A program made the position numbers and the translations under genes. Below the pieces are notes generated by a model. It saw only the letters and a list, made by a program, of their open reading frames with translations, did not search any database and was not told where the DNA came from. Below are positions 1 through 64,000 of a stretch of DNA of 64,000 bases, one piece after another; positions within the stretch are counted from its first letter, which is position 1; each line of letters opens with the position of its first letter. Origin of the DNA: Hysterangium stoloniferum (taxonomy: Eukaryota; Basidiomycota; Agaricomycetes; Hysterangiales; Hysterangiaceae); contig WHVD01000001.1 of NCBI GenBank assembly GCA_015178975.1, forward strand, positions 1,674,001 to 1,738,000. The letters run 5' to 3'.

Positions 1-774
1 AGGACTTGGCTTCAGCTTATAGGCTACACCCTCGCGAGATCATGTTGTCCAATTTCAGATAGGTGGATGGGAATCCCAGGGAGTCTGGGTGGGGTTCGTG
101 GGTTGAGGGGTCATAGGTTGGAGGTTGTGGGTCAAGAGGTCGTAAGTCGAGATAGGTAAGAGAGATAGATGTGCCAGAGCCCATGGGCTCCGACTAGCGT
201 GAGCAGTGTGATTCAAGTAGGAGTTTAGAGCGGAAAATGTATTAGATTACTGGGGGGAATCTAAGCTGATTTTCTCACTGGATTGTATGTACAACATCTG
301 CCAGACTATATAGACTGTGGAATGAATGACATACTAAATCCAGTAATAATGAAATGAAACTAGCAAAACATAAAATGAGAATAGTAAACACCAAATTTGG
401 TGTTAGGAATGGGACGGAACAGAGTGGAGTCCGAATTGTGACAAATCATAAAAACCATAATGGGAAATGGAGTGGGAGCAGAGTCCGAATTGTGACAGGT
501 CATTTGACTAAAACGGGAACAGGGCTCTGTTAGAGGGATGATGGGTTTTCCGAGTGGGGTCCAGTGACTGATGTGTGGGATGAGGTCGGACATAGACAGG
601 GACAGAGTCCAGCGGGTATTCCAGTGACTGAAACACAATGTAACAAAGTTGAACGTAGATGGGTCTGACGTACGGAGTCCGGCGGGAATTCTGGTAAACT
701 GACAATTGGTGCGTATAGGGTGTGGGTGTGTATAAGTTAGTGCCCAGAGTCCGGCATGAATTCCGGTTGTAACA
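1..774 (-). repeat. GypA 3' LTR (left end outside the window)
   Basis: Closely matches 19343-20114, with scattered substitutions, so the two form the LTR pair of one element. It ends in TAACA at 770-774. Immediately to its right, read on the minus strand, is a purine-rich tract (774-795 region) suited to be the polypurine tract of a minus-strand element, so this is the 3' LTR. About 52 bp of the LTR lie outside the window. It contains the shared LTR motif at 1-33. Confidence 0.9.
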
Positions 775-928
775 GTACCCTCCCTTTATGCCAAAGTCCC
801 AAAGAGGCTCTAGACCTCAATAAGGTTCTTGTCAGCTATGCGCATGTGTCAAAAGTCATGTCAGTTACACGTATGTATGTGTCAAAGAGTCAGGTGATCT
901 GGAAGGTAAGGTTCAGATGCGACGAGCC

Positions 929-938
929 TATATAAAAA
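929..938 (+). promoter_or_regulatory. TATA box of the antisense gene in GypA
   Basis: TATATAAAAA lies about 50 bp before the ATG at 988. The same block, with the flanking GGAAGGTAAGGTTCA upstream and an AATTTCTTCTTCTTT leader downstream, recurs on the minus strand at 59285-59330 in front of the related relic. Confidence 0.7.
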
Positions 939-987
939 TTTGAAAAAATGAAAATTTCTTCTTCTTTATTACCCCCCTCTCGCCACA

Positions 988-1946
988 ATGGGACCCAAAC
1001 CAATGCCAAGATGTCCCATGCTGACCGCCAGGCCTTCCACAGCCACTCCATATCGGGCACCACTCAGCACAGCCCAAATACTGGCACAGCGAGAGGAACA
1101 GCACCGACAATGTGAAGAGGCAGAAAAGGAGGCGAGGGAGGTGGAGGAAGCCCTTGAAAGGGAGTACCAGGCGGCCTTGGCCCCTGAGGAAGAGGTGGAG
1201 AGGCAGAGGAAGAGAGATGAGGAGGAGGCTGCATGGGTGGCCACAGAAAAAGCCCAGGCAGCTGCGGACAGGGCCATGGTTACCGCGGGCAAAGTAAGTC
1301 CCAATGTTTCAACTTGTTGAGTTTAACTGACTTAGGATTTTCAGCACAAAGTGACAGAGGTCGAATCGGAGTCCGAGGGGGAGCCAGAGAGCCTCCAAAA
1401 GGTAAGTATCGGGTCTGTGGGAGCCTCCGGGGAACTAACCACATTAACAGAAGGCAAGGAAGGCGGCACCAGTCCACCTACCAACATGGAATCATCCGCA
1501 GTGTTCCAGGTGCAATGACTGGAACACAGAGTGCAATTGAAAGTCCGGGTGGGGACCAGGATGCTACCAGTGTGCACACCTCAAGGCAAGGTGCTCACTC
1601 GTCCACGAGCAACCCACAGGATCCAGGGCATGGGACATTAGTGGGACAGATGGATGTCCGGGTTGGATGACATGTTGGGGCAGATCACCGAGGGCATCGA
1701 GGCCCAGAATGAGTTGCTCCAAAAAAGCAACAAGGTCCAAATTGTAGTGGTGAATGAGCTCCATGGACTCCACTCAGAGTTTTGGAAGTTCCTCTGGAGT
1801 TCAGTGGGTATATTTATGAGGAGCTGCAAGCTGGGAGTTCCGAGGACGCTGGGTCAGATGAGGATGGGGTGCCCGTGGAGGTAGCAGAGCTTCCTCAGGA
1901 GATGGCTGAGGTTGGGCAGAAACATAGCCCCATAAATGTAGATTGA
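988..1946 (+). pseudogene. Antisense Zn(II)2Cys6-type gene carried by GypA (decayed copy)
   Basis: Runs opposite to GypA pol, between pol and the 3' LTR. Exon 1 (988-1293) encodes a Glu/Arg/Gln-rich coiled-coil-like segment. Intron 1 (1294-1344, GTAAGT...TCAG) and intron 2 (1402-1450, GTAAGT...ACAG) flank an acidic exon 2. Splicing both keeps one frame and brings in a cysteine cluster at 1502-1594 with spacing C-x2-C-x6-C-x9-C-x2-C-x6-C, matching the fungal Zn2Cys6 pattern. A TGA at 1538 lies inside the cluster. Two frame changes follow (about 1640 and 1800), then an acidic tail ends at TGA 1944-1946. AATAAA at 1950-1955 could be its polyadenylation signal. The intact relative is at 38074-39210. 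In living copies a transcription-factor-like role is inferred, not shown. Confidence 0.72.
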
Positions 1947-2161
1947 GGAAATAAAATAAAAACTTAATAGTAATAATTTTTGAAAGTAAAAGTAAAGCGT
2001 GAAAAACATAAGATCAAAGTCAAAGTCAAAACCAAAGTCTGTGGAGAATCCACTTAGGGACTTGAAAGACATGTCAGAACCTGTAAAAGCAAAGAGAGAC
2101 ATAGGGCGACAGGGAATAATGAAAATGAGTCCAAATGTAACATGGGGTCTGCAGAGTGCAG

Positions 2162-3863
2162 TCAGAGAGAAGATAGTGGTCCGGGTTTGAGTGGGTAAGC
2201 TGTATGAAAGTCAGTAACGATTTCCATGGCATTACCGAGTTCCATGGCCAAAATCCATGAGGTTTCTTCATTAGTGCCCTCATAACCTGCCCACTTCATG
2301 AAGTAAAGCAGTTTACAAGTGCATCGACCCTTGTCAATTTTCGAATCTAAAATTTGTGAGATTTCAAACTCAGGTTCTCCGTCAATAATGACTGGAGGGG
2401 GTGGAAATTGCATGCGATCTGGGATAGTGTTAGCAGTACAAGGTTCTAGCATAGAAACATGAAATACCAGGTGTACCGCATGCATACTATCTGGAAGCTG
2501 TAGGGTCCAAGAGACTGAACCTACTTGTGTGATAATTTCAAACGGACCTAAATATTTTTCACCAAGCTTTTTTGATGGATGGGTAGTCTGAAAGAATTGA
2601 GCTTTGACAAAAACACGGTCACCAATCTTGAAGTTTGGTGGTGGAATCCGGTATTTGTCCACTGAATGTTGATATTGCTCTTGGGCAGACTTTATTGCAG
2701 TCTGGAGTTCCTCATGGAGCTCATAGAGGTCCATGGTGAACTCTTGAGTGTGAGCAGAGGCAATATTTTTTTCTGGATGTACTGTAATATTTGGATTGTA
2801 TCCTTTATTTGCAAAGAATGGGGAAATGCCAGTAGTGGCTGAGGGTGCATTGTTGTAAGCAAATTCTGCAAGTGGTAACAAGGATTTCCAATTGTCCTGT
2901 TGATAGTTGCAATACACGCGGAGATATTGTTCCAATGTCTGATTGACGTGTTCGGTTTGTCTGTCACCTTCCGGGTGATGTCTGGATGTGAAATGTAGTT
3001 TCATGTCCAAGAATTTCCTGAGGGATCTAAAGAAGTGAGACACAAACTCTGATCCTCGATCGGAAGTTATGTTGGATGGAACTCCGTGCTTGGAAAATAC
3101 GTGGATAATGAAAAGTTCCGCTAACTGCACGGACGTAATTGTATCACGTGTAGGGATGAATATACCTTGTTTTGAGAATCTGTCAACAACAACTAGAATG
3201 GCAGAAAAGCCTTCAGAATCCGGTAGGTGTTCAATGAAATCCATAGAGATAGAATTCCATGGGTGTTCCGGTACCGGGAGTTGTTTCAAAAGGCCATATG
3301 GCTTGTGTCGTTGAGATTTAGAGCGGGGACAAGTAGTGCAAGATTTACAATAGTGCTTAATGAATCCATGGAGTCTGGGCCAAGTATATTCTCTTCTTAT
3401 TAATGATAGAGTTTTGTTGTACCCAAAATGTCCTGAAAGTGAATGATCATGTTTGTATTGAAGGATCCTGAGGTGGAGGCTGTCGGAATCCAGTATATAG
3501 ATCCGATTGTCAAGTCTAATGAAACCATGCTCATCAAGAGACCACTGGGGTTGATCGGGGTCCACGGGATTGTCAAGGTGAGCTTTAATAATTGGGTCTA
3601 GTGGAATTGCTGATAGAATATCTTGATGTAACTTCTCAATATCCATAATGATAATTCCATGGACAATAGGATTGACGAGGAAAGTTGCACGGACTGATGC
3701 AGTAAGTTGCTGATTCGTGAAAATAGGTTTCAGGTTGTGTGGGTTTACTGTGGCATAGTCGTTGCTCCCCTCCTTAGGATAGACATCCCATTGTCTAGTT
3801 AAAGTGTCGGGTTTGCTGCTGAGATGGCCAGGTCGAAAATGGATAATCATATTGAAAGCAGAT
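2162..3863 (-). CDS. GypA pol C-terminus: integrase plus chromodomain
   Basis: An open stretch of about 567 codons on the minus strand. The apparent N-terminal MTYPSQ is read from the inserted GypB LTR; true GypA coding starts at 3858-3863. In order it has the end of the RNase H/connection region, an HHCC zinc-binding segment (ending CKSCTTC), and an integrase core with Asp in MDFIEHLP, Asp in TSDRGSEF and Glu in DRQTEHVNQ, so the D,D,E residues are present. The C-terminal chromodomain contains LLYFMKWAGYEG and EETSW. Integrase joins element cDNA to the host genome, and chromodomains of this family bind modified histones. The domain is uninterrupted although the rest of GypA pol is broken. 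Confidence 0.9.
3859..3863. repeat. Target site duplication of GypB (left)
   Basis: CAGAT directly before the GypB 5' LTR, identical to 14905-14909 directly after its 3' LTR. Confidence 0.95.
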
Positions 3864-4545
3864 TGTGAAGGATAAGTCATATAGGAGGTGCGGTTAAAGG
3901 CTCTAAGCCTTACTCCTTAACCGCTTTATAATCTCATTGTTCTCTTTATGTTCTATATTTTTATTCTATTTCTATATCTCATAAATATGGGTGAAACCCC
4001 CTTTATTTAGTTCGAGAGTCCATGTATGCTTGTGGGTGCTCTCGCCCACAAGAAGTATGCGCATGTCACAGGTAGTAGTCACACAGATAAAACTTAGACA
4101 CTTTTCAACCCTGACAACCATCACCTGCTCACGCAAGTACTGGTTCGGGGCCTAGTCTGAAACTAGTCTTCGCTTTATCTCTCTTACTATATCTACAGTA
4201 ACTACACTTTGCACTGAAACAGTCAAAGTCAGTTACTACCACTCGACTTGACTTCTACCTCTTGGTTCGCGCAGCAAGAATATCCATCGTAGTTCACATT
4301 CTTAGAATATTCTCTTTCCCTCACAATATATACTTTCTCTCCACTACTTGGCCGTTAGTCCAGCTAGCTACGCAATTGGACCGTACTGCAAGGTCAATCT
4401 GCTCTTGTAATTATTTACCGATTGCACCTTAAGGGTCAATCGTAATCTATACTTGATCACTTCAAACTACTAGTCGGTTGTATATTGTACTATCGTTAGT
4501 CGATAATGATCACACATTGAGTAGTAAACTACTCGACCCTTTACA
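3864..4545 (+). repeat. GypB 5' LTR (682 bp)
   Basis: TGTGAAGG...TTTACA, the same length as 14223-14904. The 14 differences between the two LTRs are mostly C/T or G/A at CpG positions. It is followed by GTGGTGATCCGGGCC at 4546, where the primer-binding site should lie; no tRNA match was tested. Confidence 0.95.
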
Positions 4546-4610
4546 GTGGTGATCCGGGCCGGACCCTCATTTACTGCGATCCACACGAACATTCAGCTAG
4601 TAGTAGTATT

Positions 4611-4889
4611 ATGACCGTAACCAGTGGCGGAACCTCCCAAATTCCTACGCCTTCAGGTGCCCCTCGGACGAGAAAGGAATACCCCGACCTAGGACTACCC
4701 AGTAATGTCACGATGCGGAAATTGTCTCTAATGACTCAAGAGACCGATACTGTCTTGGAGCCCTCACAAGGTGAACACGGGCTTCCCGCGAGTGATTCTA
4801 CTGAAACAAACAAGAATACTCCTATTTTAAGTCGTCGGAAACTCTCAGACTCCTTACCGCTCGATCAAACAGAAACGACACCAGTCTGA
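4611..4889 (+). CDS. GypB leader ORF, unknown
   Basis: A 92-codon ORF beginning soon after the 5' LTR, rich in Ser, Thr and Pro, with no motif I recognise. It is in a different frame from the next ORF, which starts 18 bp after its stop; it may be the original N-terminus of that protein, separated by a frameshift, or a non-coding leader. Confidence 0.4.
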   Translation: MTVTSGGTSQIPTPSGAPRTRKEYPDLGLPSNVTMRKLSLMTQETDTVLEPSQGEHGLPASDSTETNKNTPILSRRKLSDSLPLDQTETTPV

Positions 4890-4906
4890 AATTTCCACCG
4901 CCTCAA

Positions 4907-5839
4907 GTGATGCTACAGAATCCCTTCAGAGGTCAGATATATTTTGCTGAACCGGTAAATGACAAATGGGATAAATACTACTCGGGACAAATTGAAGAAA
5001 AGGAAGTTGACGCAGTAGCCTTGGATTACTCAGACAGATACCCCAACATGCCAAAGGAGGTGTCCATCTGGTTAGGCAGACTGAATAGCATCGTGATCAC
5101 TGATTCTTTCTTTTCCCAAACTGGTACTATAGATCAGCTAGCGGAGCAACTCCCCGAGTGGTCTGAGGAGCTCATTACTATTAATGTCGCCGGAAGAGGA
5201 CATGTAAGGCTAGCGTTATTCGAACGGATTCTTGACCTAGTGGTCATGCACGACAACGCGTTACAGATCTTATATGTGATCCTAGACCAGGGCGGATCGG
5301 TACCTAAGGTGGATTACCGGTATCTTTATACACGTACACTGGAAAGATCCCTATACGAAGCTTCTCCGAACCTCCCATTCGCCTATCACAGCCTGCGACA
5401 CAGGCTCATTCGCTGCTGTGAGAAACGAGACAAGTTGTTTATGGAAGTTCTTCACTCCTATGACAATAGTACCCAGGTTCCCGCTTCCCTGGCTCACACG
5501 TCCGAAACTTTCATTCGAGATCTCCAAGGATCTCCCGTCACTATCTTTCTGCACTCTCTCAATCGTAAGTCTATCCTTGAGAGTTTTCCCCAAGATACGA
5601 GGGAGGAGATCTTGGGAAGACTCCACGAGAAATCTATTGTGCCCGTTCTTCTGGCCAGCGGAATCAAGACCCTCGGCATCTCACCCCAGGATGATCTCGG
5701 ACTAGGAACTTCAAACAGACCACGAAGGAAGGAAGAGCCAGATACTCCCCGCCGTAGAGTTGCTTTTGGGTCCGAGGTAACTTCTCCCTTTACGATGGTT
5801 AGTCACTCCAACCTCCCTGTTAGATCCGTCACAAATTGA
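4907..5839 (+). CDS. GypB large N-terminal gag extension, unknown fold
   Basis: A 310-codon ORF in the same frame as the classical gag at 6119, separated from it by TGA codons at 5837 and 6038. It is mixed alpha-helical in appearance, with a basic, proline-containing end (RPRRKEEPDTPRRR). I do not recognise the domain. It adds several hundred residues ahead of the usual retrotransposon capsid region, more than I expect in gypsy gag. Both stops could be former CGA codons. A matrix-like role is possible but is only inference. Confidence 0.6.
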   Translation: MMLQNPFRGQIYFAEPVNDKWDKYYSGQIEEKEVDAVALDYSDRYPNMPKEVSIWLGRLNSIVITDSFFSQTGTIDQLAEQLPEWSEELITINVAGRGHVRLALFERILDLVVMHDNALQILYVILDQGGSVPKVDYRYLYTRTLERSLYEASPNLPFAYHSLRHRLIRCCEKRDKLFMEVLHSYDNSTQVPASLAHTSETFIRDLQGSPVTIFLHSLNRKSILESFPQDTREEILGRLHEKSIVPVLLASGIKTLGISPQDDLGLGTSNRPRRKEEPDTPRRRVAFGSEVTSPFTMVSHSNLPVRSVTN

Positions 5840-6118
5840 AACCGTTCTTCCTTCGCTACCACATTCGTTGAAGGAATCACTGGACAAATACCCGGGAGGG
5901 GAACTTCTTACCTGAACAACAATCTCCCTCCTTTGCCAATTTCACGGGCCCCCTTCTTTCCCCCAGGAGGGCTGCCTGGGGATTCTTCTGATGGATCCAG
6001 CGATTCGGATTACAGAAGGGACTGGGATGAGAGAAGGTGAAACCCGAGAAATCCAGGAGGCCCAGCAAGCACTAATAAGAACACTAAGAGTGCCGCTCCC
6101 GACACCGAAATTGGGAAG

Positions 6119-6973
6119 TTGACCTTGAACACCAATGATCTCAAAATCAAATGGTCAGATCTCCCTGAATATGACGGCTCACAATCTAAGGCACTGGACT
6201 ACATAATGGATGTTATGAGCTTGTCGGAAATCTCAGAATCCATGATGACGATTCTAAACATCGCTCTTCCCAGACGACTTAAAGGGAACGTGAAAATCTG
6301 GTGGACTACTTTGGGTCATGAGCATTGCACTGAATTCAGTCGATCGCACAGGTCTTTCCTTTGGAGTATAGTCGAAGGGTTGTTGGGTACACGATGGCAT
6401 GAATCCCTGTCCCTAGAATGGGAAGAAATGAGGTTTCGCCAGCCCCATCACGACCGTGAAACCCCCATGCAGTATATTCAAAGAAGAGTTAAACTCTACA
6501 GATTTCTATACAGATTCTACCAAGAAAAGGAAGAGGAGACCCACTGGTTAATACTTACCCTACCCACGGAATGGTTATACTTAATACAAGGGCAAGCCAT
6601 CGATGACGTCATGAGCCTCCAAGCACACGCCAATAACCTACAGGAAGCTCTAATTAATGCCTGGAATCAAACGCATAGAGATAGATTTCGCCCCATTAGA
6701 CCTCGAGTTATGGTCGCGGAAAAAAACGAATTAGAAGTGGAAGCCCTGGAGCATACTCCAACTTCTCCCGATTCCATCCACCCCCATCAGGTCCTTTCCA
6801 GTGAAATAGATGACAAGGGCATGACCAGGACTCCCAGAGCAGGAAGGACTGATCCAACGCGAGGGAAATGACATGGGAAACTCTTCTTTGAGAGGAGCGA
6901 CAAACGGAGTAGCACTAGACCCCCCAAAGAGTGCTGGATTTGTTGGAGCACAGAACATTTCAAAATTGACTGT
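6119..6973 (+). pseudogene. GypB gag: capsid region and CCHC zinc knuckle
   Basis: The ORF 6119-6871 has the helical capsid-type segment of Ty3/gypsy gag (WSDLPEYDG, VKIWWTTLG, METPMQYIQ-like pattern). A TGA at 6869-6871 interrupts it. The same frame continues to a zinc knuckle at 6932-6973 with C-x2-C-x4-H-x4-C spacing (CWICWSTEHFKIDC), which binds RNA in this family. Another TGA follows at 7094, and the reading frame changes near 7230 at the gag-pol junction. Confidence 0.8.
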
Positions 6974-7241
6974 CCTCACTCAGGTAAAATGGCTCATTAC
7001 GTCTCATTGAATCTATGCTCCAGGCAGAATCCTTCGGAGGAGGCGGAGGAGCAAAGGCTATATGAGGCAGTTTACGGACTAAGTACAGGAACGTGAGTAT
7101 ATAATGTCGAAAGTGAATCAATTTTCATTCCTGCTTATACTGTTACCCCTGAAGATCATGAAATAATTGAGAGGTCACCCGGAGATGAAGAACCCCAACG
7201 TGGGGAAGTATACATTTCTATAAGAAAGTGCGGACGAGGAA

Positions 7242-8372
7242 ATGTCTATCGATCAGGTTGCCTGCCTTAACAAGCAACATCTCATAGAAGACATCAGGAA
7301 CAATATGGAGGAGGAAACCTTTCCTTTCGACCCCGGACTTCCTCCTGACCTCTTGATCAGTGACGAATTGGACTTGGAGGGGGAAACAGATGTGACCACC
7401 TCGAACAGATGACTACGTCGGGACGCTGAACTAGCCCTTAGAAAAGAGGTAAAACGACCTAGAATACAATATCCCCAATCCAGTAAGCTAATGAAAGAGG
7501 ACTCCTCAATCATATACCAAAAAAGGGAGCCACCGGGAGGATATTCTAGTGTTGGTGTTTCAGCACTACATATACTCGGAGGAGTAGGGAATCCCGATTG
7601 CGAAGAACCAATCAAAATTAGACTGGATACCAGAGCCAATTTGTCTCTCATGTCAGAGGAATTCTACCGAAAACTGAAGGATCAACCTAAGCTGAAGCAA
7701 GGACTTAAACTGCGATTAATACAGCTTACTGGGAGTGCCCGAGTACTGGGTTATATTAACGTCCCCGTCTACCTTAAGGATGATAAAGGGACCCTGCTGC
7801 AATTCAACGCGGAAACCTACGTAGTACGAGGGATGACCGTACCTATCCTCTTAGGAGAAGACTTCCATATCAACTATGAGATAGGAACGTTGCGAGATCA
7901 ACCCCTGGGATCAAGATTAATCCTCCCTGGGAGGACAGGATTCATTCCTGCTAGCTCCTCCAACGAACCTGTCCCGTTCCCCTTGTCAGTCAACAAGATC
8001 TCGCTGGAAGATGAACTAATCGCGCCGACTAATCTAATGTCCAAACCCAACAAGGGCATGCACGCTGAGAGAGTCGCGAGAACCCTAGAAGATTGCACGA
8101 TAGAGCCCGAGTCGGTTAGGTTAATACCCATCTTTACCGGGGATCTAAAGGATGGGGAATGGATTGTGGAGGGCATAGTTTTACAGAACGAAGATGGGAC
8201 TATCCTTGCTGCCCCCATGACCGCTATCTCTAAAGAAAAAGGTATGGTACCACTGGCTAATCCGACCTTAACTCCTCAAACTATCAGAAGAGGAGAGATC
8301 ATAGGTTTGATTCACGACGCCCGAGTCTGGGCCCAGAAGCCTCGATCCCAAGCAGAAGAGGAATCAATGTGA
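7242..8372 (+). pseudogene. GypB pol N-terminus: aspartic protease
   Basis: Frame opens near 7242 and has a TGA at 7410. The protease region shows the pattern around LDTRANLSLM, where the active-site triplet is Asp-Thr-Arg (7626-7634) instead of Asp-Thr/Ser-Gly, followed by PILLGEDF typical of the second half of retropepsins. The Gly to Arg change (AGA for GGA) should inactivate the enzyme. The frame stops at TGA 8370 but continues in phase into the RT region. Confidence 0.75.
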
Positions 8373-9521
8373 GTTGCAAGCTCGAAGATTTCCCACTTCA
8401 TAGAAAGTATTTCCAGGCTAGAAGAAGACAGCACCTCCAGTCCTCGACCATCTATGGTATCTCCAGAGAACGAGACAGTAGATGACTTTGATCCCGCAGG
8501 CCTGAAGACTTTGGAAATTCCCTCCTTAGAGAAGCTCTCCTCACAGGATCTGCATAAATTGGTCAACTTAGGACCTGACGTTCCTCCTGACGTTATGCCT
8601 CGCCTTAGCTCAATATTGACTAAGAACGTGTAAGCGTTTGGAGTTGACGGCAGACTGGGGCAAGTAGATAGCAAGGCCACTATCCCACTGAAAACTGATG
8701 TGCAACCAGTGTCTGTACCGATGTTTCAAACTTCCCCTGCCAACAGGAGGGTCATAGATGAGCAAATGGACACTTGGTTCCAGCAAGGAGTCATCGAACC
8801 TTCGAAAAGCCCTTGGGGAGCACCTGCCTTCATAGTCTATCGCAATAATAAACCTCGCATAGTTATTGATTATCGAAAACTGAATGGCCTTACTATCCCG
8901 GATGAGTTTCCATTGCCTCGACAATCAGAAATTATGCAAGCACTCTTGGGATCCAATGTTCTATCCTCATTTGGTGCCCTAGCCGGGTTTACTCAACTGG
9001 AAATGCTGGAGGAAGACCGACACAAAACGGCCTTTCGATCACATCGAGGACTATGGCAATTCAGAAGGATGCCCTTCGGATTAAGGAACAGACCCTCCAT
9101 TTTTCAGCGAGTCATTCAAAACACATTGGCACCCTATCTGTGGATATTCTGTCTAGTCTACATAGACGATATAGTAATCTTTTCTAAAACTTGGGAGGAT
9201 CATATCGAGCACCTGGACCGAGTCTTACAAGCAATAATTTCAGCTGGCATCACTCTTTCTCCAAAAAAATGCTATGTAGGCTACAACTCTATTCTCCTGC
9301 TTGGACACAAGGTGTCACGGTTAGGTTTTTCGACCCATCAAGAGAAAGTACGAGCCATATTGGAATTAGCAACCCCAACTAAGGTGTCTGAACTCCAACA
9401 TTTTCTGGGCATGGTTTTGTACTTCTCGGCTTACATACCCTTTTATGCATGGACTGTATCCCCGCTTTTCTTGCTACTCAAAAAGGGCACACGATGGTCT
9501 TGGGGAGTAGATCAGGAATGA
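8373..9521 (+). pseudogene. GypB reverse transcriptase
   Basis: Same frame as the protease, with TAA at 8631 and TGA at 9519. RT motifs run in order: SPWGAPAFIV, RIVIDYRKLNGLT, the RMPFGL block, the catalytic YIDDIVIFS motif and GHKVS. The long open part is 8700-9518. The catalytic Asp pair is present, so apart from the stops and a few odd residues (FGALAGFTQLE where FSxxDLxxxY is usual, losing the first catalytic Asp) the domain is recognisable. It copied element RNA into DNA. Confidence 0.85.
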
Positions 9522-11204
9522 GCCTTTAATGATGTCAAGGTAGCCCTGAGCTCTTCTCCGGTTCTAGCACACCCCGCGATTGGAATGCCCTACCGTCTCT
9601 ACACGGACGCCTCTGACTTCGCCCTAGGTTGCTGTTTGCAACAAGTACAAAAAATGACGCTACGGGACCTAAAGAACACGAAGATCTATACCCAAGTGAA
9701 ATCAGCATTCGAGCAGTCAAAACCAGTACCAACGTTTGTCACCCATTTTAAGACCAAAGTTCCCGAGATCACTTGGAGGGACTCCTGGGCGAAAACATTC
9801 GAGGATACTCGCATTGCAGTAGAGCGGGTTATTGCGTACTGGAGTCGTACCCTCAAGAAACCGGAATGCAACTATTCAGCCACAGAGAGGGAAGCATTAG
9901 CTGCTAAGGAAGGCCTGGTTCATTTTCAACCGTTCGTGGAAGGGGAGCATGTACTCCTCATCACGGACCATGCCACTTTACAATGGGCCAGGTCATACGA
10001 GAACACCAATCGACGACTGGCCGCATGGGGGGCAGTGTACGCAGTATACCCAGGTCTCGAGATACTACATCGTGCTGGACAAGTACACAGCAACATCGAC
10101 CCCCCACCCAGACCACCACGAGCACCCCACCCAGTGAGTCCGGCTGGAGATGATATCCCGACAATCGTTTCAAGCTCGCTCAGCAAAGGAACTGAGGAGA
10201 AAACACAAGAGGATAACCCCGCGAGGAGAGCCGTCTTTGTCACACAACGAGAACTTGTAGAACCCATTGGAACCCCAGAGGACACCCCACAAACTGAATG
10301 GGACCTGTATAACCTCCCCAGAGACAACGAAGTTGATGAATCGTCATTCTGTGCGTTAAACCCTCAGCTGCTCGTAAGCATCAACGAGAGATTCCTGAAA
10401 GAGTTCTCGGAAGGATATCGGAAGGACCCCACCTTCAGAAGCTACTACATCGAGGAACCGAAATCCCCAAACGCCGTAGCCACCCCTTCACATTTCTTCA
10501 TCGGAGAAAAGGGATTGTTGTATTTTCGTGATTCGGACTGGAAAAGTCGGATCTGCATTCCCAACAATATGACAACCACCATTCTAAAGCTGATACACGA
10601 TAATCCCTTCGAGGGAGCTCATGCAGGAGGGCGTAGACTATTCCTGCTCATGAAAGACCGCTTTTTCTGGCCTAGAATGTTACAGGATTGTGCGGTGTAT
10701 GCTCGCAGTTGTGACACCTGTCAGAAGATGAAAATCGATCACTCCACACCGCAGGGAGCCCTCAGACCAGCTGATGTACCTTCTAAGCCATTCGAAGTAG
10801 TCTCCATGGATCTCATAACAGGATTACCGATTTCTGGCAACGACTCTTACTCAGCCATTTTTGTAGTGGTCGACAAGCTGACATGCTTCGTTATCTGTGA
10901 ATGCACCTTTTCCAACTTGTCCACCGAAGGATTCGCACAGATCTTTGTAAACCGAGTGGCGTCTCCTTTCGGACTACCCTCCAGGATTATCTGCAATAGA
11001 GACAAAAGGTGGACCTGTAGGTTCTGGAGAGAAGTTTGCAAGATATACAGAACCGCTCTAGCTGTCTCCTCCTCTCACCACCCTCAGACGGATGGGCAGA
11101 TGGAAAACATGAACGCCACCCTTGGCTTACTGCTCATCAGCCAAGGAAGAATGGTCAAAATGGATTGGAATAGTAGCCAACACTTACAACTCCACCGTTC
11201 ATAG
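9522..11204 (+). pseudogene. GypB RNase H and integrase core
   Basis: In phase with the RT after the TGA at 9519. RNase H shows YTDASDFALG, ATEREALA and LITDHATL, with a long insertion between the first two blocks (9640-9840), as seen in some basidiomycete gypsy elements. The integrase zinc segment (HAGGRRL through CDTCQK) and core follow: Asp in SMDLITGLP, Glu in GQMENMN; the second catalytic Asp is replaced by Asn (IICNRDKRW, near 10990). A frameshift near 11122-11200 moves reading to the next ORF; the TAG at 11202 is downstream of it. Confidence 0.85.
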
Positions 11205-11877
11205 TTCGACTAACTATGCTCCCGCCTTCCTTTTAATGGGATACCTACCGAGAGGAATGTCCAGAGTACTAGGAGGAGACGATCTGATAATCCCTAGGGA
11301 ATTGTCTGAAAGTCCTATGGTGGACTCATGGATAGTGGAATTGGAAAGCCACAGACAAGTGGCGAGGGACTCAATCACCCGAGCACAAGAAACTCAAGCT
11401 CGATCCTACAACAAGCATCGAAGACCAGTCGAAGAAATCTCAGAGGGGGATTTAGTATTAGTCAACCCCCATTCCTTAGAATTGGTAGAAATTAAGGGTA
11501 GCGGAAGGAAATTAATCCAACGATGCATCAGACCATTTCAGGTCCTGGAGAAAATCAATTCCCAAGTCTTTAGACTCAAAATACCCCCAGAGTACCAAAT
11601 GCACCCTGTCATTAATTGATCCCACCTTAAGAAATACCACTCGTCCCCGGAAGTGTTTGGCCCTCGGGAATTACTCAAGAACCCTAGAGAGCTAGGTTCA
11701 AATGAGGAAGAATACGAGGTCGAAGCTATTACTGGCCACACAAAACTTCAAAATCGTCTACTTTTTCGAATCAGGTGGAAGGGCTATGGACCGGAGGAGG
11801 ACTCCTGGCTAAATAGCACTGACCTCTGAAATGCCCCAACTCTACTCCGAGCGTACAAAATGCTGCATCGGATTTGA
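11122..11877 (+). pseudogene. GypB integrase C-terminus and chromodomain
   Basis: Frame +1 relative to the core. The ORF 11122-11619 carries the integrase tail (FLLMGYLPRG, SYNKHRRPVEEISEGDLVLV). After TGA 11617 the frame continues to a chromodomain at about 11701-11850 (YEVEAITGH, FRIRWKGYGPEEDSW). A further TGA at 11827 falls in the chromodomain end and the natural stop is probably 11875. The chromodomain suggests targeting to heterochromatin. Confidence 0.8.
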
Positions 11878-12194
11878 TGACGGGTATATGCAGTTTCACC
11901 AAGAACCCGGAACCACTTCCCTCCCGAGAATGCAGTCTATTTCTTTCAATCTACTCGACAATCAACCCTAATTTTAACCTTTATTTTCTTTTTCTAAAAA
12001 TTCAACTTCAGCTACCTCGTCTTCACTCCATGATCACCAACCTTTGGTCTATCGCCTCCTTACCTCGTGTCAACAACCGAGCGGAGTCTTAATCCCTAGG
12101 ATACGAGAGACGTAAAGTCGCTTAAGAATCTCCAACCTCTCTTTACCTTCAACCACTACCATCACACAACTCTTGTGCGACCCGCAACTATAAC

Positions 12195-13805
12195 ATGTCC
12201 CAACCACCTCTCTCGAAGTCCAAATTCCCAAAGTTCAAAAGGATCCCACGAACACCTGCCACCAAGCATCTATGGAACCCTGCCTCCACTTCCTCGGGAC
12301 CACCTCGCACTGAAATAGTCGAGTGCCCTTTCTCTTACCATGAGGCCTCCGCCTCTAATTCCTCGAGCTATTCCTCGACACACTGGGGATCAACAGAGAC
12401 TGCCTCGAGAGCCGCTCACGATTCTCAAGGGCCACCTCGCACCGTAAGGGTTGAGACACTCACTCCTTGCAGCCAGGCCCCTCCCTCCAGATGTTGGGAC
12501 CTAAAGGACCTCCCTTGGGATGGACCCCCCATTCGACCATCCCCATCCCCCCCACCTGAGGAAGTAGCCCAGAAGTGTCGCGACAAGGAGGAGCGTCACA
12601 CCCAAAACCAACAAGAGCTCCAGGACCTTAAAAGAAAGAGGAGGGAGAAGTTCGTGCAAGATCGGTTAGCCAGGGGAGGAATGGAAGGCGTACCTTCAAA
12701 AGCCCAAAGGAGAGAGAGCAGGATGCGGGAGGGCTACGCCTCCATCCTACCAATTCTCCCTCCCCCAGGGAAGAAATGGACGGAATTTGTAGAGACCGAG
12801 GAGAGTGATAATGGAACCCCCTGCATACGTGCCGCTGGCGCTAAAAGCCAGAAAGGGAAGGATGGTACTACCTTTTATGATTGGGAATTAGTCAGACGGA
12901 TTAAACTCCAAAGTATCCAGCTAACCCGAGGAGATGAAAAGGAACCACCATCAGGGACCAACCCTCCTCAAGGACCAGGAGAGAAAAGGTTTCAGGTTGG
13001 CCCCACTGACCTCTCTTCAGAGTCGGAGGATAGTGATACCACCTATCCACAATACGGGGCAAAGTATCTGGGGGAGGACTCGTTCGAAGGGTTCTTACTA
13101 CCAAGACCCATACACTTTGTCTCTAGCGATCCAAATCAGAGAAGGGAACTTAAACCAACCGTCAGAATATGGCATGGGTATCGACCTGACAAGACCTCAA
13201 CCGGCATCGCCGCAGAAAACCCCGTTCCACCCTCTGCCACACCTCCCCCTTTACCCGTTCCCATCCTAGAGTTACAGGAACGTGAGCCACCACAGCTACG
13301 AGACTCCTCAGACCACCCCCCGAACCTTCTTTCTTCCATGCCTGCCACTACCCACGAGCTGTGGCCAGCTCCATACCAATCGGAACAGGCCTGCGACGTT
13401 GTAATGCTCGACCCTCATATCACTGAACCACCCTCCACGTCTATTCCCTCAGGCGAAAAAACCTACAGGACACAAAGAGTTTCCCATCCTATCGAGTCGG
13501 AGGTCCGGGAGACAGTGATAAGCAGGAATGAAGCTGACAGTGACATTTGGGTGCGAATAGCAATCAACTACCACTCAGCACATTTCACCGTCAGCAGGGT
13601 CCTGAGCCAGTTACTGCCCGCACTACAGCCACCCTTGCTGGAAGGGAAAGTAAGCGACTGCAAAGGACTTGCATCACTGGAAGAGACCATGGTCGACTTT
13701 TACCTGCTCATGAAAGACACAACAGAGGCGGAGAAGCATCGTTTCAGGAATCAAGCTGTCACCATTCAGACAGCTGTCCGCGAACTTCCCTTGCGCCCCT
13801 CCTGA
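12195..13805 (+). CDS. GypB accessory ORF (536 codons), unknown
   Basis: A long open frame downstream of pol on the same strand, with no stop in 536 codons although gag-pol next to it has ten. Pro/Ser-rich start, a basic Glu/Lys/Arg stretch around residues 130-180, an acidic and Pro-rich middle, and a helical end. No domain recognised. The ATG at 12195 follows a pyrimidine-rich leader (11960-12190), like a basidiomycete 5' UTR, so it may have its own promoter. Near 13790-13805 the coding potential passes to the +1 frame (next feature), suggesting one frameshift in an original protein of about 665 residues ending at 14196. Confidence 0.7.
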   Translation: MSQPPLSKSKFPKFKRIPRTPATKHLWNPASTSSGPPRTEIVECPFSYHEASASNSSSYSSTHWGSTETASRAAHDSQGPPRTVRVETLTPCSQAPPSRCWDLKDLPWDGPPIRPSPSPPPEEVAQKCRDKEERHTQNQQELQDLKRKRREKFVQDRLARGGMEGVPSKAQRRESRMREGYASILPILPPPGKKWTEFVETEESDNGTPCIRAAGAKSQKGKDGTTFYDWELVRRIKLQSIQLTRGDEKEPPSGTNPPQGPGEKRFQVGPTDLSSESEDSDTTYPQYGAKYLGEDSFEGFLLPRPIHFVSSDPNQRRELKPTVRIWHGYRPDKTSTGIAAENPVPPSATPPPLPVPILELQEREPPQLRDSSDHPPNLLSSMPATTHELWPAPYQSEQACDVVMLDPHITEPPSTSIPSGEKTYRTQRVSHPIESEVRETVISRNEADSDIWVRIAINYHSAHFTVSRVLSQLLPALQPPLLEGKVSDCKGLASLEETMVDFYLLMKDTTEAEKHRFRNQAVTIQTAVRELPLRPS

Positions 13806-14196
13806 ACTTTCAATCTCTACCCCCCTTACCGACCTTGTCGATCTACTTGAGGAGTTACTTCCTGCTAATGACAACCGGAAAAACCTTGATTGTGTGACCA
13901 CGGATAGTACCACTCCCCAGCAGATGGCACCTCATCCCCTTTCGCGACTGGACCTCGACCCAGCTGATAGGATTCGCCTCATCATCAGGATGCGACAAAA
14001 AGCCTACAGCCGCTGGGTATCCATGGTACACAAAGCGGAACAACTGTCTCCCAACTCTCGCGATCTGAAACTCTGTGAAATTGTAGGTCCTCTCCATAAC
14101 AAATGGGAGGAATGGGGTCAAGCGATCTTACAGCTAGGGGGTTCTGATAAAGATGCATGGGGAGGGGTCCCCGGTAGGCTACAAGACTTCGCATGA
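13801..14196 (+). pseudogene. C-terminal part of the GypB accessory ORF, shifted frame
   Basis: Open from 13801 without a stop to the TGA at 14194, in the +1 frame relative to 12195-13805, starting just where the first ORF stops. It encodes LTDLVDLLEELL, then a helical basic segment (IIRMRQKAYSRWVSM) and ends 26 bp before the 3' LTR. I infer that it continues the preceding protein. No family recognised. Confidence 0.55.
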
Positions 14197-14222
14197 CATG
14201 GTCCTCCGAACTGGGGGGGCAC

Positions 14223-14904
14223 TGTGAAGGATAAGTCATATAGGAGGTGCAGTTAAAGGCTCCAAGCCTTACTCCTTAACCGCTTTATAATCTCATTGTT
14301 CTCTTTATGTTCTATATTTTTATTCTATTTCTATATCTCATAAATATGGGTCAAACCCCCTTTATTTAGTCCGAGAGTCCATGTATGCTTGTGGGTGCTC
14401 TCGCCCACAAGAAGTATGCGCATGTCACAGGTAGTAGTCACACAGATAAAACTTAGACACTTTTCAACCCCGACAACCATCACCTGCTCACGCAAGTACT
14501 GGTTTGGGGCCTAGTCTGAAACTAGTCTTCGCTTTATCTCTCTTACTATATCTACAGTAACTACACTTTGCACTGAAACAGTCAAAGTCAGTTACTACCA
14601 CTCGACTTGACTTCTACCTCTTGGTTCGCGCAGCAAGAATATCCATCGTAGTTCACATTCTTAGAATATTCTCTCTCCCTCACAATATATACTTTCTCTC
14701 CGCTACTTGGCCGTTAGTCCAGCTAGCTACGCAATCGGACCGTACTGCAAGGTCGATCCGCTCTTGTAATTATTTACTGATTGCACCTTAAGGGTCAATC
14801 GTAATCTATACTTGATCACTTCAAACTACTAGTCGGTTGTATATCGTACTATCGTTAGTCGATAACGATCACACATTGAGTAGTAAACTACTCGACCCTT
14901 TACA
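14223..14904 (+). repeat. GypB 3' LTR (682 bp)
   Basis: TGTGAAGG...TTTACA, pair of 3864-4545. Preceded by GGGGGGGCA at 14213-14222 as a short purine-rich tract. Confidence 0.95.
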
Positions 14905-14909
14905 CAGAT
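14905..14909. repeat. Target site duplication of GypB (right)
   Basis: CAGAT, identical to 3859-3863. Confidence 0.95.
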
Positions 14910-15320
14910 AGATATTCAGACCAGTGGGCCTGCTGATGGGTCAAAGGTTTTGTAGTAGAAAAGTATTCCAGGTTTTTGTGATCTGTTACAACGTCAATTG
15001 GAGTTCCCGAGCCTTCCAAGTAGTGTCGCCACACTTTGAAAGCTGAAAAAATTTCCAGGAGTTCCTTATCATGAACATCGTAATTGAGCTCTGCTCTGGT
15101 AAAAGTCCAGGACAGAAAAGCCATGGGGTGGACTTCTCCATTGGAGTCCTGGATAGAGAGAATGGCTCCAAGTGCATAGTCTGAGGCATCCATTTCAACA
15201 ATGAGTGGGAAGTCCGGTTTCCAATGCAACAGAATAGGAGCTGAAGAAAAAGAATTTTTTAAAAGATTGAAAGCTTTTTGACACTTATCGTTAAAATTCC
15301 ATGGAGTATCCTTACACATA
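14910..15320 (-). pseudogene. GypA RNase H
   Basis: Minus-strand frame with WNFNDKCQKAFNLLK, the first catalytic block MDASDYALGAI, HDKELLEIF and VVTDHKNLEYF, ending in QQAHWSEYLS, where GypB is inserted. Joined across GypB it continues as AFNMIIHFRPG at 3858, the expected sequence of the family, so the order and orientation of the two halves of GypA are certain. Confidence 0.88.
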
Positions 15321-15415
15321 AGATGGGTAAGGGGAACTGTGATGTCAGAATATCCCCAGATAAAATGTCTGTAAAAATTGACACAGCCGAGGAAGGATTG
15401 TATATCTTTAACTTT

Positions 15416-15730
15416 TCAGGGTTCAGGCCAATCTTTGATGACTTGCACTTTAGTTTCATCCATGCGGAGTCTGTCAGGTCCCATTATGAAACCCAGGTAT
15501 TCCACAGCGTCCATGTCAAAAGTATATTTTTTACCATTCGCGAATAAACCATGTTGTCTGAGTCTCCGGAGAACTTCACAGACTTGTTTGTTGTGTTCTG
15601 TGGGATCCTCAGAGTAGATAAGAATGTCATCCAAGTAAACAATAACGCATACATCGAGCATGTTGGAGAAAATGTCGTTGATAAAACGTTGAAAAACAGA
15701 CAGAGCATTGGTGAGTCCAGAGGGTATCAC
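15416..15730 (-). pseudogene. GypA reverse transcriptase, second half
   Basis: Begins at VIPSGLTNALSVFQRF directly beside the MITE insertion and contains the catalytic VYLDDILIYS and EYLGFIMGP. Frameshifts separate it from the RNase H. The preceding RT half is at 16778-17431; the 1.04-kb element between them is inserted inside the codon run Glu-Trp-Leu-Val. Confidence 0.88.
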
Positions 15731-15732
15731 TA

Positions 15733-16770
15733 GGGAGGATAACCCAAAACTTTAAAAATTATTTATCCACTAAAGTATATATATTTATATTGTTTGTTGT
15801 AAAATTAATATTTAATCAAATTCAGTTGATTAGGTATCACTCTGAAGAATGCAAAAATATTAATATTTATCCTATATCTGACAAAATTTAGTCAAACAAT
15901 CATCTGTAGATTATTCTTTTGGAATAAATTGCACAATGGGGATTGGTACCCCAGATAGTTCTGGTTAACTCTCTAAACCAACTAAATTTAAATTATATGA
16001 AATATATTTGAAAGTTTGCTTGTATACAACAGAATACATCATAACCCAAAGATTAAGTCATAACCCAAATAATCTTGTTTAACCCAAATGATCTAGGTTA
16101 ACCCAAATGAGCTAGGTTAACCCAAATGATCTAGGTTAACCCAAATAATCTAGGTTAACCCAAATAATCTAGGTTAACCCAAATAATCTAGGTTAACCCA
16201 AATAATCTAGGTTAACCCAAATAATCTAGGTTAACCCAAATAATCTAGGTTAACCCAAATAATCTAGGTTAACCCAAATAATCTAGGTTAACCCAAATAA
16301 TCTAGGTTAACCCAAATAATCTAGGTTAACCCAAATAATCTAGGTTAACCCAAATAATCTAGGTTAACCCAAATAATCTAGGTTAACCCAAATAATCTAG
16401 GTTAACCCAAATAATCTAGGTTAACCCAAATAATCTAGGTTAACCCAAATAATCTAGGTTAACCCAAATAATCTAGGTTAACCCAAATAATCTAGGTTAA
16501 CCCAAATAATCTAGGTTAACCCAAATAATCTAGGTTAACCCAAATAATCTAGGTTAACCCAAATAATCTAGGTTAACCCAAATAATCTTGTGTAACTATG
16601 TCATTTGTGTGTATTTTAAAAAGGCATGCATATTTTAAAGATGAAATTTCAGGTAATTAAATATAAACTCATAGAATAAGTTGTCATGGCCAGAAGGAAT
16701 AGACTCACTTAGAAAATATGAGGATTATTCAGTAAAATTTTGTATATTCAATAAAGTGTGACCATCCTCC
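15733..16770. mobile_element. MITE-1: TA-flanked non-coding element with internal minisatellite
   Basis: The RT coding sequence of GypA is interrupted exactly here. TA is present on both sides (15731-15732 and 16771-16772), and removing the insert plus one TA restores the Glu-Trp-Leu-Val reading. Ends are GGGAGGATAA and, inverted, GGAGGATGG, a short imperfect terminal inverted repeat. No transposase. TA duplication suggests mobilisation by a Tc1/mariner-type enzyme, two of which are in this window. Confidence 0.78.
16062..16592 (+). repeat. 19-bp minisatellite, about 28 copies
   Basis: Tandem copies of AACCCAAATAATCTAGGTT. The first few units vary (GATC, GAGC, TTGTTT forms); the inner units are almost identical, which points to recent expansion. 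The related element at 48903-49410 has only about one unit. Confidence 0.97.
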
Positions 16771-16777
16771 TAGCCAC

Positions 16778-17431
16778 TCAAAGGCCCCATAACGGGTTAT
16801 AAGTGGTTTTCCATTCATCGCCCACAGCGATCCAGACCAAATGATAGGTGTGTTTGAGATCTATTTTGGTGTAAATCCGGGCATTCCGCAGAGCATCGAG
16901 CAGATCAGATATAAGTGGAAGTGGATACTTATCCTTTTTGGTGACAGCATTGAGTCCTCTAAAATCAACACATAGTCTAAGGGATCCATCCTTTTTTCTG
17001 ACAAACAGAACAGGTGCTCCAAAAGGAGACTTTGAGGGTCTGAAAAAACCTATGGACAAATGTTCATCCAGGAAATCGCGGATCATGGAGAGTTCCATGG
17101 ACGAGAGTGGGTAAATATGTCCTAGGGGTGGCTGGGTGCCATCTTTGAGATTGATTTTCAAGTCATATTCTCGGTGGGGCAGAAGCTGGTCAGCTTTTTG
17201 CCTGCTAAAAACATGCACGAAGTCATGATATTTCTCCAGGACACCTTCTAGGTCAGTGGCTTGCTCAGATGCGGATACCAGGGTTGAAAAACGTCCAGTT
17301 GTTTCATCAATTTTTAAGTTGATAGTGAATGCCTGGGACCCATCCATTTTTGTAGCCCTAATAAAAGCTGCAGCATTAATCAGAGAAATAGACGGAGGTG
17401 CCGTGGGTTCCAGGGAAGCCATGGGTGCCAT
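16778..17431 (-). pseudogene. GypA reverse transcriptase, first half
   Basis: Minus-strand ORF of 217 codons with the RT N-terminus: YDLKINLKDGTQPP, SKSPFGAPVLFVRKKDG, LCVDFRGLNAVT and YTKIDLKHTYHLV (first catalytic Asp in KIDL). A one-base shift just before the MITE moves GAFEWLV out of frame. Confidence 0.88.
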
Positions 17432-17820
17432 AGGATCACAGGAGTCCTCGAGACTGCAGGTGCCAGGAAGGCCATGGGTGCTGTGGAGGCCATGTAGGGT
17501 GCAGTTTCCTCGGCTGCCATGGGAGTCCGGAATGTTATACTGTTAGCTATCCAGTCAATCAACGGATTGTAGCGGGTAAGCCAGTTGTGTCCTAGGACCA
17601 CTGAGCAACTTGAGTCTAACTGGGTCACATAGAAAGTGACCAACTGAGATGTTCCCCACGGGAAACAGATGGATAAATCACAAGCTTGGGTGACAACCGA
17701 ATTACTCGTGCCATCGAATAGGTGGAGGCCAACGGGATTTATCGGATAAGTTGACAAAGAATGTTTTTGCATGAATTTTGTATCTAAAATAAAAAACAAT
17801 GAGTTGAGCCAGAATCTATA
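17380..17820 (-). pseudogene. GypA aspartic protease
   Basis: The catalytic Asp-Ser-Gly (ALIDSGSTHCF) is readable on the minus strand at about 17795-17822, but a stop and a frame change separate it from the ORF 17380-17799, which carries the rest (HLFDGTSNSVV, VVLGHNWLTRYNPLIDW). The GypC copy at 43010-43213 has the same motif intact. Inactive here. Confidence 0.8.
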
Positions 17821-18074
17821 AGAGCTGAAAAAATGAATTTTGGAATCATATTAGACATAGGTTTAATGAAAAATGAATCAGAATGTGAAAGAGCGGATGC
17901 GTTGAGGCAGGTAAAACTCTTGAATGCGTGGAGAGGCAACACAACCCCCAACCTGCATGGAGTCCACAGGGTTGCTCACTCTTTTTTTGAGTCGGAAGCC
18001 GGTTTGTCCTTTGACGGGGTTTCCATGGAGGTCTTGGCTGTTCGACCCTTTGCAGAGTTTGCTTTTGCCAGTGG

Positions 18075-18225
18075 ACATTCCAGGACTCAATGACCGGGTT
18101 TCCTGCACAAGAGACAGAGGTTATTGTCCATACAACATTGTCTTTCCTGTGGGGTCAATTTGCCATCAGGTCCGAGTTTGCCTGTGAGGTCAGGTTTTCT
18201 GGCTTGCTTGCCGGACTGTTGACCC

Positions 18226-18263
<38 letters not shown>

Positions 18264-19161
18264 AGAAGACATTTTATTGTTCTTCTTGTCGGATTGCATG
18301 GAGTTCTGGTTGCTGGTTGATGAGTTGTTGTTGGGTTTATTGGTCATGGACTTGTTTACTTTGTCTGTGGAGGTTCTCATGGGCAACTTCCACATGATGT
18401 TCCCAATAACATGTGTCTGCGTTTTGAGCTTTGAGATGCATACAGGACAGGGTTTTTGGCTTGCCATCTTCTCCTTTCGAGACTTGGTCTTTAAGGCAGG
18501 ATGGCAGACTGGCGTACAATTGGTGGCGGAGAGTGGGATCGCCCCACTGACAACGAGCTGGAAGATTATTGAATTGGACAATGTAGTCCGTGATGCACTG
18601 CATGTCCTTCATACAAAGATTTGTGAGACTGTTCTTGGCTTCTCCTGTCGGGTCATATGGGCCAAAGTTGGTTTCAAGCTCCTCAACAAAAGCATCCCAA
18701 TCTTCAAGCCAAAGTGGCTCTTCCTCAGAAAGTCCACTAAAAGCCAGTTCAAACCATTTCAATGTGGATCCCAACAAGTACAAAAGTGTGTAATTGACTT
18801 TCCGGGAGTCCATGGAGAATGCGGCGGATCGATCGGGGAAATTGAAGTGACATTGCATGAGGAAAGTAGAGAGTTTGTTTGGGTTGGAACCCGTGAAGGG
18901 TTCTGGAGCATTGACTTTTGACCGTGGGGGTTCCAGATCTTTCTTTTTGCCTTCTCTGAGCATATGATTTATCAACCTTTCCAAAGTGATTGCTAAATAC
19001 TCAGAGGCAGGATCCAAAAGCAGTGGTCGATCGCTGGACAGAGGATTTTCAACACCTTTTCCCTTGTCGGGTGCCACAGATTTGTCCTTGTGCTCAGATT
19101 TGTCCTGGTTTTCTGGGACTTCTTCAATACAGGCTTCTTCCATGGGTTCCGGCTGGTCCAA
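18075..19161 (-). pseudogene. GypA gag with poly-Asn tract and zinc knuckle
   Basis: The ORF 18337-19161 has the retrotransposon gag capsid pattern (FTGSNPNKLSTFL, LKWFELAFSG, FVEELETNFGP). A frame change near 18340 leads to ORF 18087-18581, which contains a run of 12 Asn and ends in the zinc knuckle (C-x2-C-x4-H-x4-C, 18075-18116). A TGA follows the knuckle His, so the last Cys is after a stop. Start: Met at 19161, about 130 bp inside the 5' LTR border. Confidence 0.82.
18226..18263 (+). repeat. (TTG)n microsatellite inside gag
   Basis: About 12 TTG triplets; on the minus strand they encode the poly-Asn run of GypA gag. Confidence 0.97.
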
Positions 19162-19290
19162 GAGTGTCTAACTGGTATACAAAGTTAATGGGGAATGAAG
19201 AGTCGATGGTCCAGGTAATGATGCCTGTGCGTGTGCTTTTCTTCTTGGTGGCATATTGAAAACAATCTGCGAGTCTTGGTCAAAAAATAC

Positions 19291-20114
19291 TGTTAGGGTA
19301 CGTACATGGCAGGTCTCCAGAGAAACCCGCAGAATATCCAGTAGGACTTGGCTTCAGCTTATAGGCTACACCCTCGCGAGATCATGTTGTCCAATTTCAG
19401 ACAGGTGGATGGGAATCCCGGGAAGTCCAGGTTCATGGGTCAAGGGGTTGTAGGTTGGAGGTCGTGGGTCGAGAGGTCGTGAGTCGAGGTTGGTAAGAGA
19501 GATAGATATGCCGGAGCCCATGGGCTCCGACTAGCATGAGCGGTGAGATTCAAGTAGGAGTTTAGAGTGGAAAATGTATTAGGTTACTGGGGGGAATCTA
19601 AGCCAATTTTATGACTGGATTGTATGTACAACATCTGCCAGACTATATAGACCGTGGAATGCATGACATACTAAATCCAGTAATAATGAAATGAAACTAG
19701 CAAAACATAAAATGAGAATAGTAAACACCAAATTTGGTGTTAGGAATGGGATGGAATGGAGCGGAGTCCAAATTGTGACAAATCATAAACCATAACGGGA
19801 AATGGAGTGGGAGCATAGTCTGAATCATGACAGGTCATTTGACTAAAATGGGAATGGGGCTCTGTCAGAGGGATGATGGGTTTTCTGAGCGGGGTCCAGT
19901 AACTGATGTGTGGGACAAGGTTGGACATACTGTAGACAGGGATGGAGTCCAGTGGGTATTCCGGTGACTGAAACACAACATAACAAAGTCGAATGTAGAC
20001 AAGTCTGACGTACGGAGTCCGGCGGGAATTCTGGTAAACTGACAATTGGTGCGTATAGGGTGCGGGTGCGTATAAGTTAGTCCCCAGAGTCCCACAGGAA
20101 TTCCAGTTGTAACA
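19291..20114 (-). repeat. GypA 5' LTR (824 bp)
   Basis: TGTTAGGG...GTTGTAACA, pair of the partial LTR at 1-774. Termini are the inverted TGTTA/TAACA seen in most LTRs of this window. Contains the shared motif at 19343-19375. Confidence 0.92.
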
Positions 20115-20233
20115 CATTTGTGTAGTAGTACAGCACATAAGCTAAGTCAAGTCCTGACCCTACCCAGAAGTATCTGAGTTCCTGGTTATTTCCCAATAGT
20201 TATGGAATAAGTCCCAACATGGAACTTAACATC
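20115..20233 (-). repeat. LTR relic flanking GypA
   Basis: Contains the shared LTR motif in reverse orientation (20129-20160) and ends in a TTAACA terminus near 20230. It appears to be an older LTR into which GypA inserted. Confidence 0.5.
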
Positions 20234-20238
20234 ACTTC

Positions 20239-20960
20239 TGTTAAGAACTGAAAATGGACTAATGTCGGTGGCCAACGGGGACCGATCGGAAGGACTTGGC
20301 TTCAGCTTATGTGCTGTGCCCTCGCAATTATCCATTGGTTGTCCTTAAATTTCAGACAGGCGAAGACTAAGTCCTAAGGAGAACCTTTCGGTGAAATACC
20401 GATCGGAACCGAAGGACAAGTCAAGTGTCAGGCCAAGGGGTCGGGGCCGAGAGTGGGCGAGCGCACACGAAGGTGAATGGGGGATTCTTAGTATGAGACT
20501 GCTACAGACGTATGAGGGTATTCTGAGTCGATATTCTGATTGCCTAGTAACTACAACTACAGCGGGTTCATATACAAGTAACAGGCGTCTAGAAAATACT
20601 AATGGGGAGAAGGGCGGAAAACGGTATTAGCATTAAGCTTGACTAGGAACGGGAAGTTTATGATTAGTTCGGAGGCCGATGATAACCAAGAATGGAAATT
20701 ACAATAAAAGGAAATAGTTCGAGGACTACAAATATAGAGAGACATATGTGAAACATAGAGTGGAACGGATCAACATAATGAAAAGGGACGTATCAAAGCA
20801 TAACCAGACAGAAAGGCGTAGTCGGGTTTGATGGACCGGAGAGCATACGTCAGCGTCGGGGGACCGACGGCTTCCGAGATCTTGTCTTGTCGAAGACGTA
20901 TAACTATGATATTCCATCGGGGACCGTCGGCGTGCGAAGGGTTGCGACACAGTCGTAACA
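20239..20960 (+). repeat. Solo LTR, family B, copy 1
   Basis: TGTTAAGAACTG...GTCGTAACA, flanked by a perfect ACTTC duplication (20234-20238 and 20961-20965). No internal element lies next to it, so it is a solo LTR left by LTR-LTR recombination. Related to 29609-30352 and 45324-46340. Confidence 0.93.
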
Positions 20961-20965
20961 ACTTC

Positions 20966-21531
20966 CAAATCATCTCAAAGGAATTCATCCCATATTTCAC
21001 ATTTTGATGTTAGAACCATTCCATCCCAATACTTTTACTAATTGAATACATTAAGGATTTGATGAGTGATTGGCAAAGTTTATATAAAATAAGTCTTTAC
21101 TGAGGATCCTAAAAAATTTTGGAGCTAAGGCTTTTCCCGGTTAATTCCCGTCCTATCTACATGAAATTTTGAGGGCACATACTTGCGCAGATCAGAATTC
21201 TGAACATTCATTCCATTCCTCCCAACCAAGTTCTCGGAGACTCGATGGAATACTACGCGAATAAAGATTGACCGTGTACTTGACGCGGATGGTAGCCTTG
21301 GGTCCGGGCCACGCTTGGGCAGGAACCATCGCGGTTGGATTTATATGGTGAAGAGACGTGTAATTGGGGTCCATAAAAGGCGTTATTCTTACTTTTTCAA
21401 ACTGCTTCTAACTGGCGGTTCAAAAATCCAAACTCCGTCTAGCTTATAACTTCGATCAACCCCCGTAGCTTTGAACCTCCATCTCAGAGAACTTCCAGAC
21501 ATTTAGCTGAGGCAACCACTCCTCATTCATT
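20966..21531. other. No gene seen; upstream region of the cyclophilin-like gene
   Basis: No ORF, repeat or RNA gene that I can support. It is the likely promoter region of the gene starting at 21532; no clear TATA box. Confidence 0.4.
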
Positions 21532-22378
21532 ATGGCGACTCCCAATGTGTACTTTGAAATTACTGTTGCCAGCAAGCCAGCGTAAGTCGACGCTTACCGT
21601 ATTAAACTCGCTTGGTGATATGGCTTCAGGGGTCGTATTACCTTCAGACTCTTCGATGATGTCGTACCCAAGACTGCCCGAAATTTCTGTGAGTTAAGCA
21701 CTGGTCAAAACGGCTATGGCTATAAAGGAAGCCGTTATTATCCCCCAGGTGATTGATTTTTTATCTTGTGATTTATATTAGAGCTCATGCATCCTGCTAG
21801 TTCACGATTCAAGGTATTTTGTTACGCCATTTCTAAGTATAATCACAGCTGACAATTATTGTAGGCGGTGATTTTGCCAAACACAACGGAACCGATGGCA
21901 GATCAATATATGGCCAGAGCTTTTTAGGTTAATGTCGTTCATGTTGTGGAAATATCGATCTATATATCAATTATTCCCTTTTTAGACGAGAACTTTACGC
22001 TCAAACACGAAAGGCCTTTCCTCCTCTCCATGGCTAATTCGGGCCCTAACACCAACGGTTCTCAGGTGCGTCATCGGGCCACCGCATGCCTCGCAATGTC
22101 ACACACCAACCAGTTTTTCATTACCACCATTGCTACCAGTGTAGCTCACCTACACTGCTGTATCTTTAGTAGTAGAACCAACCTCTAATATTTTTAGTGG
22201 CTCGACGGGAAGCACTGTGTGTTTGGAGAAGTCGTTGAGGGCCGAGAGGTATATTCATTCTCAATATCAGCCGACATATTAAGTCGCTTTACAGCTCGTG
22301 AAGCAAATAGAGGCACTTGGATCTGGATATGGCGCCCCCAAGGAAACAGTCGTCATTAGTAACTGTGGAACCTTGTAA
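21532..22378 (+). CDS. Cyclophilin-type peptidyl-prolyl isomerase-like gene lacking the catalytic segment
   Basis: Seven exons splice in frame to about 157 residues: 21532-21581, 21630-21748, 21865-21927, 21986-22065, 22114-22140, 22198-22248, 22295-22378, all with GT-AG introns of 48-116 bp. The product reads like a cyclophilin A throughout: [64 protein letters not shown] and [11 protein letters not shown]. However the usual FHRVIPxFMLQ block before GGDF is replaced by RYYPP, so the catalytic Arg is absent. A decayed small exon (21783-21814 area, reading FTIQ) lies in the second intron. Either a catalytically dead paralogue or a recent pseudogene. Confidence 0.82.
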
Positions 22379-23844
22379 ACGGTGTGACTCTGAAGGGCTC
22401 GCTTGATAAATAATCGATTATCCAGTTATGACTAAAATGCCATCTCAAAGAATAAAGCAAAGACTAATACCATCTTGTACCTTTCTTTTCTGCCTTGTTA
22501 ATTGTCCTGCTGTGACGTCTCTGTCAAACCTTTATACTTATGAATATAATAATGCTTCTGGAGATTGCTCACGATATATATCAAAAACGCATTAACGCAT
22601 TGTAGTTTGGATAGTATGAGTGCTAATTAAACAAACTTGAAGTACTGCTTATACACTCTCACGTCACCACGTAGAGCTTGGAGCATAGGTCGACGGGGGG
22701 AGGATTCTGCATCATTCCTAATCATCTGGTGTGGCATTCCTCACCCACTGCGTTTTTGCGTTCTCCTCTGCTCATCCAACAGATATACATTCGAACTGGG
22801 ACCTTGACCAATAGATGAGGCTTCATGGACAAGGCTGTGCCGCATGATTCTTAGTAAGATTGCACAATACGTGTCAAACTCTGACCTGAAACCAAAATTT
22901 TAGTCGCTCCAGTAGACCGAGGACAGATAATTGAAACTACACCAGCTACTGAATGAAACTGAATCCTAACATTCTTTTAGGGGTTTGCACTGGGGGGAAT
23001 GAAGTGGATTCCTACTACCCCCAATGGCCAAGTGATCAGTAAGGTCACTACCACTCAATATTGGCCTAGAAAAATACTGGGACCAAAGTAACAACACCAG
23101 TGGGAGCATATCACACATATCACACAGTAAGGGACCATCACTCTCTCCCCGTTACTACCTCAGGACGACGACAGCGACCCGATATCTCTTCCTGTGAATT
23201 CACAAAGAGGTTTAGGTATATAAAGGGGTATTTAGTAAGGACAAGTATGATAACAGTACTATTAGTAGGCGCCCAAGCGTAAACCTGTGGCTTATGATAT
23301 ACCGTGCTTCTGAGTAGCAGAGTATGACGATGAGCGAAAGAATGAAAGGAAAGAGTTGCATAACGCCGGAGTGCTGTCGTATGTCCGTTCGCCCCGCCAA
23401 CTCGACTCTAAGAAAGATATATATTTTGGCATCTATTCAGTTACAGGTGAATAGTGGGGCGCGACATGTGTCTCATTACGACGATTTCTCCATGCATCTC
23501 CTGGCGTCGGCTTCACCAGATAGTGTCCACTTCCTGCTCTTCTTCCGCACTCGACGCTCGCCAGTATAATATCTGGAGCACGACGGAAATACAACAAGAC
23601 GAATAGTAGTCACTCGCCAGCGGAACGAAGACTGGAATACATGGGCGTTACCGTATAGACCATCTCTACAAGGCAGAAAAGCATGAGGACCTCCGAGATT
23701 AGAAAATCTGAAGGACAGATTGTCACATCACATTTTGGATTAATCAGGCACGCATAAACAACATTACGCTCATTACGTTCGAGAAGCCAGCTCGGATAAC
23801 TAAACCATGTATGAAGGGAAGGAAGGCATTGTTACAGTGGTTCG
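22379..23844. other. No gene recognised
   Basis: Only short scattered ORFs and no repeat structure that I could see. The codon patterns do not support a gene. Confidence 0.4.
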
Positions 23845-24395
23845 ATGAAAGAAGTAGCACAGGGCGGCCCTGTTTGTCTCCAGGGCATCCATAGTAGCAT
23901 GCTACAGGTAATAATGCATAATCAAAAGGAGATGCGAGTCATAAGCGTTGAGAAAATACCAAGCGCCCGGGTACGTATCTGTCTATCCAAGTTCCTTTGT
24001 CTCGTCCGCAGTCCAACAGAAGAGTGCGTCACAGCGATGGATTTACGATCAGTAATGAGCGCCGCACCCTACACAATCTATGGGCAAAAGTCTTAACGGA
24101 ATGATGGAGACGACGTCGGCGCTTGTGTCAAAAAGTGGGGATTCTACCAGGGCCTAATGAAAGAAGTGGAAAACCTAGGCCAGTTTGTCTCAAGGCCATC
24201 TATAGGGTGTACTGCAGGTAATACTGCATATTCAAAAGAAGATGAAAGTCATAAACGGTGAGAAAACCGAAAAGTCATACCAAGGGCCTGGTCACCTATC
24301 TGCCTACACATAAGTTTCCTCGTGTTGTCCATAGTCAAGCAGAACAGTCACGGAACCGTAGCGGTATTAAACGCCCCACGCTACACTGTAGATGG
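23845..24395. repeat. Diverged direct duplication, about 250 bp units 313 bp apart
   Basis: 23845-24095 and 24158-24395 share many blocks in the same order: ATGAAAGAAGT, TTTGTCTC, CAGGTAATA, TGCATA, AGTCATAA, CGGTGAGAAAA-like and TCCTCGT-like stretches. Unknown function; neither unit has a convincing ORF. Confidence 0.7.
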
Positions 24396-26158
24396 GTGAT
24401 AATCGTGAAGGAAGGATGAGATTGACTCAAAAATGTAGAGCGCTTATTTGTTGAAAAGTGGGCCTGAACTAGGTACAATTGTAAAAGTCGGGCATGGATG
24501 ACGGTGTGGTGGCATTGGCATTGCATGTACCACTATGAAGCCAATTACATGCCCCTGGCTTCGAATCCGCTGCGACGTATTGTAGGATTGTTGGGATTAC
24601 CAACGGTAAAGGCTATGCATGATGCTTAACAAGGTCAGATCAAATGTCAAATGGAAACGTCAGTCTGGTCCGCGAACAAGTTGCAACCAAACAAGATACG
24701 AAATCGCTTAGTCAATGAATGGTGTCAGGATTTAGCTTTCGCGCCCTTTGAGACATAAGCTGGATTGGATAGGGATAATCATGAATATGTGATCTTGCGG
24801 TGATTATTGGATTTAGAAACTGCCAGGAGGTTTCCAAGCAGCGACCTCTTACTCGCTTGAAGAAAGCAGGATCTAAACGTACAACACCCTGTTGAGCAAA
24901 GCAGAAATGCACGAAGGATAAATAGGATGTGTGGGCCTGATCAATTGCCATATGATTATAAACCTCTCAAAATTATGCCGGCTGGGTGCATCCAAAGCCA
25001 TGGCGATCGAGAAATGATCGATTGGGATACCCACTAAGTAATTAGCCCCGGAACAGCCATGAGCACGAATCCGCTACAGTCAGATGAGTAAATGTGTGGC
25101 TTTATTTTAGACGGAAATGAATACCGACCAAAAATTGCGCTGTCTACAGATATAGCGAGTCAAAACATAAAGTCGCTGAAAACTTTTAGACGGCGTGAGA
25201 AACTAAGATTGTTATGTAAGGCTCACGCGTTCGGAAAAAAATTCATATTTAAACATCTTACTCTGATAGTCCATGTCAACAAATCGCACCAGTTTTATTG
25301 TCGGCTATGTTGACAACAAGGTAGGAATTGTATTTGGAACCACTCCCAGCGTGAGGTGCCCTAACATCCAACCTATCATATAATCTCAATATCTTTGGAT
25401 AAGGGGACTTCCCTTCAGGGGAAGAAAGAGTCCTAAAAATGCAAAAACCGAGCCTTGATAGGGAAGAGTCGGCTGCACTACGGGATCGAGAGGTCACCTT
25501 CAAAATTAACCCGGAACTTTCAAAACATGAGGTGTAAGCGTGGAATCATTCCAAAGATAGATCCAGCGCCTAAACGTTGACTGTCAGAGTCGGTTCAAAG
25601 TGGTGCTTCACCATCGATCTCAACGGTGAGAACCGTTGTACGTCTTAAATTGATTATGTTCCAAATGTGGTGCTCCAATTCATAATCACACGCGATCCGA
25701 GTGCCGCCCCAATGCATGACCTTCATTTGGCCATTACTAAGCAAAGCTGCGTATAAGGCGTGGTAGGATTTGTACAAGGGCAGTCCATGTCAGTGCTGCG
25801 TACTCGGAATTAGTGAAAGTGTACGAATCTCGCACTTGCCTATTAGTTTTTATATTGTTAGTTCCCAATGTCCGATTTTAGGGTTAGGGTTCACGTTGAA
25901 GGTCTTCTTGGTATATACGAGTAGAAAGAAAAACTTTATTGTTGGGCGCCAGTTGAAAAACGACCTTTTCATTTTCACCTCTTCGTTTGTGTCACCTTGC
26001 GTAACGTCATTAGGATAATGACACCTGGTGTCTTTTCCCAACCTAATTCAACCGATTCAGTTGCTTCCCGCCTGTTGCCAAAAAAACATTGAATTGTCCT
26101 TGCACACACAGGCAAGTTAGTTTCGTATCCATCAATCGCATTACTAACTCGTTCCCAG
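24396..26158. other. No gene recognised
   Basis: Short ORFs only. A two-unit TTAGGG stretch at 25878-25889 is noted but is too short to be a telomere remnant. The last 100 bp are probably the leader of the gene at 26159. Confidence 0.4.
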
Positions 26159-27236
26159 TTGATGATAATGAGGTCGTTAAAAGTCCAGCGAATCGTGCCA
26201 TTCTCACTGTCGTCCTTTACCTATTCTTTTATCCCCGTCCTTTTACGGCTCTTTCACATGTCTAGATCTACAGCCGAAATATCCATAGGGTGCCCCGGCG
26301 AAGCGGACGTCGAGTTTTGGTATAAACATCTCTGCGATTCTGCCGCTTCAGCAGACGACGGCCATGTGATAGCTGGTACGAGAGTAGTAGAGCTACGGCG
26401 GATGAAGGAAAAGAATACGTCCTCAGAGCATGAATACCTCATTGCTAAGCTTTCCCATGCTGACGGCAACACTCGCTATCTTCGCATCGAGCGATTTGCG
26501 GAGGGCTACAATCCCGCCACTGCCGGCCAACAATTCAGGCATCACGTCTCGCCGTCGATAGATTCATTCAAGACGCGTCCAGCTGCAGACATGGTATTCA
26601 CGGCCGACGGGTGGCCAGGTCGCGACATCGTCCTCGAAAGAGTAGACATCAGCAAGGCGAACATAACCATCCTCGACCTCGGTATAGCTGCATTGGTAGT
26701 CAGGCTGAATAATGAAGACTATCAGCTCCTCAAGAGACAATGCTATTGGTTTTCTGACACGATCATGAGAGTGTTAGAGAAGGCACACAAATTTGACGTG
26801 AACAGGTCTTTGTCTAAGGCTGTCGAGGAGGACAATGCCTGGCTCACCCAACAATTCAGTCCCGGTGGGACGTGGGCCGGGTTTCCCCTGCACCAACGAA
26901 GAAAGGACCATGTTGACGCTCTCGCGAAGAAATTTCAGGAGGAATATGAAAGAGTTCATCATCAAGTGCGTGTCGTGGATATGGGGATTTGTTGTGGATG
27001 CTTATAGCTGGTGACAGATCCGCGAAGCACAGGAGCGCCGCGAGGATGAGCGTAGAGAAGTTAGGGAAGAGGGTAGGGAAGAGGGTAGGGAAGAGGGTAG
27101 GGAAGAGGGTAGGGAAGAGGGTAGGGAAGAGGGTAGGGCGGAGGGTAGGGAAGAGGGTAGGGCGGAGGGTAGGGAAGAAAGACGACAATTGCAGGCCAAG
27201 ATAGAAGAGTTACAGAGGGCTAACCATATGAAGTAA
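26159..27236 (+). CDS. Two-exon gene of unknown function with an E-E-G-R repeat tail
   Basis: Exon 1 26159-26965, intron 26966-27017 (GTGCGT...ACAG, 52 bp), exon 2 27018-27236; the splice keeps the frame to the TAA at 27234. Spliced length is 341 residues from the first ATG, or 308 from the ATG at 26258 (MSRSTAEISIG), which I prefer because the earlier part looks untranslated. The body has a conserved-looking core (FTADGWPGRDIVLE, LLKRQCYWFSDTI) like uncharacterised proteins common in Agaricomycetes; the assignment is from memory. Exon 2 is a charged coiled coil built on repeats of Arg-Glu-Glu-Gly. Probably an intact host gene, one of the few in the window. Confidence 0.75.
27058..27175 (+). 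repeat. 12-bp coding minisatellite (AGGGAAGAGGGT)
   Basis: About nine to ten units in phase with the reading frame of the gene above, encoding repeated Arg-Glu-Glu-Gly; two units have Ala in place of Glu. Confidence 0.92.
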
Positions 27237-28272
27237 CGTCAGTGTTCATGGCCTTTCTGTATGTTTTTTCTTCTCCTTGTCACATTGTTGCCTGATACAC
27301 TTAGGTATTATTTCAGCCCAATACCACGACTTCGAAATTGTCGAAAGCCATCACGCACCCGTCGGAGCTCATCTTCTCAGTGCTATGATATTTGTCTCTG
27401 ACCCCAGTATGCTCGTCCTCGTCTTCACCTCTCGTTGTCAGATATCCTATTGCTTTTCGTCAAATACCAGCCCGTGTTACACATGTCAAGCCGTGTTGTT
27501 CTTAATTTACCCATGTACTTAATTAATGTGTTGACGTATGCTGAGCAACCTTTCGAAGTCCGTGTACCGAAATATGCACCAAATCAAATTCATAGATCAT
27601 CTAGTAAACTGCACAAAAATATGTTGCTTTGCCCTTTCTTATTTGAAGGCAAATCGGCGAGCTACTCGTCAATTTATGACGGAAGTTCTTCAAGCATAAC
27701 TCCTGAAGTTTTATCTTTAAATTCCGGCTGCTCATTGATTAATACTTAGATCTTCAAGGGAGTATATAGTGAAACGAAATCCAGTTCAATGTGAGGATAT
27801 TATGACAGCCCCTATCTCCACGACTAGCAAAGAACCATTGCTACTCTCTCTTGTCCAAATGATGTCCCAAGAAGTTTGACAGATACAGCAGCAACAAGAC
27901 AAGCTTATGCCAATTGAGAGTACTATATGATGGATAAGGATTGGGATCCAAGTAGTCCAGAGTCAAGGTCAATGTCAGGTCCTAACAAAAAGAAAGGCTA
28001 ACGGTATATAAAATGTAAGCTATTCATCTGCTTGGAGTATTTCGCAAATGGTAAGTTAGAGAACAGTGTGCAGTCGAATTGTCGGTGTAACATCTTGTGC
28101 CGGCGGGCATTAATGTGGTAACCATGTCGAAAAGCATTTTTTGTACATTATTCTGGGGCAATAGTATTAGTAGTGGGGTAGTATGCATGGGCAATTCGTG
28201 TAGGCCTGGCAACTATGGCTGTCGAGCTTAGCTGGGCCGTGCACTGCAGATCCGCACGAGCTTCAATAACTA
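27237..28272. other. No gene recognised
   Basis: 3' flank of the preceding gene, then unremarkable sequence with short ORFs only. Confidence 0.4.
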
Positions 28273-28953
28273 TTGCCTGGACATCCAGACCTCCGGAGCC
28301 ATTTTTCGCAGACCAACGGACTGGCGATTGGCCATGGTTATATGCACCAGTTTGCTACCTCTCCAACCTTGAAAAATGTCAACTTTAGTGAAATCAACTA
28401 TACTATTCTCGTCGATGGAGTATTGTATATATTTTATTTTGAGTACAAAATGTCTCATCACCAGTATTCACTCAATGTCTCGAACAGCGATCCATCCGCC
28501 TGCCAACAATTTTCCGTAGAACATCTCGGACCATCACTAGAACAGCAATTAAGCAATAGCAGCGGAAGTGGGAGAAAAGGTGATAGTCACCCGGACGGAG
28601 AAGCATATGTAAGACCCGCTGCTATCCCACAAGATCCAGTCTTACCATCACGACCACTCGTATCCTCGTGTTTAATCCACATATTCTCGTCCAAGCCTAG
28701 AGAGGAGGCAGAGCCCCTACGTTGTCCTTTGGGGGTCTCGTTTACCATCCGTTGTGAGATTTTCTCAATGGATAAAGCCCAGAATGTAAATGGACAGGAA
28801 AAAACACACCCAGGTGAAGATGGCAGTTTCACCTGGGCCTCTTGCAAGCATATTTTTGGAATGGCTTCAGGTGAAGGGGCAGGAATAGGTTGTGTTAATG
28901 ACTGGGTTTCTGAAGAGTTCCTGACAGGCCACAGGGAGAAGTCTAAGTTGTAG
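28273..28953 (+). CDS. ORF of uncertain status (226 codons)
   Basis: An open frame with no recognised domain. The segment from Met at 28450 (MSHHQYSLNVSNSD) to GEAY at about 28608 looks like a host first exon, followed by a possible donor GTAAGACC; after about 28690 the sequence style changes and resembles old transposon DNA. I suspect a host gene start truncated by an insertion, with the longer ORF a coincidence. Confidence 0.3.
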   Translation: MPGHPDLRSHFSQTNGLAIGHGYMHQFATSPTLKNVNFSEINYTILVDGVLYIFYFEYKMSHHQYSLNVSNSDPSACQQFSVEHLGPSLEQQLSNSSGSGRKGDSHPDGEAYVRPAAIPQDPVLPSRPLVSSCLIHIFSSKPREEAEPLRCPLGVSFTIRCEIFSMDKAQNVNGQEKTHPGEDGSFTWASCKHIFGMASGEGAGIGCVNDWVSEEFLTGHREKSKL

Positions 28954-29104
28954 GATGGTCTAAGTCTCAAACTTGCTGAAGACTAAGGTACAAGGGTAGG
29001 GATAATCCTAAGAGTGGGACAGGGGTGAATTAAGTTGATATTTGAAATAAAGAACAATATAAAGAGGAGTTTGCATGCTAAGTTGGAAACAGAAAATGGA
29101 ATGG

Positions 29105-29608
29105 TGTTAAGATCCAAGTTCCAAGGGGGGGATGCTTTTGGGGGGCCAAAAGGGTGAATTGTACTAGTTGGGAGGTCCAACTCTACAAGGCAAAGTGGAG
29201 CTTGGGTTCAACATATGTGTTGTGCCCTCACATGAACTGTTAGGGTGCTCTGGTATTTCAAACAGAGTGGATAGTATGATAAAGACTAAAGACAACACTT
29301 AGCTCAATTGACCAGAGGGTTGAAATGCTAAGAGTTGTAGAGTAAAGAGTTGTCGCTTGCTGACAACATCTGTGAGAGATTAAGAATATAGTAAATGGAT
29401 TTAAGAACAAGAGAGGAGGAATCTAAGTCAAAGTGGGAGTAATTGTTGAGCAGTTGGAACAACAGAGGGTTTAACTCAATTGTGGCTCATCTAACAGACA
29501 CTAAATCATTTTCTAATTCTGAAAAATTCTGGGATGTGCTCTGGATTTTAAATTGATTGAATCAGGCACATGTTCAATGTTGATGTTATATCCTGCAACC
29601 ACATCCAG
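29105..29608 (+). repeat. Degenerate LTR relic
   Basis: Starts with TGTTAAGATCC and carries a degenerate form of the shared LTR motif at about 29196-29230 (TTGTGCCCTCAC). The right end could not be defined; the solo LTR at 29609 interrupts or follows it. Confidence 0.4.
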
Positions 29609-30352
29609 TGTTACGACCGTGTCGCAGCCCTATCAGTCCCCAAGGTTATCACCACCTATCAATGATTCAAGTTACCGTTCAAGTCATCACATCGGAAACC
29701 ATCGGCCCCTGATGCTGACATACACTTTCGTGGTGATCAAACTCCATTTATGCCCATGTCAAAATACATATACTCGAACTATCTGGTTAAACTCTGATAC
29801 ATCCCTTTTATTATGATGATCCGCTCTATCCTATGTTTCACATATGTCTATATATATTTGTAACCCTCGAACTATTTCCTTTCTTCGTAATTCCGCTCTC
29901 AGTTATTTAATGGCCTCCAAACTAATAGTAACCTCCTGTTCCTAGTCAAGTTTATTTGTCAATACCATGTTCCGCTCTTCTCCCAGTGAGTATTTTCTAG
30001 ACACCTGTTACTTGTATATGAACCCGCTGTAGTTGTAGTTACTAGGCAAGCAGAATATTGACTCAGAATACCCTCTTACGCCTCCAGAAGTCTCATACTA
30101 AGAATTCCATCTTCCGCCTTCGCATGCGCTTGCTCACTCTTGGTCCCTGACCCCTTGGCCCGACACTTGACTTAACCTTCAGTCCCGATCGGTATTACGC
30201 CGAAAGGAACTCATTAGGATTAGTCTTCACCCGTCCGAAATTTAAAAACACTCAATGGATATTTGCAGGGGCGCAGCACATAAGCTGAAGCCAAGTCCTT
30301 CCGATCGGTCCCTGTCGGCCAACTGACTTTAGTTAGTTTTCAGTTCTTAACA
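29609..30352 (-). repeat. Solo LTR, family B, copy 2 (inverted)
   Basis: Reverse complement of family B: TGTTACGACC...GTTCTTAACA, flanked by TCCAG on both sides (29604-29608 and 30353-30357). Contains the shared motif at 30271-30300 on the minus strand. Confidence 0.93.
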
Positions 30353-30424
30353 TCCAGCAGTTTTGTGGATCTTTGAATTGCATCATACTTGGTCCAATCA
30401 CAGAAATGATAAAGGGATATAAAA

Positions 30425-30617
30425 TCATGTTGGATAACACCATGGAAACTCCATTGCCAAACATAGATGGACAAAGAGTATATGCAGGGTCAAAATAACA
30501 AGGGGACCATGTGTCTACAAAGCATATCATTCTCTTTAATATTTCGACCCCCCTGCATAAACTCTTTATCCATCTAAATTTGGCAATGGAGTTTCCACTG
30601 TGTTTTTTATCCAACAG
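30425..30617. repeat. Foldback element: about 70-bp inverted repeat
   Basis: 30425-30497 and 30540-30617 are imperfect inverted copies (shared blocks TTGGATAA, GGAAACTCCATTGCCAAA, GATGGA, AAAGAGT and ATGCAGGG) separated by about 45 bp. It could fold into a long hairpin; perhaps a small foldback MITE. Confidence 0.75.
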
Positions 30618-30639
30618 ACTATACAAATTTGAAAGAGTT

Positions 30640-32093
30640 TATATTTAGCAATATATTAAATACCTAAAATAGACTATGTACACCAGATCACCCTCCACTT
30701 TTTCTGGTGTGAATCGAGTGAAAAACAAGAGATCTCAGATTATGAAGATATGTCCATCATTTATTCAGAGGTGGAAAGGGGATCAAGGTCATAATCACAT
30801 CTGATATCAGGTTCAAGGTTGGAGTTGAGGTTGAGGCTGAGATCGGATCCTAACATCCACCGGGCACATCTCATTAAATGAAATGAAGCACTTATGGCGA
30901 ATAGAGAAAGTCTTGCCTGATTAGAAGAGACTTTCAATGTGCAGTGAAGAATTACTTACTGTTTGGAGAAAAGGTTTCATCCTATTAGGCGCGGATCTAA
31001 ATTCAACACAATTGATGCATGCATCAATCATCACACCCATGGTCACTTTTCAAAACAACTCGGCTTATCCATCCAAATTGCAAAGCAAGTGATCTCGAAT
31101 TAGCCACATTTGTTGGAAACATTGGCAATGGTACATGCGAATAAAGTACATCCTTCATTTTTCCAGATAAAAGTTTACAACATCCTGCGGCATGCCTCAT
31201 TCGTATTGTAGTCACAGTTACAAACAAACAGTGGGACTGTACAACAACCACATTTTGAAAAGATTGACATTATCCGGTATTATACCTGTTATCTTTGTAA
31301 AGAATGTGAACAAAGTGGCTTCTCACTTCTCAATATACCCTCCACTATTACTCCATATGTCCCCCTCCGGGATTCCCCGCTTACAATCTCTTGTTGAAAC
31401 TAGGGGCAGTCTACTACGTAATTTTCGCTCATTGGTGGTCTCAGTAGTCAATCGATTTGGTGACCACGTAATTAAAGTATTATTTTTTGGTGGAAGGAAT
31501 TGCATCGACCCAAGAATTATTCCCCTCCCACGCATACCCTCCATCTACCATGACCTAACAACGGCAATACATTTCAGACGTCGAAAAGCCCCTTAGCTCC
31601 CGCATGCACCACCACTTTTCTCAACTGTCAAGTGTTAACTTTTCAGCAAAAATATGACCAGACCTATAGAGGACAAGTGCAATACTGTCTGAGTGATATT
31701 GTTGGTTATAAACGCATGGAGGGTCACATGCGTAACTACGGGGGTTTATATACTAATAACAAGAGCGCTAATTAATGTGAGAATTAGTGCCCCTGGTCAC
31801 TATATGACTCCGGCTGCTCGCTTTACCCGAAAATCTAACATCAAGGACTTACAGCCGAATGCATCGGGATTGACAGAACTATTCCCGTTTTTACTCATGG
31901 TCAACATCACACCGCAATTTTATGTGTGTGACATTGTAACAATGCGAGAATTCGTCCTCATGAAGAATCACACACGGATAACATGTACATAACAAAATCC
32001 TACAATAATCAACGAAATATCTACCCCACAATTTGTCATCTACATCGCGAATTATACACAGATAACATTTCACAAATAGAAATTACATGCTCC
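30640..32093. other. No gene recognised
   Basis: Several 70-130 codon ORFs on both strands without any recognisable motif. The ORF 31192-31596 (+) and its mirror look like chance. Possible unresolved exons cannot be excluded. Confidence 0.35.
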
Positions 32094-33884
32094 TCAAATT
32101 CCAAGTCGGGCCCGAAGCGAAGTGAGAACAGTACTTGTATTAATTATATTCATTACAGTCGCGCTAGTTTCGCGTCGCGCTGCCCTCATGATCTCGATTA
32201 TCATAGCCCCGTTACATATAACAAGATGACCTAGGGATGGGGATATTTGGTGATTTTCATTCCAATCTGGTGAGTTGGCAGCCTGGCGATATTCCCTGAT
32301 ATTCACTAGGAGCCGGCATCCCATCGTGCATGCCATGGTACTTTGCCATCTGAAATATATAATATTATTGATCTTGGGCGAGTGAAACTAATTGACACTC
32401 ACACTACGGCAACTGTCGTCAATCCCCGCGACTCCTGCCCTCCCAAGCCATAGATACACGCAACGAACAGTGTCACAGAAATACTAGAAAAATGAACTTT
32501 TTAAGCCTGCAGAATGTGACCAGGAGAAGCGTGATAGATGTTACCCAACGAAGTAAATCACGCTTTAAAGCCCTGGTTTTAAGCCTGATTTCAAGGATAA
32601 TCAATTGGATGCCGTGCTTACCTGTCTTGTAACATTTGTGACAACAATGGAGAACCGTATCCATTAAGGTGGTTCTGAACGGCCTTTAGTATCATGAGTG
32701 TGCATAGGGTCGTTTCGAGTATTAGCGAAGGCAGTATCCCAAACCAAAACATATGGGGCAATGCATCGATACCGCAACCGGTGAATCCGAACTGCATTCC
32801 AAACGCTATCGTGGATATCAGTAATCGGCTGCACATGTTTCCTTCTTAATATAAAGCACTCACCGACAGGCACGCCAAGCCTCGTCAGGAGCAAACATAC
32901 GAGCAGCACTAGTGCTATCATGATTACTAGTACTATAAGCAACTTATAATTGCGATCGTAAACGGCGTAAACCTTTTGAACTGGTTACTTAGTAAAGACA
33001 TCGATCCTGTCTTAACAAGATAAGCCCACCCGAATGAGTAAAATGACTAGATGGAAGGCGTGAGGGGGTGCCAGTTCATTGTTTTATCTCAACATACCTT
33101 GGGAAGATAGGATAGCAGCAACTGTGCTTTCGTGGTGTAAAGGTAATCAGAAGGTATTCTGAATCATCAATGCATACTAACGAGTAAAGCTCCCACCAAA
33201 CAAAGGCGTTACAGCTAGTGTTTGACACAACCGCGTTATTACGGTGCAAATAAGGGCTTTGGTTTTAAGATCCTTACAACTGAAAAACGCATGAGATATT
33301 GCAACGCCATGTGAAGCAGTCGGAATTTGACACACTTTGTCTGTGAGACCTGCAGTAAACATGACTATGAAGCGCCGTCTGAGACGATGAGACCTGAAAT
33401 GACATAAGAATACTCACCAGAAATATCGAAAATGGCCGTAAAGAGTCCTAAATAACGGGTCTCAACAAGGGTCGCTGTTTAATGACGCGCAGTGACTCTG
33501 AAAACATATAACTCACGAACAGGTAAAGGCATTTCCCTAAGGTCCATCGTCGCTGCCATGTAGATTTCTGGAAGGGGTAGGTATTATATAAATCGGAAAC
33601 GGCTGCATTTCAGGGTTACTTTGAAGCACGTACTTCGTGTTCAATGGTCAATCCTGAAGGTACAGAAAAGATGCTCATTAGTTCCCGCCGTAGTTGCGAT
33701 CGTTAGAACGTTACCATAGTCATACACCATCACTGTTGCTGCTGTGACCCAAGAAAACCTGACGATATTATCTGAAATATAGAGCAAAGATAAATATTGA
33801 GCTCGACGACAACACTAAAGTGCTTTCGGGGAGAATGTGGAGCTCACAAGTCTTAATCTGGGTCACAACATGGTTGACAGACAT
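32094..33884 (-). CDS. DUF6533-type multi-exon integral membrane protein
   Basis: Minus-strand gene of at least nine exons. The first five join in phase: 33848-33884 (ATG), 33715-33771, 33634-33653, 33517-33567, 33418-33460, giving VTAATVMVYDYG-LTIEHE-KSTWQRRWTLGKCLYLF-TRYLGLFTAIFDIS, the DUF6533 N-terminal pattern. A later exon reads KVYAVYDRN followed by a hydrophobic helix (32830-32990), then FWFGILPSLILETTLCTLMILK (32618-32810), a short helix exon, and GCRLLVNIREY with the C-terminal tail (to 32094). Exons between 33278 and 33000 were not resolved. Several membrane helices are expected; function is unknown in this fungal family. No stop was found in the resolved exons, so it looks intact. 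Confidence 0.78.
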
Positions 33885-34929
33885 TCTATCTACGCCGATG
33901 GTTGCTGCCTGGTATGGTGACAGCGATGCCTTGAGGAGTACACGTGTAACTCGCAGAAGAGGAGAAGATTAATGTTGTCCACGGGTGTTTCGTAGAGGGA
34001 CATATATATAGTTGTGCATAGAAGGGGATATAGTGTCCGACATCGAGATATGGAGTGAGTGCACGTGAATTGGTACGCCGTTCAGTGGACTACAGTGGAC
34101 ACCATGATCGATGTGGCATCTAATTTTCTCAAATATTGTTCCTTGAAATATCCACATATGTTCTCCTGAGGTAGAATAGAAACAAGAGGTGATATGTACA
34201 TTTTTATTTCAATTGCGCATCAGTACATTGGTTTTGACCGGGGGGGACTCCCCCCATTCTAGGACTTAGGCTATGGAGGCTATGGAGAGTCTGGCGCATC
34301 TTAGAATAGTAGCTTAGCGATGCAAAGTATAAATCTTATTTATATATCAAACACGTCTAAATGTCGATTTTTTATGGGTAACAAAATTTAGCGAGAATGT
34401 CTTACATAAATCGATGACAATAATCCGTCTACAATGCAGTAATGTAGAGGAAAAGGTCATATATGCTGCGCTCGGATCAGGTGTGATTAAACGGAAATAA
34501 TTTGCCGCATGTCCCGTGGTTTCTGCTCTTTCGTGCTTCCTAGGTATCGCCGTGAGTCGCCGGTCATTGCTCGGAGAATTAGTATAAAATATGATACTCG
34601 TCGAATTTCACATAGTTCCGGTCTTCATCCGAGTTTTATATCGAGTTTTATGCGTTATTTACCCAGAACGAACGGCCGATGTTCGCAATCTGAATGGGGT
34701 CCAATTACACCAAGGCTTTACTGATATAATCAATGATTATGTCTGATACTTAGTTCGTCACTTTAAGGATTAGCTTGCGGATACCCGCACTATGCTTTCC
34801 CGTGCTTCGACGATTGCCTCTAGTCGTTTGGTTGCAGTCAAAACGTAATACAGTACAATTCAACGTATGGAACGAGAGGTCATAATCTTAAAAAACATAC
34901 TTAGACCTTGTCGAAATGTTGCACCAACA
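33885..34929. other. No gene recognised
   Basis: Upstream region of the DUF6533-type gene and AT-rich sequence. ORF 34509-34724 (+) has no motif. A run GGGGGGACTCCCCCC at 34241-34255 can form a small GC hairpin. Confidence 0.35.
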
Positions 34930-35118
34930 TCAGTTGAAGAAAGTAGAGTCGGGGCTCATGACATGATGTAATCCAAAATAAGATTTTGACAGATCTTTCT
35001 TCCCTGATTTAGACCACCAACAGTATTTGCCTTCTTGATCTGTCTGCAGGTACTTGAGCTTTGTATTATGTGAGGTGTCAAGCTGGGCCACATAATTCTT
35101 GTAAGTTGAAAGTGTCAC
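34930..35118 (-). pseudogene. Ty1/copia integrase core relic
   Basis: The 62-codon minus-strand ORF fits the copia integrase core: KLKYLQTDQEGKY for KLKxLRTDxGGEY (catalytic Asp kept), then FGLHHVMSPDSTFFN for HGIxHxxSxPxTPxQNG. Cut at 35140 by a following LTR. Only this fragment of a copia element was found. Confidence 0.5.
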
Positions 35119-35139
35119 ATTTTCCTTGCTGTTGCTATC

Positions 35140-35783
35140 TGTTAAGGATTGGGTTTGCAGGGGGTTTCAGGCAACCTGAGGGTATTCTGAGGACAAATAG
35201 GACTTGACTTTAGCTTATCTGCTGCACCTTTGAGCAGTCATCAATGTCCTAATTTAAGACAGACAAGGATTTAACATATTTTCAGATCTGAGGATAGGTC
35301 AAGGAGAAAGAGGTAATTAAGGTGTATATTACAAAAAGGAGAAGACCAAGGACTAAGGCAAATAGTTTGGAGACAGAGAATGAAGCAGATTCAAAATCAA
35401 TATTTAAAGTGAGGTATAACTACTTAACATCACAGTATGTATGTACATATCTATACCAGAGGCTGGTATTGTTCTACAAATTGAGGAGCAAAGGGTTGGA
35501 CCAAAAGAAAAAAGGAAAGAGATGAATGGAATGAAAAGTATGGGCATAGTCAGATAATTGGAGGTAGACCTAAATATAGACAAAGACAAAGTTAAATAAG
35601 CTGGCAAGTGAGTGTGTTTCAGAGAGGTAGTTGGGCTCTGAAAAATGCAGATTCTTCTTGAATGGACCAGCAGGAATTGACAGGGAGTTGTATTAGTGAA
35701 AAGCTGGGTTCCAGGTGGGATCTGGGAATCAGTCTCAACATCAATTTTCACTCTTACCCACATGCACATAGGACCCCCTAACC
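35140..35783. repeat. LTR-like segment, family D
   Basis: Starts TGTTAAGGATTGGG, with the shared motif at 35199-35231 (AGGACTTGACTTTAGC). No TAACA right end is visible before the next LTR begins at 35784, so the end is uncertain. Confidence 0.5.
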
Positions 35784-36037
35784 TGTTAAGTGCCGTGTCA
35801 GGAACTTATTCTGGAACTATCAGAAAGTCACTGGGAAGTCAGAAACTATCAGATAGGGTTAGGACATTGGCTTCAGCTTATGTGCTGTGCCTCTACGCAA
35901 ATGCTCAGAGACTTACAATGGAAGATACAAATATTCAGAGTTCCGAATATTGAGCATACAGAAAGATGGAAGAGGGAATAAGAAACTAAGTCAATATCAG
36001 ATCTAAAGTAAAGTACAAATTTGTGGAAACTAATATA

Positions 36038-37627
36038 CAGTGAGGGACAAAACCCTTCCAATGATTTTTAGTTGTGCAAAGATTCTTGAATAACTCAAGA
36101 ACCACTGTAGATACAAACCTGAAATTTGGTGGTTGGTTAGGTCTACATGTTATCTATATGCCCTTAAAATATTATGACATAAGCATTAGTATTTCCCACA
36201 CTATATATAAAATAATAATAAAATGACATTGGAAGGGTTTTGTCCCAGTCACATGATTAACACAAAACCTTATTGATTATCAGCAAATAAGGTTTTGTTT
36301 AATCATGTGACCTGTCAAAATTAGATATATATATAGCTGTTCACTTTTTAGTTCAACAACATCCCCACAACTCAACATTCTACACCATGAAAGCTCTTAC
36401 TCCTCCTCAGGTTGTCACATTCTCATTTTGCTCAATAAGGGCAAGTCTACTTCTCAGATCTCTGCAATCACTGGCAGAGATCTGTTTACTATATCCAGAA
36501 TTCACTTTACCCATTGCCCATCACTTGCCAAAGCACCTGGTGGCCATCCATGCAAGCTTTCTCCCTCAGATATTCATTATTCCCTCTAACAAATCACTTC
36601 TCAGAAGGCAGAACATGCCACTGAGGTGACCAAAATCCTTCAAAATATGACTGGAGAGTCCATTTCAGTGAAGACTGTTCATAGAGCACTCAAAAAGGCT
36701 GGAATGAGGGCTGTGGTGGAGAGAAAAGGCCTTTACTCACTAAGAGGCATAGGAAGGCAAGGATGGACTCTGCTCTGGCACACAAGGACTGGACTGTGGA
36801 TGATTGGAAGAGGGCTGTTTGGTTAGATGAGACAAAAATCAATTGTTTCGAGTCAGATGAGAGGAAGTAGGTGTAGAAAAGGGCAGGAGAGGGGCTCAGT
36901 GATAGGGTGGCTGAGGGTACAATCAGGTTTGGAGGAGGAAATCTGATGTTGTGAGGCTGTATGTTGTGGGAAGGACCAGGATATTCCACCAAAATTGATG
37001 GAAGGATGGATGCTGACCTTTATGTTAGCATTATGGAAGATGAACTTCAAGAAATCATGGAGTATTATGGCAAGAACACAGGGGATGTGGTCTTTCAGCA
37101 AGACAATGACCCCAAACACAAGAGCAAAAAGGCCACCAATTGGTTTAAAGACAATGGATTTGTGGTCATGGTATGGCCACCTCAGTCTGCTAACCTTAAT
37201 CCAATTGAACACCTCTGGTATTACCTCAAAAGGAGGCTGGGTGGCACCCAAGAGTATTCATGAGTTGTGGGAGAGGTTCAGACAGAGTGGGAGAAGATCC
37301 CTGCCTCTACTTGTCAGAACTTGATAGAGAGTATGCCTAGAAGGGTTGAGACTGTTTTGAAGGCCAAGGGAGGCTATACCAAGTACTAGAATGTTTAATT
37401 TGCATTTTTTTTATACCAGGGACAAAACCCTTCCAATGTGATTTTATTAGTGTTTTATTTATAGTGTGGGAAATACTAATGCTGATGTCATAATATTTTA
37501 AGGGCATATAGATAACATATAAACCTAACCAACCTCCAAATTTCAGGTCTGTATCTACAGTAGTTCTTGAGTTATTCAAGAATCTTTGCACAACTAAAAA
37601 TCATTGGAAGGGTTTTGTCCCTCACTG
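36038..37627 (+). mobile_element. Tc1/mariner-like transposon 1 (degenerate)
   Basis: 1590 bp, flanked by TA on both sides (36036-36037, 37628-37629). Terminal inverted repeats of about 209 bp (36038-36246 and 37419-37627). Each arm begins and ends with the same 20-bp block in opposite orientations (36044-36063, 36227-36246, 37419-37438, 37602-37621). Confidence 0.92.
36387..37263 (+). pseudogene. Tc1-like transposase, broken
   Basis: Met at 36387 (MKALTPPQ) followed by frame changes. Helix-turn-helix remnants (HRALKKAGMRAVVERKG), then a longer open part 36961-37263 with MLWEGPGYSTKIDGRMD, the second catalytic Asp in FQQDNDPKH and the Glu in NPIEHLW, 34 residues apart, hence a DD34E enzyme of Tc1 type. 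The first Asp region survives as WLDETKIN at 36822-36845. At least three frameshifts or stops; not functional. Confidence 0.85.
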
Positions 37628-38017
37628 TAAGTCTTCTCGTTGTTGTACTACAAACTGAGACCATAATAAGACGGAAATAGGAGTATTTTTAAAACAGGGA
37701 TACAATAAGACATATCGGGGAGACAATATTCCGAAACGGGAATATAATAGACAAATGATTGAATACTTGTCAACGGACAAATTACCAAATGCAGAACAAG
37801 GGAAGAATGCGGAAGATATGGTAACTATGATGTTCCATAGTCAGAGGTCAGAAGTCAGATATTGAAACATCCAGGAACGGGTCGTAACAGTACCCCCCTG
37901 TTAGGCTGAAGTCCCATAGAGGCGATTAGGTACTGAGTGATTGAAGTGACGGCTGATTGTTATGTGTTGTGAAATTTACACAATTCTGGAGGTGAGAGTT
38001 TTGGCTGCTGTCCTGAG

Positions 38018-38025
38018 TATAAAAA
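38018..38025 (+). promoter_or_regulatory. TATA box of the antisense gene in GypC
   Basis: TATAAAAA, 49 bp upstream of the ATG at 38074, in the same relative place as in the GypA and GypE copies. Confidence 0.65.
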
Positions 38026-38073
38026 CCTCCAAATATTCAAATTAATGTTTTTGTTTCTTTATCCACAACTTGC

Positions 38074-39210
38074 ATGTCGATTTGTCGGCCATTGTTCAAC
38101 ACTACCCCGGAAGATTCAGACGCCGAAATTGCCATACTTCAAAAAATGTCGAAGGTCACAGAACTTCAACAAAAATGACAGAGGATGGAGGAGATAAAGC
38201 GATGACAAGAGGAGGAGGAAAAGACATTGATGCGGGAGTTGAAGGAGGTGTAGGAGGCGGAAAAATGGGAGTTGGAGCGAGTGAAGGTGGAAAAGGAGGC
38301 ATGGATATGGAAGATGGCGGAGGTTCAGAGGAAGAGAGAAGAGGTGGAAAGACAACAGTGGGAGTCTGAGGTGGCGGAAAAATGTAAGGAGATAAGGGAA
38401 GGAAAGGTAAGTCTAAACCATAAGTTTCTGTGTTTTTCATCCGATAACTATTGGGCACAGCAAAAAGCCGTGGAGGTGGAGGTAGAGGGAGAGGCTGGGC
38501 CTTCGAGTCCCAAAGTAAGTGCTGTTTGCAAAAGGTCGGTAGTTGATTAACTTCTGAAACAGAAACAAAATGTCAAGGCTCCGGAACGGATGGAAGTCAT
38601 CCACGACAGTCCGTGTTATCGATGTTCAATTCGGAATATGACGTGTTGGAAACAGAAGGTAAAATGGGGCAGAACTTGCTATCCCTGCGTGGTTCTCAAA
38701 CTTCCATGCACTCTCGCCATGAAAAGGGTTCCGAAAGGTGAGAAGGCTCAGAAAAATAATGACACAGAAAGTTTGGGAGTGACCAAAATTGCGGAAACTG
38801 AAGTGCCGAATATAAATTGTACGGGCATCGAACTCCTCAACGATACCGTCAATGCGTTGGTTTTTATCGGAACAGAACTTATGAAAATGCAGGATGCACT
38901 GGAGCACCATAATGACATCCAAGAAAAGGGTTTCCGTTCGTTGACCCGGAATTTCTGGAGGCAAAACGACTTTCTGGAGAAGGTAATGGTTAGCATCAGT
39001 ATTATTGCAGTTTCTGAGAGGTTTTCCGATAAGGCAAGGGAGCAGCCAAATGATCCATTGGTGGAATGTGTCGAGAAAAGGTGGGAGTTAGGAAAGGGGC
39101 CAGAAAGTGAAGATGAAGAAGTGCAGGATATGGTGGAAAGTGCAGAGATTGCGGATGATACGGGAGTTGAAGTGGAAGGAGGATTTGGGGTGTCAGAAAC
39201 GTTAAAATAG
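38074..39210 (+). CDS. Antisense Zn(II)2Cys6-type gene carried by GypC
   Basis: Best copy of the antisense gene. Exon 1 38074-38406, intron 1 38407-38460 (GTAAGT...ACAG), exon 2 38461-38514, intron 2 38515-38562 (GTAAGT...ACAG), exon 3 38563-39210. All joints keep one frame; total 345 codons. Exon 1 encodes a Glu/Lys/Arg-rich coiled coil, with two TGA and one TAG in it. Exon 2 is acidic (VEVEVEGEAGP). Exon 3 has six Cys at 38614-38709 spaced C-x2-C-x6-C-x10-C-x2-C-x6-C, as in the fungal Zn2Cys6 DNA-binding cluster, followed by Lys/Arg residues, a helical segment and an acidic tail (PESEDEEVQDMVE). It lies between pol and the 3' LTR, convergent to pol. A DNA-binding regulator is the natural inference. 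Confidence 0.75.
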
Positions 39211-39302
39211 TTGCAATAATATTTTTTTTGACTTGCATGATTTTGAAGAACAAGTGTGATATCAGAAGTATCAGAAACTAAGCAGAAAGAAAACAGAAAA
39301 AG

Positions 39303-39491
39303 TTAGAGTGAGGATAAAGGTCTGGGTTTGCTCGGATAGGCTGTGTGGAAGTCAGTAACAATTTCCATAGTGTGTCCAAGTTCCGTGGCCAATATCCATG
39401 AAGTTTCCTTGTTGGTTCCTTCATAACCTGCCCATTTGAATAAATAGAGCAATTTACAAGTATGTTGGTGATTGTTGATTTTAGAATCCAA
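39303..39491 (-). pseudogene. GypC chromodomain
   Basis: Minus-strand frame with KLLYLFKWAGYEGTNKETSW and the same C-terminus as GypA (HTAYPSKPRPLSSL). Separated by frame changes from the integrase. Confidence 0.85.
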
Positions 39492-39630
39492 AATTTCAGA
39501 AACTTCAAATTCAGGTTCTCTGTCAATGATGACTGGAGGGGGCGGAGGTTGAATACATTCCAGGATTTTGTTAGGAACACAGGGTTCTAATGTGGAAGAC
39601 AGGGTGGACTGCTCGCATACTATCGGGAAG

Positions 39631-40870
39631 TCAGAGAGTCCATGAGAGTGAACCAGCTTGTGCTATAATTTCAAAAGGGCCTAAGAATTTCTCAGCGAGT
39701 TTTTTAGAAGGTTGGGTGGTATGGAAGAATTGAGCTTTTACAAAAACCTGATCACCAATTTTACAATTAGGAGGTGGGATCCTGTTTTTGTCCATGGAAC
39801 ATTGGTAATATTCCTGGGTGGAAGAAATAGCTTTCCGAAGTTCTTGATGTAATTCGTCGAGGTCGGTAATAAATTCTTGAGCACGGACAGAGGCCAAATA
39901 TCATTCGGAATGTACTGTGAGATTCGGGTTGTAGCCCTTGTTGGCGAAAAAAGGAGAGATGCCAGTAGTTGCATTTGGAGAGTTATTGTAGGTGAATTCC
40001 ACGATCGGAAGAAGGGATTTCCAGTTGTCCTGTTGATAATTGCAATAGATGCAGAGATATTGTTCCAATGTTTGATTAACACGTTCTGTTTGTCCATCAC
40101 CTTCCGGGTGATATCCTGAGGTGAAGTGTAGTTTCATGTCGAGGGCTTTTCTGAGGGCCTGGAAGAAATAGGAGATGAACTTGGAGCCTCGATCAGAAGT
40201 TATGTGAGATGGAACACCATGTTTGGAAAATACATGAATAATGAAAAGTTCCGCTAATTGTAAGGACGTGATTGTATCATGAGTGGGTATGAAAATGCCT
40301 TGTTTCGAGAATTGATCCACAACAACTAGAATGGATGTAAAGCCTTCAGATGTCGGAAGTTACTCGATAAAATCCATGGAAATTGAGTTCCAGGGTTTTT
40401 CCAGTATTGGGAGTTGCTTGAGAAGGCTGTATGGCTTATGCCTCTGGGTTTTAGAGTGTAAGCAGGTGGTGCATGACTTACAGAACTGGGTTAAGAAATA
40501 TCGGAGGTTGGGCCAAGTATATTCTCTACAGATTAGACCAAGAGTATTGTTAATGCCGTAATGTTCGGAGATTGGGTGATTGTGTTTGTACTGAAGTATG
40601 TGGAGTCGGAGATTGTTGGAATCTGGAACGTAGATATGTCCATCGAGATGGATAAAACCTTGAGAGTCCTGTGACCATCAGGGTTGGTCGGGATTATTGG
40701 GAACTTCTAGATGTGGCTTGAGAGCCGGATCGGAAGTGAGTGTGGAAAGGATATCTTGATGTAATTGTTCAATGTCCATGATCATTATGCTATGCATAAT
40801 TGGATAGTAGAGGGAAGTCACTCGAATAGATGTGGAAAGTTGTTGCATTGTAAAAACCGGTTTCAAGTTA
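39631..40870 (-). pseudogene. GypC integrase
   Basis: ORF 39901-40320 holds the core (FSKQGIFIPTHDT, HITSDRGSKFISYFF, DGQTERVNQTLEQY), with the last two catalytic residues present. ORF 39631-39897 continues to the C-terminal region (RIPPPNCKIGDQVFVKAQFF). ORF 40678-40866 is the segment before the zinc finger (IMIMDIEQLHQDIL). Stops and frameshifts lie between them. Confidence 0.85.
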
Positions 40871-41007
40871 TGCAGATTAACAACAGTGTAGTTACTTTTC
40901 CCCTCTTTAGGATAGACATCCCATCATCGAGTCATGGCATCTGGTTTTCCACCAAGGTGTCCGGGTCAGAAACGGATCATCATGTTGAAAGCAGAAAGGA
41001 ATTCAGA

Positions 41008-41550
41008 CTAGTGGGCTTGCCGGTGGGTCAAAAGTTTAGTGGTAGAAAAATATTTGAGATTTTTGTGATCGGTAACAACATCAATGGGAGTTGCGGAACC
41101 TTTGAGATAATGATGCCAATGTTTGAAAGCCTCAAAAATAGCCAAAAGTTCCTCATCATGAATGTCATAGTTGAGTTTGGACACTTTCAGTGTCCGAGAA
41201 AGGAATGTGACCGGATGAATGTCACCGTCAGAATCTTGAATGGAAAGAATTGTGGCAATTGCATAATCAGAAGCATCAGTTTCCACAATAATCGGAACAT
41301 CAGGTTTCCAATGGGAAAGAATCGGGACAGAAGTGAAAGCATTTTTCAAAGTCTGGAAAGCGGAGCGGCATTTGTCATCAAAGACCAATGGTTGAGTTTT
41401 ACAGGTAAGGCGAGTAAGTGGTATTGTAATATCTGAGTAATTCTGAATAAAATGATGGTAAAACTTGGCGAAACCTAAAAATGACTGAATATCCTTGACT
41501 TTCCGTGGTTCAGGCCAATCATGGACAACTTGAACCTTCGTTTCATCCAT
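41008..41550 (-). pseudogene. GypC RNase H and end of RT
   Basis: 180-codon ORF from MDETKVQVVHDWPEPRK through FLGFAKFYHHFIQNY to TDASDYAIATI and VVTDHKNLKYF, ending QAH as in GypA. Its first part is duplicated at 41562-41938. Confidence 0.88.
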
Positions 41551-41938
41551 ACGGAGACCCTCAGTGTCCGAGCAAGGAATGTGACCAGATGAATGTCACC
41601 ATCAGAATCTTGAATGGAAAGAATTGCGGCAATTGCATAATCAGAAGCATCGGTTTCCACAATAATCAGAACATCAGGTTTCCAATGGGAAAGAATCAGG
41701 GCAGAAGTGAAAGCATTTTTCAAAGTCTGGAAAGCAGAGTGGCATTTGTCATCAAAGACCCATGGGTGAGTTTTACAGGTAAGATGAGTAAGTGGTATTG
41801 TAATATCTGAGTAATTCTGAATAAAACAACAGTAAAACTTGGCGAAACCTAAAAATGACTGAATATCCTTGACTTTCCGTGGTTTGGGCCAATCACGGAC
41901 AACTTGAACCTTCGTTTCATCCATACAGAGACCCTCAG
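41188..41938 (-). repeat. Tandem duplication, 374-bp unit, within RT/RNase H
   Basis: 41191 onward and 41565 onward repeat the same order of sequence with a spacing of 374 bp and several per cent divergence; the junction falls at TCAG in both. 374 is not a multiple of three, so the duplication shifts the frame and would by itself break pol. Confidence 0.93.
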
Positions 41939-42194
41939 GTCCGATAATGAAACCTAAGTATTCAATAGAATCCATGTCAAGGTAACATTTTTTACCATTG
42001 GCGAAAAGACCGTTTTTGCGGAGTCTTTGGAAGACTTCACGGACTTGTTCATCGTGAAGAGCGGGATCCTCAGAGAATACCAAAATGTTGTCCAAATAGA
42101 CTATAACACATACGTCAAGCATGTCAGAAAATATATCGTTAACAAAACGTTGAAAAGCGGAAGGGGCGTTGGTAAGGCCGAACGGCATAACCAA
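41475..42194 (-). pseudogene. GypC reverse transcriptase with altered catalytic motif
   Basis: 239-codon ORF: MPFGLTNAPSAFQRF, VIVYLDNILVFS, EYLGFIIGP, then the duplicated RNase H start. The catalytic Tyr-Leu-Asp-Asp is Tyr-Leu-Asp-Asn here (plus-strand GTTGTCCAAATA around 42087), which should abolish polymerase activity. GypA has the normal motif. Confidence 0.88.
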
Positions 42195-42254
42195 CCATTC
42201 AAAGGATCCATAGTGAGTCCGAAAAGCAGTTTTCCATTCATCGCCCTTGGCAAT

Positions 42255-43213
42255 TCAGACCAAATGATAGGCGTGTTTGAGGTCTATTTTGGTGTAGATC
42301 CGAGCTTTCTGTGGGGCATTGAGTAGATCGGTAACGAGTGGAAGTGGATACTTATCTTTCTGTGTGATGGAATTTAATTCTCTGAAATCGACACAGAGTT
42401 GAAGGGAGCCATCCTTCTTTCTGACGAAAAGGATGGGTGCTCTGTACGGAGACTTTGAGGGATGGATAAAACCTATCGACAGATGTTCATCCAGGAACTC
42501 CCAAATAGACAAAAGTTCCGATTGGGATAATGGGTAAATAGGTCCTAACGGAGGGTTTGAACCGGGCTCAATATCAATTTTTAAGTCGTAGGGCCTATGT
42601 GGTGCAAGCCAGTCAGCTTTTTGCTTACTGAAAATGTCCACAAAATCATGGTATTTTTCGGGAACTCCTTCCAGGTCGGCTTTTAGCTTGGATAGTTCTG
42701 GAGTTGCAAAATGTCCAGATGCTTCATCAACTTTTAAACTGATCGAAAAACACTGCGAACCATCCAGTTTACTCGCCCTAACAAATGCTGAAGCGTTGAT
42801 GAGAGAGATTTTTGGAGGCACAAAGGTTTTGGTAGAAGCTGGAGGTGCCGTTGAGGCTGAAAAGGCTTTGGCCAGAAGAGATGCTGCAGGAGGAATGGAA
42901 GTGCTGGGAATCTGGAAATTAATACTGCCCAATACCCAGTCAATCAACGGATTATATCGGGTGAGCCAGTTGTATCCAAGAACTACCAAACAGCTAGAGT
43001 CCAACTGTGTTACGAAAAAAGTAACCATCTGGGATGTTCCACACGGAACCGGATAGACATGTCACAGGCTTGGGTAATTTCCGTATTGCTAGTGCTGTCA
43101 AACAGACGCAAAGAAATTGTGGGAACAGAATGGAGTTTCAGATTATGTTTCATGGCAAAGGTGGTATCTACAAAACAGTGTGTGGAGCCGGAATCTATCA
43201 GAGCTCGGAACAC
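42255..43213 (-). pseudogene. GypC protease and RT N-terminus
   Basis: ORF 43010-43213 carries the retropepsin site ALIDSGSTHCFVD intact. ORF 42255-43028 carries VVLGYNWLTRYNPLIDW, a Pro/Ala/Ser linker, and the RT start (YDLKIDIEPGSNPP, FVRKKDGSLQLCVDF, YTKIDLKHAYHLV). They overlap in different frames by one indel. Confidence 0.87.
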
Positions 43214-43515
43214 TAAATTTCCAAGAAGGTCAGAGACAAGTTTTACAAATAATGAATCAGGGTTAGAGAGAGCAGATGCGTTGAGACAGATAATCTCAGA
43301 AACAGGGAGAGAGTCAACACAACCCTCTGTCTGTGCAGATTCCGGAGGGTTGCTTACTCTTTTTTTGACTCCGTGGTGGGTTTTTCCTTAGACATCATAG
43401 TCATGGTGGAAGTTGCTGCGTGGGCCTTGGAAGAGCTATATTTAATGGTACAGTCAGAAACCTTGTGTCTGCCTTTCCCGCAGAAAAGGCAGAGGTCATT
43501 GTCCATACATTGTTG
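43214..43515 (-). pseudogene. GypC gag C-terminus with zinc knuckle
   Basis: CCHC knuckle at 43450-43491 (CLFCGKGRHKVSDC, spacing 2-4-4). Gag N-terminus missing: the sequence switches at about 43515 to an LTR family C fragment. Confidence 0.8.
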
Positions 43516-43709
43516 ATGGAAATAGGAGTATTTCTAAAATGGGAATACAATGAGACATATTGGGGAGACAATATTCTGAAACGGGAATATAATAGACAAA
43601 CAAGTGAATACTTGTCAATGGACGAATTACCAAATGCGGAACAAGGGAAGAATGCGGAAGATACGGTAACTATGATGTTCCATAGTCAGAGGTCGGAAGT
43701 CGGATATTG
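43516..43709 (-). repeat. LTR family C fragment joined to GypC gag
   Basis: GGAAATAGGAGTATTT to GTCGGATATTGA closely matches 37670-37865 inside the GypC 3' LTR, in the same orientation. It lacks both LTR ends, so it is a recombination or deletion product, not a normal 5' LTR. Confidence 0.85.
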
Positions 43710-44071
43710 AATCTACATAGTTAAAAATTCTCCACATGTCTTCAAAATTCAGGCCATTCTGGTTGAAGAACAGGTGTCCATGCTAGAGCTTGTTGGCTGT
43801 GGCTGACATTTGTGCTGCAGAGATGAGACAGAATTTAGATGGCCAATGTGCTGAAGCTGTTAGGAGAGGATTTTTGGCCCTGCAGTGTGCCTCCACTGCC
43901 TGTACATAACTGTTTTGAGTGTTTGGCTGTAGAAAGTGATGCTCCTTTACAACAGGCCTCCCTCAGACCAATGTCAGACATGCTTATCCCCAATCTTTCT
44001 AAAACTCAAGCAAAGGAACCCCAAGTCAGAAAACCTTGTTGGGAGTAAAAATTACCAGGCCCATTTGTCAT

Positions 44072-44420
44072 TGCAGCTACTCTCAGCCCTAATTCCCTAT
44101 CTCTCACAGTGGAGATACAGACTACAGAGATGGCTGAGGTGCATGGAGTTTCAGCGCTTTTAGATTGTGGTGCTATGGGATCATTGATTGATTCCAATTT
44201 TGTAAAGGAGAACTGGCTCACCACTCAGAAACCTCTCTACCCTATGCCTGTGTACAATGTGGATGGAAGACTAAATGCAACAGGATCCATCACTGAGGTG
44301 GCTGACCTATCTTGCATCACAAGGATCACATCAAGTGTACCCCATTTGTAATGACTAGTGTGGATCATCAAAAGTTGCTCTTAGGATATACCTGGCTGAA
44401 AGAACATTACCCAGAGGTTG
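44072..44420 (+). pseudogene. GypD aspartic protease
   Basis: VSALLDCGAMGSLIDSNFVK resembles the retropepsin start ALLDSGATGSFI, with Cys for Ser at the active site. Continues after a frame change as KLLLGYTWLKEHYPEVE. Broken. Confidence 0.78.
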
Positions 44421-44479
44421 AAGTTCCACAACCTCACAACATCTGGTGGAGGCAGCCTTTTGTAATTTCAGGTTGGGGA

Positions 44480-45318
44480 CCAAAGTCCAAGACTACCTAC
44501 AGAAATTCCAGGATATTTTCTTGAAGGAGTCTTTTGACACCTTCCAGAACACAAGATTTGGGATCACACCATCAAGACTTGGTGCCAAAACCACTAATTG
44601 TAAGGTGTATGTATCCTCTATCCCCATCTAAGCAAGTGCAATTAGATGCCTTCCTCAAGGAGAATATAGAGATGGTCAGATCTGTAAGGGGATGTTCTAT
44701 TTCTTATATTTTTCATTTTCAAGTTGTTTGCCCCTTAAAGAGTTTCCCTGACTTGCCTATTCTGAGTAGATTAATTAGTAGTACTTCTCATATTTTTCTG
44801 ATAGCTATTCCACCCTCTAGGAATATTCCAAGGTAGAGGAAATAGTTAGTGTCCATATGGGGCAAGCTGTCATTGTATTTTTGAGACCCCATCTTTTGAA
44901 GCATCTAGCAGAGGCCCCCCTTTATCCTTTTCTCTTTGGATATCTCTATGCTAGGTGAGTAGTTTTTCATCCTGTATATATTAGCTACCTAATATACTTT
45001 GGATATCCCTCTGCTAGCATTGTGTGAGTATCACAGGCCTGTTTGAGGTGGCCCTTACAGTATCTGCCCTTCTAAGTCACCTATGGCTTTCCCTGTGTTC
45101 TTTATCAAGAAGAAAGATGGATCCCTTTGATTAGTTGAGGAGTACTTCAATTGAAATACCCTCACAATAAAGAACCACCCCATTCTGCTCATTTCAAAAC
45201 TTTCTAATCAACTTCAAGGAGCTCAGTACTTCATGAAGTAAGATGTTTGATAGAGATACAACAACATTCACATGAAGGAAGGTGACGAGTGGAAGGCAGC
45301 TTTCTTCTCCAATGGGGT
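44480..45318 (+). pseudogene. GypD reverse transcriptase, first part
   Basis: Fragments NCKVYPLSPSKQVQLDAFL, FFIKKKDGSL and MKEGDEWKAAFFSNGVF in changing frames; this matches RT fingers and palm up to the point where the solo LTR is inserted. Confidence 0.75.
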
Positions 45319-45323
45319 ATTTG

Positions 45324-46340
45324 TGTTAAGAACTGAAAACTGACTAATGTCGGTAGACCACCAGGGACTGAATGGAAGGACTTGGCTTCAGCTTATGTGC
45401 TGCACCCTCACAAGTTACCATCAGGTGTCCTTAAATTTCAGGTGGGCGGAAACTAGTCCTGTTGAGTAAACCTCTCGGTAAACTACTGATCGGAAACCAT
45501 AAGTCGAGGGTTGAGTTGGAGAGTTGGAGAGTTGGAGACTGAGAGTTGGAGACTGAGAGTTGGAGACTGAGAGTCGGAGACTGAGAGTCAGAGACTGAGA
45601 GTCGGAGACTGAGAGTTGGAGACTGAGAGTCGGAGACTGAGAGTCGGAAACTGAGAGTTGGAGACTGAGAGTTGGAGACTGAGAGTTGGAGACTGAGAGT
45701 TGGAGACTGAGAGTTGGAGACTGAGAGTTGGAGACTGAGAGTTGGAGACTGAGAGTCGGAGACTGAGGGTCAGAGATTAGAGGTTGAAGTCGTAAATGTA
45801 GGTTGAATCATAAATCAGATGGGGTCGGAATGTGGTGATCATGAATAGATAACAGAGTCGGAGATTAGAGGGGTATCTAAGTTGATATTCTGATTGTCTA
45901 GTAGCTACATTACTGTGGGTCTATATACAAGTTATCGGTGTCTAGAAACTATTCCCTTTTCTCGTAATCCCGCTCTCAGCTAAATTATGGCTTCTGATCT
46001 TATTGTAACCTTCCGGTTTCTAGTCAAGTCTATTTGTCAAATAGTGTTTCCACTCTTCCCTTAGTTAGTAGTCCATGGGCTACAAGTATATATGGGCATG
46101 TGTGAAACAGAGTAAAACAGATCATCATAATGAAAGGGGACATATCAAAGCATAACCAGATGGTATGAGTATATTTTGACAGGGGCATAAATGGGGTTTG
46201 ATCACCGTGAAGGTATACGTCAGTGTCAGTGTTCTGACGGTTGCCGAAATGATGACTTGATCAATAACTTGGAATGTCGATAGACAGCAGTATCCTTGGG
46301 GACCATTGGGTTGCGACAGGGTTATGACATGGTTGTAACA
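45324..46340 (+). repeat. Solo LTR, family B, copy 3 with internal minisatellite
   Basis: TGTTAAGAACTG...GTTGTAACA flanked by ATTTG (45319-45323 and 46341-46345), inserted into GypD RT. It is about 290 bp longer than the other two family B copies because of a 14-bp repeat array. Shared motif at 45377-45410. Confidence 0.93.
45535..45778 (+). repeat. 14-bp minisatellite in LTR-B copy 3
   Basis: About 17 tandem copies of GAGAGTTGGAGACT (variants with TC for TT). The other family B LTRs have only a single related stretch. Confidence 0.95.
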
Positions 46341-46345
46341 ATTTG

Positions 46346-47260
46346 AACCACTGGTGATGTTATTTGGACTCACCAATAGTCTAGCCACATTCCAGACTAT
46401 CATGAATGGTATTTTTGTAGGCCTTGGTTGAGAGGTATGTATCTGGATGACATACTAATCTACTCAAATTCTCCTGAGGAACACCACCAAATCCTCTAGA
46501 TAGTATTAGAGTGATTGAAATGTCACAAGCTCTACCTACATCCAAGAAGTGTGAGTTCAAAAAGGCCAAGATCAAATATCTAGGACTCATTATCTCTTAT
46601 GGTCATATAGAGATGGACCCAGTTGAAATTGCAGGTGGATCAGAGTGACCCATTACCGAGAATCAAAAGGAAGTGCAAGCATTCTTAGGCTTTGCCAATT
46701 TCTGATGGCACTTCATCCAAGACCTTTCCAGAATTGCATGTCCATTATTTGATCTCACAGGGAAGGACATAGCCTGTAAGTGGTCAATGGAGGCCCAAGA
46801 ACCATTTGATGGTATCAAGACCCAAGTGATCTCTGCCCCCTCATACTCCCAGATGACAATTGACCATTTTGTATGAAGCAGATAGTTTGGACTTTGCCAC
46901 AGGAGCCATTCTGTCTCAATAGTCAGACTATGATGGGAAGTGGCACTCAGCAGCCTTTTGTTCCAAGAAGTCTGAATGCAGTCAAGTGAAACTATGAGAT
47001 ATACATATAACAACAAGCTTCTATCCATCATCCAGGCCATGGAGGACTGGTAACATTTCTTGGAAAAGGTTCAGTACAAGGTAGAGATTTGGACCAACCA
47101 TCAGAATCTCCAGTACTTTAGGTTGGGCCAAAAGCTCAATTGCAGACAGGCCAGGTGGTCACTGTTCCTCTCTTGTTTCAAGCATGATGTATGCCACAAA
47201 CCTGTTAAATCAATGGGATTGCAACAAAACAAATATGATTGTGAGAGGACACAGTGGCTA
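46346..47260 (+). pseudogene. GypD RT second part and RNase H
   Basis: Continues from the interrupted RT: EPLVMLFGLTNS, remnants of the YMDD region (VCIWMTY), then RNase H pieces: VEIWTNHQNLQYFR (normally WTDHKNLEYF) and NCRQARWSLFLS at 47080-47170. Many stops. Confidence 0.78.
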
Positions 47261-47269
47261 AGGCAGCCC

Positions 47270-48170
47270 AGGAGCTTCAACAGGGAAACTCCCAGAGGGT
47301 CTTGACTACAGAGTGGTCAGAAACCCTGCTCACCAAGGCCAATGGAAAACCTTGGAGTTGGTTGTGCATAACTATTGGTGGCTGCAAACATCCCAATACA
47401 TTAGATACTATGTTCCCACTTTGAGAACCAAAGTCCAATGCTGGAAACCAATTGGAGAGTTAGAACCTCTTCCCATCTCTGAAAGCCAATTGGATACCAT
47501 AAATGTTGACTTTATTGTGGAACTTACTGAGGCTCACAGTTTCAACTCCATCATGGTGGTAGTGGACTCCATAAGCAAGCAAGCTCACTTCATCCAAACC
47601 AATACCATGCTTACAGCATTAGGGGCCACATGACTATTCCTCATTCAAGTGTGGAAATTGCATGGATTATCTAGACAATGGTCAACCAAGAACTGGAACA
47701 GTATTTGAGGGTTAATGAACAATGAAATGATTGGGATGATCTTCTCCCATTGGCTGAGTGTAGCCACAACAATGTGCCTCATTCCAGTACCCAGGAGACC
47801 AGTTATGTTGGACAGAGGCCCTCACCCTTGCAAGGGCTTCAAACCACATCAGACTCCTTCCCATCTCAACTGTGTTAACAAGTTCAGGGATCAAATGGCC
47901 CAGACATTAGAAGAAGGAAAGGCAGCTCTCACTAATGCTGAGGCATGATGTGATCACCTGAATTGAATATATGACCCTGACTACAATGTCAGAGACAAGG
48001 TGTATTTAGATGCTAGTGATATTAAAACTACTAGACCATCAGTCAAATTGTCTCATGGGCCCCTTACTGTGCAGGCTAAAGTGGGTCATAATGCTTATCA
48101 TTTACAACTTCCCAATTCCTTGTGGTGACTTCATCCAGTGTTTAATGTGGTTAAGCCAACCCCAGTACCT
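47270..48170 (+). pseudogene. GypD integrase
   Basis: ORF 47313-47633: HQGQWKTLELVVHNYWW, INVDFIVELTEAHSFN (first catalytic Asp), VVVDSISKQAHFI. Then VYLDASDIKTTRPSVKL and HNAYHLQLPNSLW near 48000-48130, the integrase C-terminus. The part with the last catalytic residues is largely deleted. Confidence 0.78.
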
Positions 48171-48209
48171 AAAGACCTGATACAATCAAGGACTCTTTTT
48201 TTGTGCACT

Positions 48210-48732
48210 TGTAGATTCTAGCTTAACAGAGGGTTTTGTAGATATTAAATTCACTTGAAAAAAACTATTTACTTACCCAGCAAACCCAATTTTACTCTGG
48301 CTCTTTGATGGTTCCAGCAATTTGGTTATCACCCAAGGTTGTGACCTACCTATCCAGTTCCCATGTGGAACATCTCAGAGGGTCACTTTCTAGATGATGC
48401 AGTTGGACTCAGGCTGCTCAGTCATCCTGGGACACAAATGATTCACCTGTTACAATCTGTTGATTGACTAGGTGTCAAGCAGTATCAGATTCTGGATGCC
48501 CATGTAAACCCACAAAACTATATTGTCCCTGGTCCTTTCAGCACCCATGGCCTCTATGGCATTTTTGACTTCCATGGAACCCACAGTAATCCCACCTATT
48601 TCCCTTATTAATGCAGCAGCTTTCATTAAGGCTACAAAATTGGACAGATCCCAGGTGTTCACAATCAACTTAAAAGTTGATGAAGCAACCAGACATTTTT
48701 TGATCCTGGTATCTGAGCCTGAACCTGGTTGA
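48210..48732 (+). pseudogene. GypE protease/RT linker fragment (GypA-like)
   Basis: Plus-strand stretch similar to GypA 17290-17760: LFDGSSNLVITQGCDL, SCSVILGH and ISLINAAAFIKATKLDRSQVF. Opposite orientation to GypA; first visible piece of a second, older element whose pol resumes at 51900. Confidence 0.75.
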
Positions 48733-48897
48733 CATCTGGTTTATTACGTCCCCTGTGTATGTTCCTGTTTTGTCCCAGCCTTGTTTCTTGTTCACCTATT
48801 TTGTCTTTTTGTTTAACCAGATATATAGTACAATAATCTTTCATTCTATATAATCTGTCCTATGGATGTACTTACAATCCAATTAGAAAATCAACTT
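48733..48897 (+). repeat. LTR fragment
   Basis: GACATCTGGTTTATT, AGTACAATAATCT and GAAAATCAACT blocks also occur in order in the LTR 59410-59887 and, inverted, in the GypA LTR. Truncated at both ends. Confidence 0.6.
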
Positions 48898-48902
48898 AGC
48901 AT

Positions 48903-49410
48903 ATGTAAGTCATAACTCAGATAATCTTGTTTAACTATGACATTTGTGCATATTTTAAAAGAGCATACATGTAATCCTGCCCATCTAAACACACATTGGC
49001 TACATTATTCCAACCCAATCAAGATCTATTATTTTATCTCTCTGCCTTAATCATCCTTTTGTTCTACTTATAATTCCTTAAACCTTATTTCCATCATCCC
49101 ATTGTTAATTCAGGTATATTAGATTGACAATAGTCCTTTCCGAGGGTAGTTACATAGTTATTCCACCCCCTACCAGATAGCTATCATGTTCTCCCCTTAT
49201 GATCAACAAAGAGAACTTTGTCCTGTCCATTGCTGACTGAGTGAGGCTGATACCAACAGCCTTTCAATACAAGTCCTAAAGATGAAATTTTGGAGTAATG
49301 AAATATAAATCCCTAGAACATGTAGTCATAGCCAGAGGAAATAGTCTCATCACTTAAAAATATGAGGACTTTTCCATAAAGTATATTCAATAAATTGTGA
49401 CTATCCTCCA
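48903..49410. mobile_element. MITE-2: relative of MITE-1, left-truncated
   Basis: Matches the right part of MITE-1: ATAATCTTGT, TAACTATG, CATTTGTG, ATTTTAAAA, then GATGAAATTT to GTGACTATCCTCC. It carries about one 19-bp unit instead of 28, and a 300-bp stretch (48971-49279) not found in MITE-1. Confidence 0.75.
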
Positions 49411-49868
49411 TTCCAGACCCATTTGTTAAGGAGTGCCATGGAGCTTATTGGAGGGTTTCCAGAGAAACCTGTGAGAAAGCTGGTAGGACTTGGCTTCAGC
49501 TTATAGGCTGCACCCTTGCGACATTGTGGCATCCAATTTCAGATGGGTGGACCGGAATCCTGGGGAGTCCAGGAGTAGTTGGTGGGTTGAGAGGTCGGAG
49601 GGTCAATTGCGGGAATCCCACGGAGGTTGAGGGGTTGGGCAGTGATGGGTTGGAGGTCAAGCGATAGATAGGTCAGAGCCCATGGGCTCCAATGAGGTAA
49701 TTAGTGGTGTGTTTCAAAGAGAGGAATAGAGCAGGAAATGTACTGAGATTACTGGGGGGAATCTAAGCTGACTTTCTGACTGCATTGTATGTACAACATC
49801 TGCCATACTATATAGACTGTGGAATGTATGTTATACTAAATCCAGTAATAATGAAATCCAAACTAGTA

Positions 49869-51471
49869 CAGTGACTTACAAAATGTATCCAATGTTTTGT
49901 AGTTTCAGCTTATATATGCTATATCCCAGTAGATAAAATAGTAGAAATCACCAAACTATTTGTGAACATGACCAATCATGTATATATTTATATGGTAGAA
50001 CTATATTATGTAATATCCATATATGGAAACACTATGAATATTTTAATGGAGAGGGTTCATTGGATACGTTTTGTAACTGACAGGTTCTGGCATGAAAACC
50101 ATGTTCCTATGTTGATTGTTTGCATTTGTTTATGTTTTTCAACATGTCATGTGATCATTCTATACAACAGTATGAGTAGAAGGGCTTTCTCAGCTAAGAT
50201 TCCCTCAATTCTAACTATGCATCCCCTTTCCACTGCTGCCCAGTATGAGATTCTTTCTCTACTTGATGCTGGCCATTCTGCCAGACATATTTCAGTTTCT
50301 ACTGGCTATAGTTATGCTACTATCTCTAGACTTCGTTCTAAACACCGTTCCCACCTTTCTAAGTCCTCTGGTGGTCGTCCTTCCAAACTCTCCACAGCCA
50401 ACATCCGTTTTGCACAACGCCTTATCAGCTCTGGAAAGGCTGATACAGCTGTAGATGCAACAAAGGCACTTTGCACTATCACCAACCAGTCACTCAACCC
50501 TCAAACAGTGCGTCATGGACTCAAGGCAGCTGGGATGAAGCCTGTGGTAAAGAAGAAAAGGCCTCTTCTTTCTAAGAGGCATAGGAAGGAGAGGATGGAT
50601 TTTGCTTTGGCACATCAGGATTGGACTGTGGAGGATTGGAAGAAGGTGGTGTGGTCTGATGAGACCAAAATTAATAGGCTGGGGTCAGATGGCAGGAAGT
50701 GGGTGTGGAAAAAGGCAGGGGAGGGCTTGAGTGACAGACTGGTTGAGGGAACCCTGACGTTTGGTGGTGGATCTTTAATGGTTTGGGGGTGCATGCTGTG
50801 GGAGGGGGTTGGGTATGCATACAAGATTGATGGAAGGATGGATGGGGATCTCTACATCCAGATTCTGGAGGATGACCTGCAAGCCAGTCTTAAGGACTAT
50901 GGTAAATCTGCCAATGGTATCATCTTCCAGCAGGACAATGACCCCAAGCATACCTGCAAGAAGGCCCAGAATTGGTTCCAAGAAAATGGTTTCAGGGTTC
51001 TCTCATGGCCAGCACAGTCTCCTGACTTGAATCCCATTGAACACCTATGGAATCACTTGAAGAGGAGGTTGGCAGGGTATGAGAATGCACCCCAGGGGAT
51101 GGAAGAGTTGTGGGAGAGGGTGGTGGATGAATGATACAGGATTGATGCAAAGGTGTGTCAGGATTTGATTGAAAGTATGCCTAGGAGGGTTTCAGATGTA
51201 TTAAAGGCAAAGGGTGGCTACACTAAGTACTGAATACTAGTAATTTCCTGTCTAAATGTGTCAGTTACAAATGTATCCAATGAACCCTCTCCATTGAAAT
51301 ATTCATAGTGTTGCCATATATGGATATTACATAATATAGTTCTACCGTATAAGTATATACATGATTGGTCATGTTCACAAATAGTTTGGTGATTTCTACT
51401 ATTTTATCTACTGGGATATAGCATATATAAACTGAAACTACAAAACATTGGATACATTTTGTAAGTCACTG
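49869..51471 (+). mobile_element. Tc1/mariner-like transposon 2 (nearly intact)
   Basis: 1603 bp, flanked by TA (49867-49868, 51472-51473). Terminal inverted repeats of about 213 bp with very few mismatches (49869-50082 and 51259-51471). Each arm again starts and ends with inverted copies of one 19-bp block (49876-49894, 50058-50075 on the left). Confidence 0.95.
50172..51134 (+). CDS. Tc1-like DD34E transposase (one premature stop near the end)
   Basis: Start chosen at the ATG 50172 (MSRRAFSAK); upstream in-frame Met codons lie in the terminal repeat. About 320 residues: an N-terminal helix-turn-helix (ILSLLDAGHSARHISVSTG), a second DNA-binding part with GGRPSK, the catalytic Asp in VWSDETKIN, the GGGSLMVWGC motif, Asp in FQQDNDPKH and Glu in NPIEHLW, 34 residues after the second Asp. 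TGA 51132-51134 cuts the last 33 codons; the frame continues to TGA 51231-51233 with IESMPRRVSDVLKAKGG, the usual end of the family. All catalytic residues remain, so the truncated enzyme could be partly active or the TGA could be a single recent mutation. Confidence 0.9.
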   Translation: MSRRAFSAKIPSILTMHPLSTAAQYEILSLLDAGHSARHISVSTGYSYATISRLRSKHRSHLSKSSGGRPSKLSTANIRFAQRLISSGKADTAVDATKALCTITNQSLNPQTVRHGLKAAGMKPVVKKKRPLLSKRHRKERMDFALAHQDWTVEDWKKVVWSDETKINRLGSDGRKWVWKKAGEGLSDRLVEGTLTFGGGSLMVWGCMLWEGVGYAYKIDGRMDGDLYIQILEDDLQASLKDYGKSANGIIFQQDNDPKHTCKKAQNWFQENGFRVLSWPAQSPDLNPIEHLWNHLKRRLAGYENAPQGMEELWERVVDE

Positions 51472-51902
51472 TAATCATGAAACGAGATAAGTAAACACCA
51501 AATTAGGTGTTATGAATAGAACAGAACAGGGGTGGAGTCTGAAATGTGACAGGTCATTAGACCATAATGGGAATGGGGCGGGAGTCTGAAAAATGACAGG
51601 TCATTTGACCATAATGGGAACAGGGCTCAGTTAGAGAGCTGACAGGTTTTCCAAGTGGAGTCCAGTGACTGATGCGTGGGACAGGGTCAGAGATAGACAG
51701 ATACAATTTTTTTTACGTGCATGGGTCCTGGCAGGTACCCTGGTGACTGATTTGTGAGACAACTAAGGTCGGACATGGGCAGGTTCATTGTCTGGGTCCT
51801 GGTGGATATTCCAGTTAACTGATAACTAGTGCATAAAGGGTGCGGGTGCCTATAGGGTAGTGCCCAGAGTCCAGTGGGTTTTCTGGTCATAACACTATTC
51901 CA

Positions 51903-52290
51903 GAGCTTTTGAATGGATGGTAATGGCCTTTGGGCTCACCAATGCTCCATCCATTTTTCAACATTTTATTAATGATATTTTCTCTGATATGCTTGATGTA
52001 TGCATCATTGTTTACTTGGATGACATCCTTATCTACTCTGAGAACCCCACATCACATGACAAACAGGCCTGTGAGATTCTCTGGAGACCCAGCAACATGG
52101 TCTTTTTGCAAATGGTGAAAAATGCACTTTTGACATGGACTCCATGGAATATTTAAGTTTCATAATGGGACCTGATGGACTCCACATGAGCAAAGCCAAA
52201 ATACAAGTTATCAAAGATTGGCCAGAACCCCAAAAGATTAAAGACATACAATCTTTCCTTGGCTTTGTCAATTTTTACCAATAGTTTATC
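51903..52290 (+). pseudogene. GypE reverse transcriptase fragment
   Basis: MVMAFGLTNAPSIFQHF, then VYLDDILIYSENP with both catalytic Asp. Frame lost after about 52090. Belongs to the GypA family but lies on the plus strand. Confidence 0.85.
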
Positions 52291-52820
52291 TGTGAATATT
52301 CCAAATCACAATTCCCCTTACTCATCTCAGTCACAAGGATGCTCAATGGAATTTCAATGATAAGTGTTGTGCAGCTTTCAACCTTTTGAAAGATTCTTTT
52401 TCTTTAGTTCCCATCCTTTCACACTGTAAACCAGGCATTCCCCTCATTTTTGAAATGGATGCCTTGCACTACATATGTGCTGGGAGCCATTTTGTCTATC
52501 CAGGGCTCTGACAGAGAAATTCACCAAGTTGCTTTTCTCTCCTGGACATTTACCAGACCAGAGCACAACTACAATGTCCATGACAAGGAACTTCTCACAA
52601 TTTTTGAAGCCTTCAAAGTGTGGAGACACTATTTGGAGGGTGTAGGAATTCCAGTTGATGTTGTTACAGATCAAAAGAACTGGAATATTCTTTGACCACA
52701 AAACATTCTGAATATCTATCTGCCTTTAATATGATCATGTATTTTCAACCTGGCCACCTTGGCAGAAAACACAATGCTTTCACCAGATAATGGGACATCT
52801 ATCCCAAAGAAGGGAGTAAT
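52291..52820 (+). pseudogene. GypE RNase H fragment
   Basis: ORF 52450-52695 with VLGAILSIQGSD, HDKELLTIFEAFKVWRHYL and DVVTDQKNWNIL, matching GypA RNase H. The block corresponding to MDASD reads MDALH, so the first catalytic residue motif is damaged. Confidence 0.83.
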
Positions 52821-52829
52821 GACTATGCC

Positions 52830-53904
52830 ATGGTAAACCTGCACAACTTTAAACCCATATTCACAAATTCACAACTCACCACATCAGTCTGTGCTACTTC
52901 CTCATCCACCCAGTCATGCATGGAATTCTCATTATGGATATTACATCAAGATATTCTATCAGTAATTCCATTAGATCTTGTAACCAAGGCACATATTGAT
53001 AACCCTGTGGACCCCAGTCAACCCCAGTGGTCTCAAGACCAGCATGGTTTCATTAGACTTGATGATCACATATACTGTATATACTAGACTCTGGTGGCAA
53101 CCACTTCAGAATCACCCAGTACAAACATGATCACCCACTCTTGGGATGTTTCAGGTTCAACAAGACTCTATTCTATCAATGATACAAAGAGAATATACTT
53201 GGCCCAGACTCCAAGACTTCATTAAGCAGTATTGTAAATCTTGCATTCCTTGTTTGCAATCCAAATCACAACATCACAAGCCATACAGCCCTCTGAAGCA
53301 ACTGACAGTACTGGAATATCCATGGAATTCCATTTCTATGGATTTCATTGAACACCTACCAGACTCCAAAGGCTTTTCTGGAATCCTAAATCCTAGTCAT
53401 TGTTGACAGATTCTCCAAGCAACATTTTCATCCCCACTTATGCATGATACCATTACATCCATGCAGTTCGCAGAACTTTTCATTATCCATGTATTTTCCA
53501 AGCACAGAGTCCCATCCCACCTAACTTCCAATCAAGGTTTCAATTTTGTATCTCACTTTTTTAGATCCTGCAGGAAATCTTTGGACATAAAGTTACACTT
53601 TATGTCTGGATACCACCTGGAACATGATGGACAAACCAAGTGTGTCAATCAAACACTGGTCTAATACCTCTGTATATATTGCAACTATCAACAGGAAAAC
53701 AGGAAATCTCTGTTACCCACTCCATCAAGAACTCTGGAAAGCAATAACATCTGCCCAAGAACAATAATGTTCAGCAGGCTGAAACTGGATTCTGCCACCT
53801 AACTTTAAGATTGCTGACTGTGTGTTTGTTAAAGCTCAATTCTTCTGGACTACCCATCCATCTAAAAAAGTTGCTGAAAAAGTATTTAGGACCATCTGAT
53901 AGAA
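52830..53904 (+). pseudogene. GypE integrase fragment
   Basis: Pieces in several frames: HQDILSVIPLDLV, the zinc segment (HYCKSC-like, QYCKSCIPC), SISMDFIEHLPDS, HLTSNQGFNFVSHFF (catalytic Asp changed in TSDRG to TSNQG) and DGQTKCVNQTL. Ends at 53904 where another LTR begins; the chromodomain is missing. Confidence 0.83.
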
Positions 53905-54220
53905 TGTAGGTTTTTACAGTAGGATCTCGGTGTGAGTGTAAAGGTGTCCTTTTGGAATCGGTAGGTACAGATTATATCTGAAATGGAAACAATGGAAGTT
54001 CGTACAACAAAAGAACTAAGAACAAAAAGAAAGAACTTAATAAACCCCCGATCAGGTCACATGGGATTAGGGGAACAAAAGGGATTCTGATCGAGTGGAC
54101 AATGGTGGAGTGATCCATATTAGGGTTTTAGGTGCGTGTGGTAAGACAGCTGGGCATGTGGTGAGATGGCCGGGTGTGTGGTAAGACGGCCAGGCATGTG
54201 GTAAGATGGCCAGGATTACA
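53905..54220 (-). repeat. GypF 3' LTR (316 bp)
   Basis: TGTAGGTTTTTACA...GGATTACA, i.e. TGTA/TACA ends. Right of it, on the minus strand, is a GAGGGGGGAGGGG purine tract (54221-54234), as expected for the 3' LTR of the minus-strand GypF. It cuts GypE integrase. Confidence 0.7.
54134..54213 (+). repeat. 20-bp tandem repeat, four copies, in the GypF LTR
   Basis: Four units of the type GCATGTGGTAAGATGGCCAG, alternating GCATG/GTGTG starts. Confidence 0.93.
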
Positions 54221-54311
54221 CCCCTCCCCCCTCTAAAACCTGCTCTGGCTAGATATCTAGTCTATTTTCATTTTCCCAATTGTCTAAGGCCTCAGTGTCC
54301 TCGAGGGGTCG

Positions 54312-55557
54312 TGTGATGTATCTAGTATATATTCACGAATTTTCCCTTAATTTCCCCGAATTTATTTCACTTTATTTTATTCTATTTTATTTTATTTATT
54401 ATTTCAAGAATTAGGCTGTTTCCTTTTAACTTCGAATACTCAAAGCTTCAAATGACATCACATTATGTAATCGAAGCCTAGAGCGGTCGAAATATAAATA
54501 TAATAAAGCCGGGTTATCTAATTTCGAGAGGCCGGGTTTTTATTATATTATATTACTACATATATGCGCATTATTATCGCGCGATCACGTGACATCACGT
54601 GACGACGTGTTTACAAATCGTCGCGAGTAGTTTTCGCAGCAGCCCGGCCGCGTTTATTTCCGTTTCGGCGCCATGGCTTATTTTGCTTCCACCCTCGGCC
54701 ATCCCGGGTTTATTTCCTGACTCGACCGGTTCGGATCTTCGGTTCGGATCTTCGAGTCGGGTGATAGCTATGACATCATAGCGGAATTATAGAAACTTTT
54801 AGAAGCTTCTAATAATTTCCTAATTAGTTATTTAGATATTATTAAGCAAAAATCTCTACATGTATAAAAGGAGGCCTAAATCACTGAATAAATCACTACT
54901 ACTTTACTACTATCAACAGCACCAGCTCAAAGCTTATCTAATCATCCTAAGGACAAAAATAGCCTTAGTCTGATATCTAACTGCAAGCACCTACACTTGC
55001 AGCATCTTGAACTCTTTCTCTTGAACTTAGCTAATTCATCTAAGTTCCCTCAGCTTCCTGGAAAACCCTTAGGCTTGCTAATCACTTAAGTAAATCTAAA
55101 TTCTCATTACTGAAATCCCTGCCTGTTTAGGTTATTCAAGAGCCCATTTTAACAGCACAGTTAATCGATCTTTAAACAAACGCTTGGATATTCGACTCTT
55201 GGACAATTTCTCTATTTATATATTATTTAACAGCTTGTTAAATCTTTATAAATAGTAAACTAAAAGGCTACAAGAAAGCGAAGGCTCACAACAAGTTTCT
55301 GCCGACTTATTGCGCATACATTCAGCTCCCGAACCTTTATTCTCAAGGAGAACTTTCGTAGAGCACGTCACTACAAGTTCATCTGAATTTGTCAAGAGAC
55401 CAAACAAATATTGACTTTAGTTGTTTAAGCTTAATAGTGCAGCTAATTAATCTATCAGTATTTAAATTACTGGACCTTTATTTGTTTATTTCTTGAATCC
55501 CTTGCCGTGTCAACGTTTGTTAATTATTTGAGAGAGTAAATAGCCAGATACCTTACA
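54312..55557. repeat. Solo LTR of another family (1246 bp)
   Basis: TGTGATGTATCT...GATACCTTACA, flanked by GGTCG on both sides (54307-54311 and 55558-55562). It holds a TATAAAAGG at 54861-54869 followed by CT-rich sequence, likely its own promoter, and retains CG dinucleotides, so it is younger than the elements around it. It interrupts GypF between the integrase end and the 3' LTR. Confidence 0.93.
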
Positions 55558-55634
55558 GGTCGTCAGGGGAGCCATTCATCATGGTCTTTCCTGAAACCCA
55601 CCCAGCATACCAGGTACTGGACTCCGCAACCACA

Positions 55635-56863
55635 TCAGCAGGCATCCACAATTTTGTCTATGAGGGTTTCTTCAGACCCATCTTCAGTGACAACAATCCC
55701 TGGGCAGAGGAGTTCTCGATTGGGAAAAAGGGAAGCGTTATTTGGAATGAATGGCTTGAGGAGGCTGGCATGGAAGCCTGGGTATGCCGTGGGGTTGTTA
55801 GGGAGCCGCAGGGTATACACTTATTTTTCCGGGAATGACTGGGTGATTTCATAGGGACCATCAAAATGGGGCATGAATTTGGCAACCTGTTTCCCTGTTT
55901 CTTGCCTTTGCATTTGTAGTTCTGACAATGGTGTGTGGTGGACAACATGACCAAATCCCCAACTTGGTATGCTTTCTCAGCAGCACAATGGTTATTGGCA
56001 TGATAGGCTTGACAGATTTTGGCAGCAGTAAGGTTGTCCTGCACTTCCTGGACATCTGACTCTAGGCAGTGGAGGAGTTCGTGAGCAGAGATCTCAGCCG
56101 GGGTTGCATCTGCCCGGACTGGTGCAAGGGGGGGAATGATGCGGGGAGAACGGCCAGTCTTCAGTTGGAAGGGAGAGAACCCTGTCGATACATTCACTGT
56201 ATTCATCATTGTGAAATGTACCTGTGGTAATTGTGCCATCCAGCCCTTCTGGTTAATGTCAACATGGTATCATATCAGTTGGTTGAAGGTTTTATTTGTC
56301 CACTCACTGGACCTGTCGCTCTGTGGGTGATATGCCATGGACATTTTCAATTTTACCCCAGATAATTTGTGTAAGGCAGCCCAGAGTTCAGATGTAAATA
56401 GAGGATCACGATCAGAAACAATGTGAAGCATAAGGCCATTCTCACAGTACCATTTGTCAAAAAGGACCACAGCAATCTGTGCAGCCATGTATGAAGAGTG
56501 AACAGGGCGGATGTCTGCCCCCAGGGTGTCGGTCATTTTCATGACCATATCCTTTCCATTTTCTTCTGGGAGAGGTCCAATGAAATCAATGGCAACCGTG
56601 TCAAAATGGCCATCTGGGACTGGCAAGGGGTGTAGAGGCCCACTAGGGGTGCTTGTCCGGTCCTTGTTGCATTGACATTCAGTGCAGGAGGGTATGTATG
56701 CCAGTTCTAGGTCTCTCCACATGTTTGGCCAGTAGTAGGAGTGGCGGAGTGACTCATAGCTCCTGTAAAAGCCAAAATGGCCAAGGGTGTCATGCGCTAG
56801 GTGGTAGAGTGTCTCCCGAATGTGAGTATCCCGAGGAATCACAAGTCGCTGCCCAATATACAA
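55635..56863 (-). pseudogene. GypF integrase
   Basis: ORF 56270-56863 has the HHCC zinc domain (HDTLGHFG to CTECQ) and core: VAIDFIGPLP, HIVSDRDPLFTS and SSEWTNKTFNQ, with D, D and E present. ORF 55658-56239 is the C-terminal part (FHTMMN-type joint, FQLKTGRSPRIIPP, YQVGDLVMLSTTHH). One frame change separates them. Confidence 0.87.
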
Positions 56864-57858
56864 AAGGCCTGAGTCCTGTCATGCCCCTGGATGCTTCCTG
56901 CAGCTATATCACAGGCCAGTTGCTTGCAGAAGGTATCAGTGAGGTAACCTTGTCGGATCATCTCCAGCAAGGAGGGGTCAGCTGTAATGCTGAGTGTCCC
57001 ACCAGCGATCCTTTTAGGTGGGGAACGGGTGTATGCCAATGCACAGGCAGCGTGCATCGCGTTAGGACTGCAATCCGGCATGTGGGACAGGGCATCTGCA
57101 ACAGTGTTATCTTCCCCTCGGATGTAAATGATATCAAAATCGAAATCCGCAAGGTACATAGACCAGTGCATCTGACGTCGGGACATGTCTTTCTGGGACT
57201 GGAAGTATTCCAGGGTCCAGTGGTCAGTGTAGATCTCAAAATGGCATCCAAGCAGGCTAGTGCGCCACTTCTTAAGTGGTTTAATAATGGCTAACAGCTC
57301 CTTCTCATGTACAGGGTAGTTTTCCTCTGCCTGGTTAAGCTGGTATGAGTCATAAGCAACAGGCCACACAGTGGCCCAATCCTTTCCAAAGCTGAGCATG
57401 GCACCTGTGAGCCTGTCACTGGCATCAGTAGTGAGGAAGATCTTATTGCTTGGGTCATCATAATCCATAATTGTAAGACAGTCAACACTGGTGACCAACT
57501 GCTTAATGGCAACAAAGGCCTGTTGGTGCGCTGTGGTCCAAGTGGGGAATTGTCGGTCACACTCCTTTGTGGTGAGTGGGGTCAGGGCACTGGTATGCTC
57601 TGCCAGGGCAGGAAAGAAGGCTGAAATATAACGTGTCAAGCCTAGGAAGCCACGAACATTAGTGGCAGTTGTTGGCTGAGGCCAATTAATGATGCGCTCA
57701 GTCTTGCGAGGGTCAGGATGGATTCCTGTGGAAGAGATGTGGTGTCCCAGGAAGGAGATCTCCATGGCAAAGAGAGTTGACTTGGCTGGGTTGCAATATA
57801 GTTGGGCTGCACAAAGTGCCTGCAGAACAGCTGTGTCATTACATTCATGTTCCTCCAA
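56839..57858 (-). pseudogene. GypF RNase H and end of RT
   Basis: 339-codon ORF; upstream in the same frame lies HVYLDDIIIWS (57860-57905), the catalytic RT motif. Then EISFLGHHIS, GFLGLTRYISAFF, TTDASDRLTGAM, HEKELLAIIKPL and YTDHWTLEYFQ. A TGA at about 57918 (where related elements would have Arg) separates it from the RT part before it. Confidence 0.88.
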
Positions 57859-57918
57859 GGTTTTCGACCATATGATTATATCATCTAGGTAAACATGGCA
57901 GATTTTGCCCAGTAGGTG

Positions 57919-58540
57919 TCAGAGGGCATCAGTCATACACTGTTGATGTGTGGATGGTGCATTGCAGCCACCCACCGGCATGACTGTCCATTCATAAAGT
58001 CCCAAAGGAGTACGTACAGCTGTTAGGTGTATATCATCAGGGTGTACCCAGTTTTCCAAATATTGTACCACGTCCACAGTCTGAAAGGATGTCATCAACC
58101 CGTGGAAGGGGATAATTGTCACATATGGTGTTCTAGTTTAGCTCATGGTAGTCATTCACCCAACATGGTGGTATGTCGAAAACAGGTACCCCATCACGGT
58201 ATTTAGGGACACAGAAGGCCGGTGAAGCATATTCAGAAGATGATGGCTGTATTCATCCTGCTGCTAAGTGCTCCTCAAGAAGGCACTTCCATGAATCATG
58301 GAATTTCTTAGGGGCAGAGTATCCTCGCCCAGTGGTAACTTTGGAGGGGTCTTTGAGTTGGATGTGGTGATATATGTGGGTGGGTATATCAGCTGTGTCA
58401 GGTAGTCATAGTGGGAAATGGTCAGCAAATTCTCTCTTGAATTCCACTTCCTTCCTTTTTAGTTCTTCTTGCAATGCGAGATTCTCAATTTTCTCTTGTA
58501 CCATTTCCATAATAGGTTTCGGCATCAAGTATCCTGCATC
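57919..58540 (-). pseudogene. GypF reverse transcriptase, first part
   Basis: ORF 57919-58122: [31 protein letters not shown]. Further right in broken frames: [31 protein letters not shown] and KREFADHFPL, the usual order of RT fingers. Confidence 0.82.
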
Positions 58541-58545
58541 ATGCA

Positions 58546-58860
58546 CAATGATGTGTGATGTCACATAAATGTGAACAGCTCAAAAGACTGTTTGCAGCCA
58601 TGCAATGACAATCATGTGATATACATGTGTCAAATATAAAAATTAAACTTTATTTAGTCTTTTCTTTAGTATAAATACCTCATGGTGTACATAGCTAGAC
58701 CCCAGTTTCAATCTCTTAGGATTTCCACTAAATACAAGTATGATCTTCTCAAGTCATTAGAACTTCTATCCCTCTACTCCTTATCCTTGTCTTGTCTCTC
58801 CTTCACACCTTCTGTCATTTTTTAGTCAGTATATAAATCCCCATGGACAACCCATTTACC
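58546..58860. other. Possible LTR fragment with TATA box
   Basis: Non-coding, AT-rich, with AGTATAAATACC at about 58669-58680 and a CT-rich stretch after it, typical of a fungal LTR promoter. Neither end nor a target duplication could be fixed. Confidence 0.35.
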
Positions 58861-58865
58861 TTTTG

Positions 58866-59235
58866 AAGAGTCTCTGGCTCCCCTTCAGACTCAGAATCTG
58901 CTTCTGCTGCTTTGTACCAAAGGGAGACTGTCAGTAAGGCCTCTGAAGAAAATATGCATTTGTACTTTACCTGTGGCAATCACAGACACCTTGGCACATT
59001 CCACAGCAACTTGGGCTGCCTCCTCTTCCTACCCTTTTCTCTTCTCCTCTGCCTCCTTTTCCATGGCCACCACTGCCTGGTACACCCTCTCCAGCACCTC
59101 TTCCTCCTCCCATCACTCCTGCTGTTCCTCACACTGCTCAAGTATTTGAACAGGTGTGAGCAGAGCCCAGTACATGCCCCCCATAGAAGGCCCAGCAGTG
59201 GTAGTGGGTTTGCATGGCATGGGCTTTGGTCCCAT
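58866..59235 (-). pseudogene. Antisense Zn2Cys6-type gene relic, GypE copy (5' part only)
   Basis: Minus strand: ATG at 59233-59235 (MGPKPMP, the same start as the GypA copy), exon 1 58981-59235 with Glu-rich coiled coil, donor GTAAAG at 58980, acceptor near 58912, and an exon 2 that reads DSESEGEPETLQK, nearly identical to the GypA exon 2, before a donor GTAAATG at 58865. Two stops and one frame change. The cysteine exon has been lost at about 58860. It lies antisense to the plus-strand GypE and just inside its 3' LTR. Confidence 0.7.
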
Positions 59236-59284
59236 TTCTTGGATGTTGATGGGGTATGAAAGAAGAAGAAATTTCATTATTTTC

Positions 59285-59296
59285 AATTTTTATATA
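59285..59296 (-). promoter_or_regulatory. TATA box of the antisense gene relic
   Basis: TATATAAAAATT on the minus strand, 50 bp before the ATG; matches 929-940 of GypA. Confidence 0.65.
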
Positions 59297-59409
59297 GGGT
59301 CCTTGCATTTGAACCTTACCTTCCAGATCACCTGATGTCTTGACACATAACCAATGAACCTTAAGAAGTTTTGCAGCCTCTTTGGGACTTCAGCCTTAAA
59401 GGGAGGTAC

Positions 59410-59887
59410 TGTTAGGACCAGGAAACCCACTGGGACCCAGAACCCATCCTATAACTACCCAACTCTCTATATCATACAAACCAGTGACCACATTCCAACC
59501 ACACACTCTGGACCCCCTTGTTCCCAATCTGTCTGACATATGTTCCATCACAAACCCCCTTGTTCCTGTTAAATTTGACATCTGGTTTATTGTTTTATTG
59601 TATGCCTGTTCTTTCTTTTTGTCCATCTGGATTAGTAGTACAATAATCTATAAGTCTATATAGTCAAGTAGCTATCTGTACATATGATCTGATCAGAAAA
59701 TCAACTAAGTATCTCTCTAGTAACTTGCCCCTGCATGTTCTCAGAACTGACAGGTTTCCCATCCATACCCATCTGAAGTTGGACAACACAATCTTGTGAG
59801 GGTGCAGCACATGAGCTGAAGCCAAGTCCTTCCCTGGAACTTCTGTGGGTTTCCCCTGGTGACCCACCCATAAGCCCACACTTAACA
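59410..59887 (+). repeat. GypE 3' LTR (478 bp)
   Basis: TGTTAGGACC...CACTTAACA. Preceded by AAAGGGAGGTAC, a polypurine tract in the plus direction, so it is the 3' LTR of a plus-strand element, most simply GypE. Contains the shared motif at 59798-59830 in the minus direction. Confidence 0.75.
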
Positions 59888-60713
59888 CCAAGATATTCTG
59901 GTTACAGGAAGGACGGCCATGCTCATCAAGTTATCATATCCTAGACATAAACTGACATGCCCCAGCACCTGAGACATACCTTTATCATTAATCTACCAGG
60001 TTGTGTAAGCAATGAGTGATGGATCTTGCACTGTATCAGTTGTGCATAATACACTGTTGTTAATAGTATAACATACTGTATCAAACCTATTTGCAGTTGG
60101 CATTTAGTCATCATGCAATTATACAATTTTTACAGCTTTGAGAGTTGAACACCCCATTAATATGAGTGTCTAAAGCTTACCTACACACAGGAGACAACAA
60201 TAACTTCAACTTTTCATGTCAAAGCAGATGTGCAATAAGACTTCCCTGACTACAGAAATAAACAAAGATGAGTCATTTAATCAATAGTGTGTATTCAGCA
60301 CATCAACCAGATGACAAATCCTACAAGTCAGTGACTACCCCATCAGAATTGAGAGCAGGTTCCCAGTGTCTGCACAAATCTTAGTCAGACTGCCAGACAT
60401 CTGTGCATGCCTTGATCAGGCTGCGTGACCCTTTGGCAGGGAGCCAGGCTGTGTACTGAGCACTGCCAGCCTGATGTTAGGCACAATCAGTGGCATCAGG
60501 TAAGTCAGCATCTAGCCGGGCCAACAGACCTGATCAGGATCATCAGGAAAGTTTTTTCTGTCCATATATACCTTGAATGCACTTGAAAAATGTTTAAGTA
60601 GATTTAAGGGAAATTTTAGTAAGGTTGACCTGGCTTGCGGCAAGGACTTTGAATCTTAAAACTACCTTGAAAAGCCCTGGAATGCCACTTACCCCAAGGA
60701 AATAGATGTGGAT
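59888..60713. other. No gene recognised
   Basis: Non-coding, low CG, short ORFs only. Confidence 0.4.
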
Positions 60714-60830
60714 GTAAGGAGTGTAAGGAAAATACCTTACAGCTGAGGGGAGTATAAGGAAGATACCTTACTGCCAAGGATAGAATAAAAGAGGTACCTT
60801 ACCCCCAAGGGAGCATAAGGAAGATGCCGG
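60714..60830 (+). repeat. 31-bp tandem repeat, about 3.5 copies
   Basis: Units centred on AAGGAAGATACCTTAC at a 31-bp spacing (ACCTTAC at 60734, 60765 and 60796), with imperfect copies at the edges. Confidence 0.85.
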
Positions 60831-61106
60831 TCAAAAGGTGAATAACAGTGCTTGTATATTAGTGATGTTTAATAATTTATTTTTCATTCACATAACACTA
60901 CATCCATGCCCAATATAAATACAACTTCAGAGGTGGCTGCCAGTGATGATCAACCTAAATAACCATTGTACTACTAGGTAACTGCACCAATGCCAATAGT
61001 GATGCCACCAGTGGTAATGGTGCTAGGTCTTTTTGGATTAACAGAAAATTTCATAATGTAGTGCATGTGTTTTTCATAGACCTACTATCTGTCAAATATG
61101 GTGAAA

Positions 61107-61830
61107 TCAGCTGTGATCAATTGTCAGCTGGATTCCAATCCCATTAAGAGACATCCCACCTCGTTCTGAAAGCTTGACCGGTGCCGATACTCCATTGTGC
61201 TGAAAGGAGTCATCAGTGTCCTTCAAAGGTATGACAATGTTGGAAATGGCAATGGTGGTTCGAAATTTGTCCTGACCCTGAGTCAGCACACTTACCAAAC
61301 ACATGGAGAGTAATGACCACCTGTGCAACTCATAGAGCCAATTTCCCTTTATGCACTCTAAGGGTTGAAGCTGGGTAAGGATTTGTCCCAGTGATGCAAA
61401 AGTGTAGTGATCCCAGAAATAATATCCACAATCGCAGTTCAAAAGTCAGCCGTGGTTGGAAAAGCAGGCCAAAACTCAACTGTGGTCACATGTCCTTGGA
61501 TCCCATCCCATTATGTGGCACTGTACCTAGTTCAGAAAGCTTGACCAGTGGTAATTCACCATTTGATTGAACAGTTGCATTGGAGTCTCTCAAAAGCATG
61601 ACAATGTTGGGCACAATGGCAGGTCGAAATTCGGCTGTGATCAAATGTCAGCCAGATTTCCAAACCATTATGATGTACCCCACCTTGCTTTGAAAGCTTG
61701 GTCAGGGCTGATACTCCATCTGAGCCAACGAGGTAGGAAGTGTGCTTTAAAAGTGCAACTAGTCTGGAATGCAGAAAAAATTTGCCTGTGGTCAAATCTC
61801 AGCTGGGTTCCAATCCCATTCACCACCGCT
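61107..61830. repeat. Degenerate direct repeats, about 154 bp period
   Basis: The block CTGTGATCAAATGTCAGC plus GGATTCCAATCCCATT and GAAAGCTTG recurs near 61110, 61480, 61635 and 61788. On the minus strand two units read as related peptides (SAPVKLSERGG and SALTKLSKQGG), hinting at a former repetitive coding sequence. Confidence 0.75.
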
Positions 61831-63039
61831 CCATTTACTCAACCATTTCGTGCTCCATCCTTTGCCGGTGTGGTTTACTGACATATGTGGGTCGTCATGT
61901 CTTTGAACAAGACCCAATTGGCATAGCAATATTTCAACCACCTGAAAGCCAAAAATGAGGTACAATAATACCGATATTCCAAATCAAGTACCAATAAATC
62001 GTAACAAAATCAGTTTCTTCTACAACATCATAAACCTTCCTCTCTCCCGACACCGTGTTAGAATTTTCCGCAAACAATGATGTGAGCATCATATGGAAGT
62101 AGTAAGATCAATGGATGAGTATGTCAGAATGTGCATATATATGTCGCTCATGCACTTTTGGCTGTGTGGTGAAACTAAATCCAGAAGTTTCTGAAGAGGA
62201 GCAATGGCTATTAGGACTAGTGGGCACCAAAGGAGATGGTGGATGGAGGTCCCTTTTAAAGGCAGATAGGGATGACAAACAGACTTAAAACAAAAGGGTT
62301 CATGATGAGTATATCATATTATACCCATTTGAATGGTGTTTATTGCCATTGTTTGACTGTGATGATGGCGACGAAGTGGGACTTGGTAGAGAAGGATAAT
62401 TATTTAAAGCTACTTACCATGTAGTGGAGCTTTAATTATAACAAAAATTCAACCATAAGTCGACCAATCTCATTCCAATCGAACGACTGGGGAGCTATCT
62501 GAATGTTATTAGGTCATGTTTGGTGAGTGTCGCTCTCAGCAGCCTGCCCAGGACCTCCTCCCCACCTCTGAAACTCTTCTACAGCTCCCTAAGACTCTAA
62601 TAGTCAACAGTATTTCCTCCGGCAGAGATTTTCTATCCCTCCGGCTCACGATACACCTGTCGGGCCACCATCCTGAGGCTTGACAACTCTGGAACATATC
62701 TTCGGCACCTCCATCAGCCAGGTCATCGCAGCGTTATTCGGAGCATATTCTTATGTGCAAGGGATTGCATCAAATGATGCATGAGGTGAGGACAATTGAC
62801 AGAATGCAATTTAAAAACTGCTGATCTTATGCAGCTTCACACAGTGGCATCAGGTGGCGATTCTGACAAAACACTGTCCAGCCAGGGTAACTGGTGGCTC
62901 TCTGGGATGTGCTCACATTAAGACTCCACCGCCTTCGCGGGTGGGGTCCATAACCTGTTGAATGTGAGGAGTCGTCATATTAATATATTCCCTACTCACG
63001 TAGTTCTTCACAGCTCACCAAATGGATCAAAAAAAAGGT
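61831..63039. other. No gene recognised
   Basis: Short ORFs only. A possible promoter for the intron-rich segment at 63022. Confidence 0.35.
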
Positions 63040-63044
63040 GAGTA

Positions 63045-63240
63045 TCTTTTGAGTTGACTGTTCATTCCTTTCACTTATTGTTCAAAACTACAGGGAAACC
63101 AACTAACAAGGAACAAAAATGAAGTGAGTATCGTTTGAGTTGACCCTTCATTCCTTTTGCTTATTATTCAAAACTACAGGAGTAGTCCATGATCATGAAT
63201 GAAGGGTAAGCATCCTTTGTCTTTACCATCCATTCCTTTT
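63045..63240 (+). repeat. Three intron-like repeats
   Basis: GTGAGTATCTTTTGAG...AACTACAG (63038-63093), GTGAGTATCGTTTGAG...AACTACAG (63123-63179) and a weaker GTAAGCATCC...TTCTCAG (63208-63260). Each has a 5' donor and 3' AG and is separated by about 30 bp of exon-like sequence after an ATGGATCAAAA at 63022. Confidence 0.6.
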
Positions 63241-63439
63241 CTTATAATACATCTTCTCAGACATGTCAGGTGCGTATCAAATGGGAGAGGGGTGCAACAG
63301 CTAAGTGGCATATGTCATCAACCCTGGTCTCACATTATGCTGACCACTTGTTCAGGTAGTGGGTTAAAATCCCACAAAGCCACCAGGGAGTTTTAGTGGG
63401 TATTGCACTTGGTGTGGAGCCCCACAGTACCCGCATTGG

Positions 63440-63741
63440 GTCTGCATCACTGCATTTCTTCCTGGCCACATCCACACACATGTCATCCTGGGCCATGGCT
63501 TCTTTGGAGCCTACTACCAATGTTTCCTCCCTGACCTCCCCACCTCCTGCCCCTGTGGCACAGAAGACATCCAGTCCCACCTCCACACATCCTTTCTGAG
63601 TGCCCCCTTCACGAGGAACACCGCTACACCCTCTGCACTGCCTCTCAAGACATATCACTCCCCATTATCCTCGGCACCTACAAGGGCCTTGAAGCCCTAG
63701 CTGAGTTCATCGCCGCCTCTGACTCTTTCCAGAAAGCATAA
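63440..63741 (+). pseudogene. 3' end of a non-LTR (LINE) retrotransposon ORF
   Basis: Plus strand: LGHGFFGAYYQCFLPD, then CPCG and, after a one-base shift, HILSECPLHEEHRYTL, the C-terminal zinc-like C-x-C...H-x4-C motif of fungal LINE RT proteins, then SQDISLPIILGTYKGLEALAEFI and TAA 63739-63741. The upstream RT is missing (5' truncation, as is usual for LINEs). The 3' end has TAATAATAAAAA near 63905. Confidence 0.78.
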
Positions 63742-64000
63742 CCGGCCCACCATCCCCACCCTCCCCTTCCCTACATTTGACCCTCTTGCCCAGACCAACC
63801 AGCTATATACATATCCTGCCACCCCCACACCTACCATTAGGGTACTTTTTCTCCCAACTGCAATGTATCTTAGTTATGCGATGCGGTATATAAATGTATT
63901 AAACTAATAATAAAAAGATGGAGGCATGTGATATATGTCTTTGACAATTGGAGTGGACTAATTCTGTTAGTACGTGTTCTTTGTAATGGGAATGTTTCCC
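63742..64000 (+). other. LINE 3' untranslated region and flank
   Basis: Pyrimidine-rich sequence, then GTATATAAATG and ATTAAACTAATAATAA at 63893-63916, where the LINE copy probably ends. The last 80 bp show nothing. Confidence 0.5.

Follow-up and report, generated by a model that had tools for sequence, protein, structure and literature searches.

An antisense gene with two predicted introns, encoding a six-cysteine protein, in two Ty3/gypsy families of Hysterangium stoloniferum

Results

Architecture of the antisense gene

The window analysed was a 64,000-nt stretch of the Hysterangium stoloniferum assembly (Agaricomycetes, Hysterangiales; 111 Mb in 554 contigs). At positions 38018-39210 it carries a gene of three exons on the plus strand, opposite to the pol gene of a Ty3/gypsy element and between pol and the 3' LTR. 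A TATA box (TATAAAAA, 38018-38025, +), recognised in an alignment of copies, lies 56 nt 5' of the ATG at 38074. Exon 1 (38074-38406, +) encodes a charged, helix-prone, coiled-coil-like N-terminal part and is followed by predicted intron 1 (38407-38460, +; 54 nt, GTAAGT...CACAG), a short acidic exon 2 (38461-38514, +), predicted intron 2 (38515-38562, +; 48 nt, GTAAGT...AACAG) and exon 3 (38563-39210, +), which encodes a basic Cys6 part, a long helix and an acidic C-terminus and ends with TAG. All exons are in phase 0, and both introns, which were located by comparison of copies, are of the GT-AG type with GTAAGT donors and CAG acceptors. Joining exon 2 to exon 3 forms a lysine-rich block resembling a nuclear localisation signal, and the six cysteines of exon 3 are spaced C-x2-C-x6-C-x10-C-x2-C-x6-C (38614-38709, +). 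The gene and pol stand tail to tail about 90 nt apart, the pol stop codon being at 39303-39305.

The initial annotation had listed the TATA box, the two short introns, the coiled-coil-like exon, the acidic exon and the cysteine cluster; all are present in the window sequence, the introns as predictions, and the coordinates confirmed the placement opposite to pol and before the 3' LTR. That description was accurate except that it left out three in-frame stops in exon 1, which make the window copy a pseudogene.

The host element

The pol region of the element (39303-43514, -) is degraded and contains reverse transcriptase (RT), RNase H, integrase and a chromodomain-like end, together with the 3' end of gag bearing a CCHC knuckle. 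In this first family the gag knuckle, RT, integrase and chromodomain were recognised by eye; the integrase identified by Pfam is that of the second family described below. The 3' LTR is in two pieces, 35784-36035 (-), which starts with TGTTAAGTGCCG as in copy L009, and 37629-37889 (-), directly upstream of the antisense gene promoter. A Tc1/mariner-like element (36036-37629) with 211-nt inverted ends that are 95% complementary was inserted in the LTR and splits it. Where the element is truncated on its 5' side, with most of gag missing, an LTR fragment remains (43515-43711, -). Elsewhere in the window there is a second Tc1-type transposase frame (49878-51131, +; DDE_3 and HTH_Tnp_Tc3_2). Within pol, a 300-nt RT stretch is doubled at 41179-41852 with a spacing of 374 nt and 93% identity, and in relatives such as L009 both pieces map to one place.

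Five elements with mutually matching LTRs span 6.6-8.0 kb, the LTR match being 480-569 nt in four of them and 339 nt in L013. LTR ends of the form TGTT...TAACA were found in L009, L011 and L025. A 5-bp duplication is present at both flanks of L009 (ATGTC) and L011 (TAAAC), and none was seen in L025. A purine run adjoins the 3' LTR in the five copies compared. With these LTR ends, purine run and duplications, a gag gene, the order RT-integrase and a chromodomain, the host element is a Ty3/gypsy chromovirus.

Copies in the genome and linkage to the element

A DNA search with exon 3 gave at least 40 places, with identities of 85-100% and the window copy among them (349 loose candidates). Twenty copies (L009-L028) were picked by their exon 3 match and aligned with the window copy to give 21 rows. 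The GT donor and AG acceptor of intron 2 are kept in all 21 rows; for intron 1 the donor is GT in 19 rows and GC in two, and the acceptor is AG in 19. The ATG is kept in all 20 rows that cover it. Of the 20 rows that span the TATA box, window included, 19 read TATAAAAA and one reads TCTAAAAA; L016 lacks this region. L025 gave the sole complete spliced frame among the 21 rows, with 344 codons.

We spliced 15 more loci from other subfamilies, namely L029 and L030 (top exon 3 matches) and L041-L053 (hand-picked, mostly rows with few stops). Twelve were fully open (343-347 aa), and a TATA box was found at -55 to -57 in all 15. The introns of these loci measured 47-54 nt; their splice sites were those that agreed best with L025, GTAAGT donors being given a bonus, and are not independent proof of splicing. 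In total, 13 of 36 copies spliced in silico were fully open (343-347 aa), with two phase 0 GT-AG introns of 47-54 nt and six cysteines, a fraction that is not a frequency, as the 36 copies were chosen by match and not randomly.

To avoid choosing copies by the antisense gene itself, a second search was anchored in the chromodomain end of pol, and its best 40 matches were considered. In 20 of them (window included) an exon 3 match lay at an offset of 162-186 nt, and the gene was also present in all of the first seven by rank among the other 20. It was thus found in 27 of the 27 pol copies examined among the best 40 matches, and so belongs to the element. The earlier proposal that a Ty3/gypsy element carries the gene holds on this count, and the carrier is the family and not the window copy alone. 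As a coding region antisense to the element and located between pol and the 3' LTR in these 27 copies (27/27 examined of the best 40), the gene agrees in layout with the aORF-3R class.

Selection on the protein

Ratios of dN/dS were calculated for the 13 intact copies (78 pairs, not independent of one another), with medians taken over pairs with dS > 0.05. The window copy, the stop-bearing L030, L041 and L053 and, from L009-L028, the 19 copies that were not intact were left out. The annotated frame gave a median dN/dS of 0.22, and the 12 most diverged pairs (dS 0.62-0.82) gave 0.13-0.22. On the same columns, the two shifted frames had medians of 1.28 and 1.05, and the three reverse-strand frames 1.02, 0.30 and 1.35. 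The value of 0.30 belongs to the mirror frame, which has the third codon position in common with the annotated frame and in which a low ratio is expected; this frame contains 2-5 stops within exon 3 in 13 of 13 copies.

Among 12 copies (66 pairs), divergence per site was 0.21 and 0.25 in the two introns, 0.32 at synonymous sites (dS), 0.075 at nonsynonymous sites (dN) and 0.063 in the 130 nt upstream of the ATG. Intron divergence falls only slightly short of that at synonymous sites. Indels relative to the window copy were counted in 20 copies; those with a length divisible by three made up 10/14 in exon 1, 2/3 in exon 2, 3/8 in exon 3 and 0/35 in the introns. This makes a weak argument, because the fetched copies are mostly pseudogenes and a single window-specific base accounts for all 20 cases in intron 1. 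The dN/dS values show that a protein read from this strand, with the introns left out, has been under selection. Taken with the kept frame and splice sites, the median of 0.22 bears out the reading of this region as a coding gene that has two predicted introns and runs antisense to a Ty3/gypsy element.

A second family with the same gene

The window begins with an element of a second family (1-20114), with LTRs at 1-774 and about 19343-20114. Its plus strand carries, from integrase to the 3' LTR, a gene of the same architecture with all exons in phase 0. The TATA box is at 929 and the ATG at 988; exon 1 (988-1293, +) is open in this copy and is followed by predicted intron 1 (1294-1344, +), exon 2 (1345-1401, +), predicted intron 2 (1402-1450, +) and exon 3 (1451-1945, +; decayed here, its end approximate), which carries C-x2-C-x6-C-x9-C-x2-C-x6-C. 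The integrase (2162-3916, -) contains a Tf2-1-like SH3 domain according to Pfam, with a weak chromodomain match (E 0.004) below the cut-off.

The integrases of the two families are 69% identical over 493 residues and the antisense proteins 29% identical. Intron positions and phase match between the families, and their Cys6 parts align by profile comparison (E 2.3e-8). Both families have the block GKRKA.EVE.E at the exon 1-2 junction and SP.KK at the exon 2-3 junction. Five second-family copies were fetched. Splicing by eye gave a complete 294-codon frame in L054, and the exon 3 sequences of all five have dN/dS of 0.10-0.28 (10 pairs). The second family has at least 150 loci. Among the matches listed, 21 are stop-free and have an identical score of 269 bits (E 1.0e-78), which points to recent copies. 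No such antisense gene was seen in the third gypsy element of the window (55658-57918).

Several other observations were made on second-family copies. Many lie within a few kb of contig starts. A subtelomeric preference was rejected, as 0 of 11 TTAGGG matches lay at a contig start; assembly breaks at repeats are the likelier source of the clustering. In the window copy, a 300-nt direct duplicate (3864-4163 and 14223-14522, 98%), far longer than a usual target duplication, surrounds a nested plus-strand gypsy-type element, and a 19-nt tandem repeat array lies inside the pol region (15909-16729). After the likely integrase of the nested element there is a 559-aa open frame in the sense direction (12126-13805, +), possibly an additional ORF of another kind.

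Features of the protein

Over both families the protein is about 294-347 aa long. Beyond the first residues, E, K, R, Q and A make up 71-82% of exon 1 and proline and glycine are nearly absent, a composition that points to a coiled-coil-like region or a single helix. Splicing of exon 2 to exon 3 would create KKPKVK or KKARK, which we take to be like a classical nuclear signal. In four proteins, the net charge of the first 60 exon 3 residues (the Cys6 part) is +7 to +8 and that of the last 50 residues -12 to -14. An alignment of 13 exon 3 sequences (eight of the first family and five of the second) has all six cysteines unchanged, with a middle spacing of x10 in the first family and x9 in the second.

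Zn(II)2Cys6 proteins follow the spacing CX2CX6CX5-12CX2CX6-8C, and the cluster agrees with it in both families. The Pfam profile PF00172 did not extend to the protein: a search with the L025 protein gave no match at E<=10, and the best value, in one of four family members, was E 4.2. No antisense copy was seen among the 83 genomic PF00172 matches when these were checked by eye against the listed matches to the antisense gene. The assignment to the Zn(II)2Cys6 type in the initial annotation therefore stands for the spacing of the cysteines but not for the domain model, and since PF00172 was not reached we call the cluster a Zn(II)2Cys6-like motif by spacing.

The structure predictions that the initial annotation had proposed were informative on the helices but not on the cysteines. 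AlphaFold models (mean pLDDT 53.7 and 58.6, pTM 0.26) had confident long helices after the Cys part, at exon 3 residues 84-160 and 68-119, and little else; the Cys region had pLDDT below or near 50 in models that contain no zinc. A fold search gave no match at E<=0.001 and three at E above 5. PDB searches by sequence gave no match in one case and, in another, two matches (E 0.38 and 0.99) that were taken as chance. No middle homology region was identified by Pfam.

Relatives in databases and gene models

A protein search with the 344-aa first-family protein found no match among 7144 candidates. The second-family protein matched two H. stoloniferum gene models only (7998 scored, part of the candidates), and a four-row alignment one such model only (7992 scored, part of the candidates). 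Low-complexity helix words probably fill the candidate lists, and with this partial scoring the searches do not establish an absence of homologues elsewhere. A scan of IMG/VR gave 93 pattern matches, 0 of them confirmed. In Agaricomycete proteomes there are unnamed proteins that carry a comparable pair of CX2CX6C units, which could mean that the gene is widespread.

The two gene models, P0001 and P0002 (BU17DRAFT_80596 and BU17DRAFT_86143), each cover a piece of the antisense gene and stand in public annotation as hypothetical proteins of the host. In P0002, exons 1 and 2 of the second-family gene are joined at the identical junction, though this model may be an unsupported prediction.

Discussion

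Retroelement genes that are carried in the element RNA lose their introns in every round. For the gene described here the genomic RNA of the element is the opposite strand, on which the introns would not be recognised and would survive reverse transcription; they would persist for that reason. An intron-containing gene kept in two diverged LTR families implies selection on its strand, its promoter and its protein. We infer that the gene is transcribed from its own promoter and spliced in the cell.

Antisense genes in LTR elements are already known from plants and from Botrytis. The gene brtn of the Boty-like Ty3/gypsy elements of Botrytis cinerea (Zhao et al. 2011, Virology, as cited in PMC7264820, PMC8365987 and PMC4227169) is, like the H. 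stoloniferum gene, antisense in a fungal Ty3/gypsy element with a chromodomain. Its host is an ascomycete, and the comparison of the two genes made here is one of layout. With brtn reported in 2011, the statement in the initial annotation that such an arrangement was not known in fungi was too strong, going by these citing papers (PMC7264820, PMC8365987, PMC4227169). In plants, antisense additional ORFs of the aORF-3R class are described for maize Grande, rice RIRE2 and Silene Retand, the last with a TRP28 domain; according to the accounts in PMC11963269 and PMC7264820, a role in DNA binding or regulation is so far a proposal. They share with our gene the antisense strand, the place between pol and the 3' LTR, the presence in most copies and the proposed role as DNA-binding or nuclear regulators; they differ in that their hosts are plant elements, Retand being a non-chromovirus, and in having TRP28, not Cys6. 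The word "intron" has 0 occurrences in the main texts of PMC11963269 and PMC7264820, and the latter asks for spliced antisense transcripts to be looked for. Among the titles and abstract openings listed from the open-access literature, no intron-containing antisense gene was seen in a basidiomycete LTR element. Within that literature, the conserved introns and the Cys6 protein in a basidiomycete element look new.

Two further systems offer a comparison for the protein. HBZ of HTLV-1 is a nuclear coiled-coil regulator with an acidic part, expressed antisense from the 3' LTR end and spliced. By analogy, its layout is comparable to that of an antisense gene read from the 3' LTR end in H. stoloniferum; HBZ is a bZIP protein, not Cys6, of an animal retrovirus, and no sequence relation is claimed. 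Fungal Zn(II)2Cys6 factors (PF00172) resemble our protein in their six-cysteine spacing, basic Cys part, nearby helix and acidic tail, but here the Cys part is in the middle of the protein and the PF00172 model was not reached. HBZ is also named in PMC11963269.

From the sequence features, the reading that we favour, with confidence about evenly balanced, is an element-encoded nuclear DNA-binding regulator expressed from an antisense promoter. The gene would be transcribed from an integrated copy, starting at its own TATA promoter beside the LTR, and its RNA spliced. The protein would then be imported to the nucleus and dimerise through its helices, and the Cys6 part would bind zinc and DNA. 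It may regulate the element itself, most likely LTR transcription or the balance of sense and antisense expression. A more specific version, which we put forward tentatively as possible but short of an even prospect, is that the antisense strand of fungal chromoviruses of this lineage encodes a transcription factor of the zinc-cluster kind, made from spliced RNA. It would bind the LTR or promoter region of its own family and so adjust sense (gag-pol) against antisense transcription. It would be similar to HBZ but independently evolved in fungi from a fungus-type DNA-binding module, and the introns might double as a safeguard, as only the antisense RNA could be spliced.

The main rival explanation is an accessory protein of the retrotransposition cycle, for example a cofactor of nuclear import or integration targeting that keeps the pre-integration complex attached to chromatin, or else a factor that binds RNA for export or packaging; RNA or protein would then be the ligand of the Cys6 part. 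Such a role would suit a gene present in every examined copy (27 of the best 40 pol matches) of one chromovirus lineage, a protein that diverges faster (29% identity) than the integrase (69%) and a Cys part not recognised as a DNA-binding Zn_clus domain. However, a separate TATA promoter does not couple the gene to the sense RNA. An acidic tail, a basic Cys6 part and helices are moreover the usual layout of transcription activators, which the protein resembles. We consider an accessory role rather unlikely, though a serious candidate.

Capture of a host Zn(II)2Cys6-like gene by an ancestral element, leaving a selfish passenger or a gene of benefit to the host that acts on host promoters, appears improbable. 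The introns and own promoter do look like those of a captured genomic gene, and the host genome has PF00172 genes (83 matches). Yet no host relative outside elements was met, in searches not designed for that question, and selection persists across copies of two families; capture would in any case explain the origin of the gene and not its present function.

A function of the antisense RNA alone, through double-stranded RNA or interference with sense transcription and with the open frame incidental, seems very improbable. The convergent arrangement with pol would fit it, and PMC7264820 discusses antisense non-coding RNAs of Drosophila micropia and TART as well as a role of double-stranded RNA. 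Against this, dN/dS of 0.10-0.28 in two families and six invariant cysteines show selection on a protein, and this constraint disfavours RNA as the sole function. Chance open frames in a degraded region, to which the three exon 1 stops of the window copy might point, are refuted by intact copies under purifying selection, in which frame, splice sites, TATA box and cysteines are kept.

Such element genes may enter public annotation as host genes, as in the two H. stoloniferum models that are pieces of this one, and a warning is warranted. If the protein controls its element, as the favoured reading of a DNA-binding regulator would have it, fungi would have a simple equivalent of the antisense regulators known from human T-cell leukaemia viruses. 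This would also offer a route to understanding why, in plants, fungi and retroviruses alike, antisense genes turn up again and again between pol and the 3' LTR.
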